A DNA stretch of 64,000 nucleotides from the NCBI GenBank assembly GCA_002352205.1, contig DEHZ01000013.1, forward strand, positions 62,001-126,000. The letters run 5' to 3'. Each line of letters begins with the position of its first letter. The first letter of the stretch is position 1. Position numbers and translations under genes: made by a program. The stretch is from Flavobacterium sp. UBA2787 (lineage in GTDB: Bacteria > Bacteroidota > Bacteroidia > Flavobacteriales > Flavobacteriaceae). Below, one piece after another: positions 1 through 64,000 of the stretch. Under the pieces are notes generated by a model that was given only the letters and a program-made list of their open reading frames with translations, was not told the DNA's origin and made no database searches.

Positions 1-179
1 AAAGAAATAAATGAATATTTTTCTACAAATGATTGTATAATTTCTTTCGTTTTATCCGTAGAACCATCATTAACCACCACAATTTTAGAAGGCAAAACCG
101 TTTGTTCCACGATCGACTGTAAAGTGAGTGAAATAAATTTTTCTTCATTGTAGGTGGGTATGATGATGTAGTAGTTCAT
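1..179 (-). CDS. Glycosyltransferase family 2, N-terminal part only
   Basis: The window starts inside this gene, so only the first 59 codons are visible, read from an ATG at 179. They begin MNYYIIIPTYNEE and carry VVVNDGSTDKT at about residues 34-44, the nucleotide-sugar binding loop of GT-A fold family 2 glycosyltransferases. These cytoplasmic or membrane-associated enzymes transfer a sugar from an activated donor to a lipid or glycan acceptor. The acceptor-determining half lies outside the window, so substrate cannot be told. The gene follows the methyltransferase on the same strand with a 29-nt gap made of quasi-repeated ATTAG words, so the two may be co-transcribed. Confidence 0.85.
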   Translation of the reverse strand, partial: MNYYIIIPTYNEEKFISLTLQSIVEQTVLPSKIVVVNDGSTDKTKEIIQSFVEKYSFIS

Positions 180-208
180 TTGGCTAATTACTATTCACTA
201 ATTACTAA

Positions 209-730
209 TCACTTTTTTTCTGCGTAAACCAAATAATATCGATTCGTAAAATATCTTAATATAGGTCGGAAACCAATTTTGTTAGTGGGATGCGTAAATT
301 TTACACTATCTATAATTTTAAATCCGTTTTTTTCTAACAACCAATCGAGTTGCCAGTCTTCAAATTCGTGGTAATGGCGATCCCATTTATCTGTCTTGCT
401 GCGGTAGGCCGATGAAAACCAAAGGCGAAGCGGAATGGAGATGAAAAGCTTATCGCATTTTACATTTTGTAAAACGGTGTATGGATTGAGTAAATGTTCG
501 AAAATTTCAAAAGCAGTAACTACCGAATAACTCTCGTTTTGCAAAGCAGATTGGTCGTTGTCTAAATCTTCGCCAGTAGTGTTTTTAACGGAAAAACCAT
601 TTTGAATCATGATTTTGGAAAATGGATTTGTAACCCCTAAGTCAAGAATGGTTTCTGATTTTGAAAGGTGTTTTTCCAGAAATTCAAGGGTAATTTTGAA
701 TCGTTTGTTGGGAAATGTTTTTTCGTACAT
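209..730 (-). CDS. Class I SAM-dependent methyltransferase
   Basis: This 173-residue protein has the class I methyltransferase core. Motif I ILDLG is at residues 28-32, and the post-motif strand VVTAFEIFEHLLNP is at about 70-83, typical of Methyltransf_11/23 enzymes. The target of methylation is not evident. The frame is open further upstream, but I place the start at 730 (MYEKTF). A TAnnTTTG -7 box (TACATTTG, 749-756 on this strand) sits just upstream, and the residues before that Met look non-coding. It lies between a KAS III-like synthase and a family 2 glycosyltransferase, all on the minus strand, suggesting lipid or surface-glycan modification. That role is an inference from context. Confidence 0.8.
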   Translation of the reverse strand: MYEKTFPNKRFKITLEFLEKHLSKSETILDLGVTNPFSKIMIQNGFSVKNTTGEDLDNDQSALQNESYSVVTAFEIFEHLLNPYTVLQNVKCDKLFISIPLRLWFSSAYRSKTDKWDRHYHEFEDWQLDWLLEKNGFKIIDSVKFTHPTNKIGFRPILRYFTNRYYLVYAEKK

Positions 731-748
731 GGTTTGTTTTTCGTGACA

Positions 749-756
749 CAAATGTA
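749..756 (-). promoter_or_regulatory. Bacteroidota -7 box for the methyltransferase gene
   Basis: TACATTTG on the minus strand fits the TAnnTTTG -7 element of Bacteroidota. It lies about 18 nt before the chosen ATG at 730. No good TTG -33 element was seen. Confidence 0.45.
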
Positions 757-931
757 CTAAATAATTTGATGTTTGCACGATATAGCCCTGATTGAAGTGG
801 AAAGCCTTGTGCCACAAAACCTGATTTTTTCTTGCTGAACCAAAGCGACCTTGGGAGCTCTTGGTGCGGCTTAGAAAAAACAGTTTTTGCAAACAAGCTT
901 GTAACGTAAAGCAGGATTAGCTCCTGAAAAA

Positions 932-1990
932 TTACATTTTGTAAACAAATGCATTGATGTTCATACCCGAACCTACCGAGGCAAAAATGACGATGTCGCC
1001 TTTGTTTATTTCTTGGTTTTCGAGTTGACCTTTCAATAGTAAATCATATAAAGTTGGTATCGTTGCCACACTGGAATTGCCCAAATGATGTATGCTCATG
1101 GGCATAATATTTTCCGGGGTTGGCAAGCCATAGAGTTTGTAAAAGCGTTCGATAATAGCTTCGTCCATTTTTTCGTTGGCTTGGTGAATGAGGATTTTCT
1201 TTACATCATGAATTGAAATTCCGCTTTCATCTAAGCATTCTTTCATGGCTTTAGGCACTTGACTTAATGCAAATTCATATATTTTTCGGCCGTGCATTTT
1301 GATGTAGCGAATGTTTGGATCGTGTGTTTTGTTAAACGATTCGCCAAAAAAGAGGTAATAAGCCTCGTCATAGGTAAATGTAGCAGTGGCATGAGCTAAA
1401 ATTCCGCCTTCTTCATTGGTAGCTTCCAAGATTGTTGCTCCTGCACCATCGGAATAAATCATGCTATCGCGATCGTGTCTGTCGACCACACGGGAAAGAG
1501 TTTCGGCACCAATCACAAGGCATTTTTTAGCCATTCCGGCTTTCATGAATGCTTGTGCTTGAATAATTCCTTCTATCCAACCCGGACAACCAAAAAGCAC
1601 ATCGTAGGCCACACATTTTGGGTTTTTAATTCGCAAACTGTGTTTTACGCGTGAGGCCAAACTTGGTAGCAAATCGGCTTGAATAGCTCCTTTTTTTACA
1701 TCGCCAAAGTTGTGGGCAAAAATAATATAGTCAAGGGTTTCAGGGTCAATTTTAGCATCGGCAATAGCTTTTTGAGCGGCTATAAATGCAATTTCTGAAG
1801 TGGTTAAATCGTCTGTCACATATTTCCGTTCGCGAATTCCTGTAATTTCAAGAAATTTTTCGGCTACCACCTCGTTTGATTGAGCAAATGGAGTACCGTC
1901 GCTATTGAGAAAGTGATGTTGTGCAAAGTCTAAATTTGTTACCGTTTGAGTTGGGATATAACTTCCTGATCCGGTTATTTTGATATTCAT
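932..1990 (-). CDS. 3-oxoacyl-ACP synthase III family protein (KAS III/FabH-like)
   Basis: A 352-residue thiolase-fold condensing enzyme. The catalytic triad is visible: Cys135 in LFGCPGW, His269 in ILIHQAN and Asn305 in HHLGNSS, the Cys-His-Asn set of KAS III/FabH enzymes that condense an acyl-CoA primer with malonyl-ACP. The length is slightly above typical FabH (about 320), and there are no fab genes nearby. It is therefore more likely one of the FabH-like paralogues of Bacteroidota than the housekeeping enzyme. The nearest neighbours are a methyltransferase and a glycosyltransferase on the same strand, which hints at a specialised lipid. The primer used cannot be read from sequence. Confidence 0.85.
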   Translation of the reverse strand: MNIKITGSGSYIPTQTVTNLDFAQHHFLNSDGTPFAQSNEVVAEKFLEITGIRERKYVTDDLTTSEIAFIAAQKAIADAKIDPETLDYIIFAHNFGDVKKGAIQADLLPSLASRVKHSLRIKNPKCVAYDVLFGCPGWIEGIIQAQAFMKAGMAKKCLVIGAETLSRVVDRHDRDSMIYSDGAGATILEATNEEGGILAHATATFTYDEAYYLFFGESFNKTHDPNIRYIKMHGRKIYEFALSQVPKAMKECLDESGISIHDVKKILIHQANEKMDEAIIERFYKLYGLPTPENIMPMSIHHLGNSSVATIPTLYDLLLKGQLENQEINKGDIVIFASVGSGMNINAFVYKM

Positions 1991-2117
1991 AATTTATTGC
2001 AATATAGAGAGCGAAATTATCAATTATAAACGTAAAAAAGTAAGAAACCATTAATATTGTGATGATTATTATGAAAAGAGTAAGATTATGGTTGAAAAAT
2101 TATGCAACTCTTAATTT

Positions 2118-2495
2118 TTAGCCTTTTTTTTGCGATATTTTTATCTGCATAACCGTAGCAATACTCAAGGCTTGAGTTTTAATTTGCTCTGATTTTTCTC
2201 CTTTAAAATTTTCGTCAACGGAATGATTAAAATGAGTGAGCCAAATTTTAAATAATTCCGGCGACAGGTACTCTTTTTCGTTGATGTCTAAATGTATTTG
2301 AGTCAGGTTTTTAGAGTAACCGCCGGTTCCTAAAATTCCCTGTGACCAAAACGTAACTAAAATAGGAAGATGTTCCTCTATTTTTATTTTGACAACATCG
2401 GTAAAAATATAACTGATAGCTGGATCTGCCAAAAGCTTTTTGTAAAATTCGTCAACTAAATGATAAAGGTCTTGTTGGGTTTGGATGTCGTTCAT
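2118..2495 (-). CDS. Group III truncated hemoglobin
   Basis: A 125-residue globin of the truncated group III (trHbP/ctb) type. Signatures include FYKKLLADPAI at residues 17-27, HLPILVTFWSQ at 42-52, the proximal histidine His68 in TQIHLDI, and the C-terminal NF-G segment. Group III truncated globins bind heme and handle oxygen or nitric oxide in the cytoplasm, and their exact role varies. The gene stands alone between the KAS III gene and gcvP. Its leader (2496-2567) is almost entirely made of GTTTCAAG/GTTTCAGG-like words that can fold back on themselves. Confidence 0.88.
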   Translation of the reverse strand: MNDIQTQQDLYHLVDEFYKKLLADPAISYIFTDVVKIKIEEHLPILVTFWSQGILGTGGYSKNLTQIHLDINEKEYLSPELFKIWLTHFNHSVDENFKGEKSEQIKTQALSIATVMQIKISQKKG

Positions 2496-2499
2496 AAGG

Positions 2500-2562
2500 T
2501 TTTTTAGTTTCAGGTTTCAAGTTTCAAGTTGCGAAAACCTGAAACCTGAAACTTGAAACAAA
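2500..2562 (-). repeat. Quasi-tandem, self-complementary leader repeat before the globin gene
   Basis: The sense strand immediately upstream of the globin ATG consists of GTTTCAAGTTTCAGG-type words, followed after a short GC-containing turn by their near-complement (CTTGAAACCTGAAAC). The segment can therefore form a hairpin of about 20 bp with a couple of mismatches. Similar word-repeat leaders of different sequence precede several other genes in this window. Confidence 0.6.
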
Positions 2563-2567
2563 TTTAT

Positions 2568-5411
2568 TTACATATAAGCCTCAATCGGAGCACAGCTACA
2601 AATCAAGTTTCTATCGCCATATGTTTCATCTACACGACGAACGCTTGGCCAGAATTTATTTTCGGCTACATACTCCAACGGATAGGCGGCTTTTTCTCTT
2701 GTATAAGGTAAAACCCAATTGTCTGTCGTAAGCATTGCCAACGTGTGCGGAGCGTTCTTCAATACATTGTTTGAATCCTCTGCACTGGCTTCTTCAATTT
2801 CTTTGCGAATGGAAATCATCGCATCACAAAAACGATCTAATTCTGCCACATCTTCCGACTCGGTTGGCTCCACCATCAACGTACCCGCCACAGGGAAAGA
2901 AACGGTTGGAGCGTGGAAACCATAATCCATCAAACGCTTGGCGATATCTGTTACTTCAATGCCTTTTGCTTTAAAAGCTCGGCAATCTAAAATCATTTCG
3001 TGAGCGGCTCTTCCTTTTTCGCCTGAATATAAAATAGGATAGTGCTCTTCCAAACGAGCTTTCATATAATTGGCATTCAAAATCGCGTATTTTGTTGCGT
3101 TCGTAATGCCTTCTGAACCTAACATACAAATGTATCCATAGGAAATTAAGCAAACCAATGCCGAACCATACGGTGCTCCCGAAATGGCTGTGATAGCTTG
3201 TGAACCACCTACATCCACCAACGGATTACTTGGTAAAAACGGAACTAATTTTTCGTTTACGCAAATTGGTCCAACTCCCGGTCCGCCACCACCATGCGGG
3301 ATAGCGAAGGTTTTGTGTAAGTTTAAGTGACACACATCAGCACCAATTGTCGCCGGATTGGTCAAACCAACTTGTGCGTTCATATTTGCACCGTCCATGT
3401 ACACCAAACCGCCATTGTCGTGAATAATTTGAGTGATTTCTCTAATGGCACTTTCAAAAACGCCATGAGTAGATGGGTAAGTTACCATCAAACACGATAA
3501 TTCATCTTTGTATTGAATGGCTTTTTCACGCACATCTTCTACATCAATATTACCGTTTTCCATCGTTTTGGTCACGATGATTTTCATACCGGCCATGGCT
3601 GCCGAAGCAGGATTAGTTCCGTGTGCCGAAGCAGGAATCAAGCAAACTGTTCGTTGATGATCACCTCTTGATTGATGATACGCACGAATGGTCATCAAAC
3701 CGGCATATTCGCCTTGAGCACCGGAATTTGGTTGTAATGTAGTTCCGGCAAAACCGGTAATTACGTTTAATTGATGCTCTAATTTTTTAAGCATTTTAGT
3801 ATAACCTTCCACTTGATCCAGTGGAGCAAATGGGTGAATGGTGTTCCAATACGGCATGCTTAACGGCAACATTTCTGCAGCAGCATTCAATTTCATTGTG
3901 CATGAACCCAACGCAATCATCGAATGATTTAACGATAAATCTTTGCGTTCTAATTTTTTGATGTAACGCATCAAACTTGTTTCCGAATGATATTTGTTGA
4001 AAACTTCGTGCGTTAGAAACTCCGATTTTCTGTTTAAATGCGACGGATAATTATTTTCTGTAAGATAATCAGAAACTTCAAAAGCTTCTTTTCCGACTGC
4101 TTCAGCAAAAATGGCAATTACTTGATTTAAATCGCTAAACAAAATTGTTTCATTCAACGAAATGGAAATGGTTTCATCATCAATATAAAAGAAATTCACT
4201 TCATTTTTTTCTGCAATTGCTCTTACTTTTTTCGCATCAGCTTTCACGACAATTGTATCAAAAAACGCGGTATTCGTTTGATAAACGCCTAATTTATTTA
4301 ATGCATCGGAAAGCGTAGAAGCCATTCCGTGCACTTTATCAGCAATGTATTTTAATCCTTTTGGTCCGTGATAAACGGCAAACATTCCCGCCATCACCGA
4401 CAATAAAACCTGAGCTGTACAAATATTTGATGTTGCTTTTTCACGTTTGATGTGTTGCTCACGCGTTTGAAGTGCCATGCGAAGAGCACGATTTCCATCG
4501 GCATCTTGTGAAACACCGATAATTCTTCCGGGCATCGAGCGTTTGTATTCTTCTTTAGTGGCAAAATAGGCAGCGTGAGGTCCGCCATAGCCCATTGGGA
4601 TTCCGAAACGTTGTGTGGTTCCTACGACAACGGCAGCACCCATTTCGCCGGGAGGAGTTAATTTTACTAACGATAAAATATCAGCAGCTACGGCCACTTT
4701 TATTTCGTTGTCATTTGCTTTTTTGATAAAATCGGCATAATCATAAACTTGACCATATTTTCCGGGATATTGAAGAATGGCTCCGAAATATTCATTTGAA
4801 AAATCAAATTCTTGGTGATTTCCAACTACTAATTCTACTCCAATTGGTGTGGAACGTGTTTGAAGAACCGATAACGTTTGTGGTAAAATTTCTTCGGAAA
4901 CAAAGAATTTACAAACGTTGTTTTTCTTTTGGTCACGCGAACGAACATCAAATAAAAGTGCCATTGCTTCTGCGGCAGCGGTGCTTTCATCTAACAAAGA
5001 AGCGTTTGCAATCTCCATTCCGGTTAATTCAATAACCGTGGTTTGGAAGTTTAAAATTGCTTCTAATCTACCTTGAGCAATTTCTGCTTGGTAAGGAGTA
5101 TAAGCGGTGTACCAACCCGGATTTTCAAAAATATTTCGTTGAATCGCAGGCGGTACAATGGTTGGATGATAACCCAAACCGATGTAGGATTTAAAAACTT
5201 TGTTGGTGCGACCTAACACTCGAATGTGATTGGCATATTCATATTCGGTCATGATGTGTTCTAATTCGAGTGGTTTTTTCAATCGAATATCAGACGGAAT
5301 GGTTTCAAATATTAATTGATCTAATGTTTCAACACCAATGGTGTCTAGCATTTTTGGTAAATCGTGTTCTCTTGGACCTAAATGTCTTAAAGCAAATGCA
5401 TCTGTTTTCAT
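2568..5411 (-). CDS. gcvP: Glycine dehydrogenase (aminomethyl-transferring), glycine cleavage system P protein
   Basis: A 947-residue single-chain P protein, the usual length for the fused bacterial form. It decarboxylates glycine with pyridoxal phosphate and passes the aminomethyl group to the lipoyl arm of GcvH. The PLP lysine is Lys700 in LNLHKTFAIPHGGGGPG. Upstream are GGPHAAYFAT and MPGRIIG motifs and, in the second half, GSCTMKLNA. I start it at 5411 (MKTDAFALRHLGP), because the 21 codons upstream are not family-like although the frame stays open. A TACTTTTG -7 box is at 5476-5483. gcvT and gcvH are not adjacent. No glycine riboswitch was recognised in the 290-nt leader region. Confidence 0.97.
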   Translation of the reverse strand: MKTDAFALRHLGPREHDLPKMLDTIGVETLDQLIFETIPSDIRLKKPLELEHIMTEYEYANHIRVLGRTNKVFKSYIGLGYHPTIVPPAIQRNIFENPGWYTAYTPYQAEIAQGRLEAILNFQTTVIELTGMEIANASLLDESTAAAEAMALLFDVRSRDQKKNNVCKFFVSEEILPQTLSVLQTRSTPIGVELVVGNHQEFDFSNEYFGAILQYPGKYGQVYDYADFIKKANDNEIKVAVAADILSLVKLTPPGEMGAAVVVGTTQRFGIPMGYGGPHAAYFATKEEYKRSMPGRIIGVSQDADGNRALRMALQTREQHIKREKATSNICTAQVLLSVMAGMFAVYHGPKGLKYIADKVHGMASTLSDALNKLGVYQTNTAFFDTIVVKADAKKVRAIAEKNEVNFFYIDDETISISLNETILFSDLNQVIAIFAEAVGKEAFEVSDYLTENNYPSHLNRKSEFLTHEVFNKYHSETSLMRYIKKLERKDLSLNHSMIALGSCTMKLNAAAEMLPLSMPYWNTIHPFAPLDQVEGYTKMLKKLEHQLNVITGFAGTTLQPNSGAQGEYAGLMTIRAYHQSRGDHQRTVCLIPASAHGTNPASAAMAGMKIIVTKTMENGNIDVEDVREKAIQYKDELSCLMVTYPSTHGVFESAIREITQIIHDNGGLVYMDGANMNAQVGLTNPATIGADVCHLNLHKTFAIPHGGGGPGVGPICVNEKLVPFLPSNPLVDVGGSQAITAISGAPYGSALVCLISYGYICMLGSEGITNATKYAILNANYMKARLEEHYPILYSGEKGRAAHEMILDCRAFKAKGIEVTDIAKRLMDYGFHAPTVSFPVAGTLMVEPTESEDVAELDRFCDAMISIRKEIEEASAEDSNNVLKNAPHTLAMLTTDNWVLPYTREKAAYPLEYVAENKFWPSVRRVDETYGDRNLICSCAPIEAYM

Positions 5412-5475
5412 GTATTTTCTTGAGGTAAAAAAGTGTGTTGTTAATGAAACTGAAACGGGTTCAGTTTTAAGCACA

Positions 5476-5483
5476 CAAAAGTA
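5476..5483 (-). promoter_or_regulatory. Bacteroidota -7 box upstream of gcvP
   Basis: TACTTTTG on the minus strand matches TAnnTTTG. It would give gcvP a leader of roughly 60 nt. No TTG was found at the expected -33 distance. Confidence 0.35.
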
Positions 5484-5702
5484 ATTATTAGTCTTCTAAT
5501 TATTAGTTAAACAACGGCTAATATTTTTAGAATTTTTCAACCAAAAAAGCAGTTTATCAACAAATTTTTATGATTTGGAAGATTTGGGTTTGCTAAAAAT
5601 TGAATTTTGGTAGTTTAACGAGAATTGAATGTATTACAACGAGTATGTTGCCATAATGTTAATTTCTTGTTTAATTTCGATAAAATTTAATGATCTCAAA
5701 TT

Positions 5703-8700
5703 ATGAAAAAAATTACTTTTCTAACATTTTTACTTTTAACTTTTCTTCAGTTAGGTGCTCAAAATGTTGTGATTAACGAAATTATTACATCAAACTCAAC
5801 AGTAATAACTGATGATGACGGTAGTTATGAAGATTGGGTGGAATTATACAACACCGGAACAGAAGCCATTAATTTAGAAGGCTACGGGTTAACAGATTTA
5901 TCTACAAATCCATATCAATGGGTTTTTCCCGCTTATTGGATTGAACCGGGCGAACATTTACTTGTTTGGTGTTCAGATAAAAATAGAACTGATATTAATT
6001 TTCCATTACATACTAATTTTAAAATTAGTTCGGGTGGGGAGGTAATTACGCTAACAAAACCAAACGGAGATGTTGAAGATAGTTATCCGGCTGTTTTGGT
6101 ACCACAAAATTTTACTTACGGAAGGCAAACAGATGGTTCTGCTATTTTTGTATATTTTCCTGTGCCAACTCCCGGTGAAACCAACAATACATCAACCGGT
6201 TATACAGATGTTTTAGATCCGCCAAGTTTTTCTGTAAATGGAGGTTTTTATACATCAAGTTTTGGATTAACAATTAGTCATCCTGATCCTGAAGTAACGA
6301 TTGTTTATACCACAGATGGTTCTGATCCCAACATTGATAATTTGGCAGGAACCACTTATCAATATAAAAATGAATATCCTTATGAAGTGGGGCAATTGCC
6401 ATCGGAAACATTTTTGACGAAAAGTTTTCAATCGATGCAATATTCTGCTCCGCTAACCATTGTGGATAGAACAAGCGAACCGAATGATATTTCAACTATT
6501 TCATCTACCTATGATGCTGATCCTTCTTATTATATTCCTGATTTTAACATCTTTAAAGGAACTGTTGTTCGTGCAAGAGCATACAAAGCCGGAGCATTGA
6601 CTAGCGGAATTGTTACAGAATCGTATTTTGTCTCTCCAGAGGGATCAAGCCGTTTTGAAATTCCGGTTATTTCATTAAGTGTTGATGAAAATAAATTTTT
6701 TGAATACAATAATGGAATTTATGTTGCCGGAGCCGATTTTGACAATTGGCGTATAGAAAATCCTGATACACCGGCTTTGTTTAATGCAGATGCAAATTAT
6801 GATCGTTCAGGCGAAACAACCGAGCAAATTGGTCATTTTAATTATTTTGTAAATGGAAATGAAGTATTAAATCAACGTGTTGGTATACGAATTAATGGTG
6901 GAGGAACTAGAGCTTTTCAACATAAATCATTACGATTATATGCACGATCAGAATTAGGAGCAAGTACTTTTAATTACCCAATTTTTGCAAATGAAAATTA
7001 TACCAGTTATAAAAGATTGGTTTTAAGAAATTCAGGTAATGATTTTTTTAACACCTATTATAAGGATGCTTTTACACACGAATTAATTGAAAAAACAGGT
7101 TTGGATAATCAGGCATATCAACCTTCTGTAGTTTTCCTTAACGGAGAATATTGGGGAATGTTGAATATCAGAGAGCGATTAGACAGACATTATTTTGAGA
7201 GAAAATATGGAATTGTTGAAGCTGATATTGAAATTTTAGCCGATGGTTATGTAATTGATGAGGGTAGCGATGCTCATTTTCAAGCTATGTATTCGTATTT
7301 TCAAAATAATTCTTTAGTTGATGATGCTAATTTATCTTATATCAATACCCAAATGGATGTTGATAATTTTAGAGATTATTTTATTACTAATATCTTTATT
7401 CAAAACACCGATTGGCCAGGTTGGAATACGTTGTTTTGGAGAAAGAAAACAGCCGCTTTTGAGCCTGATGCTCCTTATGGAAACGATGGTAGATGGAGAA
7501 CAGCCATCAAAGATACTGATGCAGGTTTTAGTCTGATGTTGGATATAAACGACCACAACACTTTAGAGTTTGCAACTGCGTTAGGAGGTCCAATTTGGCC
7601 AAATCCGGAATGGTCAACATTAATTTTGCGTAGATTATTAGAAAACGAAGCGTTTGAATTAAGTTTCATTAATCGTTTTGCAGATATGATGAACACGTTC
7701 TTTTTACCGGAAAGAGTGGTTGATTTATCCAATCAATTTGCAGCGGTAATTGAACCTGAAATTGCGGAACAATATAATCGTTGGGCTGCCCCATACAGTT
7801 TTGCTTGGTGGTTAGAAAGTCAGAATGTAGTAGAAACATTTGCTATGGAAAGACCGGATTACCAAAGAGAACACATTCGTGCGAAGTTTGGAATTTCAAA
7901 CGATATTAATGCAACATTAAATGTGAATGATGATACAAACGGATATGTAAAAATCAATACAATTGATATTACTTCTGATACTCCTGGTGTTTCTGCCAAT
8001 CCATATCCTTGGACAGGAATTTATTTCCACAACATTCCTGTAACGTTAACAGCCATTCCGTTAGAAGGTTTTGCGTTTAGTCATTGGAGTGGTGATGTGG
8101 ATAGCACAGATGCTGAAATTACATATACTCCAATAGGAAATTTTTCAGTAACTGCGAATTTTATTCCTGCTGAAGTTCCTGCAACCGAGGAACCTATTTA
8201 TTTTTGGATGATGGATGGAAGTGTAACAAACGATACACCACTAACTGCTTTAAATTCATCTTTTGAAGTAGGAACAGAAGGCGTTTTAAACTATCAATCT
8301 TGTTTGGTAGGTTATCCATTTGATAATACACATCCAAACTGGAGAAAAGCATCGATGGAAAGAAGAAACAGTCCGACTGACATTAATTATATGCCGGAAG
8401 CTAATAATAATTTGCCTTTTGCTACTTCTAATATGAGAGGTTTGCAAATCAAACAACCTTTCCAAAATGAAGGTTTTGAAAATGCTATGATTTTCAGTTT
8501 TTCAACTTTAGGTTATGAAGATATTGTGTTTGGTTTTGCTGCCAAAGATGAAAATGCTGCCGACGGAATTGTGATGGATTATTCAATTGATGGTTCGACT
8601 TTTACAAATGCCGGATTAGCCAATTCAAACATGCCATTAACAGCAACTTATCAATTATTTGAAACCGATTTTTCGGCTATCGCTACAGCGAACAATAACG

Positions 8701-9050
8701 CCAACTTTAAAGTAAGAGTTCGTTTTTCAGGAGATAATTTAACAGCCGATAATGGTGATAGAGTAACCTTTAATAACTTCAGTGTCAAAGGTGTTGAAAT
8801 GCCTTTGAGTATTCCTGAAAATACAAGTTTAATTTTCAAAGTTTATCCAAACCCTGCGTCTGAAGTTTTGAATATCAATCATTCTTACAGCGATGTTACA
8901 TTTAATTTATTTACCATCGATGGAAAAATAATTAAAGCCGGAAATTTAGAAAATCAACAAATCAACATTAGCGATTTACAAAGCGGAATTTATTTGTTAC
9001 AATTAAGTTCTGATGGAAAATCGGAAACCAAAAAGATTGTAAAAAAATAA
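5703..9050 (+). CDS. Secreted CotH-kinase-like T9SS surface protein with lamin-tail domain
   Basis: A 1115-residue exported protein. In order it has a signal peptide ending LGAQ at about residue 20 and a lamin-tail (LTD) domain with DWVELYN at about 20-130. A chitobiase C-terminal-like domain with VYTTDGSDP follows at about 165-230. A CotH-like kinase region spans about 317-720, with GGGTRAFQHKSLRLYARSE, NGEYWGMLNIRERLD and GRWRTAIKDTDAGF. Next come an InlB-B-like repeat (FAFSHWSGD) near 776 and an unassigned domain at 829-1030. A type A T9SS sorting domain starts at VYPNPASEVLNI, about 1047. T9SS substrates are exported and often anchored on the cell surface. CotH proteins phosphorylate secreted proteins in Bacillus, but activity here is unproven. 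A close paralogue follows directly. Confidence 0.85.
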   Translation: MKKITFLTFLLLTFLQLGAQNVVINEIITSNSTVITDDDGSYEDWVELYNTGTEAINLEGYGLTDLSTNPYQWVFPAYWIEPGEHLLVWCSDKNRTDINFPLHTNFKISSGGEVITLTKPNGDVEDSYPAVLVPQNFTYGRQTDGSAIFVYFPVPTPGETNNTSTGYTDVLDPPSFSVNGGFYTSSFGLTISHPDPEVTIVYTTDGSDPNIDNLAGTTYQYKNEYPYEVGQLPSETFLTKSFQSMQYSAPLTIVDRTSEPNDISTISSTYDADPSYYIPDFNIFKGTVVRARAYKAGALTSGIVTESYFVSPEGSSRFEIPVISLSVDENKFFEYNNGIYVAGADFDNWRIENPDTPALFNADANYDRSGETTEQIGHFNYFVNGNEVLNQRVGIRINGGGTRAFQHKSLRLYARSELGASTFNYPIFANENYTSYKRLVLRNSGNDFFNTYYKDAFTHELIEKTGLDNQAYQPSVVFLNGEYWGMLNIRERLDRHYFERKYGIVEADIEILADGYVIDEGSDAHFQAMYSYFQNNSLVDDANLSYINTQMDVDNFRDYFITNIFIQNTDWPGWNTLFWRKKTAAFEPDAPYGNDGRWRTAIKDTDAGFSLMLDINDHNTLEFATALGGPIWPNPEWSTLILRRLLENEAFELSFINRFADMMNTFFLPERVVDLSNQFAAVIEPEIAEQYNRWAAPYSFAWWLESQNVVETFAMERPDYQREHIRAKFGISNDINATLNVNDDTNGYVKINTIDITSDTPGVSANPYPWTGIYFHNIPVTLTAIPLEGFAFSHWSGDVDSTDAEITYTPIGNFSVTANFIPAEVPATEEPIYFWMMDGSVTNDTPLTALNSSFEVGTEGVLNYQSCLVGYPFDNTHPNWRKASMERRNSPTDINYMPEANNNLPFATSNMRGLQIKQPFQNEGFENAMIFSFSTLGYEDIVFGFAAKDENAADGIVMDYSIDGSTFTNAGLANSNMPLTATYQLFETDFSAIATANNNANFKVRVRFSGDNLTADNGDRVTFNNFSVKGVEMPLSIPENTSLIFKVYPNPASEVLNINHSYSDVTFNLFTIDGKIIKAGNLENQQINISDLQSGIYLLQLSSDGKSETKKIVKK

Positions 9051-9073
9051 ACTTTTATTTACATAATTAATTG

Positions 9074-9102
9074 AAAGGAGGGAGTTTATCTCTCCTTTTT
9101 CT
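9074..9102 (+). terminator. Rho-independent terminator after the first CotH-like gene
   Basis: AAAGGAG (9074-9080) pairs with CTCCTTT (9092-9098) and is followed by T-rich sequence. Confidence 0.6.
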
Positions 9103-9139
9103 TTTTATCGATTAATTGGGTTAATGGTCGATAAAACAA

Positions 9140-9168
9140 TTGTAAACATTAAATAAAAGTTAAATTTG
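9140..9168 (+). promoter_or_regulatory. Full Bacteroidota promoter (-33 TTG, -7 TAAATTTG)
   Basis: TTG at 9140-9142, an 18-nt spacer, then TAAATTTG at 9161-9168 match the Flavobacterium promoter arrangement TTG-N17-23-TAnnTTTG. It places transcription start around 9173, so translation must begin at the ATGs at 9193 or 9199 rather than the upstream in-frame TTG at 9166. Confidence 0.7.
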
Positions 9169-9198
9169 AAGATATTTCCACCCAATAATTTTATGCAC

Positions 9199-12100
9199 AT
9201 GAAAAAAATTATGCGACTTTTTGTTGCCTCAATTCTTATTGCTTTTTATCAGCCAATTGCTGCTCAAAGTTTAGTTGTAAATGAGGTTTTAGCCAGTAAT
9301 TCATCGGTAAACACTGATGAAGATGATAGTTATCAAGACTGGGTTGAATTGTTTAATGGCACATCAAATCCTATCAATTTAGAAGGATATGGTTTGACAG
9401 ATAATTCTACTAATTTATATAAATGGGTTTTTCCTGCAGTAACCATAAATCCGGGAAGCTATTTACTAATTTGGTGCTCTAATAAAAATAGAATCATTCC
9501 CGGGCAACCTTTGCATACCAATTTTGCAATAAGTGCTAGCGGAGAAACAATCTTATTAACCAATCCGGAAGGATTAGTAGTTGATTTTGCTCCTCCAACT
9601 CCTATGTTAGCCAATGTTTCTTATGGTCGTTTGCCAAATGGAACAGGAAATTTTGTGTTTTTTCAAACACCAACTCCGGAAGCGGAAAACATAGGAACTG
9701 GCTATACAGAAACGCTAAATCCTCCTCAATTTTCTCAAAATTCAGGTTTTTTTACAACCGGATTCGATTTAACTATTTCGTCCGAAGATGAAGACGTTAC
9801 TATATTATATACAGTTGATGGTTCTGAACCGGATGAAAATAATTTGACAGGTACAACTTACAGCTATAAAAATCAGTACCCACGATTACCTGGGCAGGAG
9901 TTTGGACCTTTTTTGAATAATTCGTTTGAAACATTAACTTATGCAGAACCTATCAGTATCATTGATCGTTCTCCTTTACCAAATAAGATTTCAATGATTT
10001 CTTCCACGTATGATTTTGTGGCTCCTTATCTTCCGGATGTGCCGATTTTTAAAAGCACCGTTGTACGTGCAAAGGTGATTAAGCCCGGAGCAATGGCCAG
10101 TGATGTTGTAACCAGAAATTATTTTATTACGCCTCAAGGTAACAATCAATTTTCGTTGCCTGTTGTTTCGTTGAGTATTGATGAAGACCAATTATTTGAT
10201 TATAATGACGGAATATATGTAGCGGGAACTGATTTTGATACTTGGCGAACCAATAACCCAAATCAAGTACCCGATTGGGAAATTGGGAATTTTGCCCGCA
10301 AAGGCATTACCGCAGAAAGAGTGGCAAATTTCAGCTACTTTGTTGAAGGTAATGAAGTGATAAATCAAAATATTGGTATTCGAATTCGCGGGAATTATTC
10401 CAGAGTTTATCCTAGTAAATCGTTTAATTTTTATGCCAGATCAGAATATGGGGATAACGATATGGACTATGCCTTTTTTTCTGACAGAACGGATGAAAGT
10501 TATACTCGACTTTCGTTAAAAAATTCAAGTGGCGATTTTTATCATACTAACTTTAGAGACCCGTTAAATCACGAATTAATTAAAGGTTTACGAGTTCAAA
10601 CAGAAGCTTATCAACCGACTATTACATTTATAAACGGAGAGTTTTATGGTATTTTAAGTTTCCGTGAAAAATATGATGACAAGTTTTTTAAACGAGTGTA
10701 TAATATTGATGAAGACGAAATTGATGTTTTAGAAAATAATGCCATAGAAGAAGAAGGTGATAACGTACATTATCTTCAAATGATTAATTATGTTCAAAAC
10801 AATTCATTAGCAAACGAAGAAAATTATGATTACATCCAAACACAAATGGACACCGATAATTTTCAAGATTATTTTATATCCAATATTTTCTTTCAAAATG
10901 TAGATTGGCCTGGGAATAACATTGTGTATTGGCGAAAAAAAACAACAGAGTATGAACCAACTGCACCTTATGGTTTAGATGGAAGATGGCGTTGGGCAAT
11001 TCACGATATGGATTCAACTTTCGGATTAAGTGGTGGAAGTATCTCCATCAACTCGCTAGAAAATGCAACAGCTACAGGAGGTACAAGCTGGCCAAATCCA
11101 GATTGGTCAACGTTGTTACTCAGAAAACTATTAGAAAATGATGAGTTTAAATATGAGTTTATCACTCGTTTTGCCGATGTAATGAACACCTATTTTCATA
11201 CTGATAGAATTCTCACCAGAATTGAAGAAATGAAAACGGTTATCGCACCGGAAATGCCACGACAATATGTTCGATGGAAAGCACCATCAAGTGATTACAG
11301 TTGGAATTATTTCTTGAATAAATTAATTCTTTTTTCAAACGAAAGACCAGAAATTCAACGTGGCCACATTCGCGATAAATTTGAAATCGCAAATGATATT
11401 GATGTTACTGTTGATGTTTCCAATGATGAGCATGGTTTTGTTAAGGTGAATACGATTGAAATTGTGCCAACAATTCCCGGAATTGCTGCTAATCCATATC
11501 CTTGGACAGGAATTTATTATTCTAATATTCCCGTAAAATTAAAAGCAATTGCTAAAACGGGATATGTTTTTAGTCATTGGGAAGGAGCTTCAACCAGTAC
11601 AGAAGAGGAAATTATAAATGATTCAGCCGACAGTTTTTCAGTAACTGCCGTATTTATTCCTGAAGGATTTTCGATTGAGGAAAGTGAGCCAATTTATTTT
11701 TGGATGATGAATTCAGCATTGCCAAATGATGCTCCAATTGTGTCGATTAACTCAACATTTGAAGTTTTAACTGAAGGTGTTTTAGATTTTCAATCGTGTT
11801 TGGAAGGTTATCCGTTTACCAATGCTCATCCCAATTGGAGAAAAGCATCGATGGAACGAAGAAATAGTCCGACAGCGATAAATTATATTCCGGAAGCCAA
11901 TAATAATTTAGCTTTTGGAGCTTCAAATATGCGTGGGTTACAAATCAAGCAACCTTTTCAATTTGAAGGTTTAGAAAATGCAATGGTTTTTAATTTTTCA
12001 ACAGAAGGATATAAAGATATTGTTTTCGGATTTGCTGCCAAAGATGAAAATGCCGCCGATGCTATTGTTGTAGATTATTCAATTTCTGAAGGCGATCCGG

Positions 12101-14121
12101 TTTGGATAACATCCGGTTTAACCGAAACTTCTTTGCCACTTTCATCCGATTTTGAATTGTTTGAAGTTGATTTTTCTTCTATTTCAGGTTCAATAAATAA
12201 TCCAAATTTTAAAGTCAGATTGCGATTTACCGGTCAAAATATGACGGTTGACAATGGTGACCGAGTTACTTTTAATAATTTTTCTGTGAAAGGAGTTCAA
12301 TTACCGTTGCAATACCCAACACCAAATGTGTTTACAATTGGCACCGAAATATCACCTTTAATTCCTACCGTTACAGCTGTGGCGGATAGTTATTCCATCG
12401 AACCAACTTTACCAAACGGATTAAGTTTTGATGTATCAACTGGAATTATTTCTGGAACTCCGACCGAACTTTCAGCAGTGACTGATTATACAGTAACCGC
12501 AACAAATTCTGGCGGAAGTACGAGTTTTGTTTTATCGATTGAAGTGATTGATGTTACTCCATCTTCATTATCCTATTCTACACCAAATGTTTTTACAGTT
12601 GATGAAATGTTTTCAAATTTAGTTCCAACAATTTCAGGTGGAGCAGTTTTAAATTATTCCATCGAACCAACTTTGCCAAATGGATTAAGTTTTGATATAT
12701 CAACCGGAATTATTTCCGGAACACCAACTGAACTTTCTTCAGCAACAGATTACACAGTAACCGCGACAAATTCTGGCGGAAGCACGATTTTTGTACTGTC
12801 GATTGAAGTGATTGATGTGGCTCCAACAAGTTTGACGTATTCAACTCCAAATATTTTCACGGTTGATGAAATGATTTCAAATTTAGTTCCAACCATTTCA
12901 GGTGGAGCAGTTTTAAATTATTCCATCGAACCAACGTTACCAAACGGATTAAGTTTTGATGAAACAACTGGAATTATTTCCGGAACACCGACCGAACTTT
13001 CAGCAGTGACTGATTATACAGTAACCGCAACAAATTCAGGCGGAAGCACGAGTTTTGTGTTGTCGATTGAAGTGATTGATGTCGCACCATCTTCATTATC
13101 CTATTCCACACCAAATGTTTATACGATTAATGAAACGATTTCAAATTTAGTTCCAACCATTTCAGGTGGAGCAGTTTTAGACTATTCCATCGAACCAACT
13201 TTACCAAACGGATTAAGTTTTGATGTATCAACTGGAATTATTTCTGGAACTCCGACTGAACTTTCTTCAGCAACAAATTACATCGTAACCGCAACAAATT
13301 CAGGCGGAAGCACGAGTTTTGTGTTGTCGATTGAAGTGATTGATGTCGCACCATCTTCATTAACCTATTCTACACCAAATGTTTATACAATTAATGAAGC
13401 GATTTCAAATTTAGTTCCAACGATTTCAGGCGGAGCAGTTTTAAATTATTCCATCGAACCAAGTTTACCAAACGGATTAAGTTTTGATGAATCAACCGGA
13501 ATAATTTCAGGAACACCAACTGAACTTTCTTCAGTAACAGATTATACAATTACAGCAACAAATTCAGGCGGAAGCACGAGTTTTGCGTTGTCGATTGAAG
13601 TGATTGATGTCGCACCTTCTTCATTAATTTATTCCACACCAAATGTTTATACGATAAATGAAACGATTTCAAATTTAGTTCCAACCATTTCAGGTGGAGC
13701 AGTTTTAAATTATTTCATCGAACCAGCTTTACCAAACGGATTAAGTTTTGATGAATCAACCGGAATTATTTCTGGAACTCCGACTGAACTTTCTTCAGCA
13801 ACAAATTACACCGTAACCGCAACAAATTCAGGCGGAAGCACGAGTTTTGTGTTGTCGATTGAAGTGATTGAGCCTTTATCAATCGATGATACTTTAAAAT
13901 CAGGTTTTGTACTCTATCCAAACCCGTTTGAGAGTAGTATAAATGTAATTCATTCTTTTGGAAGAGTAAATTATACTTTGTACTCTTTAGATGGAAAATT
14001 AATACGAAATGGAGTTTTAGATGCATCTGAATTAGTGATGCCTGAATTACCAAATGGAACTTACTTATTACAATTAGAAACCGAAGGGAAAATTCAAAAT
14101 TTCAAAATTATTAAAAAATAG
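9199..14121 (+). CDS. Secreted CotH-kinase-like T9SS protein with six putative-Ig (He_PIG-like) repeats
   Basis: About 1640 residues, a paralogue of the preceding gene with the same order: signal peptide ending IAAQS, LTD domain, chitobiase-C-like domain, CotH-like region (about 317-735), InlB-B-like repeat (YVFSHWEGA), and the shared domain ending near 1034. It differs by an array of six 88-residue repeats (1036-1557) with the core NGLSFDVSTGIISGTP, as in bacterial putative-Ig/cadherin-like modules. A T9SS type A sorting domain (LYPNPFESSINV) closes it. The start at 9199 gives MKKIMRLF and a standard signal peptide, and 9193 is an alternative. The array probably extends the catalytic part from the cell surface (inference). 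Confidence 0.83.
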   Translation: MKKIMRLFVASILIAFYQPIAAQSLVVNEVLASNSSVNTDEDDSYQDWVELFNGTSNPINLEGYGLTDNSTNLYKWVFPAVTINPGSYLLIWCSNKNRIIPGQPLHTNFAISASGETILLTNPEGLVVDFAPPTPMLANVSYGRLPNGTGNFVFFQTPTPEAENIGTGYTETLNPPQFSQNSGFFTTGFDLTISSEDEDVTILYTVDGSEPDENNLTGTTYSYKNQYPRLPGQEFGPFLNNSFETLTYAEPISIIDRSPLPNKISMISSTYDFVAPYLPDVPIFKSTVVRAKVIKPGAMASDVVTRNYFITPQGNNQFSLPVVSLSIDEDQLFDYNDGIYVAGTDFDTWRTNNPNQVPDWEIGNFARKGITAERVANFSYFVEGNEVINQNIGIRIRGNYSRVYPSKSFNFYARSEYGDNDMDYAFFSDRTDESYTRLSLKNSSGDFYHTNFRDPLNHELIKGLRVQTEAYQPTITFINGEFYGILSFREKYDDKFFKRVYNIDEDEIDVLENNAIEEEGDNVHYLQMINYVQNNSLANEENYDYIQTQMDTDNFQDYFISNIFFQNVDWPGNNIVYWRKKTTEYEPTAPYGLDGRWRWAIHDMDSTFGLSGGSISINSLENATATGGTSWPNPDWSTLLLRKLLENDEFKYEFITRFADVMNTYFHTDRILTRIEEMKTVIAPEMPRQYVRWKAPSSDYSWNYFLNKLILFSNERPEIQRGHIRDKFEIANDIDVTVDVSNDEHGFVKVNTIEIVPTIPGIAANPYPWTGIYYSNIPVKLKAIAKTGYVFSHWEGASTSTEEEIINDSADSFSVTAVFIPEGFSIEESEPIYFWMMNSALPNDAPIVSINSTFEVLTEGVLDFQSCLEGYPFTNAHPNWRKASMERRNSPTAINYIPEANNNLAFGASNMRGLQIKQPFQFEGLENAMVFNFSTEGYKDIVFGFAAKDENAADAIVVDYSISEGDPVWITSGLTETSLPLSSDFELFEVDFSSISGSINNPNFKVRLRFTGQNMTVDNGDRVTFNNFSVKGVQLPLQYPTPNVFTIGTEISPLIPTVTAVADSYSIEPTLPNGLSFDVSTGIISGTPTELSAVTDYTVTATNSGGSTSFVLSIEVIDVTPSSLSYSTPNVFTVDEMFSNLVPTISGGAVLNYSIEPTLPNGLSFDISTGIISGTPTELSSATDYTVTATNSGGSTIFVLSIEVIDVAPTSLTYSTPNIFTVDEMISNLVPTISGGAVLNYSIEPTLPNGLSFDETTGIISGTPTELSAVTDYTVTATNSGGSTSFVLSIEVIDVAPSSLSYSTPNVYTINETISNLVPTISGGAVLDYSIEPTLPNGLSFDVSTGIISGTPTELSSATNYIVTATNSGGSTSFVLSIEVIDVAPSSLTYSTPNVYTINEAISNLVPTISGGAVLNYSIEPSLPNGLSFDESTGIISGTPTELSSVTDYTITATNSGGSTSFALSIEVIDVAPSSLIYSTPNVYTINETISNLVPTISGGAVLNYFIEPALPNGLSFDESTGIISGTPTELSSATNYTVTATNSGGSTSFVLSIEVIEPLSIDDTLKSGFVLYPNPFESSINVIHSFGRVNYTLYSLDGKLIRNGVLDASELVMPELPNGTYLLQLETEGKIQNFKIIKK
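12304..13869 (+). repeat. Six tandem 264-bp repeats encoding Ig-like modules
   Basis: Successive copies begin at Y-STPNV-T and recur every 264 nt (88 codons). Copies 2-6 are nearly identical at nucleotide level, for example the repeated EPTLPNGLSFD and SGTPTELSS stretches. Copy 1 is the most diverged. This indicates recent expansion, which can change length by slipped recombination. Confidence 0.9.
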
Positions 14122-14141
14122 ATTTTTAGAAATAGAAGTTC

Positions 14142-14174
14142 AAAAGGAGTTTGTTTATTCAAGCTCCTTTTTTT
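14142..14174 (+). terminator. Terminator after the second CotH-like gene
   Basis: AAAAGGAG (14142-14149) pairs with CTCCTTTT (14164-14171) and is followed by a T run. Confidence 0.6.
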
Positions 14175-14228
14175 GATAGCATTTTTCAGTAAAAAGCTGT
14201 TTCTTGCAGAAAAATTGTCCTTTTTAAT

Positions 14229-15002
14229 TTGAAATTTCTCAAAAACATACTCGATTTTTACATTCAATCTTCGTTACATATTGCGTTTGCGGTTTTTGCA
14301 TTGGTTCGAATAACTGAAATTTCACTTCAACTTTCAAGCGATACAACTTTAGAATTGACCATCTTTTTCGGAACAATTGTAGGTTATAATTTTTTAAAAT
14401 ATTTTGAAGCTTTTCAAAAAGGAAATTTCGATTTAAATAGAAATCGCTATTTAGTTGGATTGACTTTTCTTTCAGTAATTGCCACGCTTTTTTATTTTTT
14501 ACAATTGACTAATTCTCTTCAAATTTATTTCATCAAAATAGGATTGTTGGTTGCACTTTATCCAATTTTGCGAAAATTTGGTTTTTGGAAATTGTTTTTG
14601 GTCGGTTTTTGTGTGACAGCAATTACGGTTTATGCACCGATTATTCAGCAAAATGCATTTTCTGATGATGAAAAAATTATTTTGCTTCAACGATTTTTTA
14701 TCATCTTTAGTTTGATGATTCCGTTTGAAATTTTAGACAGTCAAACCGATGATGATTTGATGAAAACCCTTCCGCAAAGATTCGGAATTTTTAAAACTAA
14801 ACTGTTCGGAATTGTTCTTTTATTTCCGTTTGTTTTGTTGGAATTTTTTAATGATAAGATTGAAATTTTAAATTTTGCAGCTGCCATTATAACTGCACTT
14901 TTTATTGGATTTACTACTTTTAAAAGAGATAAGTATTACGCTTCATTTTGGGTGGAAAGTGTCCCGATTTTGTGGTTAGTTTTATTGCTGATTTTCAGCT
15001 AA
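14229..15002 (+). CDS. UbiA-like polytopic membrane protein (putative prenyltransferase family)
   Basis: A 257-residue protein with about eight hydrophobic segments and the overall pattern of UbiA-superfamily proteins in Bacteroidota. The aspartates of the family, normally NDxxD-like, are represented only by ILDSQTDDD around residue 173, so catalytic status is uncertain. No upstream ATG exists before an in-frame stop at 14190. TTG at 14229 is therefore the likely start (read LKFLKNILDFY). It is convergent with, and overlaps by 21 nt, the end of the SRPBCC gene on the other strand. Function is not established. Confidence 0.6.
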   Translation: MKFLKNILDFYIQSSLHIAFAVFALVRITEISLQLSSDTTLELTIFFGTIVGYNFLKYFEAFQKGNFDLNRNRYLVGLTFLSVIATLFYFLQLTNSLQIYFIKIGLLVALYPILRKFGFWKLFLVGFCVTAITVYAPIIQQNAFSDDEKIILLQRFFIIFSLMIPFEILDSQTDDDLMKTLPQRFGIFKTKLFGIVLLFPFVLLEFFNDKIEILNFAAAIITALFIGFTTFKRDKYYASFWVESVPILWLVLLLIFS

Positions 15003-15437
15003 ATTCTTTAAAATTTTATTTCTTGTTTTGATGAAATTTGTCAAATACTTTTTCAAAACAATTTTATCAAAGAATAAATCTAAAACTCCATAAGGTGTTT
15101 CATAGTCTAATCGATCAATCATCACTGTATAGTCATTTTCAAATTGAAAGAAATGTTCGTGTTTAAATGATTTAAAATGCCCTACTTCCATTTCGTCCAC
15201 AAAATAAGAAGGAAATGTAAAATGTGTAATTCGGCTTTTATGCAAAAGTTGTAACCCTAAATGTCTTCCGCTCCAAGTAACGGTTTCGTTTAATTCAATC
15301 AAACCTGAAGTTTTTCCATCAATCGCTTTTTCATTTGATTTTGCCGCAGAAAGTTGATGAATATCGATGTTTCTGGCTATATCAAATACAATTTCGATGG
15401 GTGCTCTTATCTTGGTGGTAACAATTATTGTTGTCAT
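14982..15437 (-). CDS. SRPBCC-fold (START-like) ligand-binding protein
   Basis: A 151-residue protein beginning with the edge strand TTIIVTTKIRAPIEIVFDIARNIDIH, typical of SRPBCC/polyketide-cyclase-like proteins. WSGRHLGL and the hydrophobic DRLDYETPYGVLDLFFD are further pocket-lining segments. Such proteins bind hydrophobic ligands. Some homologues are annotated as cell-division inhibitors, but nothing here proves that. It is the last gene of a minus-strand run headed by a GbsR/MarR-like regulator at 17049-17552. A perfect 13-bp palindrome lies just upstream in the 55-nt gap to the preceding membrane-protein gene. Confidence 0.72.
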   Translation of the reverse strand: MTTIIVTTKIRAPIEIVFDIARNIDIHQLSAAKSNEKAIDGKTSGLIELNETVTWSGRHLGLQLLHKSRITHFTFPSYFVDEMEVGHFKSFKHEHFFQFENDYTVMIDRLDYETPYGVLDLFFDKIVLKKYLTNFIKTRNKILKNLAENQQ

Positions 15438-15455
15438 TTATTTGATCTTTTTTAG

Positions 15456-15484
15456 ACCTGACAGGTTTCAAAAACCTGTCAGGT
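15456..15484. repeat. Perfect palindrome, 13-bp arms, 3-nt loop
   Basis: ACCTGACAGGTTT (15456-15468), loop CAA, then its exact complement (15472-15484). It sits between two co-directional genes and has no T run directly after it on the minus strand. It looks like a REP-type intergenic palindrome rather than a plain terminator. Confidence 0.8.
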
Positions 15485-15492
15485 GTTGTAGA

Positions 15493-15879
15493 TTATCCTC
15501 TAAACACGATTCGTTCTTCTACTTGTGGCTGACTCGCTTTTCTTTTTCCTCTAAAAAATAAATACAAATTGATGAAAAGCATAATTCCTAAATAAATAGA
15601 AAAACCACCAATTTTACTGCTCAATTCTTCAATCATAACTTGATAGGAGTTGTTGTATAAACTCATTTCCATAATTTTTAAAGCAAATCCGATGTTGAGT
15701 AAATAAAATCCGGTTTCAAATAGTTTGTTGGTGGCTTTGGCAATTTCTTCGCGACCTTTAAAAATATCGGTCATATAGACCAAGCTGTTTTTGAACAACG
15801 TTTTTGAAACATAAATGGTTAATGCGATTGCAACCGGAAGATAAATTGCGTAGGCGAGAATTGTTTTTGTAGTTTCCAT
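15493..15879 (-). CDS. Small integral membrane protein, four predicted helices
   Basis: A 128-residue protein with hydrophobic stretches at about residues 8-26, 56-70 and 92-112 and a basic tail (FFRGKRKASQ). The pattern METTKTILAYAIYLPVAIAL and FYLLNIGFALKIM resembles that of the next gene upstream (NLLLGYYLLNLGYCAI), so the two are probably diverged paralogues. I do not recognise a named family. It lies 11 nt after that neighbour inside the regulator-led operon, so it probably acts in the same membrane process. Confidence 0.7.
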   Translation of the reverse strand: METTKTILAYAIYLPVAIALTIYVSKTLFKNSLVYMTDIFKGREEIAKATNKLFETGFYLLNIGFALKIMEMSLYNNSYQVMIEELSSKIGGFSIYLGIMLFINLYLFFRGKRKASQPQVEERIVFRG

Positions 15880-15889
15880 AATATAAAGA

Positions 15890-16237
15890 TTAATTGATTA
15901 ATTTTTTAATGTAATTTGTAATCATAAAAATGTTGATGTAATGTAGAATTCCGATGATAAAAAGGATAATTGATGTTTTGTAAGCGATGATTCCAACTAA
16001 TTGATTTACTGTTTCGATTTTCTCCCAACTCAAAATCGTAATCGCACAATAACCGAGATTCAGTAAATAATAGCCCAACAATAAATTTTTATTTACTTTT
16101 TTGCATAAATCTTCGTGATTGGGAACCAATTGTGAGACAAACACATTGCCGTTTCTGTACAAAATTTGTCCCACAACAAAAATGATAATTGCTGTTATGG
16201 TAAGGTAAATAAAGTAGGAGAGGATGTTGAGGTTCAT
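15890..16237 (-). CDS. Small integral membrane protein, paralogue of the next gene
   Basis: About 115 residues from an ATG at 16237 (MNLNILSYFIYL), which lies 4 nt after the stop of the preceding gene. An in-frame extension to 16261 would overlap that gene and is less likely. There are three or four hydrophobic segments and the central motif YYLLNLGYCAI shared with the downstream paralogue. No enzyme motif is visible and no family was recognised. Tight spacing argues for translational coupling in the operon. Confidence 0.68.
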   Translation of the reverse strand: MNLNILSYFIYLTITAIIIFVVGQILYRNGNVFVSQLVPNHEDLCKKVNKNLLLGYYLLNLGYCAITILSWEKIETVNQLVGIIAYKTSIILFIIGILHYINIFMITNYIKKLIN

Positions 16238-16241
16238 GGTT

Positions 16242-16682
16242 TTACAATTTATAATGACCAATTAAATTATGAATAAACAAAGCAGAATTCACAATCGCAA
16301 AAAGAACAAATAAGGAATTCATACCATAACTTCCAACTTTAAAAAGTGTTCTTTTAGGGATTTCATACATCGGATAATAGGCAATTTGAGTAGCTACTTT
16401 TCCCACCCAATAAGCTGCAATTAATACGGTTAAAGCTACTGCTAAAGCAGATTGTTCTTTTAATTCGTTTGTAAATAAAATAGCAATCAACCCAAATGAA
16501 AAGTTTAAACCCTGAATATACCTTCCATACGTTTTGGCGATTTCCTGATTCAAAGGTTTGAGCTGTTTTACATCATTATACCAATCAAAAACTTGATGAC
16601 GGATGTAAGGATAAATTAGAGCGGTTAAAATTTGACCTATTCCGCTTAGAATAATTAGCCAGTTTGGGATAGTATTAGTCAT
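16242..16682 (-). CDS. Integral membrane protein of unknown function
   Basis: A 146-residue protein with four hydrophobic segments (about 8-26, 58-72, 79-98 and 116-138). A polar loop YIRHQVFDWYNDVKQLKP follows the first helix. No catalytic residues are apparent and the family is not recognised. It is 3 nt downstream of the 102-residue membrane protein gene, consistent with co-transcription in the same operon. Confidence 0.68.
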   Translation of the reverse strand: MTNTIPNWLIILSGIGQILTALIYPYIRHQVFDWYNDVKQLKPLNQEIAKTYGRYIQGLNFSFGLIAILFTNELKEQSALAVALTVLIAAYWVGKVATQIAYYPMYEIPKRTLFKVGSYGMNSLFVLFAIVNSALFIHNLIGHYKL

Positions 16683-16685
16683 AAT

Positions 16686-16994
16686 TTAATTTTTTTGAGT
16701 GTAAACAAGTAATGATAAATAAATGCACAAAATAGGTGGCATTATCCAAAATCCGTCAGAATTAGTTATTGAAATTCCTACGAAAAATAGTATCACACCA
16801 ACTAAATAACTAATGATGAAACTATTTTTCAATTCTTTAAACCAAAGTATTATCCCAACAATCACTTGAATAAATCCGGTCGCCATTGTTGAGATTAAAG
16901 CAAACACCAACATTCCATCATCAAATATTCCTAAAAAGGCTATAAATAGTGGAATTCCAATTGCAACGGTATTCAAAATCTTTAATTTTCTCAT
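16686..16994 (-). CDS. Small integral membrane protein, four helices
   Basis: A 102-residue, almost wholly hydrophobic protein (MRKLKILNTVAIGIPLFIAF onward) with four predicted membrane spans and no recognisable motif. An inverted repeat AACTTTCA-N8-TGAAAGTT, nearly identical to the one on the promoter of the adjacent GbsR/MarR-like regulator, lies 17-40 nt upstream of its start. That suggests the regulator also acts here. Confidence 0.65.
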   Translation of the reverse strand: MRKLKILNTVAIGIPLFIAFLGIFDDGMLVFALISTMATGFIQVIVGIILWFKELKNSFIISYLVGVILFFVGISITNSDGFWIMPPILCIYLSLLVYTQKN

Positions 16995-17009
16995 CTTATC
17001 TATTGTTTT

Positions 17010-17035
17010 AAACTTTCAGAAAAAAATGAAAGTTA
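17010..17035. promoter_or_regulatory. Inverted-repeat operator, second copy
   Basis: AACTTTCA (17011-17018), 8 nt of mostly A, then TGAAAGTT (17027-17034). It lies in the 54-nt gap between the regulator gene and the first membrane-protein gene. It matches the site at 17577-17604 in both arms and spacer length. Confidence 0.65.
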
Positions 17036-17048
17036 TTATTAAAAAAAT

Positions 17049-17552
17049 TTACTTCATTATTTTCACGACCAATTTTGCCAACCAATTGTCTTTGTATTCA
17101 GTGATTTTATCCAAAACATTGTCGGCTTTCAACACAAAATCATACAATTTAGAAGTTTGATCAACAAAATGTTTTTCGGCCGCTGTTCCATCTGATTCAA
17201 TTGCCGAAACTTCTTTCAATACTTTCAAAGCGGGTTTGATTTCACGTTTGCTGCGTTCTCTCGAAATTTTGACGGCTAACTCGTCTAAATCTTTTTCGGC
17301 AGTAAAAAACTCTTTGCGTTCGCCGGCTTTGTATTCTTTGTACACAATTCCCCAATCCATCAAAGCTCTCAAATTCATCGAAGCATTTCCGCGAGAAATT
17401 TGCAATTCATCCATAATGTCTTCCATCGAAATCGGTTCGTGCGAAACCATCAACAACGCATGAATCTGTGCCATGGTTTTGTTAATTCCCCATTGCGAAC
17501 CTAAAGCTCCCCAGGTTTGAACGAATTTATTTTTTGCTTCTTTGAATTCCAT
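17049..17552 (-). CDS. GbsR/MarR-family winged-helix transcriptional regulator
   Basis: A 167-residue protein with the GbsR/MarR layout: WGALGSQWGINKTMAQIHALL at about 15-35, then the helix-turn-helix MEDIMDELQISRGNASMNLRAL at about 42-63. A wing with KEYKAGERKEFF and a helical dimerisation tail follow. Members repress small operons, including their own, in response to ligands or osmolytes. It heads the minus-strand operon of four membrane proteins and an SRPBCC protein. A 10-bp-arm inverted repeat covers its -33 region, so autoregulation is likely. The ligand is unknown. Confidence 0.85.
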   Translation of the reverse strand: MEFKEAKNKFVQTWGALGSQWGINKTMAQIHALLMVSHEPISMEDIMDELQISRGNASMNLRALMDWGIVYKEYKAGERKEFFTAEKDLDELAVKISRERSKREIKPALKVLKEVSAIESDGTAAEKHFVDQTSKLYDFVLKADNVLDKITEYKDNWLAKLVVKIMK

Positions 17553-17556
17553 GAGA

Positions 17557-17587
17557 CAAAGATATATAAAAGTTTTTAAACTTTCAA
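17557..17587 (-). promoter_or_regulatory. Promoter of the GbsR/MarR-like gene
   Basis: On the minus strand a TTG (17585-17587) is followed after 20 nt by TATCTTTG (17557-17564), fitting TTG-N17-23-TAnnTTTG. The start codon begins at 17552, so the leader is very short. Confidence 0.6.
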
Positions 17588-17604
17588 AAAAAAATGAAAG
17601 TTTA
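17577..17604. promoter_or_regulatory. Inverted-repeat operator overlapping the regulator promoter
   Basis: TAAACTTTCA (17577-17586), an 8-nt A spacer, then TGAAAGTTTA (17595-17604). A third half site AAAAGTTT is at 17568-17575. The palindrome covers the -33 TTG of the regulator's own promoter, the expected position for a repressor site. Confidence 0.7.
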
Positions 17605-17784
17605 TTTTTTCAAATTATAAAAAATTATAAAATTGTCAGACAATTAATCTTTTCAGAATTAATAATAGAGAGAATTTAACTTTTGTGCGAAATATAGTAA
17701 ACTATAAAGGTTAAACATTTTTTATAAGCTTCGATATATTTCTAAAACATATATTTTTATGATTATTAACCAAATTATTTATTA

Positions 17785-20700
17785 ATGAAAATTATTACAA
17801 TTTCAAGTTGTTTTCGAGCTGTTAAAACAGTAACGATGAACAACATTTTTTATCTTCTATGCCTATTTGCCTTTTTATTTGGACAAAATGCAATTGGTCA
17901 AACTGTTTTGATTAATCCTTCTGCAGAAGGAGGATTTGAAAATGGCTCAACTTTTGAAGCCAACGGATGGACTCCAGTTGGAGATGTTACAAACACATGG
18001 ACTGTTGGGTCAGCCCCAGGATGGTTTACTGGTTCTGCAGGAGCTTATGTCTCAAATGACACAGGGACTTCATGGGCTTATACAAATAACGCCATCAGTC
18101 GTGCTTCATTCTACAGAGATGTTGCTTTTCCGGCAGGGTCTGAATCAATCACATTAAATTTTGATTGGAGAGCCAATGGAAATGATGGTAATTGGGATAA
18201 TTTACTAGTATATGTCATGGATACTTCAATTGTTCCTTCTAATGTTGGGCCAACAACAACCAATACTACCACAACAGGATGGCCAGGTTATACAAATGGA
18301 ACAACAGGTTATTTTTTATTACAACGCAATGGTACATCTGTGCCAACTGAAACAACAAATGTAAATTATACTTTTAGTGCTGCACAAATTGCTTATGTTG
18401 CCGGTTCAACTAAACGTTTAGTTTTTGTTTGGAAAAATGATGGTTCAGGAGGTGCAAATCCACCTGCTGCAGTAGATAATATATCACTTTCAGCTCTAGT
18501 ACCAACTTGTACAGTGCCTTTAAATCTTTCTACAAACTCTTTAACATTTAATTCAGTAAATTTAGAATGGAATGAACCAGTTTCTGGATCAATTGGATTT
18601 GAATATGAATTAAGAACAAGCGGAGCACCGGAAAGTGGAGCAACCGGACTTGTGTCAAACGGAAACTTAGCTGATGGAGTTTTAACTACTGATTTTCAAA
18701 CATTGACAGAAAATACAAACTATACTTTTTATTTGAGATCAAATTGTGGTGGTGAATTCAGTAGTTGGATTTCAGTATCTTTCTTAACAGGATATTGTGT
18801 TCCTTCATCAACATCTGCTTTATCCTATATTAATAATTTTTCAACAACAGGAGGATCAACAAATATCTCTAATCTAGGTTCTGGATATACAACCGGAGGT
18901 TATCAAGATAATTATGACACAGCAACTGTTAGTCAATATGAAACCGGAATAGTTAACTTTTCTACAGCAATTGTTGGTGGAACAGTAGGAACTAGTATTT
19001 GGGTAGATTGGAACAATGATTTAGTTTTTGATAACGCAACAGAACGAGTTTTTGTAACAACAGCTTTTGGTGGAAATCAATCAGGTAGCTTTGAAATTCC
19101 TGCAGGAACGCAATTAGGCGATTACAGAATGCGAGTTAGAATTGATTTTAATGCAATCGCTCCAGATGCATGTGCGAGCACAAATACAAGAACTGAAGCA
19201 GAAGATTATAAACTAACCGTAATTGAAACACCAAGTTGTTTACCACCGTCTAATGTTACAGCAGAAGCAAATTCGCCATTTACTGCAACTATAAATTGGG
19301 CAGCTTCCATCACAGAACCAAGTGAAGGTTACCAATACTATTACTCAACAGAAAACACAGCTCCTTTAGCTGGAACAACTCCTTCCGGAGAAGTTGGTGC
19401 CGGAATCTTAAATGCTGAAATTGATGAGTTAGAGTCTAGTACAACTTATTTTGTTTGGGTTAGATCGAACTGTGGTTCTGATACCTTTAGCGATTGGACA
19501 TCCGATTCTGTTAGTTTTAAAACAGAATGTAATCCACCGGTAATCACAGAAACTACTCCCGGATCAGTTTGTGGTCAAGGAACAGTAGATTTGTCTGCAA
19601 CGGCAAGTGCAGGCACAATTAAATGGTATAATGCAGAAATAGGAGGCGAATTATTAGCAACCGGTGGAACATTTACAACACCAACTATTACTGAAACTAC
19701 TTCTTTTTGGGTAGAAAGTGCAACAGGTTCAACAGAATCTGCTGGAAAACCGGCTCCACCGGCATCGGCTACAGGAACTTCTATTGCAAATTGGGGAATT
19801 GTTTTCAATGCAACAGATGATGTTGACTTACAGTCAGTTTCAGTTTATTCAACTGCAGCAGGTACATTGAACATTAAAGTAACTGATTCAAATTTAGTAG
19901 AATTATATTCAACAGGAAATATTAATATTACTGCCGGAGGTACAACAACTCCTAATGTAGTTCCGCTTAACTTTACAGTACCTGCTGGAACAGGGTATAG
20001 AATTTTAGTTAAAGCATTCTCTGGTGTAAACTTAATAAGGGATTCAACCACTTTATCTTTTCCTTATGTAGGATCCGATGGTGTTGTTAGTGTTACCTCT
20101 TCAGAATGGGGCGGAACTACTACCGGAACGTATTACTATTTTTATGATGTAAAATATTCTACAGGTTGTGCTTCTGAAAGAACAGAAGTTATTGCAACAG
20201 TTACAACCGCTCCTGATTTTTCATTAAGTTCAGACAATTTAGCAATTTGTCCGGGAGAAACTTCTGAAGCTTTAATCATCGAAATAGGAGATGAAGACTA
20301 TGATACATATGTTTGGTCTCCATCAGCAAACGTAACTGGCGACGGTCAAAACGGATGGGTATTTAATCCTTCTGAAACAACAATCTATACATTAACTGCT
20401 TCTCAATCTGCAGGAGCATTGTGTGAAACAACTACAGAATTAACAGTAACTGTTAATCCGGAACCGGTTATTACTGTTAGTGATGATACCAGTATTTGTG
20501 CAGGAGAATCATCAACATTATCCGCAACTTTATTAGAAACGGTTGTTTTGGGAACAGATACAACATTAACTTCTGCAACAACTCAACCAACAGCATTCTG
20601 TAATCGTTGGGATCAGTATTGGAATCAAACCATTTACACTGCAGCAGAGCTTCAAGCAGCTGGGTTTTCAGCCGGATCAATTAATGCAATAACCTATGAA

Positions 20701-21723
20701 ATTACAACAATTGGTTCAGGAACAAATGTTACAAACTTTTCAATAAGAATTGGAACCACAACCGAAACAACTGTGTCATCTTTTGCAACTTCAGGTTTTA
20801 CAACTGTTTATGGTCCTGCAACGTATGAACATGCGATTGGCTTAAACACCATCACGTTTGATACACCTTATGTTTGGGACGGAGTTTCAAACATAATTAT
20901 CGATGTTAGACAAGATGGAGCTGATTCAACAAATAACGCAATTACCTATTACACCGCTACAGCACAACCAATGACAATTTCGGCAATAACATCTACAGAT
21001 TCTGCAGTAACAACATTGCAAGATTTAGTATCTGCTGCATCTGTAACACCATCCACTTCATTACAAAGATTAAACGTTGTTTTTGATGTTACAGGAGATG
21101 CTTCTGCCATAGAATGGTTATGGACACCGGGTAACTTGACAACAAGTTCAATCGATGTTACACCAACTCAAACTACAACTTATACCGTTAGAGCAACCAA
21201 TACAACAACCGGATGTTTTACAGAAGAAATAGTTGAAGTTACAGTTAACACAGTAGCAGCTCCAACCGGAAATGCATTTCAAACACTTTCAGAAGGTCAA
21301 ACCCTTGCTGATCTTGTAGTAAACGGAGAAAACTTAACGTGGTATTCAGACGATAATCTACAAAACGAAATCCCATCAACCACAGTTGCAGAAGATAATA
21401 CAACGTATTTTGTAACGCAAACCGTGGGCGAATGTACTAGCGAAGCTCTTGCAATTACAGTAGAAGTAACGCTAAGCACAGGCGATTTCAACCTAGTTTC
21501 GTTAAAAGCATATCCAAACCCAACAAGCGATTTCGTAACCGTTTCATACAGTAATGACATCACAAATGTTTCCGTAATCAATATGTTAGGTCAAACGCTT
21601 ATGACAAAAAATGTGAATGCAAACACAACACAAATTGATATGACATCACTTCCAGCCGGAAATTACTTCATAAAAGTAACCGTTGAAGGAGCTGTAAAAA
21701 CAATCAAAATTGTGAAAAACTAA
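17785..21723 (+). CDS. Large secreted T9SS protein with FN3, GEVED and Ig-like domains
   Basis: Up to 1312 residues. After a signal peptide (hydrophobic IFYLLCLFAFLFGQ, cleavage after AIGQ) comes a carbohydrate-binding-like beta domain with FDWRANGNDGNWDN. A fibronectin type III-like domain follows near 242-330. A GEVED domain at about 345-490 has IWVDWNNDLVFDN and RTEAEDYKL. A second FN3 and several Ig-like domains come next, for example GTIKWYNAEIGGELLATGG. A T9SS type A sorting domain starts at AYPNPTSDFVTV near 1243. It is likely displayed on the cell surface for adhesion or polymer binding. The start could instead be the ATG at 17836. I keep 17785 because it supplies a positively charged n-region. 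Confidence 0.82.
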   Translation: MKIITISSCFRAVKTVTMNNIFYLLCLFAFLFGQNAIGQTVLINPSAEGGFENGSTFEANGWTPVGDVTNTWTVGSAPGWFTGSAGAYVSNDTGTSWAYTNNAISRASFYRDVAFPAGSESITLNFDWRANGNDGNWDNLLVYVMDTSIVPSNVGPTTTNTTTTGWPGYTNGTTGYFLLQRNGTSVPTETTNVNYTFSAAQIAYVAGSTKRLVFVWKNDGSGGANPPAAVDNISLSALVPTCTVPLNLSTNSLTFNSVNLEWNEPVSGSIGFEYELRTSGAPESGATGLVSNGNLADGVLTTDFQTLTENTNYTFYLRSNCGGEFSSWISVSFLTGYCVPSSTSALSYINNFSTTGGSTNISNLGSGYTTGGYQDNYDTATVSQYETGIVNFSTAIVGGTVGTSIWVDWNNDLVFDNATERVFVTTAFGGNQSGSFEIPAGTQLGDYRMRVRIDFNAIAPDACASTNTRTEAEDYKLTVIETPSCLPPSNVTAEANSPFTATINWAASITEPSEGYQYYYSTENTAPLAGTTPSGEVGAGILNAEIDELESSTTYFVWVRSNCGSDTFSDWTSDSVSFKTECNPPVITETTPGSVCGQGTVDLSATASAGTIKWYNAEIGGELLATGGTFTTPTITETTSFWVESATGSTESAGKPAPPASATGTSIANWGIVFNATDDVDLQSVSVYSTAAGTLNIKVTDSNLVELYSTGNINITAGGTTTPNVVPLNFTVPAGTGYRILVKAFSGVNLIRDSTTLSFPYVGSDGVVSVTSSEWGGTTTGTYYYFYDVKYSTGCASERTEVIATVTTAPDFSLSSDNLAICPGETSEALIIEIGDEDYDTYVWSPSANVTGDGQNGWVFNPSETTIYTLTASQSAGALCETTTELTVTVNPEPVITVSDDTSICAGESSTLSATLLETVVLGTDTTLTSATTQPTAFCNRWDQYWNQTIYTAAELQAAGFSAGSINAITYEITTIGSGTNVTNFSIRIGTTTETTVSSFATSGFTTVYGPATYEHAIGLNTITFDTPYVWDGVSNIIIDVRQDGADSTNNAITYYTATAQPMTISAITSTDSAVTTLQDLVSAASVTPSTSLQRLNVVFDVTGDASAIEWLWTPGNLTTSSIDVTPTQTTTYTVRATNTTTGCFTEEIVEVTVNTVAAPTGNAFQTLSEGQTLADLVVNGENLTWYSDDNLQNEIPSTTVAEDNTTYFVTQTVGECTSEALAITVEVTLSTGDFNLVSLKAYPNPTSDFVTVSYSNDITNVSVINMLGQTLMTKNVNANTTQIDMTSLPAGNYFIKVTVEGAVKTIKIVKN

Positions 21724-21743
21724 TTCCACATTTCAATGCACAC

Positions 21744-21770
21744 AAAAGCCACCGCGAGGTGGCTTTTTTT
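21744..21770 (+). terminator. Rho-independent terminator after the T9SS protein gene
   Basis: AAAAGCCACC, loop GCGA, GGTGGCTTTT, then more T residues: a strong 10-bp stem. Confidence 0.85.
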
Positions 21771-21799
21771 ATACAATAAACCGAAACTAATTTTAATTT

Positions 21800-21901
21800 G
21801 GGCGTTCCCCTCCGCAAGCTACGGGTCAGGCTTTTCGTTACAAGTCCTCGTTCGTCGTGCCTCCTCTCTGTGGGCTTTCCACTTCAATCCTTAACGCGGG
21901 G
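21800..21901. repeat. GC-rich intergenic element of dispersed-repeat type
   Basis: About 100 nt strikingly richer in GC than its surroundings, running from GGGCGTTCCCCTCCGCAAGC to CACTTCAATCCTTAACGCGG. Sequences with these ends (GGGCGT...; ...CAATCCCTAACGC) are, to my knowledge, scattered in many copies through Flavobacterium genomes. It contains no open frame of note. It may be transcribed as a structured RNA, with the Rfam Flavo-1 family a candidate to test, but that match was not checked. Confidence 0.5.
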
Positions 21902-21962
21902 AAGTGCTAAGAAGAAAATCAGTGATAATAAATAATTTCAAAGTTAAATTTAGAAGTTGATT

Positions 21963-22913
21963 TTAGTCAAAATTTATACATTCATCCCTAACTATAACAC
22001 CGTAGCTTCTTAATTCTTTTTTTAATGTTATCCATTTTTTATCAGATAGTGTGGCACCAGGATAAAGATTTGATTTAAAGTCGTGAGTAATTACCCTTAA
22101 ACAGTTTGGCATTTTACCTTCACATTCAAATACTACTTCTTTGATGTTGTCTAGAAAATATATTTTTTCTTTCCATGGCAAGTTTGTGTTTTTAATTATC
22201 AAGAATTTTTTTGAAACCCCATAATAATGCATTAACCATGAACTAAAATAAAACCAAAATACTGCAAATAATCCAAATAACATATATCCGTTGAAGTTTT
22301 CATCTTGTTTTACAAAAAGCAAACCATATGATAAAGGAATCAAAAATCCCCAAAGCATTAAACCTCTAAAACTAAAAATTTGATTGCCACTATAAAAATT
22401 GAAAGATTCAAAACGTTCAATATTTTTTTTAATTTCTTGTGGTTTTTCTAATTTATAAATTTCTTTTTTCAAATAGACACTGTTTAGATAGTCTTTAATT
22501 TTCCATAAATTAGTATACATATCATCATACAAGAAAATTTCTTCTTCGTTTTTTAATAATATATAACAACCTTCCATTGGAAAAGTCAAAATATATTTGA
22601 ATGGCATTTTACCAGTCAAATCAATGTATTTAATATCTTGAAAGTTTATTGTTTTTTTATTTATTTGGATTTTTTTATCAAATACTTTTACAAATGGAGC
22701 ATTTTTATGGTATTTAAAAATTGTGTAAAAAGATAGTATTATAACTGCTATTCCAAAAATTAACATAAATAGTAATTTGTACTCAAATCCTTTTTCTTCA
22801 ATTTCATCAAAAAATGTTTTGATCATAAATGTCCCTAGTAGGGAAAAGAATAAAAAGCCAAAATATGTGGCAAAGTAAAATTTTAAAATATTTCTTTTAG
22901 TTTCTATTATCAT
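21963..22913 (-). CDS. Membrane protein of unknown function with PH-like cytosolic parts
   Basis: A 316-residue protein with two pairs of membrane helices (about 11-35 and 45-66; about 185-203 and 211-230). Each pair is followed by a soluble beta-rich segment (VKVFDKKIQINKKTINFQDIKYIDL; KKFLIIKNTNLPWKEKIYFLDNIKEVVFE). This duplicated helix-pair plus sheet layout resembles bacterial PH-like membrane proteins. I do not recognise a named family. It sits 30 nt downstream of the M3 peptidase gene on the same strand and could be co-transcribed. Its codon use looks more AT-rich than its neighbours. Confidence 0.7.
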   Translation of the reverse strand: MIIETKRNILKFYFATYFGFLFFSLLGTFMIKTFFDEIEEKGFEYKLLFMLIFGIAVIILSFYTIFKYHKNAPFVKVFDKKIQINKKTINFQDIKYIDLTGKMPFKYILTFPMEGCYILLKNEEEIFLYDDMYTNLWKIKDYLNSVYLKKEIYKLEKPQEIKKNIERFESFNFYSGNQIFSFRGLMLWGFLIPLSYGLLFVKQDENFNGYMLFGLFAVFWFYFSSWLMHYYGVSKKFLIIKNTNLPWKEKIYFLDNIKEVVFECEGKMPNCLRVITHDFKSNLYPGATLSDKKWITLKKELRSYGVIVRDECINFD

Positions 22914-22943
22914 AGATAATTTTTTTATTAAAATACTTTTAAA

Positions 22944-24965
22944 TTAATTTACCAACCCCGCTCTCTTCAACAATGCCTCCACTTTCGGTTCCTGACCTCT
23001 AAATTTTTTATACAATTCCATCGGTAATTCTGTTCCCCCTTTTGATAGAACGTTGTCTTTAAATTTTGTGGCAACTTCTTGATTAAAAATCCCTTTTTCC
23101 TGAAAATAAGCAAACGCATCGGCATCCAAAACTTCCGCCCATTTATAACTGTAATAACCAGACGAATAGCCACCTTGAAAAATATGCGAAAAAGACGTAC
23201 TCATGCAATTTTCTTCCACATCCGGATACAAAGAAGTTCCTTCAAATGCGGCTTTTTCAAATGCTTTTACATCAGCAATCGTTTGTACTTTGGCGTGATA
23301 GGCAATGTCCAACAACCCAAAACTCAACTGACGCATCGTCGCCATTCCTTCCAAGAAACTCGCACTTTCCTTGATTTTTTCCACATACTGTTGCGGAATC
23401 ACTTCGTCCGTTAAATAATGCTTCGCAAACAAAGCCAACGCTTCCGGTTCGTAGCACCAGTTTTCCATCACTTGACTTGGTAATTCCACAAAATCCCAAT
23501 ACACCGAAGTTCCCGATAAACTCGGATACGTCGTGTTCGCCAACATACCGTGCAACGCGTGACCGAATTCGTGAAACAATGTCGTCACTTCATTAAAGGT
23601 TAGGAGGGAAGGTTTAGTTTCTGACGGTGGCGTAAAATTACACACAATCGAAACGTGCGGTCTTTCGTTCACACCATTTCTACTATATTGCGGTTTAAAA
23701 GATGTCATCCAAGCACCATTTCGTTTTCCTTTTCTTGGAAAAAAATCAGCATAGAAAACAGCAACTAATTCATCTTGAAAATCCAACACTTCAAAAGTTT
23801 GCACATCGTTGTGGTATGTATCGATATCAAAAACTTCTTTAAACCTAATTCCGAATAATTTTTCAGCAATCGTAAAAGCTCCGTTCAACACATTTTCCAA
23901 TTTGAAATAGGGTTTCAACAATTCATCATCCAAACTAAATAATTTCTGTTTTAATTTTTCAGAATAATACGCTCCATCCCATTTTTCTAACTGATCGATT
24001 CTATCAATTTCCTTCGCAAAAGCCGTCAATTCAGCAAATTCTTTTTGAGCGGCAGGTTTGGCTTTTTCCAACAAATCATTCAAAAATGATTTCACTTTTT
24101 CCGGATTTTGAGCCATTCGTTCTTCCAAAACAAAATGCGAATGCGATTCATAACCCAATAAATTAGCTCTTTTATGACGTAATTCTACAATTCGTTTTAC
24201 ATTTTCTTTGTTGTCAAATTCATTATTTTGAAAGGCTTTTTTTCCGGCAGCAATGGCGATTTCTTTTCGCAATTCACGGTTTTCAACATACGTCACAAAC
24301 GGCAAATAACTCGGAAAATCCAACGTGAAAACCCATCCTTCCATTCCTTTCGATTTGGCTAAACTTGCCGCCATTTCTTTCGTCCCATCAGGCAAACCTT
24401 TTAAATCAGCTTCGTTGGTAATGTGCAATTGATAATTGTTGGTTTCGGCTAAAACATTTTCGCCATACGTCAATTTTAATTTGGCTAATTCAGTGTCAAT
24501 TTCACGTAATTTCAGTTTATCTTCTTCCGAAAGTAATGCTCCATTTCGTGAAAAACCTTTGAATTTTTTATCTAACAAAGTTGCTTGTTCAGTCGTTAAA
24601 GTCAATCTGTCTTTTTGATCATAAACAGCTTTTACACGTTTGAACAAATCTTCATTCAACGAAATATCATTGCTAAAAGCGGTTAATAAAGGCGAAACGT
24701 CTTGAGCAATTTTTTGCATTTCATCACACGTTTCAGCCGAATTTAAATTAAAAAATATCGACGATAATCGATCTAACGCTTCACCTGAAAAATCTAATCT
24801 TTCAATCGTATTTTCAAAAGTTGGCGTTTCAGAATTGTTGATGATTTCGTCAACTTCTGCCTTTGCTTTTGCAATCGTTTTTTCAAAAGCCGGTTTGTAA
24901 TTTTCTAATTTTATTTGTGAAAAAGGTGCGGTGTTGTGTTTGGTTTGAAATACTTCGGTCAACAT
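22944..24965 (-). CDS. M3 family metallopeptidase (oligopeptidase A / peptidyl-dipeptidase type)
   Basis: A 673-residue zinc peptidase of family M3. The HExxH motif is HEFGH at residues 465-469, followed by ALHGML, and the third zinc ligand region downstream is FVELPSQVMENW. Length and the RHKRANLLGY and MAQNPEKV segments match the oligopeptidase A/Dcp branch. These cytoplasmic enzymes degrade short peptides, including those left by proteases and signal-peptide remnants. No signal peptide is present. A promoter with TTG, a 20-nt spacer and TACTTTTG lies just upstream of the start. Confidence 0.95.
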   Translation of the reverse strand: MLTEVFQTKHNTAPFSQIKLENYKPAFEKTIAKAKAEVDEIINNSETPTFENTIERLDFSGEALDRLSSIFFNLNSAETCDEMQKIAQDVSPLLTAFSNDISLNEDLFKRVKAVYDQKDRLTLTTEQATLLDKKFKGFSRNGALLSEEDKLKLREIDTELAKLKLTYGENVLAETNNYQLHITNEADLKGLPDGTKEMAASLAKSKGMEGWVFTLDFPSYLPFVTYVENRELRKEIAIAAGKKAFQNNEFDNKENVKRIVELRHKRANLLGYESHSHFVLEERMAQNPEKVKSFLNDLLEKAKPAAQKEFAELTAFAKEIDRIDQLEKWDGAYYSEKLKQKLFSLDDELLKPYFKLENVLNGAFTIAEKLFGIRFKEVFDIDTYHNDVQTFEVLDFQDELVAVFYADFFPRKGKRNGAWMTSFKPQYSRNGVNERPHVSIVCNFTPPSETKPSLLTFNEVTTLFHEFGHALHGMLANTTYPSLSGTSVYWDFVELPSQVMENWCYEPEALALFAKHYLTDEVIPQQYVEKIKESASFLEGMATMRQLSFGLLDIAYHAKVQTIADVKAFEKAAFEGTSLYPDVEENCMSTSFSHIFQGGYSSGYYSYKWAEVLDADAFAYFQEKGIFNQEVATKFKDNVLSKGGTELPMELYKKFRGQEPKVEALLKRAGLVN

Positions 24966-24985
24966 AAGTTCAATTTTTTATTTTT

Positions 24986-25016
24986 CAAAAGTACGGATTT
25001 CGATACGTTTTATCAA
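24986..25016 (-). promoter_or_regulatory. Promoter of the M3 peptidase gene
   Basis: On the minus strand TTG (25014-25016), a 20-nt spacer and TACTTTTG (24986-24993) fit the Bacteroidota consensus. The leader is about 15 nt. Confidence 0.55.
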
Positions 25017-25097
25017 TCGATGAATTAGGGTTTATTTTAGAATAATTAGCTTTCCTCATTAAATTTCACTACCTTTTCAATTAATTGAATTTAAAAA

Positions 25098-25775
25098 ATG
25101 AAATACAACGTCACGATTAATAGCATTTTGAATGTAAATGAAATTCCGGAATACTGGAACGAACAAGATTATTTAAAATTATTGGAAATATTTAATTTTC
25201 CAAACCCTCAAACAATTGCAAAAGAAAACCTTTTGGAATATTTGAAAATGGCCATCACCGATGAAGAACCAACCGATGCGGCGGTTATTTTATTGACTTA
25301 TAAATTAAGCGAGGAATTAAACGAAGGTCAGATTTCCCAAATTTCAAACGATATGCTTTTGGATAAAGTTTGTGAAGAATATCCTGAAATTGATTTGCAC
25401 GAACCTTTATTTCACATCAATCAATTATTGTATCTAGCTTACAACGGAAAATTTCCGAATGCAACGGCTACGATTTTAAACTGTGAGATTATCGCTGATA
25501 ATGAAGACGATAAAAGCGATTTAGGTAACGAACAAATCCTGAAAATTCTAGCTCAAGGTTTAGGCGAAAGTGCGTTGTTAAAACGTTTATTTCCCGAACA
25601 ACTTTCAGGTAACAAACCTTTTCCGGAAGCCAATGATATTGTGTGGGGATTGGAATCATTAGGTTCAAACCAATACAAATTAATCACTTCGGAATATTGG
25701 CTTTCTAAATCCGACTTTGATAAAGGAGAATACCAAGCCGATATCGTTTTTGAAGAAGAACTGGAGGAGGAATAG
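25098..25775 (+). CDS. Conserved-looking soluble protein of unknown function
   Basis: A 225-residue acidic protein without signal peptide or membrane segments, ending in the acidic tail FEEELEEE. No catalytic motif is seen and I do not recognise the family. It starts with MKYNVTINSILNVNEIPEYW at the only plausible ATG. It is divergent from the M3 peptidase gene, with 132 nt between them, and ends at a strong terminator, so it is probably monocistronic. Confidence 0.75.
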   Translation: MKYNVTINSILNVNEIPEYWNEQDYLKLLEIFNFPNPQTIAKENLLEYLKMAITDEEPTDAAVILLTYKLSEELNEGQISQISNDMLLDKVCEEYPEIDLHEPLFHINQLLYLAYNGKFPNATATILNCEIIADNEDDKSDLGNEQILKILAQGLGESALLKRLFPEQLSGNKPFPEANDIVWGLESLGSNQYKLITSEYWLSKSDFDKGEYQADIVFEEELEEE

Positions 25776-25800
25776 ATTTTATTCAAAATATATTTTAAAA

Positions 25801-25833
25801 AAAACGGACAAATTACGAATTGTCCGTTTTTTT
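25801..25833. terminator. Bidirectional terminator hairpin
   Basis: AAAACGGACAA (25801-25811) pairs with TTGTCCGTTTT (25820-25830), flanked by A and T runs. It serves the plus gene and probably the convergent minus gene at 25863. Confidence 0.8.
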
Positions 25834-25862
25834 ATGTTTTAATAAATTAGTAGTGATATTAT

Positions 25863-26096
25863 CTAACTAAAATATTTTGAATAGCGGTTTTTAGTTTCTT
25901 CCATCCCCATATTATGAGCAATTCCTTCGTTCTTTTCAAGAGAAATAAGAGCTTCATCAATAGCCGATTTTTGTTTTTCGGCCAAAGTAGATTTTGATTG
26001 AATTAAATGAATAATTTCTTCAATCAATGCAGGGTTTTCAAGATCTAAGATAACCTTTGCCAATTCTATTTTTGAAGTTTTAATATCCATATTCAT
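25863..26096 (-). CDS. Orphan antitoxin-like small protein
   Basis: About 77 residues from ATG 26096 (MNMDIKTSK); 26090 is an alternative. The sequence KIELAKVILDLENPALIEEI then KQKSAIDEALISLEKNEGI and a C-terminal ETKNRYSKYF follows the layout of the short antitoxins that pair with RelE/ParE toxins in Bacteroidota. These have an N-terminal helical DNA-binding part and a C-terminal toxin-wrapping tail. No toxin gene follows: the next gene downstream is convergent, behind a terminator. A TATCTTTG -7 box (26103-26110) sits directly upstream. The antitoxin assignment rests on pattern only. Confidence 0.55.
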   Translation of the reverse strand: MNMDIKTSKIELAKVILDLENPALIEEIIHLIQSKSTLAEKQKSAIDEALISLEKNEGIAHNMGMEETKNRYSKYFS

Positions 26097-26102
26097 TTTT
26101 AT

Positions 26103-26110
26103 CAAAGATA
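26103..26110 (-). promoter_or_regulatory. -7 box for the antitoxin-like gene
   Basis: TATCTTTG on the minus strand lies between the purE stop codon and the small gene. It suggests separate transcription from purE. Confidence 0.45.
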
Positions 26111-26111
26111 A

Positions 26112-26597
26112 TTATTTTTTCAATCCTTCCGAAGCTTTTAAAACTGCATCTTTCAAACTTTCTTTATAAAAAATAATTTTATCCAGCACACATTTATCGT
26201 GACTTCCAATAATTTGTGCAGCTAAAATTCCGGCATTTTTGGCTCCGTTCAAAGCGACAGTCGCTACCGGAACACCGCCCGGCATTTGCAAAATCGACAA
26301 AACGGAATCCCAACCATCAATTGAATTACTTGATTTCACCGGAACGCCAATCACAGGCAACGGCGACATCGAAGCAACCATTCCCGGTAAATGTGCAGCA
26401 CCACCGGCTCCGGCAATAATGACCGAAATGCCACGCGTGTGAGCATTTTTACTAAAATCAAACAATTTTTCCGGTGTTCGGTGTGCCGAAACGATATCGA
26501 CTTCTGTTTCTATGTCAAATCCTTTTAAGATGTCGATGGCTTCCTGCATGACCGGTATGTCGGAGATGGAACCCATGATGATGGCTACTTTGCTCAT
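26112..26597 (-). CDS. purE: 5-(carboxyamino)imidazole ribonucleotide mutase
   Basis: A 161-residue class I PurE, which converts N5-CAIR to CAIR in de novo purine synthesis. Motifs are MGSISD at residues 9-14 (the GSxSD substrate loop), SAHRTPE at about 38-44, and GAGGAAHLPGMVA at about 63-75. It lies 54 nt downstream of purK on the same strand, the usual pairing, since PurK makes the N5-CAIR that PurE consumes. The gap contains CAGTAATCAG and TTGAAACATTAAACTTGAAAC word repeats. Confidence 0.96.
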   Translation of the reverse strand: MSKVAIIMGSISDIPVMQEAIDILKGFDIETEVDIVSAHRTPEKLFDFSKNAHTRGISVIIAGAGGAAHLPGMVASMSPLPVIGVPVKSSNSIDGWDSVLSILQMPGGVPVATVALNGAKNAGILAAQIIGSHDKCVLDKIIFYKESLKDAVLKASEGLKK

Positions 26598-26651
26598 TGG
26601 TTTTTTTGTTTCAAGTTTAATGTTTCAAGTTAATTTGGTCTTTAAAACTGA

Positions 26652-27815
26652 TTACTGTGACTGACCACTGATTACTCTTATGCTATTCTTCACTTCCTCC
26701 GCAACTCTTCTCGCTGCCACCATATCTTCATTCACAATCGTTACGTGACCCATTTTGCGGAAAGGTCGTGTTTCTCTCTTGCCGTAAATATGAGGAGTTA
26801 CTCCATCAATCGACATAATTTTTTCGATGTTTTCATAAACTACTTGACCGGAGAAACCTTCTTCACCCACCAAATTTACCATAATTCCGGCAACTTTGCT
26901 AGCTGTATTTCCCAAAGGTAAATCTAAAATGGCACGAAGATGATTTTCAAATTGCGAAGTATAACTAGCTTCAATGCTGTAATGTCCAGAATTGTGGGGT
27001 CGTGGAGCTACTTCGTTGACTAAAATTTCATCATTTTCGGTTTGAAACATTTCTACCGCTAATAAACCAACATGATTGAATGATTCGGAAACTTTCAACG
27101 CAATTTCTTGAGCTTTTTGAGCCACTTTATCGTCAATTCGAGCTGGGCAAATCACATATTCTACTTGATTGGCTTCAGGGTGAAACTCCATCTCCACCAC
27201 AGGATATGTTTTGACTTCGCCCGAAACGGAACGAGCCACGATCACAGCTAACTCATTTTTAAACGGAACCATATCTTCAGCAATGCATTCTACATCAGGA
27301 AGTTTAACCAAATCTAACGCAGAACGACAAATTTTTACACCGGTTCCATCATAACCAAATTGAGCACATTTCCATACGAAAGGAAAATCTATTTCATCTT
27401 TTTTGATGGATTCCAATAATGATTTTAAACTCACAAATCGTTTGAAATTTGAAGTTGGAATGTCATTATCCGCATAATGATCCTTTTGTCTTCCTTTATT
27501 TTGAATTTGATGCAATGTTTTTGGGGAAGGATAAATCGGTAAACCTTCTTCTTCCAATTTAACAAGTGCTTCCAAATTTACATTTTCAATTTCAATCGTC
27601 AATAAATCAACCATTTTACCGAAACGATATAAGGTTTCAAAATGCATCAGACTTCCTTCAAAAAATTGATTGCAACCAAATTGTGCAGGAGCTTCCGGAC
27701 TTGGATCTAAAACAAAAGTTTGTATGTCAAATTTTCGAGTTTCAGCCAAAAGCATTTTGCCTAATTGGCCTCCTCCCAAAATACCTAATTTAAAATCGGA
27801 TGAAAAGTAGTTCAT
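26652..27815 (-). CDS. purK: 5-(carboxyamino)imidazole ribonucleotide synthase
   Basis: A 387-residue ATP-grasp enzyme that makes N5-CAIR from AIR, bicarbonate and ATP. The N-terminal GILGGGQLGKMLL (about 11-23), the ATP-grasp segment FVWKCAQFGYDGTG, and the C-terminal EVAPRPHNSGHYSIEA with its metal-binding region are all present. It is full length. TATCTTTG (27832-27839) just upstream of ATG 27815 is a good -7 box with a very short leader. It is probably transcribed together with purE. Confidence 0.96.
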   Translation of the reverse strand: MNYFSSDFKLGILGGGQLGKMLLAETRKFDIQTFVLDPSPEAPAQFGCNQFFEGSLMHFETLYRFGKMVDLLTIEIENVNLEALVKLEEEGLPIYPSPKTLHQIQNKGRQKDHYADNDIPTSNFKRFVSLKSLLESIKKDEIDFPFVWKCAQFGYDGTGVKICRSALDLVKLPDVECIAEDMVPFKNELAVIVARSVSGEVKTYPVVEMEFHPEANQVEYVICPARIDDKVAQKAQEIALKVSESFNHVGLLAVEMFQTENDEILVNEVAPRPHNSGHYSIEASYTSQFENHLRAILDLPLGNTASKVAGIMVNLVGEEGFSGQVVYENIEKIMSIDGVTPHIYGKRETRPFRKMGHVTIVNEDMVAARRVAEEVKNSIRVISGQSQ

Positions 27816-27831
27816 TGTGTTGTTGTTTGGG

Positions 27832-27839
27832 CAAAGATA
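27832..27839 (-). promoter_or_regulatory. -7 box upstream of purK
   Basis: TATCTTTG on the minus strand, 17 nt before the purK start codon. Confidence 0.5.
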
Positions 27840-27863
27840 AGTAACAATTTATTGAATGAAAAG

Positions 27864-28409
27864 TTATTTCAGTCGTTTCAAAATATTCCTCGCCGCCGCC
27901 TTATAACCCGCAGAATGATTTGAATAATCCTGACTTAAAATTGGTTTTAATTCCTCATAAATCCAATCATATTTTTTTCCTAAAACAAATAATGCTTTCA
28001 TTGCGTATGCTTTTGAAGCTACTTTTTCGTCTTGAATTAATCGGTCAATCAACGCTTCAATCAGAATGTGTTCTTGCTCTTTGGTCAAATTAATTCCGTT
28101 TTTTCGATGATTGCTTTTAGTTAAAAACATTGCAATTCGAGTGGCAGGTCGCAACGAAGAATCATTTTTGATTTTAGGTAACACTTCGCAAAATTCATCA
28201 ATATAAGGAACTAGCAATTTCAACTTTTTTTCACCTACCAAATCCAAACTCCAAAAGGCTTTGACGTGTAATTCATGCGAAATATCAAAAGCAATCGAAA
28301 TCAATTCTTTCAAATTTTCTTCACTTTTCATGGCAAAATTACTCACCATAACTCGGCTTTTCACATGAGCAGTGCTTCCTTCTATTTTTTGATATATCAT
28401 TGAATTCAT
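27864..28409 (-). CDS. Helical-repeat (HEAT-like) protein of unknown function
   Basis: A 181-residue all-helical protein. Helix pairs such as LKELISIAFDISHELHVKAFWSLDLV and ALIDRLIQDEKVASKAYAMKAL resemble HEAT/armadillo-like repeats. There is no signal peptide or catalytic motif. It sits next to purK on the same strand, 48 nt apart. Whether it belongs to purine metabolism is unknown. A second ATG three codons in (28400) is an alternative start. Confidence 0.7.
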   Translation of the reverse strand: MNSMIYQKIEGSTAHVKSRVMVSNFAMKSEENLKELISIAFDISHELHVKAFWSLDLVGEKKLKLLVPYIDEFCEVLPKIKNDSSLRPATRIAMFLTKSNHRKNGINLTKEQEHILIEALIDRLIQDEKVASKAYAMKALFVLGKKYDWIYEELKPILSQDYSNHSAGYKAAARNILKRLK

Positions 28410-28473
28410 TCGGTAAATATACCAATTTTACAAAAAAGTCGGAATTCTTACTTCGTAATACTGAAGACTTCCT

Positions 28474-28481
28474 TAAATTTG
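28474..28481 (+). promoter_or_regulatory. -7 box upstream of hpt
   Basis: TAAATTTG on the plus strand, 22 nt before the hpt ATG. A TTCG near 28452 could serve as a weak -33. Confidence 0.5.
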
Positions 28482-28503
28482 CACTTTATTAAAAACCACA
28501 ACT

Positions 28504-29034
28504 ATGATACACCTTCACGACAAAACATTTGTACCGTTTATTTCTTCGGAAGAATTAAATTTTGCAATTAAAAATTTAGCCAAACAAATGGACGATGATT
28601 TTTTTGATGAAGTGCCCGTTTTTGTTGGAGTTTTAAACGGAGCTTTTATGGTTTTGTCCGATTTAATGAAAGAATATCGTGGAATGTGTGAAGTAAGTTT
28701 TGTAAAGATGACTTCTTATGAAGGAACGCAAACCACCAATGAAGTAAAACAATTGATCGGTTTAAACCAAAATTTAGAAGGTAGAACGGTTGTCATTGTT
28801 GAAGATATCATCGATACAGGAAACACAATCGAAGAATTAAAATCAATTTTTAAAGATCAAAATGTAAAACATCTAAAAATTGCCACTTTGTTTTTGAAAC
28901 CGGATGCATACAAAAAAGACATCAAAATTGATTATGTCGGAATTCGAATTCCAAACAAATTCATCGTAGGTTATGGTCTTGATTATGATGGTTTGGGCAG
29001 AAATTTGCCAGACGTATATCAACTTGCAGAATAA
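28504..29034 (+). CDS. hpt: Hypoxanthine phosphoribosyltransferase
   Basis: A 176-residue type I phosphoribosyltransferase that salvages hypoxanthine (and probably guanine) with PRPP. The PRPP loop VVIVEDIIDTGNT is at residues 96-108. The flexible-loop region KMTSYEGTQTT is at about 68-78, and GVLNGAFMVLSDL precedes it. It lies 36 nt upstream of adk on the same strand, a purine-related pair likely transcribed together. Confidence 0.94.
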   Translation: MIHLHDKTFVPFISSEELNFAIKNLAKQMDDDFFDEVPVFVGVLNGAFMVLSDLMKEYRGMCEVSFVKMTSYEGTQTTNEVKQLIGLNQNLEGRTVVIVEDIIDTGNTIEELKSIFKDQNVKHLKIATLFLKPDAYKKDIKIDYVGIRIPNKFIVGYGLDYDGLGRNLPDVYQLAE

Positions 29035-29070
29035 CTCTAAAAATCTAACTATCTAACAATCCACATTAAA

Positions 29071-29646
29071 ATGATTAACATCGTTCTTTTCGGAAAACCG
29101 GGTGCAGGAAAAGGCACACAAGCTGAATTTTTAAAAGAAAAATACAATTTAACGCATTTATCAACCGGAGATATTTTTCGATTCAATATTAAAAACGACA
29201 CCGATTTAGGGAAATTAGCCAAAACATTTATGGACAAAGGCGATTTAGTTCCTGATGAAGTGACCATTCAAATGTTGCAAAGCGAAGTAGATAATAATCC
29301 AGATTCTGCCGGATTTTTATTTGATGGTTTCCCAAGAACAATTGCTCAAGCCGAAGCGTTGGATGCTTTTTTAGAATCTAAAAATCAAGAAATTACAGCA
29401 ACGGTAGCATTAGAAGCTGATGATGAAATTTTGGTTCAACGCTTATTAAAAAGAGGAATAACTTCCGGAAGAGCAGACGATCAGGACGAAGAAAAAATTA
29501 GAAATCGTTACCAAGAATACAATGAAAAAACAGCTCCGTTAATGGAATATTACAATCAACAAGGTAAATTTCATTCGGTAGACGGAATAGGTTCAATTAC
29601 AGAAGTAAACGAACGATTGAATTTTGTATTCGATAACTTGAAATAA
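29071..29646 (+). CDS. adk: Adenylate kinase
   Basis: A 191-residue adenylate kinase that interconverts ATP, AMP and ADP. The Walker A loop GKPGAGKGT is at residues 8-16, the AMP-binding STGDIFR follows near 32, FLFDGFPRT is near 84, and the LID has RGITSGRADDQDEEKI. The short LID without zinc cysteines matches Bacteroidota enzymes. Its 36-nt leader from hpt has ATCTAAC-type word repeats. It probably belongs to an hpt-adk unit ending at the hairpin near 29707. Confidence 0.95.
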   Translation: MINIVLFGKPGAGKGTQAEFLKEKYNLTHLSTGDIFRFNIKNDTDLGKLAKTFMDKGDLVPDEVTIQMLQSEVDNNPDSAGFLFDGFPRTIAQAEALDAFLESKNQEITATVALEADDEILVQRLLKRGITSGRADDQDEEKIRNRYQEYNEKTAPLMEYYNQQGKFHSVDGIGSITEVNERLNFVFDNLK

Positions 29647-29706
29647 ATACTTATTTATCTAAAAATTGGCAAATTAGTGCTGTTTTTTTTAGATATTTGC
29701 AAAATT

Positions 29707-29750
29707 AAAAGGAGCTTCATCCGGTTCATCGGAATTGTTGCTCTTTTTTT
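29707..29750 (+). terminator. Terminator after adk
   Basis: AAAAGGAGC (29707-29715) pairs with GCTCTTTTT (from 29740) with one G-U. A small inner CCG/CGG hairpin and a following T run are present. Confidence 0.5.
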
Positions 29751-29764
29751 GGTAAATAACACAT

Positions 29765-31039
29765 ATGGAAATTTTAATAATTTTATTTTTAATTTTATTG
29801 AATGGTATTTTTTCGATGTCCGAAATTGCACTAATTTCAGCTAGAAAAAGTCGTTTAGAAACTGCCGCTAAAAAAGGAAATCCTGCCGCAAAAGTAGCAT
29901 TGGATTTGGCGAATTCTCCCAATAAATTTTTGTCAACCGTTCAAATCGGAATCACGTTAATCGGGATTTTAACCGGTATTTATTCGGGTGATAAAATTAC
30001 AACTGATGTAAAAACATTTGTAGCCGGTTTTGAAATTTTAAAACCGTATGCGGATTCTATCGCGGTTGGAATTGTTGTTGTTGTTTTGACCTTCTTTTCA
30101 CTCGTTTTGGGTGAATTAGTTCCAAAAAGAATCGGTTTAAATTATCCTGAAACAATCGCAAAAGCAGTGGCTGTTCCGATGAAAATTGTATCAAAAATTA
30201 CAGCTCCGTTCATTTGGCTTTTGACGATTTCTACTGAATTTATTTTAGATTTATTCAGAATCAAACCTAACGCTGACGGAAAAGTAACAGAAGAAGAAAT
30301 AAAAGCAATAATTAAAGAAGGTACAGAAGTAGGCGAAGTTCAGGAAATTGAGCAAGACATTGTTGAACGTGTTTTTCATATTGGTGATCGAAAAGTGAAC
30401 TCGTTAATGACACATCGTTCTTCGGTTGATTATCTTTCATTAAATGATTCGATGAGTGAATTAAAAGCAAAAGTATTAGAGGATTTACATTCATTTTATC
30501 CGGTTTGTAAAGAGAATTTGGATGAATTAGAGGGTATCGTATTACTAAAAGACTTGTTTACAATTTTTGAAAAAGGTGAATTTGATTTAAAAGCAATAAT
30601 TAAAGAACCTGTTTATTTAATTGAACATACATCTGCCTACAAGGCTCTTGAAATTTTTAAGAAATCGAAAGTCCATTATGCGTTAATTGTTGATGAACAC
30701 GGTGTTTTTCAAGGAATAATCACGTTGAATGATATTTTAGAAGCGTTGGTTGGAGATGCGTCCGATTTTTATGAAGAAGAATTTAAATTAGTCTCTCGTG
30801 AAGACGGAAGTTGGTTAGTTGACGGACATTATTCGCTTCACGACTTTTTAACTTATTTTGATATGGATGAGCATATTAACGATTATGATGTAACAACAGT
30901 AAGCGGATTTATCATCACCGAATTAGGAAATATTCCAAAACAAGGACAAAAATTAATTTGGAACAAACTGGAATTTGAAGTAATTGATATGGATGGCGTT
31001 AAAATTGATAAAATCCTAATCAATAACTTAAAAGAATAA
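29765..31039 (+). CDS. Hemolysin-family / CNNM-like transporter (DUF21, CBS pair, CorC/HlyC domain)
   Basis: A 424-residue membrane protein of the TlyC/CorC/CNNM family. An N-terminal DUF21 module has about four helices and the motifs SMSEIALISARKSRLE and VLGELVPKRIGL. A CBS-domain pair spans about 205-335 (LMTHRSSVDYLSL; ALIVDEHGVFQGIITLNDILEAL), and a C-terminal CorC/HlyC domain ends the protein. Family members are implicated in magnesium or cobalt efflux, and the older hemolysin label is historical. It lies between adk and obgE, with its own upstream terminator separating it from adk. Confidence 0.9.
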   Translation: MEILIILFLILLNGIFSMSEIALISARKSRLETAAKKGNPAAKVALDLANSPNKFLSTVQIGITLIGILTGIYSGDKITTDVKTFVAGFEILKPYADSIAVGIVVVVLTFFSLVLGELVPKRIGLNYPETIAKAVAVPMKIVSKITAPFIWLLTISTEFILDLFRIKPNADGKVTEEEIKAIIKEGTEVGEVQEIEQDIVERVFHIGDRKVNSLMTHRSSVDYLSLNDSMSELKAKVLEDLHSFYPVCKENLDELEGIVLLKDLFTIFEKGEFDLKAIIKEPVYLIEHTSAYKALEIFKKSKVHYALIVDEHGVFQGIITLNDILEALVGDASDFYEEEFKLVSREDGSWLVDGHYSLHDFLTYFDMDEHINDYDVTTVSGFIITELGNIPKQGQKLIWNKLEFEVIDMDGVKIDKILINNLKE

Positions 31040-31136
31040 AGAATTAGTGGTCGGTTTTCAGTTTTTGTAATCAGTTAATTAATTTTCAGATAACAGATAA
31101 CAGATTGCAGACAACCGACAACAGAAAATAGAAAAA

Positions 31137-32141
31137 ATGACAGAGGGAAATTTTGTAGACTACGTAAAAATATATGTTTCATCCGGAAAAGGTGGGAAGG
31201 GTTCATCGCATCTTCACCGTGAAAAATTCATTGAAAAAGGTGGTCCCGATGGTGGTGATGGTGGTCGAGGTGGTCACGTTTATTTAAAAGGAAACAAAAG
31301 TCTTTGGACATTATTTCATTTGAAATTCGTTAAGCATATTCGTGCCGGACACGGTGGTGATGGTGGAAGCTCAAGAAGTACCGGACACGATGGAGAAGAT
31401 AAATTTGTTGAAGTTCCACTGGGAACAGTAGTTCGCGATCAAGAAACAGGGGAAATTTTGTTTGAAATTACCGAGCACGATGAAGTTAAAATCATCGCTA
31501 AAGGTGGAAAAGGCGGATTAGGAAACTGGAATTTTCGTTCGTCAACCAATCAAACACCACGTTATGCTCAGCCCGGAATGCCTGTGGAAGAAGTCGATGT
31601 GACGTTAGAATTAAAAGTTTTAGCCGATGTTGGGTTAGTAGGTTTTCCAAACGCTGGAAAGTCAACGTTACTTTCGGTGATGACTTCGGCTAAACCAAAA
31701 ATTGCAGATTATCCATTTACAACGTTAAAACCTAATTTAGGAATTGTGTCATACAGAGATTTTCAATCGTTTGTAATGGCCGATATTCCCGGAATTATTG
31801 AAGGTGCTGCCGAAGGAAAAGGACTTGGACATTATTTTTTACGTCATATCGAACGAAATTCAATTTTACTGTTTTTAGTTCCTGCCGATGCTGCGGATAT
31901 CAAAAAAGAGTACGAAATTTTGTTGGATGAACTTCGTCGATACAATCCTGAAATGTTGGATAAAGACCGAATTTTAGTTGTTTCCAAATGCGATATGTTG
32001 GATGATGAACTAAAAGGAGAACTTGAAAAACAAATGAAAAAAGAGTTCAAAGGAGTGAAATATCATTTCATATCTTCTGTTGCCCAACAAGGTTTACAGG
32101 AATTAAAAGATATGTTGTGGAAAATGTTGAACGAAGAATAA
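31137..32141 (+). CDS. obgE: GTPase ObgE/CgtA
   Basis: A 334-residue Obg GTPase involved in large ribosomal subunit assembly and stress control. The glycine-rich Obg fold occupies residues 1-158 ([30 protein letters not shown]). The G domain follows with G1 GFPNAGKST at 169-177, G3 DIPGI and G4 SKCD. There is no long C-terminal OCT extension, as is common in Bacteroidota. The leader contains AACAGATAACAGAT-type word repeats. A strong terminator follows. Confidence 0.95.
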
Positions 32142-32163
32142 TTAAAAATTATATATTTCTTAC

Positions 32164-32192
32164 AAAAGCATCCCTAATCGGATGCTTTTTTT
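32164..32192 (+). terminator. Terminator after obgE
   Basis: AAAAGCATCC, loop CTAATC, GGATGCTTTT and further T residues. Confidence 0.85.
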
Positions 32193-32308
32193 ATGGAATT
32201 CTAAAAATTAAGTTAAAAAATACGATATCGTTGTAGTTTTTAAGTCAAAAATCAAGTGGGAAAACACAAAAAAAAGTATATTCGCAAACATTAAAAATTA
32301 ATCAAAAA

Positions 32309-34456
32309 ATGAAAAAAATTATTTTAAGTTTTGTGGCATTAATCGCTTTTGCTCCGGCAACCGTTTTTGCTAACGAAGGTATGTGGTTTTTGATGCATAT
32401 TCAACGTCTAAATCAACGTGATATGCAAAAAATGGGATTGCAATTAACCGCAGAAGAAATTTATAGCGTTAACAATTCCAGTTTAAAAGATGCAATCGTT
32501 CAATTTAATGGTGGATGTACGGCAGAAATGATTTCCAAAGACGGTTTGGTTTTAACCAATCACCACTGTGGATATGATGCAATTGCTGAATTATCTTCGC
32601 CTGAAAGCAACTATTTAAGGGATGGATTTTGGGCTCAAAACCGCAAAGCCGAATTAAAACCAAAAAGTTTGTTCGTTCGTTTTTTCGTACGTATGGACGA
32701 TGTAACCAAACGAATTTTAGGTGTTGTAAATGATAAAATGACCGAAGCAGAACGTGAAGCGGCAATCAATCAGGAAACAGCAAAAATTCAAAAAGAAAAT
32801 GATGGTGGAGGGAAATATACTGTTTCTGTTCGTCCGTTTTTCCAAGGGAATGAATATTACTATTTTGTGTATGAAGATTTTACCGATGTTCGTTTAGTTG
32901 GAACTCCAACAGAAAGCATTGGAAAATTTGGGGGTGATACAGACAACTGGGAGTGGCCTCGTCACACAGGAGATTTCGCTTTGTTCAGAGTATATGCTGA
33001 TGCAAACGGAAGTCCTGCTACCTATTCAGAAAACAATGTTCCATTAAAACCAAAACACCATTTACCAATCAGTTTAAAAGGTGTTCAGGAAAATGATTTT
33101 GCAATGATTTTAGGTTATCCGGGTCGTACAAACCGTTGGATGCCGGCTGAAGGAATTGAGCAAAACGTAAAATATGCCTATCCTGCTTGGGTTGAAGGTT
33201 CAAAAATGTCGATGGACAAAATGAAAACGCATATGGATAAAGACGATGCAGTTCGTTTAAAATATGCTTCAAAATATGCTTCAATCGCCAATTACTGGAA
33301 AAACAGACAAGGAATGATTGATGCTCTTTCTCAATTTAAAACAGCTGATTCTAAAAGAAAAGTTGAAAAGAAATTTGATAAATGGGCAAATAGCAAAGCA
33401 AACAAAGAAAAATACGGAACAGTTATAAAAGACATCAACGCTTATTATGCTTTAACAAATGAAAAAGCAAAGCACGATAATTATTTGATGACTTTCTTAC
33501 GTGGTTCTGCTTTTGGAGTTTTACCTGGTCGTTTAGGAACGCAACTTACCAATTATGCTAAAGCAGATGCTGCTCAAAGAACGCAAATGAAACCTCGTTT
33601 AGTAGAAATGATTGAAGGAACATTTGAAACCGTTTATTTGCCTGTTGAAAAAGACGTAATGGCTGGTCAATTATCACTTTATGCAGATAAAGGAAAAGGT
33701 TATGCATTGGCTCCAAGCGTTGCAGAATTAGTAGCAAACAAAACCGATTTGGCAAAATATGCTGCAAATGCAATTGATTTAAGTTTATTTACTTCAAAAG
33801 AACGTTTATTAGCCTTTTTAGAAATTCCGAATGTAGAATTAATCAATAACGATCCATTGTACAAATTGTCTTCGGATTTATTAGACCATTACAACAAAAA
33901 ATCGGACGAGTTAAAAGCTGCTGAAGAAAAATACCAATCAGGTTTCAGAAAATTAGTGGCTGGTTTACAAGAATCGAAATTAAGTCCGATTTTATATCCG
34001 GATGCCAATTCAACATTGCGTTTGTCTTATGGAAAAGTTCGTTCATTGCCGGCAGATAAGAGAAACGATGCAAAAATCAACAATTATACAACGTTGGAAG
34101 GAATGGTGAAAAAGCACAAAGCAGGTGATCCAGAGTTTGATTTATCTCAACCTTTGATTGATTTGTATAACAAAAAAGATTTCGGTCAATATGCTGATAA
34201 AGCTGGATATATGCCGGTAAATTTCCTTTCAGATAACGATATTACAGGAGGAAATTCAGGTTCTCCGGTATTGAATGGAAAAGGAGAATTAATCGGATTA
34301 GCATTTGACGGAAACATCGAAGCGATGGCTGGCGACGTTATTTTTGATGACAAATTACAAAGAACAATTAATGTAGATATCCGTTTCGTATTATTCATTA
34401 TCGAGAAATATGCCGGAGCAAAACATATTATTGACGAGTTAACTATCGTTAAATAA
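32309..34456 (+). CDS. S46 family dipeptidyl-peptidase (DPP7-like)
   Basis: A 715-residue exported serine exopeptidase. A signal peptide ends at about residue 21 (TVFA-NEGMW). The S46 triad is visible: His in TNHHCG (83-88), Asp222 in HTGDF, and Ser650 in TGGNSGSP. Eighteen residues after the catalytic serine is a glycine (FDGN). DPP11 enzymes carry arginine there for acidic P1 residues, so a DPP7-like preference for hydrophobic P1 residues is inferred. Such enzymes clip dipeptides from oligopeptides in the periplasm, feeding peptide uptake. A TATATTCG box near 32277 is a weak promoter candidate. Confidence 0.93.
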   Translation: MKKIILSFVALIAFAPATVFANEGMWFLMHIQRLNQRDMQKMGLQLTAEEIYSVNNSSLKDAIVQFNGGCTAEMISKDGLVLTNHHCGYDAIAELSSPESNYLRDGFWAQNRKAELKPKSLFVRFFVRMDDVTKRILGVVNDKMTEAEREAAINQETAKIQKENDGGGKYTVSVRPFFQGNEYYYFVYEDFTDVRLVGTPTESIGKFGGDTDNWEWPRHTGDFALFRVYADANGSPATYSENNVPLKPKHHLPISLKGVQENDFAMILGYPGRTNRWMPAEGIEQNVKYAYPAWVEGSKMSMDKMKTHMDKDDAVRLKYASKYASIANYWKNRQGMIDALSQFKTADSKRKVEKKFDKWANSKANKEKYGTVIKDINAYYALTNEKAKHDNYLMTFLRGSAFGVLPGRLGTQLTNYAKADAAQRTQMKPRLVEMIEGTFETVYLPVEKDVMAGQLSLYADKGKGYALAPSVAELVANKTDLAKYAANAIDLSLFTSKERLLAFLEIPNVELINNDPLYKLSSDLLDHYNKKSDELKAAEEKYQSGFRKLVAGLQESKLSPILYPDANSTLRLSYGKVRSLPADKRNDAKINNYTTLEGMVKKHKAGDPEFDLSQPLIDLYNKKDFGQYADKAGYMPVNFLSDNDITGGNSGSPVLNGKGELIGLAFDGNIEAMAGDVIFDDKLQRTINVDIRFVLFIIEKYAGAKHIIDELTIVK

Positions 34457-34479
34457 GGATTAATATTAATTCAATTAAA

Positions 34480-34511
34480 AAATCTGCTTCAGAAATGGAG
34501 CAGATTTTTTT
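34480..34511. terminator. Terminator between convergent genes
   Basis: AAATCTGCT (34480-34488) pairs with AGCAGATTT (34499-34507), with A and T runs on either side. It can serve both the S46 gene and the convergent macroglobulin gene. Confidence 0.75.
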
Positions 34512-34528
34512 ATTATTAAATTTATGAA

Positions 34529-37500
34529 TTACTCAATTTTTACTTTGGTACTTATAGAATGAGCAGAAAATTCAGGAGCATACATACTTTGCAACGTTGA
34601 AATTCCGTCAATAAAACTACCGGAGTGATTGATGCGAACATCGTATTCCAAAACATAAGTTCCTTTCTTAATTGTGTCAAAGAAAAAGTGTGTAGCAACA
34701 TCTTTTGTACTACGATAAAAATGTAAACCATCTTTCCACTCATATTTCGAAATCACATCAACAGGTTCAAAACTCGAAGCTCTCAAGTCTTTTAAGTGAA
34801 CAAATTCGAGATCGTTTTCAGTTTTTAAAATTAATCTAATCGTAATTAAATCCCCTGGTTTTACTATTTCTTTGTTCAATTCAAGTAATTTATCTCCATC
34901 AGAAGATTTTACTTTTTTATATAAATTTTTAGTAATGGATAAAACCGCTGTACTGTCTGATTTGATGTTTTCTAAATTCTCAAAATATTGCCAATATAAA
35001 CCACCAAATCCAGCTACAGCCGATTTGTTTTCAACGGAAATAGAACCCATTTCTTTAGTAATTTCCTCTGCATTCCAATTCATTTTGATATAACCTGTTT
35101 CTGCTTCTTTATCTTTTTCAGATAATTTTTTGGTCAATATTTTTTCGTTACCAATTTTGAATTTTGTGTTGTCTAAACTATTTGTCCAATCTCTTCCTTG
35201 TAATAATAAAGCATAAACTGCTTCAGTAGTAGCTTTTGTAGTTGGCCAATTTTGTAATTGCTTTTGTTTAAGCAACCAAACTTTCATTTCATCGATATAT
35301 TTTTTATCTTTTTCAATTTCAGCAAAAGCTTCAATTAGTAAAGCTTGTGTTTCAATTGCCGATTGATACCAATAATATCCGTTTTTATTTTCAACCCAAT
35401 ACATACCAAAATCATCATTTCTTGCAACTGTTTCTTTTAAATTCGTTATAATTTTTTCAGCAAAATTTTTGTCTCCAAAACGATGCATCGTTAAAGCCAA
35501 AAGTGCTTTTTTGTATAACGAATACTGTAACCAATTCATTTTGAATTCTACTTTCTGAATAGTAATAATAGAGTCAATTTTCTTTGAAACAGGCATTTTT
35601 TCAATATAAAAACTTCGAGCATATAAATAATGTAAATTGGAATAGGTATAATAGTTTATACGTTCATTTTTTAAAGTACTGTTTTTGATAAAATTAGCAT
35701 CAAGATGTGGAACCGCTTTGGATGTAATTTTTTCAAATTTGGAAATGTTCCCAGGAAATAATTTTCCTAAATGACCCAGCCCGGCAACGATGTGTTGTGT
35801 GATAAACATATTTTCATCACCACCATCAAACCAAGGAAATGCACCAGATGGCAATTGTTTTTCTTCTAATTTTTTAAATGTATTTTCTTGTGATTCTTTC
35901 ATCTTATTCAAATCCATGAGCAAAGCCAATCGTTTGTTTTTCAATTCCTCACTTTCTGCATCCAAAAGCCATGGCGTTTCGTTTAACACAATGGATTTGA
36001 GTTCTTCATTTTGATTTAATTTTGAAACGGATGTTGGATTCTTTTTCCATGTTTCAAATAAAGCAGCAATTTTTGGGTTGCTGTTGATGATTTCTGTGGC
36101 AATGAAATTTCCGTAATACCTTGAAAAAGTCTGCTCTGCACATTCATGTTGAAATTCCATCAAATAGGGAAGTGATTGCAACGCCAACCAAGTTGGATTG
36201 GAAGTATATTCCAATGTAAATTGATGACTTTTTAAAGTTTCAGAGGAATTGTTTTTTAAGTTTTCAAAAACATATTCTTTCTTAGAATTTCCTTTCACCC
36301 AAATCGGAATACTTTCGGTGATTAGAATTTTATTGCTTAAAACTGGAAGAATATTTTCTTCACCATCCGAAAAATTACCTGATTTTGCTACAATTTTATA
36401 CTGTAAACCTTGCAACCCCTCCGGAATTGTAATTCTCCAAGTTACCGGAACACTTTCTTTTGGTTTGCAATCGAAATTTCGTGTGTTATTGTTGTTTAAT
36501 GCGATGCTGTCGATTGCTTTCATAGTAGTGGCATCAAATAGCATTAACATTGCAATTCCTGATTTTGTCTCATTTGTCATATTGACCACTTTAGCAGAAA
36601 TTGAAATGGTATCTTTTTCTCGCACAAATCGCGGCATATTAGTTTGAACCATCACATCTTTTTGAGAAATTATAGTCGATTCAAAATAGCCGGATTCTGC
36701 TTTTTTATTATGACCATATAAACGCAATTTCCAACTTGTTAATGATTCAGGATTCGTAAAATTGAAACTAAATTTTCCATCAGAGTCTGTTTTTAAATGT
36801 GGATAAAAGAAGGCTGTTTCATTAAAATTGGTTCGGGTTTTTACTTGAGCGAGTTCTTTTAAGGAGTTTTTAGTAGTGATAACTATCACTCCCGCTGCAC
36901 CTCTTGAACCATATAATGTGGTAGCAGAAGCATCTTTTAAAATACTCATGGAGGCTACATTTTCTGCTAGAAGTTTTGTGAAAGTTTCATCATCAACTAG
37001 AACTCCGTCAACTACATATAATGGATTTCTAGTGCCAGATAATGATGATGTGCCTCTAATCCTTACGCTAACCGAAGACCCAGGTTGACCGGAACCAGTT
37101 GATACAGTCAAACCAGTTACGTTACCTTGTAAAATTTCATCTAAATATGCTATTGGAACTTTCTCAATCTCATTGTTAATCACAGCAGTTGAATAAGCCA
37201 GCGTACTTTTTTTAGTTGAATTATAACCAACTACCACGACTTCATCTAAAAAAACATCCGTTTCTAACTCAATTTCATAAACTCTATTTTTATCAATTTG
37301 AACATGTTCCGATTTCATGCCAACATAATGAATCGCCAACACTTCTCCTTTTGCTGCTTCTATGCTAAAGTTGCCATCAAAATCTGTAGTTGTTCCACGA
37401 TTTGTTCCTTTAACCAGAACAGAAGCTCCCGGAAGTGGTAGTCCTGATTCAAATACAACTCCTGAAATATATTTAGCATTTTTAGGTGTTTCTGTAACTG

Positions 37501-40500
37501 GTTTAATTTTATTTAAATATGTTTTTAAAACATGACTATTTTTTGGCTCATTGAAGTTAAAACCAAACCAATTAATTTGAGGGTTTTGAATGTACTGGGA
37601 ATTATATTTTAAATCTCTTCCTAAATTTTTGATTGTTTTATGGCTAATATTGTAGAAATTCAAATTTGGAAAATTTGGACGGTTTGAATGATTAGAAAAA
37701 TAAACACCTGACCAACCCCCCGTAGCAAATTGATCCAACGAACTATCATACATGCTAGCTAAAACTTCGCTTTCAATTTTTTGATCAGTAATTTTAAATG
37801 ACCAGTTTTCCAAACTTCCGGGTTCGATTTTATTTCGAAGACTGATAATTTCAAAATTTAATTTGGATTCAATTGTTTCTTTATCAATGGTATGAGTTTT
37901 TATAGCTGAACTATTTTCCCATACAGAAGAAAAATGAAAATAAATATCTGTTTTATATTCCGATTTTTTATTGAATTTAAAAGTTGCTTTTCCATTTTTT
38001 AATTGAATAACTTGTTCGTTTTCCGGTACATTGTTTTCACCATAAAATCGAGCGGTTATCCATAAATCAGGAATAATCGATTGGATTTCAATTGCAAAAA
38101 AGGTTTCGTTTGGTTTGGAAATGTCGTTGAAAGTAAATAATTCACTCTCCGAATAAGGATTTATTTTTGAATTTAAATCAAAATAATTTTCAATTCTTAT
38201 GTAATTGTTTTTAACATCATAGGCTTCGCCGACCACTTTGTAACTTCCATTTTTAAAAGTTTTTAAAAAATTTAAAGAAATGTCTTTGCTAATTTTGGTA
38301 TCAAATGAAATTGTTTTTACTAAAACTTCCTTTGTTTCATGAACCGATTGATCAAACGGTTCGTGGGGAAAAAGTTGCTCAAATTCAACTCTCTCAACTA
38401 GTTCGATTTCTGGAATTCCAAATAACCGGTTCTTTAAAAATTTCTTTTGCTGTATTTCATAAATTTTAATTTCGCCTTTTGCATCAATACGATAATTATT
38501 TAAAGTTGTGCTTTTTATAATTAATTTGTTTTCATCTTCTTTTATTAAATTACTGTTTAAAATTAATTTTAAATCTAACATTTCTTTCCCCACTTTAAAA
38601 TATTCTGAGGCACTTCTTGTTTCGCCTTGAATATCTGTAACATCAACTTTGACATTATATCTAATCATTGTGATATTATCATTTGAAACACCTTCTTCCA
38701 CAGCAGGAAATTGAATGGTAAAATTTCCATTTTCATCTGTAGTTGTTTCAGAGTTTATATAGTCATCCTCACTAGAGTAATAACTATCTTTTGCACCTGT
38801 ATTTTTTGAAACGGTATAAGCAACTTTCGCATTCGTTAGATTGTTTCCTGCCAAAGCTTTTGCATTTCCACTAATTTTTATTAAATCTCCAATCGTGTAA
38901 TTTTCTTTAATTTCATCAAAATTTACTTCAAAAGTTGGTCGTTTATATTCTTCAACTTTAAAACTGAAACTATGCTCATTAAAATCAACATAATCCCAAA
39001 ACTTGTGTTCTTCTTCTTTTTTGTCATAATATTTTGAATCAACTTTATCGTTATTAGGTTCATCCACAGTTAGATAAAAATCCCCGGCCAACGTGTTTTT
39101 TGGAATGTCAAATTCTCCTGAGAACGAACCAAATTCGTTTGTTTGAACATCAAATTCTTTTAACTTCGTTCCATTAACAGCTTTAATTTCCACATGCACA
39201 CTTGCAAAAGGAACAACACTTTTTACATTGTCTTTATTTTGAATTAAAACTCCTTTGTAATGCATTTTTTGTCCCGGTCGATAAATGGCACGGTCAAAAT
39301 GAACCATTACTCTGGCATCGAAATTTTCATAATCATCTTCTTCGTCTTCCTCTTTTTCATAAATAAAAGTTCGTTTGTATTTTTGTAATAGGGTGTCTTG
39401 CTCTTTAATAACCAAAACATCATTATCGTAAATTTTATTTTTAATGTGTTTTTTCAGTTTAAATTGTGCTTTACCTTCTTTGTTTGTATAAACTGTTTCG
39501 TCTTCATTTTTAATACTTGCATCTGCGATTGGTTTTCCTGTTTTTCTATCTAAAATATAAAATGAATTGTGTTTTTCATTTTGATCTTCTACCACAAAAA
39601 AGTTTGTGACTTGAAGGTTTTCATAGGTGTAAGCATTTTTATTTTTGATGGTATCATTTGGAGTTTCTATAAAAACCAAATAGTTTCCAACATCCATTTT
39701 TTCTAAAAGAATTTCAGTAGAATGATTGAAATAATCAGCAGTAGTAGGTAATTTTTGAGTGAAGCTTTTTACGGGTTTGTTTCGAAGTATAAAATTGAGT
39801 ATTAGGGAATCTTTGTTTATTTTTCGATTGAATTCTTGATTATAATTGTATGAATTAGCTAATAAATAATTTTGTTTCACAGGAAATCGATAATAGCTTA
39901 CCTTAACCGAATCTATATTTTTAAACTCTACAAAAGCACGATTGTTTTGGTTAGGATAAATTGATTTTTGTAGATTAATTGATAACGATTTACTTAAAAT
40001 TTTATTCTGAATTATTTCTACTTCTGCTAAGGCATTGGGGCTGTTTTTTGCATTTAAAACTGTATCAATTAGGGCTAGTGCCTCTTTATACTTATTGATT
40101 TTTGTGTATTTCGAGGTTTGACTGTAATAATTTTTAATTCTTTCAACTCTTAACGATTGTTTTAAAAATGCGTTAGAAGTATTTTTTTCTAATTGTATAA
40201 TTTTTTTCAAATATATTTCATGGTCTGCATAAATTGAATGTGCATATTTTAATCTTTCAAAATAAGCTAAATTTGCTTTTTCTAAGTCATTTTTTAGATA
40301 AAAACGTTCATTATTTTGTAAAATTTCAATGAATTTTTGTAAATCGATATTCTCTGATTTAGATGTTTTATAAGCAATAAATTTTTTTGTTTCAGCATAT
40401 AAATTTTCAAATAAGTCTGTTTCAGTTTTCTGATTTTTAAATTCCCAACTATTTACTTTTGGTTTAAAATGTGTTATGCTTTTATCAACTAAAAAATCAT

Positions 40501-41056
40501 ATAAATTATAATTTTTTGCATCGGTGCTGGGTGAGATTTCAAAAATTTCTTTGACAGATTCGAGCGATGTATCCCGAAGAAGTTTTTCATCTTGCAAACA
40601 AGCATTCATTTTTTCATCAATTTCAGTAGTAAAATCAATCGATGTCCATGATAAAAAATCAGTATTTTTTTGATTATCTAATACTGTTCTTTCATCAATA
40701 CTATAGGAATAGCGTTGAAAATAATTTTGTAAAATAGTCGCATAAATATAATTTAGCAGTGCTTTTGAAACCGGTTTAGCATCTTTAATTTCCTTCTTTA
40801 AATTAGAAATAATCTTAGATTGAGCGTTCTCATCAAAAACTTGTTCAAATTTTGATAGATAGAAAAAACATTTAACGATTTGTATTTCGTTGTTTTTCTT
40901 TTTAGCTTTTTTGTAAATTTCCTCAACCTCTTTTTGAGCAGATTGGATTTTTCCTTCTAATTCATGTTTGTAAACTTCCTTCCATTGTTCATCAAAATTT
41001 TGACCAAATGAAAAAGATAAAATAAAGAGGAAGTAAAGGGTTACTAATTTACGCAT
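34529..41056 (-). CDS. Giant alpha-2-macroglobulin with inserted CarboxypepD-regulatory and TonB-plug module
   Basis: A 2175-residue exported protein (signal peptide ending SFGQ). Macroglobulin MG2-type domains lie near 570-720 (FDRAIYRPGQKMHYKGV). The A2M core motif SWKLRLYGHNK is near 1430. A thioester motif CAEQ is at Cys1639, and an alpha-toroid TED-like region follows. Bacterial A2Ms trap proteases in the periplasm through this thioester. Residues about 1190-1400 hold an insertion seen normally in SusC-type receptors: a CarboxypepD-like beta domain (GASVLVKGTNRGTTTDFDGNF) and a plug domain (GNVTGLTV; PLYVVDGV; DASATTLYGSRGAAGVI). No receptor barrel follows. Some Bacteroidota A2Ms share this fusion, and its purpose is unclear. 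Confidence 0.88.
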   Translation of the reverse strand: MRKLVTLYFLFILSFSFGQNFDEQWKEVYKHELEGKIQSAQKEVEEIYKKAKKKNNEIQIVKCFFYLSKFEQVFDENAQSKIISNLKKEIKDAKPVSKALLNYIYATILQNYFQRYSYSIDERTVLDNQKNTDFLSWTSIDFTTEIDEKMNACLQDEKLLRDTSLESVKEIFEISPSTDAKNYNLYDFLVDKSITHFKPKVNSWEFKNQKTETDLFENLYAETKKFIAYKTSKSENIDLQKFIEILQNNERFYLKNDLEKANLAYFERLKYAHSIYADHEIYLKKIIQLEKNTSNAFLKQSLRVERIKNYYSQTSKYTKINKYKEALALIDTVLNAKNSPNALAEVEIIQNKILSKSLSINLQKSIYPNQNNRAFVEFKNIDSVKVSYYRFPVKQNYLLANSYNYNQEFNRKINKDSLILNFILRNKPVKSFTQKLPTTADYFNHSTEILLEKMDVGNYLVFIETPNDTIKNKNAYTYENLQVTNFFVVEDQNEKHNSFYILDRKTGKPIADASIKNEDETVYTNKEGKAQFKLKKHIKNKIYDNDVLVIKEQDTLLQKYKRTFIYEKEEDEEDDYENFDARVMVHFDRAIYRPGQKMHYKGVLIQNKDNVKSVVPFASVHVEIKAVNGTKLKEFDVQTNEFGSFSGEFDIPKNTLAGDFYLTVDEPNNDKVDSKYYDKKEEEHKFWDYVDFNEHSFSFKVEEYKRPTFEVNFDEIKENYTIGDLIKISGNAKALAGNNLTNAKVAYTVSKNTGAKDSYYSSEDDYINSETTTDENGNFTIQFPAVEEGVSNDNITMIRYNVKVDVTDIQGETRSASEYFKVGKEMLDLKLILNSNLIKEDENKLIIKSTTLNNYRIDAKGEIKIYEIQQKKFLKNRLFGIPEIELVERVEFEQLFPHEPFDQSVHETKEVLVKTISFDTKISKDISLNFLKTFKNGSYKVVGEAYDVKNNYIRIENYFDLNSKINPYSESELFTFNDISKPNETFFAIEIQSIIPDLWITARFYGENNVPENEQVIQLKNGKATFKFNKKSEYKTDIYFHFSSVWENSSAIKTHTIDKETIESKLNFEIISLRNKIEPGSLENWSFKITDQKIESEVLASMYDSSLDQFATGGWSGVYFSNHSNRPNFPNLNFYNISHKTIKNLGRDLKYNSQYIQNPQINWFGFNFNEPKNSHVLKTYLNKIKPVTETPKNAKYISGVVFESGLPLPGASVLVKGTNRGTTTDFDGNFSIEAAKGEVLAIHYVGMKSEHVQIDKNRVYEIELETDVFLDEVVVVGYNSTKKSTLAYSTAVINNEIEKVPIAYLDEILQGNVTGLTVSTGSGQPGSSVSVRIRGTSSLSGTRNPLYVVDGVLVDDETFTKLLAENVASMSILKDASATTLYGSRGAAGVIVITTKNSLKELAQVKTRTNFNETAFFYPHLKTDSDGKFSFNFTNPESLTSWKLRLYGHNKKAESGYFESTIISQKDVMVQTNMPRFVREKDTISISAKVVNMTNETKSGIAMLMLFDATTMKAIDSIALNNNNTRNFDCKPKESVPVTWRITIPEGLQGLQYKIVAKSGNFSDGEENILPVLSNKILITESIPIWVKGNSKKEYVFENLKNNSSETLKSHQFTLEYTSNPTWLALQSLPYLMEFQHECAEQTFSRYYGNFIATEIINSNPKIAALFETWKKNPTSVSKLNQNEELKSIVLNETPWLLDAESEELKNKRLALLMDLNKMKESQENTFKKLEEKQLPSGAFPWFDGGDENMFITQHIVAGLGHLGKLFPGNISKFEKITSKAVPHLDANFIKNSTLKNERINYYTYSNLHYLYARSFYIEKMPVSKKIDSIITIQKVEFKMNWLQYSLYKKALLALTMHRFGDKNFAEKIITNLKETVARNDDFGMYWVENKNGYYWYQSAIETQALLIEAFAEIEKDKKYIDEMKVWLLKQKQLQNWPTTKATTEAVYALLLQGRDWTNSLDNTKFKIGNEKILTKKLSEKDKEAETGYIKMNWNAEEITKEMGSISVENKSAVAGFGGLYWQYFENLENIKSDSTAVLSITKNLYKKVKSSDGDKLLELNKEIVKPGDLITIRLILKTENDLEFVHLKDLRASSFEPVDVISKYEWKDGLHFYRSTKDVATHFFFDTIKKGTYVLEYDVRINHSGSFIDGISTLQSMYAPEFSAHSISTKVKIE

Positions 41057-41174
41057 AAGTGTTTTTTATTTAATAGAGTATAAAATGGCTTAGAAGGTTG
41101 GATTTGATGAAAAAAATTATTCACTAAAATACTTAAAATTTGTACAACTAAATGGAAACGCAAAAACATTTCCT

Positions 41175-41182
41175 TACTTTTG
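41175..41182 (+). promoter_or_regulatory. -7 box upstream of the TPR gene
   Basis: TACTTTTG, 16 nt before the ATG at 41199. Confidence 0.45.
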
Positions 41183-41198
41183 AATACAAATAAAAACT

Positions 41199-41888
41199 AT
41201 GTCAATTTTAAAACTGGTAATTTTTCTAATTTCATTTCAACTCATGGCCAATTCAGATTTTGAAAAAGCAGAGCAGCTATTCCAAAAGGAAAAATTTGCC
41301 GAAGCTAAAGTTTTGTTTGAAAATCACTTAAAATCAAATCCAAATCATACCAAAACTTTAGAATATTTGGGTGACATCGCCGGTAAAGAAAAAAATTGGG
41401 ATGAAGCTATTTCGTACTATAAAAAAATAAAAATTCAATTTCCTAAAAATGCAGATTACCACTATAAATATGGTGGTGCAATGGGAATGAAAGCCAAAGA
41501 TTCAAATAAATTTACTGCTTTGGGTATGATTGACGAAGTAGAAGAATGCTTTTTAACTGCCGCAAAATTAGATGCAAAGCATATTGATTCTCGATGGGCT
41601 TTGGTCATTTTATATATTGAATTACCCGCAATTGTAGGCGGAAGCGAAGCAAAAGCCCAACAATATGCCAATGAATTGATGAATTTGTCAAAAGTTGATG
41701 GGTTTTTAGCCAAAGGTTACATTGACCAATATTTTAAAAGATATGCAAAGGCAGAAGCGAATTTAAAAAAAGCTCATGAAATTGGAAATTCAAAAAAAAC
41801 GTTTCAAAAGTTATACGATTTGTATAAAAACAAAATGAAGCAACCTCAAAAAGCAGAAGAATTAAAAAAGAAATTTGAAAGCAAATAA
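41199..41888 (+). CDS. Exported tetratricopeptide-repeat protein
   Basis: A 229-residue protein with a signal peptide (LVIFLISFQLMANS) and TPR-type helix pairs: AEQLFQKEKFAEAKVLFENHL, TLEYLGDIAGKEKNWDEAISYYKKI, and a C-terminal FKRYAKAEANLKKAHEIGN. TPR proteins serve as scaffolds, and no partner is indicated. It is divergent from the macroglobulin gene. Its stop codon overlaps a possible -7 box (TAATTTTG, 41886-41893) for mpl. Confidence 0.78.
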   Translation: MSILKLVIFLISFQLMANSDFEKAEQLFQKEKFAEAKVLFENHLKSNPNHTKTLEYLGDIAGKEKNWDEAISYYKKIKIQFPKNADYHYKYGGAMGMKAKDSNKFTALGMIDEVEECFLTAAKLDAKHIDSRWALVILYIELPAIVGGSEAKAQQYANELMNLSKVDGFLAKGYIDQYFKRYAKAEANLKKAHEIGNSKKTFQKLYDLYKNKMKQPQKAEELKKKFESK

Positions 41889-41940
41889 TTTTGTTATTAA
41901 GTGACCAATTACCCATTACCAATAACCCTTTACCATAAAA

Positions 41941-43296
41941 ATGAGAACCCACTTTATCGCCATCGGCGGAGCCGCCATGCACAATTTAGCACTTGCCTTG
42001 CATCAGAAAGGTTATCACGTTACCGGAAGTGACGATGCTATTTTTGAACCTTCAAAATCACGTTTAGAAAAGTTCGGACTTTTGCCGAATGAAATGGGAT
42101 GGTTTCCTGAAAAAATCACAAAAGATATCGAAGCAATTATCCTCGGAATGCACGCCAAAGCAGATAATCCTGAATTGTTAAAAGCAAAAGAATTGGGTTT
42201 GAAAATTTATTCCTATCCTGAATTTTTATACGAACAATCAAAAAACAAAACGCGAGTTGTAATAGGTGGTTCTCACGGAAAAACGACCATTACTTCGATG
42301 ATTTTACACGTGATGCATTACCACAATATCGAAGTAGATTACATGGTAGGAGCACAGTTGGAAGGTTTTGATACAATGGTTCATCTCACCGAAAAAAATG
42401 ATTTTATCGTTTTGGAAGGTGATGAATATTTGTCATCTCCAATTGACAGAAGACCGAAATTTCATTTGTATCAACCTAATATTGCTTTGCTATCCGGTAT
42501 CGCTTGGGATCATATTAATGTGTTTCCGACATTTGAAAATTATGTAGAGCAGTTTGAAATTTTTGTCAATCAAATTACAAAAGGTGGCATTTTGGTGTAT
42601 AACGAAGAAGATGAAACGGTAAAAAAAGTAGGTGAAGAAACGACCAACACCATCCGAAGATTGCCCTATCAAACTCCGAATTATTCCGTTGAAAATGGAA
42701 CAACTTATTTGGATACTCCTGAAGGACCAATGCCAATTGAAGTATTTGGTGCTCACAACTTGAACAATCTTGCCGGAGCCAAATGGATTTGTCAAAATAT
42801 GGGTGTCGATGAAGCTGATTTTTACGAAGCCATTGCCAGTTTTAAAGGTGCATCCAAACGCTTAGAAAAAATTGCCGAAGGAAAAGGAAAAGTAGCTTAC
42901 AAAGATTTTGCTCATTCACCAAGTAAAGTTTCTGCAACTACCAAAGCTGTAAAAAATCAGTATCCCGATAGAAAATTAGTAGCTTGTTTAGAATTGCACA
43001 CTTACAGCAGTTTGAATGCTGAATTTCTAAAAGAATATGAAGGAGCTTTGGATGCTGCCGATGTTGGCGTTGTGTTTTATTCGCCAGATGCTGTTAAAAT
43101 CAAACAATTGGAAGAAGTAACGTATGACCAGATCGCACAATCTTTTAAACGAAATGATTTGATTATTTACACGAATCCAACTGAATTTAAAGATTTTTTA
43201 TTTTCTACTAATTTGGATAATTCTGCTTTGTTGTTAATGAGTTCCGGGAATTATGGTGGTCTGGATTTTGAGGAGGTGAAGCAGTTAGTCAATTAG
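41941..43296 (+). CDS. mpl: UDP-N-acetylmuramate:L-alanyl-gamma-D-glutamyl-meso-diaminopimelate ligase
   Basis: A 451-residue Mur ligase of the Mpl type, which attaches recycled murein tripeptide to UDP-MurNAc. It has an N-terminal Rossmann IGGAAMHNLALAL, the ATP loop GGSHGKTT at about 109-116, EGDEYLSSPIDRRPKF (characteristic of Mpl rather than MurC), and the C-terminal KDFAHSPSKV. It is full length. The sense-strand leader (41896-41940) is built of ATTACC-type repeated words. Downstream begins the first REP-like repeat. Confidence 0.93.
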   Translation: MRTHFIAIGGAAMHNLALALHQKGYHVTGSDDAIFEPSKSRLEKFGLLPNEMGWFPEKITKDIEAIILGMHAKADNPELLKAKELGLKIYSYPEFLYEQSKNKTRVVIGGSHGKTTITSMILHVMHYHNIEVDYMVGAQLEGFDTMVHLTEKNDFIVLEGDEYLSSPIDRRPKFHLYQPNIALLSGIAWDHINVFPTFENYVEQFEIFVNQITKGGILVYNEEDETVKKVGEETTNTIRRLPYQTPNYSVENGTTYLDTPEGPMPIEVFGAHNLNNLAGAKWICQNMGVDEADFYEAIASFKGASKRLEKIAEGKGKVAYKDFAHSPSKVSATTKAVKNQYPDRKLVACLELHTYSSLNAEFLKEYEGALDAADVGVVFYSPDAVKIKQLEEVTYDQIAQSFKRNDLIIYTNPTEFKDFLFSTNLDNSALLLMSSGNYGGLDFEEVKQLVN

Positions 43297-43312
43297 ACAA
43301 TTCATTTTTAAC

Positions 43313-43333
43313 GAGATTCCTACGGAATGACAA
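43313..43333 (+). repeat. REP-like palindromic repeat, copy 1 (forward)
   Basis: Contains AGATTCCTACGGAATGACAA, whose core ATTCC-TAC-GGAAT is itself a small palindrome. It pairs with the inverted copy at 43414-43434 and is followed by ATTGCGG, also seen after copy 4. Confidence 0.9.
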
Positions 43334-43407
43334 AATTGCGGGTAAGTTGTGCTGAAAATTACATCAAAAATGTCTCAGAAACTTTTTAGTATATGTAAAG
43401 CTCACCG

Positions 43408-43435
43408 TCTAGTTTGTCATTCCGTAGGAATCTCA
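43408..43435 (-). repeat. REP-like palindromic repeat, copy 2 (inverted)
   Basis: The reverse complement of copy 1 lies at 43414-43434. With flanking bases this copy is identical over 28 nt to the copy at 43825-43852, so the GIY-YIG gene is directly bracketed by identical direct repeats. Confidence 0.9.
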
Positions 43436-43465
43436 AAATCGATTACTTTTTAAATTGATTTTATT

Positions 43466-43774
43466 ATGATTGAGTTTACAGAAGGAATTTATAATTTTTA
43501 TGTATACATTTTAACAAATAAAAACAAAACAGTTTTATATACTGGTGTAACTAATAATTTGAAGTTACGCTTACAACAACATCAAGATAAACTAAATCCA
43601 ACTAGTTTCACTGCTCGTTACAATACTCATTTTTTGATTTATTATGAAAAGTTCGGTTGGATTCAATTAGCAATTGCAAGAGAAAAGGAAATTAAAAACT
43701 TATCTAGAGAAAGAAAATTGAATTTGATTAAAGAAATGAATCCTGATTTGGAATTTTGGAATGATTTTTTTTAA
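43466..43774 (+). CDS. Stand-alone GIY-YIG nuclease-domain protein
   Basis: A 102-residue protein consisting of little more than a GIY-YIG domain. The GIY-equivalent is FYVYILTNK (residues 11-19), the YIG-equivalent VLYTGVTNNL (about 23-32), the catalytic arginine is in LKLRLQQH, and the metal-binding glutamate lies in AREKEIKNLSR. Members of the UPF0213/COG2827-like group are abundant in Bacteroidota, with unknown biological roles. Inverted pairs of REP-like 20-mers lie on both sides within 140-190 nt. That resembles the arrangement of RAYT transposases within REP elements and suggests the nuclease and repeats form one system (inference). Confidence 0.85.
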   Translation: MIEFTEGIYNFYVYILTNKNKTVLYTGVTNNLKLRLQQHQDKLNPTSFTARYNTHFLIYYEKFGWIQLAIAREKEIKNLSRERKLNLIKEMNPDLEFWNDFF

Positions 43775-43824
43775 GTGATAGAATTAGACTACTACGAAAG
43801 TATTTAAATTCTGAGAGTTCAACA

Positions 43825-43852
43825 TCTAGTTTGTCATTCCGTAGGAATCTCA
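43825..43852 (-). repeat. REP-like palindromic repeat, copy 3 (inverted)
   Basis: A 28-nt exact match to 43408-43435, on the other side of the GIY-YIG gene. Confidence 0.9.
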
Positions 43853-43874
43853 CGCAAATATGTTCTACTTTTTT

Positions 43875-43894
43875 AGATTCCTACGGAATGACAA
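43875..43894 (+). repeat. REP-like palindromic repeat, copy 4 (forward)
   Basis: AGATTCCTACGGAATGACAA, the same orientation as copy 1, followed by GATTGCGGTAA like copy 1. It forms a hairpin with copy 3 across a short loop and lies 19 nt before the end of the convergent DUF1287 gene. Confidence 0.9.
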
Positions 43895-43913
43895 GATTGC
43901 GGTAAAATTGGTT

Positions 43914-44498
43914 CTAATTTTTCGGATTATAGGTGTAATGCCCCACAATCTTCCAACTAAACAAACAATCCTCCAACACCTGTCCGCTTCCTACATTGTG
44001 AACAATTAAATTGCGTTTCCCATCAGCTGATTTTTTGTGTGTAACAATACCGATGTGCGGAAGTTTGTCGCCAATCATCCAAGTTACTAAATCACCTGTT
44101 TTGTAATCGGAAGGATTTTTAGTTACGGTTAATTTTTCTCCTTTACGTTCAAAAAACACTTCTAAATTGGGAACTCTACGATGATCGATATTAGTATCCG
44201 GTTTTTTTAATCCCCACTTTTTTAAGTTTGGGTATTTTGAAAAATTTGCTTTCAAATCTTCGTGAACTTCTTTTTGCAAATCGATTCCTAATTTCCGATA
44301 AGCTCGGATAATCACATCTGTGCAGACTCCTTTGTCTTTCGCCACATCTCCGTTTGGATATTTCAACTTCACATAACTGGGATCATAAGTAACTTTGTCT
44401 TTGGTAAGTTCCAAAGCAGCATTAGACAATTTTAAAGAAAATGATTGCTGATTTATTGGTAAAAGAAGAAAAAGGAAAATGGATAGAAAGAGTTTCAT
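43914..44498 (-). CDS. DUF1287 family exported protein (NlpC/P60-like)
   Basis: A 194-residue protein with a signal peptide (LFLSIFLFLLLPINQQSFS). The DUF1287 signature is KGVCTDVIIRAYRKLGIDLQ with a probable catalytic cysteine at about residue 57, then DHRRVPNLEVFF and KLPHIGIVT with the histidine. The Cys-His layout resembles papain-like NlpC/P60 peptidoglycan hydrolases, so a periplasmic cell-wall role is likely but not proven. It ends close to the REP-like repeats. Confidence 0.85.
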   Translation of the reverse strand: MKLFLSIFLFLLLPINQQSFSLKLSNAALELTKDKVTYDPSYVKLKYPNGDVAKDKGVCTDVIIRAYRKLGIDLQKEVHEDLKANFSKYPNLKKWGLKKPDTNIDHRRVPNLEVFFERKGEKLTVTKNPSDYKTGDLVTWMIGDKLPHIGIVTHKKSADGKRNLIVHNVGSGQVLEDCLFSWKIVGHYTYNPKN

Positions 44499-44546
44499 AA
44501 AAATTAAATTTAATTGATAACGAAATGCACTTTCAGTTTAGTACAA

Positions 44547-44580
44547 AAAAAATGCCTCTTTTTGTAAAGAAGCATTTTTT
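44547..44580. terminator. Terminator hairpin between minus-strand genes
   Basis: AAAAAATGCCTCTT pairs with AAGAAGCATTTTTT with one mismatch and a short TTTGT loop. A and T runs are present on both strands. It ends transcription of the BNR/VPS10 gene before the DUF1287 gene. Confidence 0.7.
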
Positions 44581-44600
44581 AGAAAAAATAGTTTATAAAA

Positions 44601-47600
44601 TTAATCTTTTAAGTATTCTTCAAATGATTTTAATGAAAATGGAATTTGAAGTTTTGCTGCTTGTTCAGATAATTTGTTTTTGTACTTCGATTTCAAATTG
44701 TCAAAACCACTTTTTGCGGTATTGAATTTATCCATCACATTTTCAATATTTGAAATCTGCGATGGAGAAGGAGCATCAAATTGTGAAGCAACCGTAGCAT
44801 AAATAGCACTTAATTTTTCTCGCAATTGTGGTTCTGCAGCTCCAACATACATATCACCCGTGGTTACAACCATTGTATTTTTTAAAGAATTAAATTCTGA
44901 ATCAATTTTGCCATTTGATTTCGCTAATTTGGCATCTTTTTCCATAATTTTCTTATTCAAAGCAATCATTTCATCCAACTCATAAACCATATAAGCCAAC
45001 TCTTCATTTTTATCAAATAGCATTTTTGTGGTTTCGGCTTGTTTTTTTCTTTCCTCAGATGAAATAACGCTTTTCGGATCATTCACAACTTTAAATTCCT
45101 GTGTATACGTTTCTTTTCCTTTCGTTAAAACGGCTTTGTATGTGCCTTCAGGAACTCTTGGTGCAGTAAATCCCCCGTAACTCAACGTTTTTCCGGTAGC
45201 TACTTTTGGATTTCTAGTATTAAAACCCCAAGTAACAATATTAATTCCTTTTTGGTTTCCTGCAGGAAGGGTAACTATTTTGTTACCATTCATGTCTTGA
45301 ATTTCTAATTCCATTTTACCAAATGTGTGACGCTTTTTTAAATAATAAACAATTTGTGCTGCAGTATTCGGATTCGGACCAACAAATTCTAATTCTGAAG
45401 CTGTTCCACCAAAACTGGATTGTTCTTCGATAGCGAATGGTTTCATCTCAAAAAAATGAACATCTTTTTTCAAAATATCCGGTGTAATTTGACGTAGCGG
45501 ACTCACATCATCTAAAATAATAATTCCTCTTCCGTGTGTAGCCATCACCAAATCATTCGTTTTTGGATGCAAATCAAGGTAATGAACAGCAACGGCCGGC
45601 ATGTTATTTTCAAATTTCGACCAGTTTTTTCCGCCATCAACGGTGATGTAAAGCCCTTTTTCGGTTCCTAAAAACAATAAGTTTGGATTTTTGTAATCTT
45701 CTTGAATATTTCTCGCAAAACCATCAATGTCAGCGGTTACAATTGAAGTCCATGTTTTTCCATAATCGGAAGTTTTATACACGTAAGTTGCATAATCATT
45801 TTTTGAGTGACCATCAAAAACGGCATAAGCAGTTCCTTCATTAAAAACGCTTGCTTCAATGTGATAACACCACGTATTTTTTGGTAAATTTTTTAAATTC
45901 AGTGTTACATTTGTCCAGTTTTTTCCACCATCTCTAGTAATTTGAACATTTCCATCATCGGTTCCTGCCCAAATAATTTCTTTGTTTAAAGGAGATTCCG
46001 CAATTGTAAAAATGGTACAGTGATTTTCAGCACCCGAATTATCAACAGACAAACCTCCTGATTTTTCGGTGTTTGTTTTTGTTGGATCATTGGTTGTCAA
46101 ATCGCCTGAGATTTTTCGCCACGTTTGTCCCATATCATCAGAAACGTGTACAAATTGACTTCCCGCATAAATTCTGTCCGGATTATGAATTCCGGTTACA
46201 ATCGGCGTATTCCAATTAAAACGTAATTTCGGATCGCCTTTTACCGCAAGTGGTTGAATGGTTTTTAATTCTTTTGTTTCTAAATTATATCGCCAAATAT
46301 TTTCGGCACCTTGCATTTCACTGTAGATGATTTTTTTTGTGGGATGTTTCAAGACGCGGAAACCATCACCATATCCTACAACGTGCCAGTCGCGAGCTTC
46401 GATACCGCCATCGCTTTTGCTTGGTCCATACCACGAACCATTATCTTGTAAACCTCCATAAATATTGTATGGTTCTTCATTATCCAAACTCAAATGATAA
46501 TATTGTGAAAGTGGTAAATTCTTAACAATATCCATTGTATTTCCAGAATCCCAACTTCTGTATAAACCACCATCGGTTGCTACATAAATTCGGTTGCTAT
46601 CATTCAAATCAACGGTAATATCGTGAATATCAGCGTGCATATTTCCTAGCGGTTTGAATGTTTTTCCTCCATCACGACTAATCGAGCCTCTTAATCCACC
46701 TTTGTATAAAATATCAGGATTTCGTGGGTCAATCGTAATTCTTGAAAAATAAAAAGGACGAACGACCAATTCGAAATCACTGTTCAAATGTTTCCAAGTT
46801 GCTCCGGAATCATCGGAACGATATAAACCTTTGTCTTTGTCTTGTTCCGTTTCTAAAACAGCATATAAAGTCTGCGGTTTTGAAGGAGCAACACCAATCG
46901 CAATTCTACCTAATTGACCTTTTGGAAAGCCATTGTGAATTTTATTCCAAGTTTTTCCTCCATCGATTGTTTTATATAAGGCAGAATTGTTTCCTCCCGA
47001 ATTAAATGACCAAGCCGTTCTTCTGAATTCCCAAAAACTGGCATACATTATTTCAGGATTTGATGGGTCAATAACCAAATCGGCACAACCGGTTGTTTGA
47101 TCAACATAGAAAACTTTGTTCCACGTTTTTCCGCCATCGGTTGTTTTATAAATCCCTCTATCTTCGCTGTCACCCCAAAGAGCACCTAAAACTCCTGCCC
47201 AAACCACATCGCTATTTCTTGGATCAACAATAATTGAAGTAATTCGGTCGGATTTTGGTAAACCCATATTATTCCAATTCAAACCACCATCGGTAGATTT
47301 ATAAATACCATCGCCAATAGAAACACTGTTTCTTGGCCAAGGTTCACCTGTTCCAACCCAAATTGTATTATCCGGATTGTTTGGGTCAATAGTTACACAA
47401 CCAATAGATTGAATGTGTTTATCAAAAATAGGAGAGAAGGACGCACCTCCATCGGAACTTTTCCAAACTCCACCACCGGCCGCTCCAATGTAAATAATTT
47501 TGTTATTGGTGGGATGATTAGCAATATCCGAAATTCGTCCACTCATAATAGCAGGACCAATTTGTCTTGCTTTAATATCACCAAAAAGTTCCTTTCCCTT

Positions 47601-47681
47601 TAAAATCACATCTTCCTGAGCTTGTGATTGAAAAGACGAAATCAAACCTACTGTTAAAAATAATTTGTAAATGTTTTTCAT
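44601..47681 (-). CDS. Exported BNR/VPS10-type beta-propeller protein
   Basis: A 1026-residue protein with a signal peptide (LFLTVGLISSFQSQAQ) and about ten Asp-box/BNR repeats of the form S-DGG-TW (WKSSDGGASF, YKSTDGGLNW, YKTTDGGKTW, YRSDDSGATW and others). These build a sortilin/VPS10-like propeller over roughly residues 40-720. The C-terminal 300 residues hold an Ig-like segment (NPKVATGKTLSYGGFTAPRVPEGTYKA) and a helical end. No glycosidase residues can be assigned. The propeller may bind polymers or peptides outside the inner membrane. A hairpin sits just upstream of its start. Confidence 0.85.
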   Translation of the reverse strand: MKNIYKLFLTVGLISSFQSQAQEDVILKGKELFGDIKARQIGPAIMSGRISDIANHPTNNKIIYIGAAGGGVWKSSDGGASFSPIFDKHIQSIGCVTIDPNNPDNTIWVGTGEPWPRNSVSIGDGIYKSTDGGLNWNNMGLPKSDRITSIIVDPRNSDVVWAGVLGALWGDSEDRGIYKTTDGGKTWNKVFYVDQTTGCADLVIDPSNPEIMYASFWEFRRTAWSFNSGGNNSALYKTIDGGKTWNKIHNGFPKGQLGRIAIGVAPSKPQTLYAVLETEQDKDKGLYRSDDSGATWKHLNSDFELVVRPFYFSRITIDPRNPDILYKGGLRGSISRDGGKTFKPLGNMHADIHDITVDLNDSNRIYVATDGGLYRSWDSGNTMDIVKNLPLSQYYHLSLDNEEPYNIYGGLQDNGSWYGPSKSDGGIEARDWHVVGYGDGFRVLKHPTKKIIYSEMQGAENIWRYNLETKELKTIQPLAVKGDPKLRFNWNTPIVTGIHNPDRIYAGSQFVHVSDDMGQTWRKISGDLTTNDPTKTNTEKSGGLSVDNSGAENHCTIFTIAESPLNKEIIWAGTDDGNVQITRDGGKNWTNVTLNLKNLPKNTWCYHIEASVFNEGTAYAVFDGHSKNDYATYVYKTSDYGKTWTSIVTADIDGFARNIQEDYKNPNLLFLGTEKGLYITVDGGKNWSKFENNMPAVAVHYLDLHPKTNDLVMATHGRGIIILDDVSPLRQITPDILKKDVHFFEMKPFAIEEQSSFGGTASELEFVGPNPNTAAQIVYYLKKRHTFGKMELEIQDMNGNKIVTLPAGNQKGINIVTWGFNTRNPKVATGKTLSYGGFTAPRVPEGTYKAVLTKGKETYTQEFKVVNDPKSVISSEERKKQAETTKMLFDKNEELAYMVYELDEMIALNKKIMEKDAKLAKSNGKIDSEFNSLKNTMVVTTGDMYVGAAEPQLREKLSAIYATVASQFDAPSPSQISNIENVMDKFNTAKSGFDNLKSKYKNKLSEQAAKLQIPFSLKSFEEYLKD

Positions 47682-47700
47682 ATCTTCGTGTGGTTAAAAA

Positions 47701-47743
47701 AAATCCCCGTACTAAAATTAATAAGGGGATTTTGTATGATTAT
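47701..47743 (-). terminator. Terminator after the LolA-like gene
   Basis: AAATCCCC (47701-47708) pairs with GGGGATTT (47735-47742). On the minus strand the stem is followed by a T run. It lies only 20 nt before the next start codon, so it could also attenuate read-through into the BNR gene. Confidence 0.7.
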
Positions 47744-47750
47744 GATTGAT

Positions 47751-48485
47751 TTATTCTTTGAAAGTGAAAGCACTTGGATCAACTGTTGGATTCAAAGTCA
47801 CTTTTTTAATTTTCATTGGTTGACCACCTTGATTCATGGAGAAAGGGAAATACATTCCTTCCACTTCTTGATAATCGCTCATCGTTGAAACCGACATTTG
47901 ACCTTTCATCGGACCTGATTTAATTTCGGATTCGGTTAGAATAGGAACATTATTTTCTGTATCAAAATAGTAAAATACTACGTTGTCTACTTTTTGGCCA
48001 TCAATTGTTTGTGGTTTTTTTGTTACTTTTACCTTGTAGCATTCTGTTCCTTCTTTTGTTTCTTTTCCAAGGTATTCTGCGGTGTAACCTTTTGCTTTGT
48101 AGTCAATTAGCGGGTCTGGATAATCTCCGGCTTCCAATTTGATATTTTCAACCATTTCAGATTCCATCTTTTCTGCTTTCATCGTCATAAAATTGGTTGA
48201 CCATGCAGTTGTTCCATCAAATGCCATTTGTGTAATTTCTTGTCCTTGAAAATTAATTTTCAAATACATTTTTCCACCTTTTAATTGAACAAGTTCAACC
48301 GGAATTTCCATTCCTTGGTAGTTTACATTCATTTCCATTTTTGTACCGGTCAAACTTTTAAATTTTTCGGCACCACCAATATTTGTAATATAAGTGTTTA
48401 TAATTTCGTCTGCAGTTTGAGCTTGAGCTGAAAAAACATTAATTACAAAAAGCATAACACTGAATACGATTCCTAATTTTTTCAT
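47751..48485 (-). CDS. LolA/outer-membrane lipoprotein-sorting-like exported protein
   Basis: A 244-residue protein with a signal peptide (GIVFSVMLFVINVFSAQAQ) and a half-barrel beta pattern: repeated strands such as MEMNVNYQGMEIPVEL, KMYLKINFQGQEITQMAFDG and NVVFYYFDTENNVPILTES. The latter resembles the hydrophobic lipid-binding fold of LolA/LolB-like proteins. A carrier role for lipoproteins or lipids in the periplasm is inferred. It is longer than classical LolA, so orthology is unsure. Confidence 0.7.
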   Translation of the reverse strand: MKKLGIVFSVMLFVINVFSAQAQTADEIINTYITNIGGAEKFKSLTGTKMEMNVNYQGMEIPVELVQLKGGKMYLKINFQGQEITQMAFDGTTAWSTNFMTMKAEKMESEMVENIKLEAGDYPDPLIDYKAKGYTAEYLGKETKEGTECYKVKVTKKPQTIDGQKVDNVVFYYFDTENNVPILTESEIKSGPMKGQMSVSTMSDYQEVEGMYFPFSMNQGGQPMKIKKVTLNPTVDPSAFTFKE

Positions 48486-48581
48486 AGTTTAAGTTTTAAA
48501 TTTTAAAATAAGTCTTAAAATTAGTAATTATGTTACAAAAAAATCTTTATTTGCACTAATAATTTTTAAAAGCCATACAGA

Positions 48582-49277
48582 ATGGAGCAAAACAACCCTT
48601 TTTCAATAAAAAATTGGGCAGAAGATGATAAGCCCAGAGAAAAATTAATGTTGAAAGGAAAATCGGCACTCAGCGATGCTGAATTACTAGCAATCATCAT
48701 TGGTTCAGGTAATAGAAATGAAAGTGCAGTTGATTTAAGCAAACGGATTTTGGCTCACGTTCAAAATAATCTAAACGCCTTAGGAAAATTATCCCTTAAG
48801 CAATTGATTGAATTTAAAGGAATTGGCGAAGCAAAAGCAATTTCCATCATTGCCGCTACGGAATTAGGCAGACGTAGAAGAGAAGAAGAAGTTCCGGAAT
48901 TAATAAAAATAAATTCAAGTCGAGTAATTTTTAATGTGATGCAACCCATCATTGGCGAATTACCTCACGAAGAATTTTGGGTTTTATATTTGAATAACGC
49001 AAATAAAATCATCCATAAAGCACAATTGAGTAAAGGTGGAATTACCGGAACTGTTGTAGACATTCGGTTGGTGTTAAAAATGGCTTTAGAACATAACGCA
49101 CTATCCATCGTGTTGACGCACAATCATCCATCTGGGAAATTAATTGCAAGTGATTCGGATATTGAATTAACACAAAAAGTAAAATTGGCAGTAAAACAAT
49201 TAGATATGAATCTTATTGACCACGTTATCATAACAGAAAATGGATATTTCAGTTTTGCTGATCAAGGAATATTATAA
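48582..49277 (+). CDS. radC: RadC-family JAB/MPN domain protein
   Basis: A 231-residue full-length RadC-type protein. It has an N-terminal helix-hairpin-helix (FKGIGEAKAISIIAATELGRR) and a JAMM motif HNHPSGKLIASDSD near residue 182, the metal ligands of a JAB isopeptidase-like fold. Despite the historic DNA-repair name, its biochemical role is not settled. It is followed after 15 nt by the PepSY gene, suggesting co-transcription. The leader has a near-consensus TTTATTTG. Confidence 0.9.
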   Translation: MEQNNPFSIKNWAEDDKPREKLMLKGKSALSDAELLAIIIGSGNRNESAVDLSKRILAHVQNNLNALGKLSLKQLIEFKGIGEAKAISIIAATELGRRRREEEVPELIKINSSRVIFNVMQPIIGELPHEEFWVLYLNNANKIIHKAQLSKGGITGTVVDIRLVLKMALEHNALSIVLTHNHPSGKLIASDSDIELTQKVKLAVKQLDMNLIDHVIITENGYFSFADQGIL

Positions 49278-49292
49278 TTTAAAGAAATAAAA

Positions 49293-49853
49293 GTGTCTGA
49301 GACCAGAAAAAATCAAGCCAAAATACTTAGAGTTTTTAGAAAAGTGCATCGAACAACGGGAGCTCTTTTGTTTGTTTTTTTCTTTATTGTAGCTGCCACA
49401 GGATTTTTGTTGGGAATAAAAAAGCACAGTGGCGGCATGATTTTACCCGAAACAAAAAAAGGAACGTCAACCGAATTAAGAAATTTTCTTCCGTTGGATA
49501 GTCTGCAAAATAATGCAAATCGTTTCATCACAGCACACTTAAAAGAATCAAATCCTTCAGAAATTGATAGAATCGATGTTCGTCCTGAAAAAGGAATGGT
49601 GAAGTTTACTTTTAAGTCTAATTTTTACGAAGTACAACTCGATGGTGCAACCGGAAATTTATTGCACATTGATTTGAGACGATCTGATGTTATCGAAAAA
49701 ATTCACGACGGTTCAATCATTGATTATTATTTAGGATATGAATCGGGTGTTTTTAAATTGATTTATACCATAATTATGAGTCTGGCTTTGATGCTGTTTA
49801 CCATAACAGGTTTTTGGCTTTGGTACGGACCCAAAAAAATGCGAAAATCTTAG
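49293..49853 (+). CDS. PepSY-associated membrane protein
   Basis: A 186-residue protein with a GTG start (VSETRKNQAK), a first membrane helix (ALLFVFFFIVAATGFLLGI) and a periplasmic PepSY-like region (VKFTFKSNFYEVQLDGATGNLLH). A C-terminal helix ends LALMLFTITGFWLWYGPKKMRKS. PepSY-TM proteins are often linked to iron or other metal uptake or reduction at the membrane. Its position just before a histidine-rich ABC exporter and a DUF3299 protein fits a metal-related set (inference). Confidence 0.82.
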   Translation: MSETRKNQAKILRVFRKVHRTTGALLFVFFFIVAATGFLLGIKKHSGGMILPETKKGTSTELRNFLPLDSLQNNANRFITAHLKESNPSEIDRIDVRPEKGMVKFTFKSNFYEVQLDGATGNLLHIDLRRSDVIEKIHDGSIIDYYLGYESGVFKLIYTIIMSLALMLFTITGFWLWYGPKKMRKS

Positions 49854-49924
49854 GCTAATTTTTAGAATTGATTAACAACTCATTTTTTAAATTATCAGTA
49901 TCTTTCGAATCTAATTAAAATGGA

Positions 49925-50554
49925 ATGATTTATACAGAAAATTTAACTTTCTCATTTAACGAAACTACTCATTTTTCCTTTCCGAATATCACAAATAATG
50001 CATCAGAAATAGTATTGATAACAGGAAATTCAGGAAAAGGAAAAACCACCTTATTGCATCTTTTGGGTGGGTTGTTGCGACCAAAATCGGGATCTATTTT
50101 TATCCAAGACATTAACATTTCTTCTTTATCTGAAAAAGAATTAGATCGCTTTCGCGGAAGAAATATTGGCTTAGTTCTGCAACAATCGCATTTTGTAGCT
50201 TCTTTGAATGTGCTTGAAAATGTGGTGTTAGCTTCTTGGTTAGCCACCGGAAAAAAAGCAACTGAGAAAGCAAAATCGCTTTTAAAACAATTAGATTTAG
50301 AAGATCAAATGTATAAATTGCCTTCCAATTTGAGTGTTGGACAGCAACAACGTGTTTCGATTGCTAGAGCTTTAATTAATGAACCAAAACTGCTTTTAGC
50401 TGATGAACCAACCTCAAGTTTAGATGATGAAAATGCATTTAAAGTAGCCGATTTATTAGCTCATTTATCCAAAGAATACAAAGCTGCGTTGATCATTGTG
50501 ACGCACGACCAACGATTGAAAGATAAATTTTCTAACCAATTAAACTTAAACTAA
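49925..50554 (+). CDS. ABC transporter ATP-binding protein (LolD/MacB type)
   Basis: A 209-residue ATPase with Walker A GNSGKGKTT at residues 34-42, signature LSVGQQQRVSIARAL, Walker B LLLADEPTSSLD, and a switch histidine in IIVTHD. The short length and sequence class match ATPases of FtsX-type systems. Its stop codon abuts the start codon of the permease gene, so the two are translationally coupled and form one transporter. A TATCTTTC box at 49899-49906 is a weak promoter. Confidence 0.93.
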   Translation: MIYTENLTFSFNETTHFSFPNITNNASEIVLITGNSGKGKTTLLHLLGGLLRPKSGSIFIQDINISSLSEKELDRFRGRNIGLVLQQSHFVASLNVLENVVLASWLATGKKATEKAKSLLKQLDLEDQMYKLPSNLSVGQQQRVSIARALINEPKLLLADEPTSSLDDENAFKVADLLAHLSKEYKAALIIVTHDQRLKDKFSNQLNLN

Positions 50555-51940
50555 ATGATAGCAAAATTAGCTTGGAAAAACCTTTGGTTTAAGCCGTTGA
50601 ATACCGTTTTAAGTTTGGTTTTATTAACTGCTTCGGTGGCGATTATTTCGTTGTTGATTTTATTGCAAGAACAATTTGAAAAACAATTTTCGAGTAACAT
50701 CGATGGTGTCGATTTGGTTTTGGGAGCACAAGGAAGTCCGTTACAATTGATACTTTCTTCTGTCTATCACGTTGATGCTCCAACCGGAAATATAGATTAT
50801 AAAGAAGCCGAAGTTTGGATGAAACATCCGTTTGTAGAAACTGCCATTCCGTTAGCTTTTGGTGATAATTATCGCGGATTTAAAATTGTGGGAACAACAC
50901 CCGATTACATCAAAAAATACACAGCAAACATTTCCGAAGGAAAAGTGTTTGAAAAGAATTTTGAAGTAGTAATTGGAAGTGAAATTGCCAAAAAACTTAA
51001 CATCAAACTCGGAGATAAATTTTTTGGAACCCACGGCGATGCTGAAGAAGGCCACGTACACGAAGAATATGCTTATGTTGTTGTCGGAATTGCCTCGCCA
51101 ACCGGCAAAGTAATTGATAATTTAATTTTATGTACCGTTGAAAGTGTTTGGAAAATGCATTCCGGACACGATCATGGTGGAGAAGCACATTCGGAAGATG
51201 AAAATCCGCTACACGGAGAAGAAGGTCACATCCATGTGGAAGGCGATGAACACGACCATGAAGAACATGTTCACGACGAAAATTGTAATCATGACCACGA
51301 GGAAGATCACGCCCATGAAGTTTCTGAAAATCCCGCTCACGGCGAAGAAGGTCACGTGCACGAAGAAGGTGATGAACACGACCACGACGAAGCCAAAGAA
51401 ATTACGGCTGTTTTAGTGAAATTTAAAAATAAAATGGGCATCATTTCCTGGCCAAGAATGATTGCTCAAAATACCAAAATGCAAGCTGCTTTACCGGCAA
51501 TTGAAATCAATAGATTGTTTTCGTTATTCGGAATTGGTTTGCAAGCTTTACAATACTTAGCCTACGGAATTATGTTGATTTCAGGAATAAGTATTTTCAT
51601 CGCCTTGTATAATCGACTAAAGGAACGAAAATATGAATTTGCCTTGTTGCGAGTTTCCGGTGCATCACGAATTCAAATGTTAGGTTTAGTATTGTTTGAA
51701 AGTTTATTACTTTGTGTGGTAGGCTTTATCTTTGGTACGCTTTTTGGAAGATTAGCATTAGTTATGATTTCTAGCACCACGGACGAACAATTCAAAATGG
51801 CGTTTAATCCTATGACAATAATTTGGGAAAAAGAAGGAATTTTATTTTTGGTTACTATCTTTGTCGGGATTTTAGCAGCCGTTATTCCTGCGGTGAAAGC
51901 CTATCGATTAAATATTTCAAAAACATTAGCAAATGCGTAA
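50555..51940 (+). CDS. FtsX-like ABC permease with a histidine-rich periplasmic insertion
   Basis: A 461-residue MacB/FtsX-type permease: one N-terminal helix (about 15-37), a periplasmic MacB-like domain, and three C-terminal helices (YLAYGIMLISGISIFIAL onward). Residues about 200-282 are an insertion with some 20 histidines and many acidic residues. It contains a duplicated unit, ENPLHGEEGHIH...DEHDHEE and ENPAHGEEGHVH...DEHDHDE. Such loops bind zinc, copper or nickel. With a DUF3299 protein overlapping downstream, it resembles zinc-regulated Zrg-type systems. Metal transport or sensing is an inference. Confidence 0.88.
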   Translation: MIAKLAWKNLWFKPLNTVLSLVLLTASVAIISLLILLQEQFEKQFSSNIDGVDLVLGAQGSPLQLILSSVYHVDAPTGNIDYKEAEVWMKHPFVETAIPLAFGDNYRGFKIVGTTPDYIKKYTANISEGKVFEKNFEVVIGSEIAKKLNIKLGDKFFGTHGDAEEGHVHEEYAYVVVGIASPTGKVIDNLILCTVESVWKMHSGHDHGGEAHSEDENPLHGEEGHIHVEGDEHDHEEHVHDENCNHDHEEDHAHEVSENPAHGEEGHVHEEGDEHDHDEAKEITAVLVKFKNKMGIISWPRMIAQNTKMQAALPAIEINRLFSLFGIGLQALQYLAYGIMLISGISIFIALYNRLKERKYEFALLRVSGASRIQMLGLVLFESLLLCVVGFIFGTLFGRLALVMISSTTDEQFKMAFNPMTIIWEKEGILFLVTIFVGILAAVIPAVKAYRLNISKTLANA

Positions 51941-52505
51941 AATTTATATAGTTTTTATTCTACTATTCGGAATTATAATTGTGTTAGACTCTTCTTTGGA
52001 AGTTAACTATCCATTTTCTAACACTAAATCATCCGATGAAATCGCGGTTCAGAAAGCCGGATTTATTTCATCCTTTGATACAAAAGTTGATCTGGCAGAA
52101 GATGCTTTATTCACGCAAGTGAAACCTGATACCTTATCTTGGAAATTGTTGGGTGTGATTAAATACATCAAAAAACCAGACAAAGATTACCCGGATGGGG
52201 TTATGTTTCCCATAATAAATTCTGATTTAAAAGCAAAAAGCAAAAAGAAAATCGTGATGAGCGGTTTTATTATTCCGATTGATAATGTGTCGTATGCGTT
52301 GAGTAAAAATGTTTTTGCTTCTTGTTTTTTCTGTGGTCAAGCCGGTCCAGAAACCATTATGGGAATCAAGTTTAAAGGCCCAACTCCAAAACTAAAAACT
52401 GATCAATATGTTACGATGGAAGGAACTTTTCGTTACAACGATAATGACGTAAACGACTGGATTTATCACATTGAAAACGCCGTAATTGTGAAAGGCGGAA
52501 AATAA
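51933..52505 (+). CDS. DUF3299 family exported protein
   Basis: A 190-residue protein with an N-terminal signal or anchor (IYIVFILLFGIIIVLDSS) and the DUF3299 core: KIVMSGFIIPIDN, then FASCFFCGQAGPETIMGI with two cysteines near 129 and 132, then DQYVTMEGTFRYND. It overlaps the permease gene by 8 nt (ATGCGTAA) and so belongs to its operon. DUF3299 proteins accompany metal-associated ABC systems. The cysteine pair could bind a metal or form a disulfide. Direct function is unknown. Confidence 0.82.
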   Translation: MRKIYIVFILLFGIIIVLDSSLEVNYPFSNTKSSDEIAVQKAGFISSFDTKVDLAEDALFTQVKPDTLSWKLLGVIKYIKKPDKDYPDGVMFPIINSDLKAKSKKKIVMSGFIIPIDNVSYALSKNVFASCFFCGQAGPETIMGIKFKGPTPKLKTDQYVTMEGTFRYNDNDVNDWIYHIENAVIVKGGK

Positions 52506-52519
52506 GAACTTAGTTTTTC

Positions 52520-52584
52520 TGTCATTCCGAAAGATGACGAAGTCGAAATAGGACACGAGCCTAAGCGAACTGGCGAAGCAATCT
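52520..52584. repeat. Dispersed-repeat-like element beginning GTCATTCCGA
   Basis: A 65-nt GC-richer stretch starts TGTCATTCCGA and ends GAAGCAATCT, the same outer bases as the short REP-like copies near 43400 (TGTCATTCCG...GGAATCT) but with a longer interior. It probably belongs to the same broad family of intergenic repeats. Confidence 0.5.
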
Positions 52585-52673
52585 TCTACGAAGTAGGCAG
52601 TATTATTTAATTATTAACTAATTTAACTTTCAACATCACCTTTTACCCATTACCTTTCACCAATTACCATAAG

Positions 52674-53366
52674 ATGAAGCCTTTCCAACACAAATCCGAC
52701 ATCTTTTTTGATTTAGATCATACGTTGTGGGATTTTGAAAAAAATTCGGCTTTGGCTTTTGAAACGATTTTTAAAAAGCATGAGTTGGAATTGGATTTAG
52801 CCATTTTTTTAGAACATTACATTCCTACCAATCTTAAATTTTGGAAATTGTATCGTGAAGAAAAAATTTCACAAGAAGAGCTTCGCTATCAACGGTTGAA
52901 AGAAGTTTTTAATTTGATGGAAAAGGAAGTTTTAGATGATATTATTCATCTTCTTTCTCGGGAATATATCCATTATTTGCCACAATTTAATCATTTGTAT
53001 GAAGGAGCGAAAGAAATTTTAGAATACCTATATCCAAATTACAATCTTCATATTATTACCAATGGTTTTCAATCAGTTCAGGATGGGAAAATGAAAAATT
53101 CAAATCTTTTACAGTACTTCAAAACCATTACCAATTCTGAAAGTGCAGGTGTTAAAAAACCAAATCCGATTATTTTTAATTACGCCATACAGTTAGCCAA
53201 TACTGAAAAGGAAAAATCAATTATGATTGGTGATAGTTGGGAGGCTGATATTGAAGGGGCAATTAACAGCGGAATGGATGCGATATTTTTTAACGAATTT
53301 AATATTCCGGTTGAAAATAATTTCCCGCAAGTGAACCATTTATTACACTTAAAGAATTATCTTTAA
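52674..53366 (+). CDS. YjjG-type HAD family nucleotide phosphatase
   Basis: A 230-residue haloacid-dehalogenase hydrolase. Motif I FFDLDHTLWDFE is at about 11-22, motif II ITNGF near 124, motif III KKPNPIIF near 160, and motif IV MIGDSWEADI near 182. The helical cap and the DHTLWDFE motif match the YjjG group of noncanonical pyrimidine nucleotidases, which clear modified nucleotides. The leader carries ATTACC-type repeated words. A small exported protein gene follows after 16 nt. Confidence 0.88.
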   Translation: MKPFQHKSDIFFDLDHTLWDFEKNSALAFETIFKKHELELDLAIFLEHYIPTNLKFWKLYREEKISQEELRYQRLKEVFNLMEKEVLDDIIHLLSREYIHYLPQFNHLYEGAKEILEYLYPNYNLHIITNGFQSVQDGKMKNSNLLQYFKTITNSESAGVKKPNPIIFNYAIQLANTEKEKSIMIGDSWEADIEGAINSGMDAIFFNEFNIPVENNFPQVNHLLHLKNYL

Positions 53367-53382
53367 TTTTATATATTTTAAG

Positions 53383-54141
53383 ATGAAAAAATTGCTTTTT
53401 ATAGTTTTATTGTTGAGTTCGATTCAACTTTTTTCTCAGGGTTTGAATGACTATCAATACGTTATTGTACCCACAAAATTCAACGATTTTAAGGTTGAAA
53501 ATGAATACAGATTAAGCACCATTACAAAGTTTAATCTGGAGAAAATGGGTTTTATTGTATTCTATGAAAATACGGATATACCTAGTGAAATTACAAAGAA
53601 CAGATGCGATATTTTGACGGTGAATGTTACAAAAGGTAATAAATTTTTATTTACAAGTTTATTAATAACTTTTAAAGATTGTTATGAAAAAATAGTTCAT
53701 CAAAGTGAAGTTGGAAAAACAAAAGAAAAGGAATTTAAAGTTGCTTATCCCATAGCATTAGATGAAGCATTTCAATCACTTTTTGCATTGAATTATAAAT
53801 ATAATGGAACAAAAAAAAGCATTGCAGAGCCAGTTGTAGAAGTAACTTTGCCTAAAACAACTGTTCCAGTAGAAAAACCAAAAGCTAGTTTACCTCCACC
53901 GGTTTCAGAAACAACAGATTATTCCAACTTGTTATTCGCTCAGCCAACCGCTAACGGATTTCAATTGGTAGATTCTACTCCAAAAGTGGTTTTTAAATTA
54001 TTCAAAACAGATAGTCCAACCATGTTTATCGCTCAAAAAGGCAATCAAAACGGTGTTGTTTCTTTAAAAGACGGCAGTTGGCTTTTTGAATACCAGGAAA
54101 ATGAAAAAGTGGTTTCGGAGAAATTGGAGATTAAGTTTTAA
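53383..54141 (+). CDS. Exported protein of unknown function
   Basis: A 252-residue protein with a signal peptide (LLFIVLLLSSIQLFSQ), a beta-rich N-terminal domain (residues 20-145), a proline-rich linker (TTVPVEKPKASLPPP), and a small C-terminal domain (FQLVDSTPKVVFKLFKTDS). I do not recognise the family. The linker suggests a protein spanning or probing the periplasm. The 16-nt gap to the HAD gene indicates co-transcription. Confidence 0.72.
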   Translation: MKKLLFIVLLLSSIQLFSQGLNDYQYVIVPTKFNDFKVENEYRLSTITKFNLEKMGFIVFYENTDIPSEITKNRCDILTVNVTKGNKFLFTSLLITFKDCYEKIVHQSEVGKTKEKEFKVAYPIALDEAFQSLFALNYKYNGTKKSIAEPVVEVTLPKTTVPVEKPKASLPPPVSETTDYSNLLFAQPTANGFQLVDSTPKVVFKLFKTDSPTMFIAQKGNQNGVVSLKDGSWLFEYQENEKVVSEKLEIKF

Positions 54142-54365
54142 TAGTTTCCGACTCTATTTTATTGTTAAATACTTCTGTGCTTACTCTATTTGACATAATG
54201 TTTTTCATACATTACTCATACACTATCCATACTTGGGATAGGTGGATGCGATTACGGTGACTCGTAGTTGACCCGTCCTGATTTAGCTATACAGTTTGTA
54301 TTAATACAGGTTTTAGTTTACAGTTATAGGTTAATACTTTTTATTGCTTATAAGAAGATTCTATT
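54142..54365. other. Intergenic stretch without recognisable gene
   Basis: This is AT-rich with one GC-richer patch (GTTGACCCGTCCTGA at about 54270-54284) that could be an old insertion-sequence end. No open frame of note and no convincing structure were seen. It precedes the MITE-like element. Confidence 0.4.
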
Positions 54366-54558
54366 AACCCGCTGGGTGTAATTAAATTTTGGAATAGTTT
54401 TGCCACTAATTCACTAATTTTTTTAGGATGATTATTCGATTTAATTCGAATTTTCATCATAGATGAACAAATTATCGCGGTTGTTTATTTTAAAATTCGA
54501 GAATTCGAGGTAAAATAGTTACAGTATTCTTGAATTAAGTAATTACACCCAACGGGTT
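54366..54558. mobile_element. MITE-like element, 19-bp terminal inverted repeats, 5-bp target duplication
   Basis: The left end AACCCGCTGGGTGTAATTA (54366-54384) and the right end TAATTACACCCAACGGGTT (54540-54558) are inverted repeats with one mismatch. CTATT stands immediately outside both ends (54361-54365 and 54559-54563), consistent with a target-site duplication. The 193-bp unit has no coding capacity, so it would be moved by a transposase encoded elsewhere. The family cannot be named from the ends alone. Confidence 0.75.
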
Positions 54559-54617
54559 CTATTATTTTATTTTTATCTCATTTTTAATTTTGCGGATTGC
54601 AAATGGGTTTGATTACT

Positions 54618-54625
54618 TTATTTTT
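54618..54625 (+). repeat. Target-site duplication, left copy
   Basis: TTATTTTT directly outside the left terminal inverted repeat, identical to 60053-60060. Confidence 0.8.
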
Positions 54626-54651
54626 GGCAATAACATACTTGTGTAACCCAA
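54626..54651 (+). repeat. Left terminal inverted repeat of the transposon
   Basis: 26 bp starting GGCAATAACATACTTG; the exact reverse complement is at 60027-60052. Confidence 0.95.
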
Positions 54652-54711
54652 AAAAATTAAAATTACTTAAAACTAAAATTTGTAATTTTTTTAAAGATAA
54701 TATTTATTATC

Positions 54712-55206
54712 TTATTCTTTTTTCTTCAAGTAGAAAATTGTATCGCTCTCTTTTAAACGAACAAGATTCTCGCTTTTTTTGGCTTCCGATGAAATATGCG
54801 ATTTGGGTTGTTCCGTTGTGGATTCTATTTTGGTTGGTGGTTTTTCTGCGAATGATTTTATTATGTTAAATATGCTGTAAAAACCACCAATAACACCCAG
54901 AATAAGAGCTGGCCAAAGAGTGTAATATTTGAATCTTGATATTTTTAGGTCTAAAATTTCTTTCTCTATTAATCTTTTTTCCTTTAAATCTTTTTTCTCT
55001 ATATATGATTTCCAACTGCTACATTGCAAAACTTCTCTTCCTAAATCACTTGGTTCAAAGATGTCGGGGTTAACGTAAGGTGTTATCAAATATCCTTTAC
55101 TTTTTAACATAAGAACAACTGTGCGTGAAGGATTATTAAAGCCAGCAGTAATTTGACCATTTATTAATAATGTGGCAAAAATTGATTCTACGTGTTCGTC
55201 GAACAT
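54712..55206 (-). CDS. Passenger: single-helix membrane protein with winged-helix-like N-terminus
   Basis: A 164-residue protein. Residues 1-60 (FDEHVESIFATLLINGQIT; TVVLMLKSKGYLITP; FEPSDLGREVL) resemble a winged-helix fold. A basic amphipathic helix (KKDLKEKRLIEKEILDLKISR) follows, then one membrane span (WPALILGVIGGFYSIFNII) and a polar tail. A TATATTTG -7 box is at 55229-55236. It lies inside the transposon, divergent from the 507-residue gene. No function is recognised. The layout would suit a membrane-tethered regulator or an effector, which is speculation. Confidence 0.7.
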   Translation of the reverse strand: MFDEHVESIFATLLINGQITAGFNNPSRTVVLMLKSKGYLITPYVNPDIFEPSDLGREVLQCSSWKSYIEKKDLKEKRLIEKEILDLKISRFKYYTLWPALILGVIGGFYSIFNIIKSFAEKPPTKIESTTEQPKSHISSEAKKSENLVRLKESDTIFYLKKKE

Positions 55207-55228
55207 TTTTATAGATTTTTGGTATATT

Positions 55229-55236
55229 CAAATATA
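55229..55236 (-). promoter_or_regulatory. -7 box for the leftmost passenger gene
   Basis: TATATTTG on the minus strand, about 22 nt before the ATG at 55206. Confidence 0.5.
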
Positions 55237-55238
55237 AT

Positions 55239-55268
55239 AAAAAACCCTGATTAATTTTGGGGTTTTTT
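55239..55268. terminator. Bidirectional terminator-like hairpin between divergent passenger genes
   Basis: AAAAAACCC (55239-55247) pairs with GGGTTTTTT (55260-55268). A terminator between divergent genes is unexpected. It may insulate them or be a leftover of gene acquisition. Confidence 0.55.
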
Positions 55269-55318
55269 ATTGGTTCGAATTTTTTGTTTACATTAGTTGT
55301 GGAAACCAAACTATTATA

Positions 55319-56842
55319 ATGGACTTTAAAGAGATTTACGAATCTTTCGAGCGTGAAAACCGTATCGATAAAATTGCCAACGAAGAAGATGTAAAAAACT
55401 ATACAGGTGTTACTTCTGTTGGAGATAAGTTTTCTATTTTTCCACCACCCGAAACACGAGAAAAAGCCTTAGAATGGCTTGAAAAATACTACGGAGCTAT
55501 AGAAGCTGAAGTTTTAGTAAGTCAATTTAAAAGTAAATTTCCGATTGAAGTAAGACCTTTGCAAGACCAACTAAAAAAAATTAACCAATTCATAGAAGAA
55601 GCGGATAGTATGAACAGCGTTGATGCGGTTGAGGGTACTAATTTAAACAAATCAAATAAAGACCATTACGAATATTTGAAATGGAAATGTGGGCATTACA
55701 AAGTTGCTCCCTTTTACAGTTCACATACATTTATTTCTTCCGATTTAAAGCGTGTTTATGGTAAATATGTTCTTTATAAAAAATGGCTTGAAGAAGAATT
55801 AAGAAATATATTAGTAAGCACTCCTATTATAAAACAGAAAGAAGCGTTGAATTTTTTTGAAACAAAAAATACTCAAGGAGAAATTACAATTTTTGAAAGA
55901 ATTAAAAGAGAATTAAACACAATTCAATGGATATGTTCTTCTCAATCAATGACTGTAGAAAATGATTTTGATGGCATTATTAATGAAGATGGCAGAGTTT
56001 GTTTGACAATAAACATTAGGTCAGATAGACCATTAAACTTAATTGAAGATTATAAGCAACATTATACGGATAGGTTTGAAAACGCAAAGACTCAAGTTGT
56101 AGTTAGAAATGAGTTGATAGAGATATATCATAAAGCACGATACGTATATAATCTGTTCAAAAAAGCTATATTTCCTGCACTTAATGATTTATTGGTTTCT
56201 TATGATAGTAATCCTAAATTAAGAATCGAAACAGAATCTTACAGATCAATGATAATATTGGTTGTTGATTACCATCCTAAAAATATATTATTTGGATATA
56301 AAAGTAACTCAACTGACCAAAGAACATTGTTTACAATCCGTGACTATAATTATGTTGTTAAGAATGCTGATTTGGTTGATTTTTGTTTGGATTTAATTAA
56401 CTTCATTAATACGTTTGAAATTCCCGCATTAATGTCTAAAGAAAATGAAGAAACGATTACTATGAAAGACGATTTAGAGGTCGAAATTGCCCACCGTTCA
56501 GAAAAGCCATTCTTGTTTGAAAGCAATCAATCAGCCGAATTAAATACTAAACATCCTAAACATAACCCAAATATTTGGAATGCAAGGTGTTACGAATTAT
56601 TCAAATATCTTTTTGAAAACTATTATAGCGGGAAAAAGACCCAATTAATGAATATTTGGTTTTTCCTTAAAAGCGACATTGGAACAGATTATACACCTAA
56701 CCCTCCTAGAGATTTATATTTGAAGTTTATTTTTGAAGAATACGAAGTTAAAATAACAAACTATGACAAGCCTGATAATTGGTTTGAAAAGCACTTACCT
56801 ATACTTAAAGGACATCTTAGTAATTTTGAGGAAAATATTTAA
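55319..56842 (+). CDS. Passenger: 507-residue protein of unknown function
   Basis: A soluble protein without signal peptide or membrane helices. The N-terminal 200 residues are mostly helical and charged (PPPETREKALEWLEKYYGAI; LKRVYGKYVLYKKWLEEELR). A central part holds NIRSDRPLNLIEDYKQHYTDRFENA. The C-terminal 110 residues (FKYLFENYYSGKKTQLMNIW; YEVKITNYDKPDNWFEKH) recall hypothetical proteins found on Bacteroidota mobile elements. I recognise no enzyme motif. It is the largest cargo gene of the transposon and so the best candidate for the trait it carries. Confidence 0.75.
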   Translation: MDFKEIYESFERENRIDKIANEEDVKNYTGVTSVGDKFSIFPPPETREKALEWLEKYYGAIEAEVLVSQFKSKFPIEVRPLQDQLKKINQFIEEADSMNSVDAVEGTNLNKSNKDHYEYLKWKCGHYKVAPFYSSHTFISSDLKRVYGKYVLYKKWLEEELRNILVSTPIIKQKEALNFFETKNTQGEITIFERIKRELNTIQWICSSQSMTVENDFDGIINEDGRVCLTINIRSDRPLNLIEDYKQHYTDRFENAKTQVVVRNELIEIYHKARYVYNLFKKAIFPALNDLLVSYDSNPKLRIETESYRSMIILVVDYHPKNILFGYKSNSTDQRTLFTIRDYNYVVKNADLVDFCLDLINFINTFEIPALMSKENEETITMKDDLEVEIAHRSEKPFLFESNQSAELNTKHPKHNPNIWNARCYELFKYLFENYYSGKKTQLMNIWFFLKSDIGTDYTPNPPRDLYLKFIFEEYEVKITNYDKPDNWFEKHLPILKGHLSNFEENI

Positions 56843-57121
56843 TAACGCAAATTGCAACGCAAAAAATAACGCAAAAAACGCAATTCGCAACTCTTTTTTA
56901 AAACTTTTTAACGCACGTACTTTGTAACATCAAACATCATAAACTGCGACAACCTCATTGTTGATGTGTTCAGAAGTTTGTAAAACGAAAAGTACCACAT
57001 TAGAGTGCTGATTGAAGAAAGCTTTGTTAAAGACGTGCCAAACAGATAGCCGTTGAAAGTCTAAGTAGCTCCGGTTCATACCAAAAGCGAAAAACGGAAC
57101 AGACAGAGTGAATGACAAGGA
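56843..57121. other. Non-coding transposon segment with AACGCAA words
   Basis: Directly after the 507-residue gene come several closely spaced AACGCAAA/TTGCAACGCAA words (56844-56895). A GC-richer stretch follows to 57121. A 62-codon minus-strand frame (56930-57118) exists but lacks supporting features. The contrast in base composition suggests a functional RNA or a decayed gene. Confidence 0.4.
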
Positions 57122-57172
57122 GTTACAGCGATTCCCGAAAGCCGTGAGAAGTAAGTAGGGAACCGCCGTAAC
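57122..57172 (-). ncRNA. Candidate structured RNA hairpin, better paired on the minus strand
   Basis: Arms 57122-57136 and 57158-57172 pair over 15 positions. On the plus strand two positions would be A-C mismatches, but on the minus strand both become G-U pairs (GTTACGGCGGTTCCC with GGGAATCGCTGTAAC). That asymmetry suggests an RNA read from the minus strand, divergent from the transposase gene. Confidence 0.45.
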
Positions 57173-57190
57173 AAATATAAAAACAAAATT

Positions 57191-57216
57191 TGTAATTATA
57201 TCACGAAATAATTACA
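57191..57216. promoter_or_regulatory. Inverted repeat upstream of the transposase gene
   Basis: TGTAATTAT (57191-57199), an 8-nt spacer, then ATAATTACA (57208-57216). It lies just before the probable transposase promoter (TTG at 57224-57226, 20-nt spacer, TATATTTA at 57247-57254), so it is a possible operator. Confidence 0.5.
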
Positions 57217-57274
57217 GAATTGCTTGTTTATGTAAATTTAACAACGTATATTTACACCATCAAACAGCAACAAT

Positions 57275-58213
57275 ATGAAAACCGCTAAAGATTTAAGAGA
57301 TTTCGACAGTTTGTTTCAACTACTTGACTACTTCACAACAGAAGAAATTTGCGAACAACATTTAGCTGTTATTCGTTGGAACGGTGTTCCTACTTGTCCT
57401 TATTGCGAAAGCGATAGAGTTAACTCTTTAAAAGGAAAAACACAACGTTACAAATGTTACGGATGCCGTAAACAATTTGGTGTAAAAGTTGGAACTATAT
57501 TTCACGATTCTAAAATATCTTTGCGTAAATGGTTTGTTGCTATCTACTTGGTTACTTCACACAAAAAAGGTATTTCGTCACATCAATTAGGACGTGATTT
57601 AAAAATCAGTCAAAAATCGGCTTGGTTTATTTTACAGCGTATTAGAGAAACCTACAACCCGAAAGCGGAAGTTTTCACAAATGAAGTAGAAATTGACGAA
57701 ACTTATATCGGTGGAAAAGAGAAAAACAAACACGCTAATAAAAGAACCGAAAACACACAAGGTCGTAGCATCAAAACTAAATCGCCTGTACTTGGAATTT
57801 TAGAGCGTGATGGTAAAGTTTATGCCGTTCCTGTTAAAGATACTAAAGCACAAACTATATTGCCAATTATGGTAGCAAAAGTAGATGCCGGAGCAACGGT
57901 TTATACTGATGAATACCGTTCTTATTCTACGTTACACAAAAACTTCAATCACGAATTTGTTAGACATAGTGCAAACGAATATGTAAGCGGAAATGTTCAC
58001 ACAAATAATATTGAAAACTTTTGGTCGTTATTAAAAAGAGGATTAGATGGAATTTACCACCACGTTTCAGACAAACATTTAGGACGTTATGTAAATGAAT
58101 TTACTTTCAGATATAACAACAGAGGATTGTCAGAGGGAAGTAAATTTGATGTAGCTTTGGCAAACGGAGCGAACAAAAGATTAGATTATAAAACGCTAAC
58201 TAATGACAAATAA
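57275..58213 (+). CDS. IS1595-family transposase (ISXO2-like)
   Basis: A 312-residue full-length transposase. The N-terminal zinc ribbon has CPYC and CYGC (about residues 42-68). A helical DNA-binding part contains HQLGRDLKISQKSAWFILQRIRE. The ISXO2-like catalytic domain has EIDETYIGGKEKN (first Asp), YTDEYRSY (second Asp) and HTNNIENFWSLLKRG, and the family tail KHLGRYVNEFTFRYNNR. It should mobilise the unit between 54626 and 60052. Its end overlaps the start of a 46-codon gene by 11 nt, so that small gene is probably coupled to it. Confidence 0.95.
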   Translation: MKTAKDLRDFDSLFQLLDYFTTEEICEQHLAVIRWNGVPTCPYCESDRVNSLKGKTQRYKCYGCRKQFGVKVGTIFHDSKISLRKWFVAIYLVTSHKKGISSHQLGRDLKISQKSAWFILQRIRETYNPKAEVFTNEVEIDETYIGGKEKNKHANKRTENTQGRSIKTKSPVLGILERDGKVYAVPVKDTKAQTILPIMVAKVDAGATVYTDEYRSYSTLHKNFNHEFVRHSANEYVSGNVHTNNIENFWSLLKRGLDGIYHHVSDKHLGRYVNEFTFRYNNRGLSEGSKFDVALANGANKRLDYKTLTNDK

Positions 58214-58343
58214 AAAACCCAAAAAAGGCGACATACCAAAACCAAAAGAAGATGTACGGATTGAAAAGGATAAACCTAAATTCAATTCCGTACTTTCCTC
58301 TATTGTAAAGCCTAAGAAAAAAGACGATGAAAGCACTACGTAA
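58203..58343 (+). CDS. 46-residue lysine-rich protein coupled to the transposase
   Basis: An ATG at 58203 inside the transposase stop region opens a 46-codon frame. It is rich in Lys, Pro and Asp (MTNKKPKKGDIPKPK near the start, IVKPKKKDDESTT at the end). Overlaps at both ends, 11 nt with the transposase and 17 nt with the next gene, suggest a coupled three-gene unit. It may be an accessory DNA- or RNA-binding peptide of the transposon. No family is recognised. Confidence 0.55.
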   Translation: MTNKKPKKGDIPKPKEDVRIEKDKPKFNSVLSSIVKPKKKDDESTT

Positions 58344-58551
58344 ATTATATACTGCTAACCTTGATAATGAAGTTGTACTATTTGCAACCAATTTAAAAGA
58401 CTTTATAGAAGCGTTTGACAAACTTGAACCTGCTGCAAATGTGCGAAACTATGCATATTATAGACGTGAATTTATGAAAACGTCTATTATACCATTTACC
58501 GTAAAAGACAACAAGATATATAATTTACAAGAAGTGTATAAAGGAGATTAG
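58327..58551 (+). CDS. 74-residue transposase-linked protein of unknown function
   Basis: A small basic-to-neutral protein (MKALRKLYTANLDNEVVLFA; VRNYAYYRREFMKTSIIPFT) with a predicted beta-alpha-beta pattern and no signal peptide. It overlaps the 46-codon gene by 17 nt, an arrangement hard to explain by chance, and ends 30 nt before the promoter of the next passenger. Function is unknown; a transposition accessory or a cargo product are both possible. Confidence 0.6.
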   Translation: MKALRKLYTANLDNEVVLFATNLKDFIEAFDKLEPAANVRNYAYYRREFMKTSIIPFTVKDNKIYNLQEVYKGD

Positions 58552-58580
58552 TTTTTTTAAGTTTAAAAAGAATAGATTTA

Positions 58581-58588
58581 TATATTTG
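58581..58588 (+). promoter_or_regulatory. -7 box giving a long structured leader
   Basis: TATATTTG on the plus strand predicts transcription from about 58595, which puts some 220 nt of structured sequence in front of the outer-membrane barrel gene at 58816. Confidence 0.5.
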
Positions 58589-58630
58589 TAAAATAAAATA
58601 TCGGAAAATATAGCGTTAGCTATTATCGTG

Positions 58631-58760
58631 GTCTTGAAATCTGACAGTTACAATACGCCACAAGATAATAAGTCGATGCTCATGCTATGGCGTGGGTGTG
58701 CTTTATCTTGGCGTAGGGTTTTGTCAGAACCTCAAGACGGATGAAGCTACAAACCCACGC
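58631..58760 (+). ncRNA. Candidate structured RNA with pseudoknot
   Basis: Nested stems: GTCTTGA (58631-58637) with TCAAGAC (58732-58738); CTGACA (58641-58646) with TGTCAG (58722-58727); TACGCC plus AAGATAA (58654-58668, 2-nt bulge) with TTATCTTGGCGTA (58703-58715). The terminal loop contains GCGTGGGT (58690-58697), which pairs perfectly with ACCCACGC (58753-58760) outside the stem, forming a pseudoknot. It lies in the predicted leader of a passenger gene inside the transposon. It could be a cis-regulatory RNA, a stand-alone RNA or a DNA structure used in transposition. Confidence 0.6.
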
Positions 58761-58815
58761 TTGTTATTTTAAACAACTTCATTTTTTGGGTTTAAATGAA
58801 ATAAAAACAAAAAAG

Positions 58816-59355
58816 ATGAAAAACACTTTACTAATTGTATTTGCTTTAATCGCATTCGAATCTAATTGTCAAATTAATTTTGGACTAAAAACAGGTGTAA
58901 CATTTATTGATAATCGAAATGAAAATGAAGAAGTATTTTATTTAGATCCTTCTGCATTTATCTCGGGGATGCTTGAATATAAAAATGAAAATTTGACTTA
59001 TGAGTTTGAATTGTTGTATTATCAAGCTTCTGGAGAATCACAAACAAATGATGTGAAAACAAAGTACAATGTAACTTCTTTTTTACCTTCATTAAGTTTT
59101 AAATACTATCCAGTTGATAAGTTTAATATTAAAACAGGACTATATATAAATCCGTCAAGAGTTGTACGCTCATCAGTTACTCAAAACATTGAAACTCAAA
59201 ACAAAACATACCTAAAAGACATTGGTATAATATTAGGGATGGAAGCTTTTTTATACAAAGGACTGTTCTTAGATGGAAGATTTTTAATAGATTTGAATAA
59301 TTCCGATGATATAAAAACAACTCACATGATACTAGGTATAGGGTATAAATTTTAG
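58816..59355 (+). CDS. Passenger: outer-membrane beta-barrel protein
   Basis: About 180 residues from ATG 58816 (MKNTLLIVFALIAFESNCQ, a signal peptide). The frame is open to 58741, but the upstream part overlaps the structured RNA. Alternating strands (INFGLKTGVTFID; LTYEFELLYYQASG; FNIKTGLYINPSR; MILGIGYKF with a terminal aromatic) match the small outer-membrane barrel families of Bacteroidota. It is an unusual cargo for an IS-type transposon. A strong terminator follows. Confidence 0.75.
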   Translation: MKNTLLIVFALIAFESNCQINFGLKTGVTFIDNRNENEEVFYLDPSAFISGMLEYKNENLTYEFELLYYQASGESQTNDVKTKYNVTSFLPSLSFKYYPVDKFNIKTGLYINPSRVVRSSVTQNIETQNKTYLKDIGIILGMEAFLYKGLFLDGRFLIDLNNSDDIKTTHMILGIGYKF

Positions 59356-59384
59356 ATTAAAAATACCACTATTATAGAATAAAC

Positions 59385-59412
59385 AAAGCCCCTAATAACT
59401 TAGGGGCTTTTT
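59385..59412 (+). terminator. Terminator after the barrel gene
   Basis: AAAGCCCCTAA, loop TAAC, TTAGGGGCTTT and further T residues: an 11-bp perfect stem. Confidence 0.9.
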
Positions 59413-59415
59413 CAT

Positions 59416-59423
59416 TACATTTG
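59416..59423 (+). promoter_or_regulatory. -7 box for the rightmost passenger gene
   Basis: TACATTTG, 19 nt before the ATG at 59443 and directly after the terminator. Confidence 0.5.
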
Positions 59424-59442
59424 ATAAGACTAATAGTAAAAT

Positions 59443-59871
59443 ATGAAAATACAGTATATTGAACCTATAATAAAATTTGACATAAACAATGATGCTATCA
59501 CGCAAAGAATACCATGCGGAGAGGTCTTAAATTATATTGAAGAACAAATTGGTGTTGAAAATGCACCAAAAGGGCATATATGGATTAGAATTTATATTCA
59601 AACAGAAATATACGAATTAGCTTCAAAAAAAATAGTTCTTCATTATGAGTTTGCTTTTACGGGGTTCGCCGTCCCAAATACCAAAGAAAAAGATGCCAAT
59701 GATATTTTATCTTTTGTAAAAAATACCTTGATAAGTCACCAAATGTACTTCCAAGAGAACGCTCCAAAAGAAATATCTGATTTCCAGTTAATAGATAAGC
59801 CAAACTATGAACTTTACGTGAAAAATATGATGGACGTTTTAATTCGTAGTGGAGTTTGTTACCAACAATAG
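59443..59871 (+). CDS. Passenger: 142-residue soluble protein of unknown function
   Basis: A protein with no signal peptide or membrane segment. An N-terminal beta-rich half (MKIQYIEPIIKFDINNDAIT; HIWIRIYIQTEIYELASKKI) is followed by a helical C-terminal half. I do not recognise it. It has its own promoter after a terminator and ends about 155 nt inside the right end of the transposon. Confidence 0.68.
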   Translation: MKIQYIEPIIKFDINNDAITQRIPCGEVLNYIEEQIGVENAPKGHIWIRIYIQTEIYELASKKIVLHYEFAFTGFAVPNTKEKDANDILSFVKNTLISHQMYFQENAPKEISDFQLIDKPNYELYVKNMMDVLIRSGVCYQQ

Positions 59872-60026
59872 TGTGTTTATTTTTATGTGTTTCCATTTTT
59901 TTACATCTTTGATTATTCAAGCCAACCAAACGAACTTTCTTTTGTAGTGTTGGCGAAATTTATTTAATTAGATTTTTTATTCCTACCAAAAAAATACATA
60001 TTAGGTAGCTTAAGGATTTCGGGCAA

Positions 60027-60052
60027 TTGGGTTACACAAGTATGTTATTGCC
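60027..60052 (-). repeat. Right terminal inverted repeat of the transposon
   Basis: The exact reverse complement of 54626-54651 over 26 bp. Confidence 0.95.
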
Positions 60053-60060
60053 TTATTTTT
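60053..60060 (+). repeat. Target-site duplication, right copy
   Basis: TTATTTTT, identical to 54618-54625. It covers the stop codon of the WYL-regulator remnant. Confidence 0.8.
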
Positions 60061-60283
60061 TTATTGCTTCATTGTTTTCTGAGTATTTATTACCAGCTCT
60101 TCCTAAAATAGCCTTGATTCGATTGCGTAAACTTTCAGGTTTCAGAATTTCAATTCCGTCGCCGAAGCCAAGTAGTAGCCTTTCCATTTCATAATTTTCA
60201 ATTAGAAAGAGGTTAACGATTATGCTACCGTCTTCGTTTCACAGATAAAATATTTTCTTTGTGAACGGCGGTCCTTTTATTGG
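60053..60283 (-). pseudogene. C-terminal remnant of a WYL-domain transcriptional regulator
   Basis: Read on the minus strand, 60053-60238 encodes NEDGSIIVNLFLIENYEMER and then LLLGFGDGIEILKPESLRNR. This is the C-terminal WCX extension of WYL-family regulators, ending with its natural stop at 60053-60055. One in-frame stop (TGA, 60239-60241) interrupts it. A short upstream piece (PIKGPPFTKKIFYL) continues to about 60283, where homology ends. The helix-turn-helix and WYL core are missing. The transposon inserted exactly at the stop codon, so it did not itself break the reading frame. Confidence 0.75.
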
Positions 60284-60319
60284 TTAGTTATTAAAATCTA
60301 CTTTTACAAACGATTTTGA

Positions 60320-60547
60320 AGTTACTATTTTGAAACACCAAATGAAGATATGACTAAGGATAGTATAAAAACTGATTTTGGTATTTCTGCCGGAGTGGGT
60401 AAAAACTTTGAATTAGGAAATAGTAAAGTGATTCATCTTGAAATCAGAAACAATTTAGGTTTAGCTAAAATCAATAAAAATAACGTTTGGAATGGCGGTC
60501 ATGTACGAACAAATTTCCTTAGTTTTATGGTAGGTTATTCGTTTTAG
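60320..60547 (+). pseudogene. C-terminal fragment of an outer-membrane beta-barrel protein
   Basis: A 75-codon frame following a stop (TGA, 60317-60319) encodes strands typical of a barrel end (TDFGISAGVGKNFELGN; KVIHLEIRNNLGLAKINK; FLSFMVGYSF with the terminal Phe). There is no signal peptide and no start of a complete gene. It is most likely the tail of a truncated barrel gene. It adjoins the WYL remnant, indicating an older deletion or rearrangement here. Confidence 0.6.
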
Positions 60548-60638
60548 GAGGTTGAGGATATTCACTTTTTATCCAAAGACAAATTTTAAATTACGTTTAA
60601 TTATTTTTTAAACGCATGAACTTTGAAATGTGGCCGCA

Positions 60639-60668
60639 TGCTATCGTTACCTTGGTGTTGGAAAGTTG
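60639..60668 (+). repeat. Direct repeat, copy A
   Basis: TGCTATCGTTACCTTGGTG and following bases match 63782-63811 with few differences (21 of the first 23 positions). The two copies bracket the WG-repeat and TonB-C-like genes. Confidence 0.55.
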
Positions 60669-60727
60669 ACGAATAGAGTAAGTAAGAGCTACACTTTTCT
60701 TTTACAAAAAGAATGGATTGACTTGTT

Positions 60728-63205
60728 TTAATAATTGCCTTTCATGAAATTGCTGCTAATCCAAAAGCCATTAATTTTTATCGCGTTTCTTAGGAAATCC
60801 CCTAGTATTTTTGAGGTGTAATTACTATTGTCCCGTCTTTTATTGGTAACGCCAAATTGAGTGTAACCTGTATAATCTACCGTGTCTGTTAATTCCGCTT
60901 TATAGTAGGTTAACCCTTGATTGGTGTTGTTCCAGTAGTTGTATTTATAATCTATCAATACATTCAGGTATTGTTCTTTGATGTAGGGGATGTTTACATA
61001 CAACAGTTCTGTTTTTTTGAAAATATTGTATTTTAAAAAGTAGAGCAGATGTTCTGAAGGAGCTATTTTTTCAACAAATTCTTTTAGCAACACATCTTTT
61101 GGGTGTTCTAAGGCTTCGATAAATGCTTTTTTTAACTCATCAAATGTTGCGTAACCCACATGCATTTGCCCTTTTTCTTCAGGAGTTAAAATGTTACCTT
61201 TTTGGTCGATTGCCTGCATTTTACCCTTATCAAAGGTCAACGCTTGATAATAAATAATTTGATTTTGATCATTGGTCACTCGTTCAAAATTAGACACTTC
61301 ATCAAATGATTTTGAAACTACGGGTTGGTTATTAAAATCAATGAGTTGGTATTTATCTTTTTTAATTGCTTTAAATATTCCTGAAGGCGATACTCTTTTC
61401 AGCACTTTGTATTCAAAGGGAATTTTTACTTCGTTTTTTAGATTCACCGTACCGTATTTACCATTTTTAGCGACTATCAGTTGAATGTTATCGCCAATTG
61501 AATCATAGTAATTGAACACAAAATCTAGGTTGATATCCTCATATACTATGGGAATAATTATCTCATTTTTTTCATTAATTAAACCGTATTTTTTTTCTTT
61601 CTGAACCGCAAAAAAGACATTTTTAGTATCATCAAATTGTTGTATGATATTGTCATACATTGCCGGAGCTACTATTTTGCCGGTTACTTCATTGATTAAT
61701 CCATATTTTCCATTTTTGTCTTTAAAATATAAAAGGTGGATATTGCTGTAGCTGTCATTGTTATTTAAACGCTCTTCATTTGGCACACAACCGTATTCTG
61801 AAACATTTTCTGAAAAGAGGATGTTGTTTTCAGGTGAAAAAAAATTGAACGTTTTATCAGAACTGTCTAAAATGAATAGTGTACTGTTTCGGGTGTTACT
61901 CTTTGCAATCCAATGGTAATTTAAAGGCACAATTACTTCTCCCTTTTTATTGCATATCCCCACTCTATTTGGGTTTCGCATCCCCACTTTAAACATATCG
62001 TTTTCAGCGTCAACAAAATCATATTCAATCGGGATGACTATTTCACCATTCAAATGAATAACACCCTGTTTTCCGTTGTTTTCAACTTGTATATAGTCTT
62101 TGAAATTACTTTGATACATAAAATTATAATTGTCATACATCGCCGGTATGATCACTGTACCATTTTTATCGATCATGCCTTTTTTTCGGTCTTTTGTAAA
62201 TGAAAAATTATTATTCGAAAGTAATCGTATGCTGTTTGAATCATATATAAAGGGAATTATCAATTTACCTTCGGTATTAAAAACGCCCGTTTTATTATCT
62301 TTAACCGCCATTATGTGTTCTGAGCCCTCTGCGTAAACCGACTGGTATTCAAAATTTGTTTTTACATTGGTTTTTGTAAAATAGATACTGTACAGGTTAT
62401 TTTTCTTTATTAAGTAATGATGTTTTTGCTTTATTCTTTCAATGTTATCATTATCAGGCTCATAGAGTATTTCACCTGTATTGCTTAACAGTCCGATTTT
62501 TTTATTTTTTACGGTAAATAAATCATTTACAAATGTTTCGCTTACTTTTAAAGTGGATGGTTGATTATAATTGGATTGTTGAGGTTTATGTTCAACATAG
62601 AGTGAATCATATACAAAAGGGGAGTTGAAGCTTTCTGAAATAACCCCAAATTTTCCATTTTGTTTGGCAATAAGTAGGTTTTGATAGGCCGTAACAATTT
62701 CTGTATTTTTTGGTAATGAAATTTTAGCATCAATCACTACCATTTTTTTATTTCCTTTTTTGTCTTTTACAGATGCCGCCAGTTTATTGCTTATAAGTAT
62801 CTCACTGTATAGGATGGGTAGTACTATTTCGCCGGTATTAGAAAGCAAACCGAATTTCTTATTTTTCTTTACTTTATAAAATGATTTAAAGGTTTCGATG
62901 TGGTCATAAATGATTTTTGATTTCAACGTTCCTTCTTCGTTGGCTATTCCGAACTTATTGTCTTTTTGCACAATAAAGCCAAAAAGGCCATAAGTGATAT
63001 TATCATAGATTGCTTCTTGTTTATTATTTTGGTAATCTTCAAACCCAAATTTAGAATTGGCTTGGTATATTTTTACAAACTTGCTTTTGACTTGTGCTGT
63101 TTTTTCAGTTGGATCGTTTCCATCAGCGTAACCCGTATTTCCTTTGTTTTGACAAACGATAAGGTTGCTCACCATCAAAAAAAATAAGAGTATATTTTTT
63201 CGCAT
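60728..63205 (-). CDS. Exported WG-repeat protein
   Basis: About 825 residues from ATG 63205 (MRKNILLFFLMVSNLIVCQ, a signal peptide; an in-frame extension to 63253 would enter the divergent gene). At least eleven WG-type repeats are visible. Each has the form KxGLIN-xGEIIIPxxYDxI, for example KKFGLLSNTGEIVLPILYSE, KYGLINEVTGKIVAPAMYDN and KQGVIHLNGEIVIPIEYDF. They form a solenoid or propeller of roughly 600 residues, then a C-terminal domain without repeats. WG-repeat proteins are common in Bacteroidota, and their partner is unknown. It is divergent from the TonB-C-like gene with 35 nt between start codons. Confidence 0.82.
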   Translation of the reverse strand: MRKNILLFFLMVSNLIVCQNKGNTGYADGNDPTEKTAQVKSKFVKIYQANSKFGFEDYQNNKQEAIYDNITYGLFGFIVQKDNKFGIANEEGTLKSKIIYDHIETFKSFYKVKKNKKFGLLSNTGEIVLPILYSEILISNKLAASVKDKKGNKKMVVIDAKISLPKNTEIVTAYQNLLIAKQNGKFGVISESFNSPFVYDSLYVEHKPQQSNYNQPSTLKVSETFVNDLFTVKNKKIGLLSNTGEILYEPDNDNIERIKQKHHYLIKKNNLYSIYFTKTNVKTNFEYQSVYAEGSEHIMAVKDNKTGVFNTEGKLIIPFIYDSNSIRLLSNNNFSFTKDRKKGMIDKNGTVIIPAMYDNYNFMYQSNFKDYIQVENNGKQGVIHLNGEIVIPIEYDFVDAENDMFKVGMRNPNRVGICNKKGEVIVPLNYHWIAKSNTRNSTLFILDSSDKTFNFFSPENNILFSENVSEYGCVPNEERLNNNDSYSNIHLLYFKDKNGKYGLINEVTGKIVAPAMYDNIIQQFDDTKNVFFAVQKEKKYGLINEKNEIIIPIVYEDINLDFVFNYYDSIGDNIQLIVAKNGKYGTVNLKNEVKIPFEYKVLKRVSPSGIFKAIKKDKYQLIDFNNQPVVSKSFDEVSNFERVTNDQNQIIYYQALTFDKGKMQAIDQKGNILTPEEKGQMHVGYATFDELKKAFIEALEHPKDVLLKEFVEKIAPSEHLLYFLKYNIFKKTELLYVNIPYIKEQYLNVLIDYKYNYWNNTNQGLTYYKAELTDTVDYTGYTQFGVTNKRRDNSNYTSKILGDFLRNAIKINGFWISSNFMKGNY

Positions 63206-63213
63206 AATTTTTT

Positions 63214-63221
63214 TACATTTG
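63214..63221 (+). promoter_or_regulatory. -7 box for the TonB-C-like gene
   Basis: TACATTTG on the plus strand, 19 nt before ATG 63241, in the narrow divergent intergenic region. Confidence 0.45.
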
Positions 63222-63240
63222 TTGCCTATACTGCTAAAAT

Positions 63241-63723
63241 ATGAAATATTCACTGATATTACCAGCTTTATTTTTATTGATTTTTTCCAACTTCGGAATG
63301 GCTCAAACAGTTGAAAAGCCGAGAGAGAATACCGTCACTGTTGAAGAAACTGTTCAAATGGTCGAAGAACCGGATTTCGAAGTGCCAATAGCAGTAGTTG
63401 AAGTACCACCTATTTATCCGGGATGTACTGCTTCACGAGAAGAAAGCATAAAATGTTTATTTGAAAAAATAAATGAAAAGTTCAACAAAGAATTTGTGTT
63501 TCCAAGTTCTTTAGAAAAAAAGGAACAACGGATATTTGTGAGTTTTAATGTGTCTCATGAAGGGGTTGTTAAAATTGCAGTGCTCAGAAGTCCACATAAG
63601 GATATTGATGAACAAGTCAAAAAAGTGTTCAGTGATTTTCCACAACTATTTCCCGGAATCCAAAGAAACAAGCCTGTGGTGGTAACTTTTTTAGTTCCTT
63701 TTACGCTTAATAAAGGGTTGTAA
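63241..63723 (+). CDS. Exported TonB-C-domain-like protein
   Basis: A 160-residue protein with a signal peptide (LILPALFLLIFSNFGMAQ), an acidic linker, and a domain starting VPPIYPGCTASREESIKCLF. That start is characteristic of the TonB C-terminal-like domains of Bacteroidota energy transducers, and RIFVSFNVSHEGVVKIAVLR and the closing VTFLVPFTL follow. There is no transmembrane anchor other than the signal sequence. A role in linking envelope proteins is possible, and energy transduction by itself is unlikely. Confidence 0.8.
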   Translation: MKYSLILPALFLLIFSNFGMAQTVEKPRENTVTVEETVQMVEEPDFEVPIAVVEVPPIYPGCTASREESIKCLFEKINEKFNKEFVFPSSLEKKEQRIFVSFNVSHEGVVKIAVLRSPHKDIDEQVKKVFSDFPQLFPGIQRNKPVVVTFLVPFTLNKGL

Positions 63724-64000
63724 GCGGTTATTTTGATGGGGATCTTATGGTCTCGTTTAATAACTTTAAACAGTAACTACCTGCCATCGTTACTTTGGTG
63801 TTGGGAAATTGGAGCTTTGTTAATGTGTCAATTTGACAATTAGTCAATGTGTCAATTAGTGGTATAGCCATAAAGGGTAATGATTTCAATTTTTTACTTT
63901 CGTTGGGAATCAATCATTAAAATTTGTATTTTTGTTAGAACGCTACATTCGATGAGGTTTTTGTTGAGGTAGTATTTTAATCAATTTGGTTTCTTACCAA
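63724..64000. other. Terminal intergenic region
   Basis: This holds the second copy of the direct repeat (63782-63811) and a quasi-repeated GTCAATTTGACAATTAG segment (about 63821-63858) like the gene leaders elsewhere. No convincing gene is visible. A 61-codon minus-strand frame at 63728-63913 runs through these repeats and is judged spurious. Confidence 0.5.
63782..63811 (+). repeat. Direct repeat, copy B
   Basis: TGCCATCGTTACTTTGGTG and following bases, in the same orientation as copy A at 60639-60668. Confidence 0.55.

Follow-up and report, generated by a model that had tools for sequence, protein, structure and literature searches.

What is the 5.4-kb unit that lies between perfect inverted repeats in Flavobacterium sp. 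UBA2787, and what does it carry? We analysed the 64,000-nucleotide stretch of contig DEHZ01000013.1 that contains it (the window) and confirm a complete IS1595-family passenger transposon (Table 1). Its ends are complementary at 26 of 26 positions, and its transposase matches the Pfam profile DDE_Tnp_IS1595 (4e-44, 150.7 bits against a cut-off of 27), the Pfam zinc ribbon (36.9 bits, cut-off 25.4) and the NCBIfam IS1595 profile (4e-62, 209.8 bits, cut-off 75). Sequence and profile searches therefore recover the perfect ends, 8-bp duplication and transposase type described in a sequence-only reading of this DNA, whose assignment to an IS1595-family passenger transposon agrees with domains, ends and target duplication alike. 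The IS1595 family reportedly includes members with passenger genes; the element resembles it in joining a zinc ribbon to a DDE transposase, in its relative-like, GG-starting inverted repeats, in the 8-bp duplication and in having passengers. At 5.4 kb it stands against the 700–1287 bp given in PMC7371123 for IS1595/ISPna2 members of Ralstonia. Within its own genome the 26-bp end occurs at these two places only (up to 3 mismatches; 0 for the reversed control), and among 398 genus genomes in three: its own, G343 (two ends separated by 3.4 kb) and G120 (at locus L008, where one end is within 3 mismatches and the second has more). The transposase would act on both ends and move everything between them. 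The earlier suggestion of looking for empty sites with a single TTATTTTT yielded none among 80 relatives, so the statement that the unit moves as one rests on its anatomy.

Table 1. Features of the transposon, in window coordinates
Feature	Position	Strand	Basis or remark
Left 8-bp target duplication, TTATTTTT	54618..54625	.	sequence reading
Left 26-bp terminal inverted repeat	54626..54651	+	100% complementary to right end
164-aa cargo protein	54712..55206	-	ORF; no family above cut-off
507-aa cargo protein	55319..56842	+	no family above cut-off
IS1595-family transposase, 312 aa	57275..58213	+	Pfam, NCBIfam
46-aa core microprotein, overlaps transposase end	58203..58343	+	42–50-aa homologues in L006–L011; no Pfam family
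74-aa core protein, overlaps microprotein	58327..58551	+	homologues in L006, L007, L008 and L010
Promoter-like box TATATTTG, consensus TAnnTTTG	58581..58588	+	
Structured RNA, ~153 nt, family not in Rfam 15	58611..58763	+	cmsearch, covariation
Pseudoknot arm AAACCC	58751..58756	+	
Hairpin before start codon; loop part GGGTTT (58788–58793) pairs with arm	58778..58800	+	
Outer-membrane β-barrel protein, cassette gene, 179 aa from its most likely start (58816)	58816..59355	+	PF13505
Terminator-like hairpin with U-run, downstream of barrel gene	59386..59412	+	sequence reading
142-aa cargo protein	59443..59871	+	ORF
Right 26-bp terminal inverted repeat	60027..60052	-	
Right 8-bp target duplication, TTATTTTT	60053..60060	.	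sequence reading

Comparison with 52 related-transposase loci shows how the contents vary. We accepted 28 of them as comparable elements of 2.1–4.8 kb on the strength of similar ends flanked by an 8-bp repeat, L017 being included despite weak ends; the repeat is exact in 27, with one mismatch in L009, and ORFs adjoin the transposase in all 28. Ends near-identical to those of our element bound different cargo in L006–L008, the remaining accepted loci having related ends. The sequence-only reading had named repeats around unrelated sequence elsewhere as grounds for abandoning its view; such repeats do exist in these three loci in respect of cargo, and because a shared core and target duplications accompany the near-same ends, the differing contents suggest that members of one transposon family exchange their cargo, and do not look like an artefact. 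The genes for the 46- and 74-aa proteins overlap each other and the transposase gene and are kept with it in L006, L007 and L008, the closest relatives; we therefore count both as core, revising their earlier description as cargo. The 74-aa protein gave an AF2 model of pLDDT 65 with a best Foldseek E of 0.24, and the coupled pair are candidate helpers of transposition. These two proteins and a structured-RNA cassette set the element apart from the IS1595 family, and our literature searches found neither described, nor any work combining IS1595 with P63C.

Among the remaining cargo, none of the 164-, 507- and 142-aa proteins matches Pfam or NCBIfam above cut-off, and the earlier view of the cargo as lying outside resistance and metabolic families stands, no such family having been matched. 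The 164-aa protein has no relative among the ORFs of 13 other elements. The 507-aa protein occurs in 3 of 349 family genomes (its own included), resembles over its C-terminal part the product of a gene next to an integrase-like one in G530, and has no plasmid or phage relative at E 1e-5, while PDB gave nothing of use (best E 0.42); its single-sequence model (pLDDT 33) is useless. Of 111 genus genomes searched, only its own gave the 142-aa protein, for which DUF5128 is the best Pfam match, below cut-off. A defence module, one of the functions proposed earlier, was sought with PADLOC, Pfam, NCBIfam and PHROGs and rejected: nothing passed a cut-off or E < 0.001 for the 164-, 507-, 74- and 142-aa proteins, the one weak PADLOC match being to the 74-aa protein (E 0.011, 11.9 bits). 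Upstream of the transposase, a GC-richer stretch (56985–57180) folds barely above chance (z -1.69) and, across 299 genomes, matches itself and one 27-nt segment in one genome.

The barrel gene belongs to a distinct arrangement. Its product matches OMP_b-brl (PF13505) at 31.9 bits, above the cut-off of 28.7, and is preceded in order by a promoter-like box (consensus from the promoter description in PMC9723704), the ~153-nt RNA, a short hairpin and 15 nt leading to the start codon. This RNA was absent from the sequence-only reading. Region 58552–58800 folds with z -4.97, and both-side changes occur in 28 of 47 base pairs across 24 copies in an alignment fitted to the structure (score 0.502 versus 0.199, s.d. 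0.010, for shuffled controls; below 0.08 for slid versions of the structure), and in 11 of 47 across 9 copies aligned without it. Conserved internal loops are also present. Among 1107 paired cells, 133 are G-U or U-G against 8 A-C or C-A, which shows selection on an RNA of the cargo-sense strand. The arm-loop pseudoknot is paired in 94.0% of cells (score 0.486 versus 0.201, s.d. 0.028; 0 of 500 shuffles as good), and each arm fits the region downstream of it better than that of a permuted partner (0 of 5000 permutations as good) in sets of 27, 41 and 17 copies, the last being copies outside the 24-copy alignment. Covariation shows both the fold and the loop-arm pairing.

The RNA resembles cis-regulatory leader RNAs, riboswitches among them, in being a conserved 5′ leader with a pseudoknot near a start codon, and differs from them in riding on transposons and matching no Rfam 15 family. 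No Rfam 15 model exceeds its gathering cut-off for the RNA (best drum, 20.3 bits, cut-off 43), and the copy at L147, from the second of the two settings described below, likewise has no match; four of the five weak Rfam matches in the window fall on the terminator-like hairpin that follows the barrel gene. These scans cover the PMC2864571 motifs that have Rfam entries; Bacteroides-2 and GUCCY-hairpin are listed there without one. Rfp18 of Flavobacterium psychrophilum, described as a small RNA that affects mRNAs of metalloproteases and is predicted to pair through a third stem-loop, is similarly a structured flavobacterial RNA linked to secreted proteins, whereas ours forms one long hairpin, a distinction drawn from the description in PMC9723704 and not from sequence. 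The human-microbiome Bacteroidetes candidate HMP2_1032 is also a predicted structured RNA near envelope genes (TonB); at 106 bp and palindromic on both strands, against ~153 nt, it differs by its description in PMC8040213, whose candidate set may overlap our family. Our searches found no literature joining transposon, noncoding RNA, Flavobacteriaceae and pseudoknot, and among the susC-related matches listed the RNA is not evident from titles or abstract starts.

The RNA was found in 34 of 296 sampled phylum genomes. Its copies stand in two settings that we defined after the contexts had been seen: class A, 41 copies just before a start codon, and class B, 39 copies beside a divergent HTH gene, a SusC-sized gene or both. 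Start codons lie 26–65 nt downstream in class A, giving a conserved, covarying fold at a fixed distance before genes, as expected of a leader. The genes behind it mostly look exported: 33 of 41 encode a hydrophobic N terminus compared with 144 of 475 other ORFs, and at least four (L139, L150, L189 and L213) do not look exported. Of the functions guessed earlier, surface variation thus fares best, with a barrel here and, at other loci, genes after the RNA whose products mostly have a hydrophobic N terminus. In class A, 13 of the 41 copies have an IS1595 transposase nearby, and complete elements enclose 11 of these 13; the other 28 lack one within 4.5 kb. In class B the count is 0 of 39. Since the nine RNA seeds had been obtained by searching with the window, we repeated the contrast without them (6 of 32 versus 0 of 39, p 0.006) and without L018 also, where the RNA was suspected from context and later found by models (5 of 31, p 0.014). 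In the window's own transposase clade the RNA is present in 1 of 11 elements only. Searching plasmids and phages with blastn gave no match to the cassette; a pattern search led to two viral contigs, of which one carries the RNA (L229, 82 bits) and the other does not.

The same leader precedes different proteins on different carriers, another transposon clade and apparent other mobile DNA among them, and therefore behaves as an exchangeable control unit, which would serve mostly envelope cargo. We accordingly lean, by a modest degree of belief, towards an expression cassette that is mobile and in which a structured leader would control an exported protein. The RNA would act in cis to gate that protein, either through termination of transcription at the closing stem with its U-run or through capture of the start region in the pseudoknot. 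A promoter-like box (class A 20 of 41, 1.8 expected; class B 36 of 39) and a U-run (31 of 41 and 36 of 39) occur in both classes, so a separate small RNA fits as well: a free-standing, trans-acting molecule with its own promoter and terminator, for which the barrel gene would be a neighbour and one target, found by pairing to the hairpin before the start. Class B, 200–800 nt upstream of a SusC-sized gene and lacking the pre-start hairpin layout, is in keeping with this, whereas the close class A start codons and a local arm-loop pairing that covaries copy by copy are as expected in cis, and we consider the trans-acting reading rather unlikely. That this is an ordinary passenger transposon, with the RNA an elaborate terminator or insulator against outside transcription and the barrel a chance passenger, seems improbable: a closing stem with a U-run and the regular presence of ORFs beside the transposase suit it, but a terminator has no need of 28 covarying pairs, of a pseudoknot that covaries and is followed by a hairpin, or of conserved internal loops. 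Integron attC sites are recombination sites for gene cassette exchange, and a comparable role for the hairpin as DNA, swapping cassettes between elements, would account for one leader with varied genes behind it on varied carriers, but is very hard to credit given a G-U excess that marks a one-strand RNA and not an attC-like site, and a start codon at fixed distance downstream.

The cis-acting leader may be part of something wider. Tentatively, and with more doubt than belief, we can picture a phylum-wide Bacteroidota RNA class controlling envelope proteins. In class B the RNA would do so next to a divergently oriented HTH regulator gene and an operon for a receptor of SusC/SusD type. In class A, largely on mobile DNA, it would be a portable leader with a pseudoknot, bringing exported proteins of foreign origin under the control that the host exerts over its envelope, with IS1595 transposons as one carrier. 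The RNA would answer to the HTH protein or to nutrient state.

Bacteroidota ecology depends centrally on the choice of surface proteins, a process in which little is known of control by RNA. A strongly covarying, transposon-borne RNA without a match in Rfam 15, standing before mostly exported-looking proteins, offers a concrete and testable handle on it, and suggests that IS1595-family passenger transposons may be vehicles for whole control-plus-gene cassettes.

The window's transposon is complete. Profile searches (Pfam, NCBIfam) identify a single IS1595 transposase between fully complementary ends flanked by an 8-bp duplication, which bears out the sequence-only reading of a complete IS1595-family unit, and this transposase probably moves the element. 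At up to three mismatches, the 26-bp end sequence occurs in its own genome (3.73 Mb, 17 contigs) at the element's two ends only, and in 3 of 398 genus genomes: its own, G343 (a pair, 3.4 kb between) and G120 (one end). Relatives of the non-coding stretch ahead of the transposase gene were sought among 299 genomes, with none beyond one 27-nt match.

Features of the transposon and its flanks, in window coordinates
Feature	Position	Description
Element with target duplication	54618–60060	
Target duplication	flanking both ends of element	TTATTTTT, read from sequence
Terminal inverted repeats	54626–54651 and 60027–60052	26 bp each, complementary over full length
Left-flank repeat	54416–54560	immediately left of insertion; at least 6 further own-genome copies, 83–94% identity
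Non-coding stretch	56985–57180	GC-richer, ahead of transposase gene
Core microprotein	58203–58343	46 aa
Second core protein	58327–58551	74 aa
Structured RNA	58611–58763	~153 nt
Arm	58751–58756	AAACCC, in RNA
Loop	58788–58793	GGGTTT, in pre-start hairpin
Barrel gene	58816–59355	179 aa
Right flank	60061–60310	looks by eye like a gene remnant; matches parts of genus genomes G012, G023 and G032, which there are without the element

Searching the genome collection with the window's transposase returned 52 related loci. At 28 of them, a pair of inverted ends flanked by an 8-bp repeat was accepted, the repeat being exact in 27; the set includes L009 (one mismatch in the repeat) and L017 (6 of 20 end positions mismatched). 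Acceptable ends and repeat were found at none of the other 24, several of which are cut contigs. All 29 elements, the window's included, span 2,134–5,427 bp and carry ORFs beside the transposase. Pfam analysis of 20 sampled proteins, three of them from outside elements, gave among the passengers DUF3800 (L006), PIN (L007 and, below cut-off, L011), an HTH with an IrrE-like peptidase (L008), Bro-N (L013), and P63C and NYN (L018); methylase-like ORFs were identified by eye in L032 and L048. Since passengers differ from element to element, ends and transposase are common and much of the remainder is exchanged. Loci L117, with a truncated transposase, and L011 have in common a two-gene pair (247 aa and a PIN-like protein of 234–236 aa) behind the IS1595 transposase.

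Two overlapping small genes (46–50 and 74–89 aa) directly follow the transposase gene in the window, L006, L007 and L008; the two small proteins first read as cargo are thus a core pair accompanying the transposase, and may play a part in transposition. The microprotein keeps its usual place in L009 and L010, and in L011 lies only behind two cargo genes; in L010 a 74-aa homologue sits ahead of the transposase on the opposite strand. The microprotein is marked by the motif D-[VIL]-[RK]-[IL] and by a tail rich in lysine, and is seen with IS1595 transposases in the window, L006–L011, L013–L016, L031 and L048 (the last two look-alikes). The 164-, 507- and 142-aa cargo proteins match no Pfam or NCBIfam family above cut-off. 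Searches of 349 family genomes placed the 507-aa protein in 3, one of them its own. In genome G530 a 232-aa protein, which adjoins integrase-like and HTH-like genes (named by eye), is similar to its C-terminal part (36% over 171 residues), and in G576 a 472-aa protein is similar to its N-terminal part (31% over 167). The 142-aa protein occurs in its own genome alone among 111 of the genus, and the barrel protein just passes PF13505 (31.9 bits, cut-off 28.7).

Ahead of the barrel gene lies a structured RNA, whose fold stands well apart from shuffled sequence (z −4.97 for 58552–58800, −6.68 for 58611–58815). With a query of two joined stretches, 299 genus genomes yielded the RNA in its own genome and, as eight copies of 71–82% identity, in six others; a further genome, G147, matched the non-RNA half only, over 27 nt. 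Six of the eight sit within complete IS1595-type elements; element ends were looked for around the other two (L076, L077) and none found. Among 349 genomes of the family, covariance model R1 (9 sequences) had matches in 43, representing 34 of the 237 genera; among 296 across the phylum, R2 (24 copies) had them in 34, representing 18 of 139. Copy numbers are lower bounds because only 8 and 10 candidates, respectively, were scored per genome. A copy in the Bacteroidales element L018, part of neither model, was suspected from context and then scored 34.8 (R1) and 50.6 bits (R2). Across 24 copies, two-sided changes occur at 28 of 47 base pairs, in 179 cells where shuffles give 51 (sd 6), with a covariation score of 0.502 against 0.199 (sd 0.010; 0/500) and slid versions below 0.08; this alignment was built to fit the structure, and kinship among its rows inflates the counts, and in the 9-sequence alignment, built without structure, 11 of 47 pairs already show such changes. 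No Rfam 15 family reaches its cut-off on the RNA, and the transposon is an elaborate form of a known family. No published description of the RNA was found in the open-access literature searched; the candidates of PMC8040213 were compared by description only. One further copy (82 bits) lies on a viral-collection contig (L229, 2608–2770, minus strand); 48 nt past it begins a gene of 172 aa whose product looks exported.

By rules drawn up after the contexts had been viewed, 90 distinct copies divide into 41 of class A (start codon 26–65 nt behind the RNA, and not B), 39 of class B (a divergent HTH-like gene no more than 300 nt upstream, or else a SusC-size gene within 1 kb without a near start codon) and 10 of neither. 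An IS1595 transposase lies within 4.5 kb of 13 class A copies and no class B copy (p 8e-5). Because nine seeds stem from the search with the window, the contrast was also computed without them (6/32, p 0.006) and without L018 too (5/31, p 0.014). Complete elements with exact 8-bp repeats surround 11 of the 13; none was found at L115 and L117. By a crude test on uncurated start codons, 33 of 41 class A genes (24 of 32 without seeds) encode a hydrophobic N terminus, against 144 of 475 farther ORFs at the same loci (p 3e-10); those that do not look exported include at least L139, L150, L189 and L213, and none of ten carrier proteins scored above cut-off in Pfam. Further class A copies lie amid what, read by eye, seem to be other mobile genes, namely recombinases, a primase and an ISAs1-type transposase. 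Directly behind the RNA at L197, L209, L216 and L217 is one 68–96-aa protein family (FxYxASxxSxF), not obviously exported. Class B copies have an HTH gene (35/39) and/or a SusC-size gene downstream (28/39), partly by definition, and are candidate partners of nutrient-receptor operons. For the own-genome copy L147 (7193–7341; G000:C6:235192–235340) both neighbours are borne out by Pfam, as HTH_3 and as a TonB-dependent receptor; the other neighbours were assigned by profile or size. The HTH neighbour is small and divergent at class B loci among L129–L152 and L184–L215.

Between RNA and start codon a small hairpin presents a loop complementary to the RNA's 3′ arm. Arm and loop change together: CAAGCTC/GAGCTTG in L114, AGTTCC/GGAACT in L117 and others, AAATTCC/GGAATTT in L120 and AAACCTC/GAGGTTT in L136. 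Over 25 aligned copies, 94.0% of arm–loop cells are paired, 27 changed on both sides, and the pseudoknot scores 0.486 against 0.201 (sd 0.028; 0/500). Permuting arms never reached the observed fit in 5,000 trials among 27 copies (L121 and L128 fit poorly), among all 41 class A copies, or among the 17 outside the pseudoknot alignment, one of which, L018, was already in the 27-copy set. The effect is weak in class B (7/5000); in the unclassed ten, 60/5000 reach the fit.

Within the 60 nt ahead of the RNA, TAnnTTTG, the flavobacterial sigma-A box of PMC9723704, is present in 36 of the 39 class B copies, where 2.9 would be expected, and in 20 of the 41 of class A, where 1.8 would be. Behind the closing stem comes TTTT in 36 of the class B and 31 of the class A copies. 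Box and U-run together support transcription from the RNA's own start, and fit class A transcripts that end there or read on. Beyond the observed anatomy, fold, pseudoknot and strand, we somewhat favour a leader RNA that would control the barrel protein, by termination at the U-run and/or by the pseudoknot ahead of the start codon. That it is instead a separate small RNA seems unlikely, and that it is a mere terminator more doubtful still. G-U and U-G fill 133 of 1,107 cells against 8 for A-C and C-A, their other-strand mirror, so the selected molecule is RNA of the cargo-sense strand; a DNA-level site is highly improbable.

The putative leader also appears to have travelled. The window's transposase is 60–88% identical to those of ten relatives (L009 among them), at whose loci R1 finds no match, so the RNA is present in 1 of 11 of this group. 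It is 39–50% identical to ten transposases from other RNA-bearing elements and 24% to that of L115 (the truncated L117 protein was omitted). The window's RNA is nevertheless 77–82% identical to the copies beside five of those 39–50% transposases and, on this comparison, the RNA cassette has most likely passed from one transposon clade to another.
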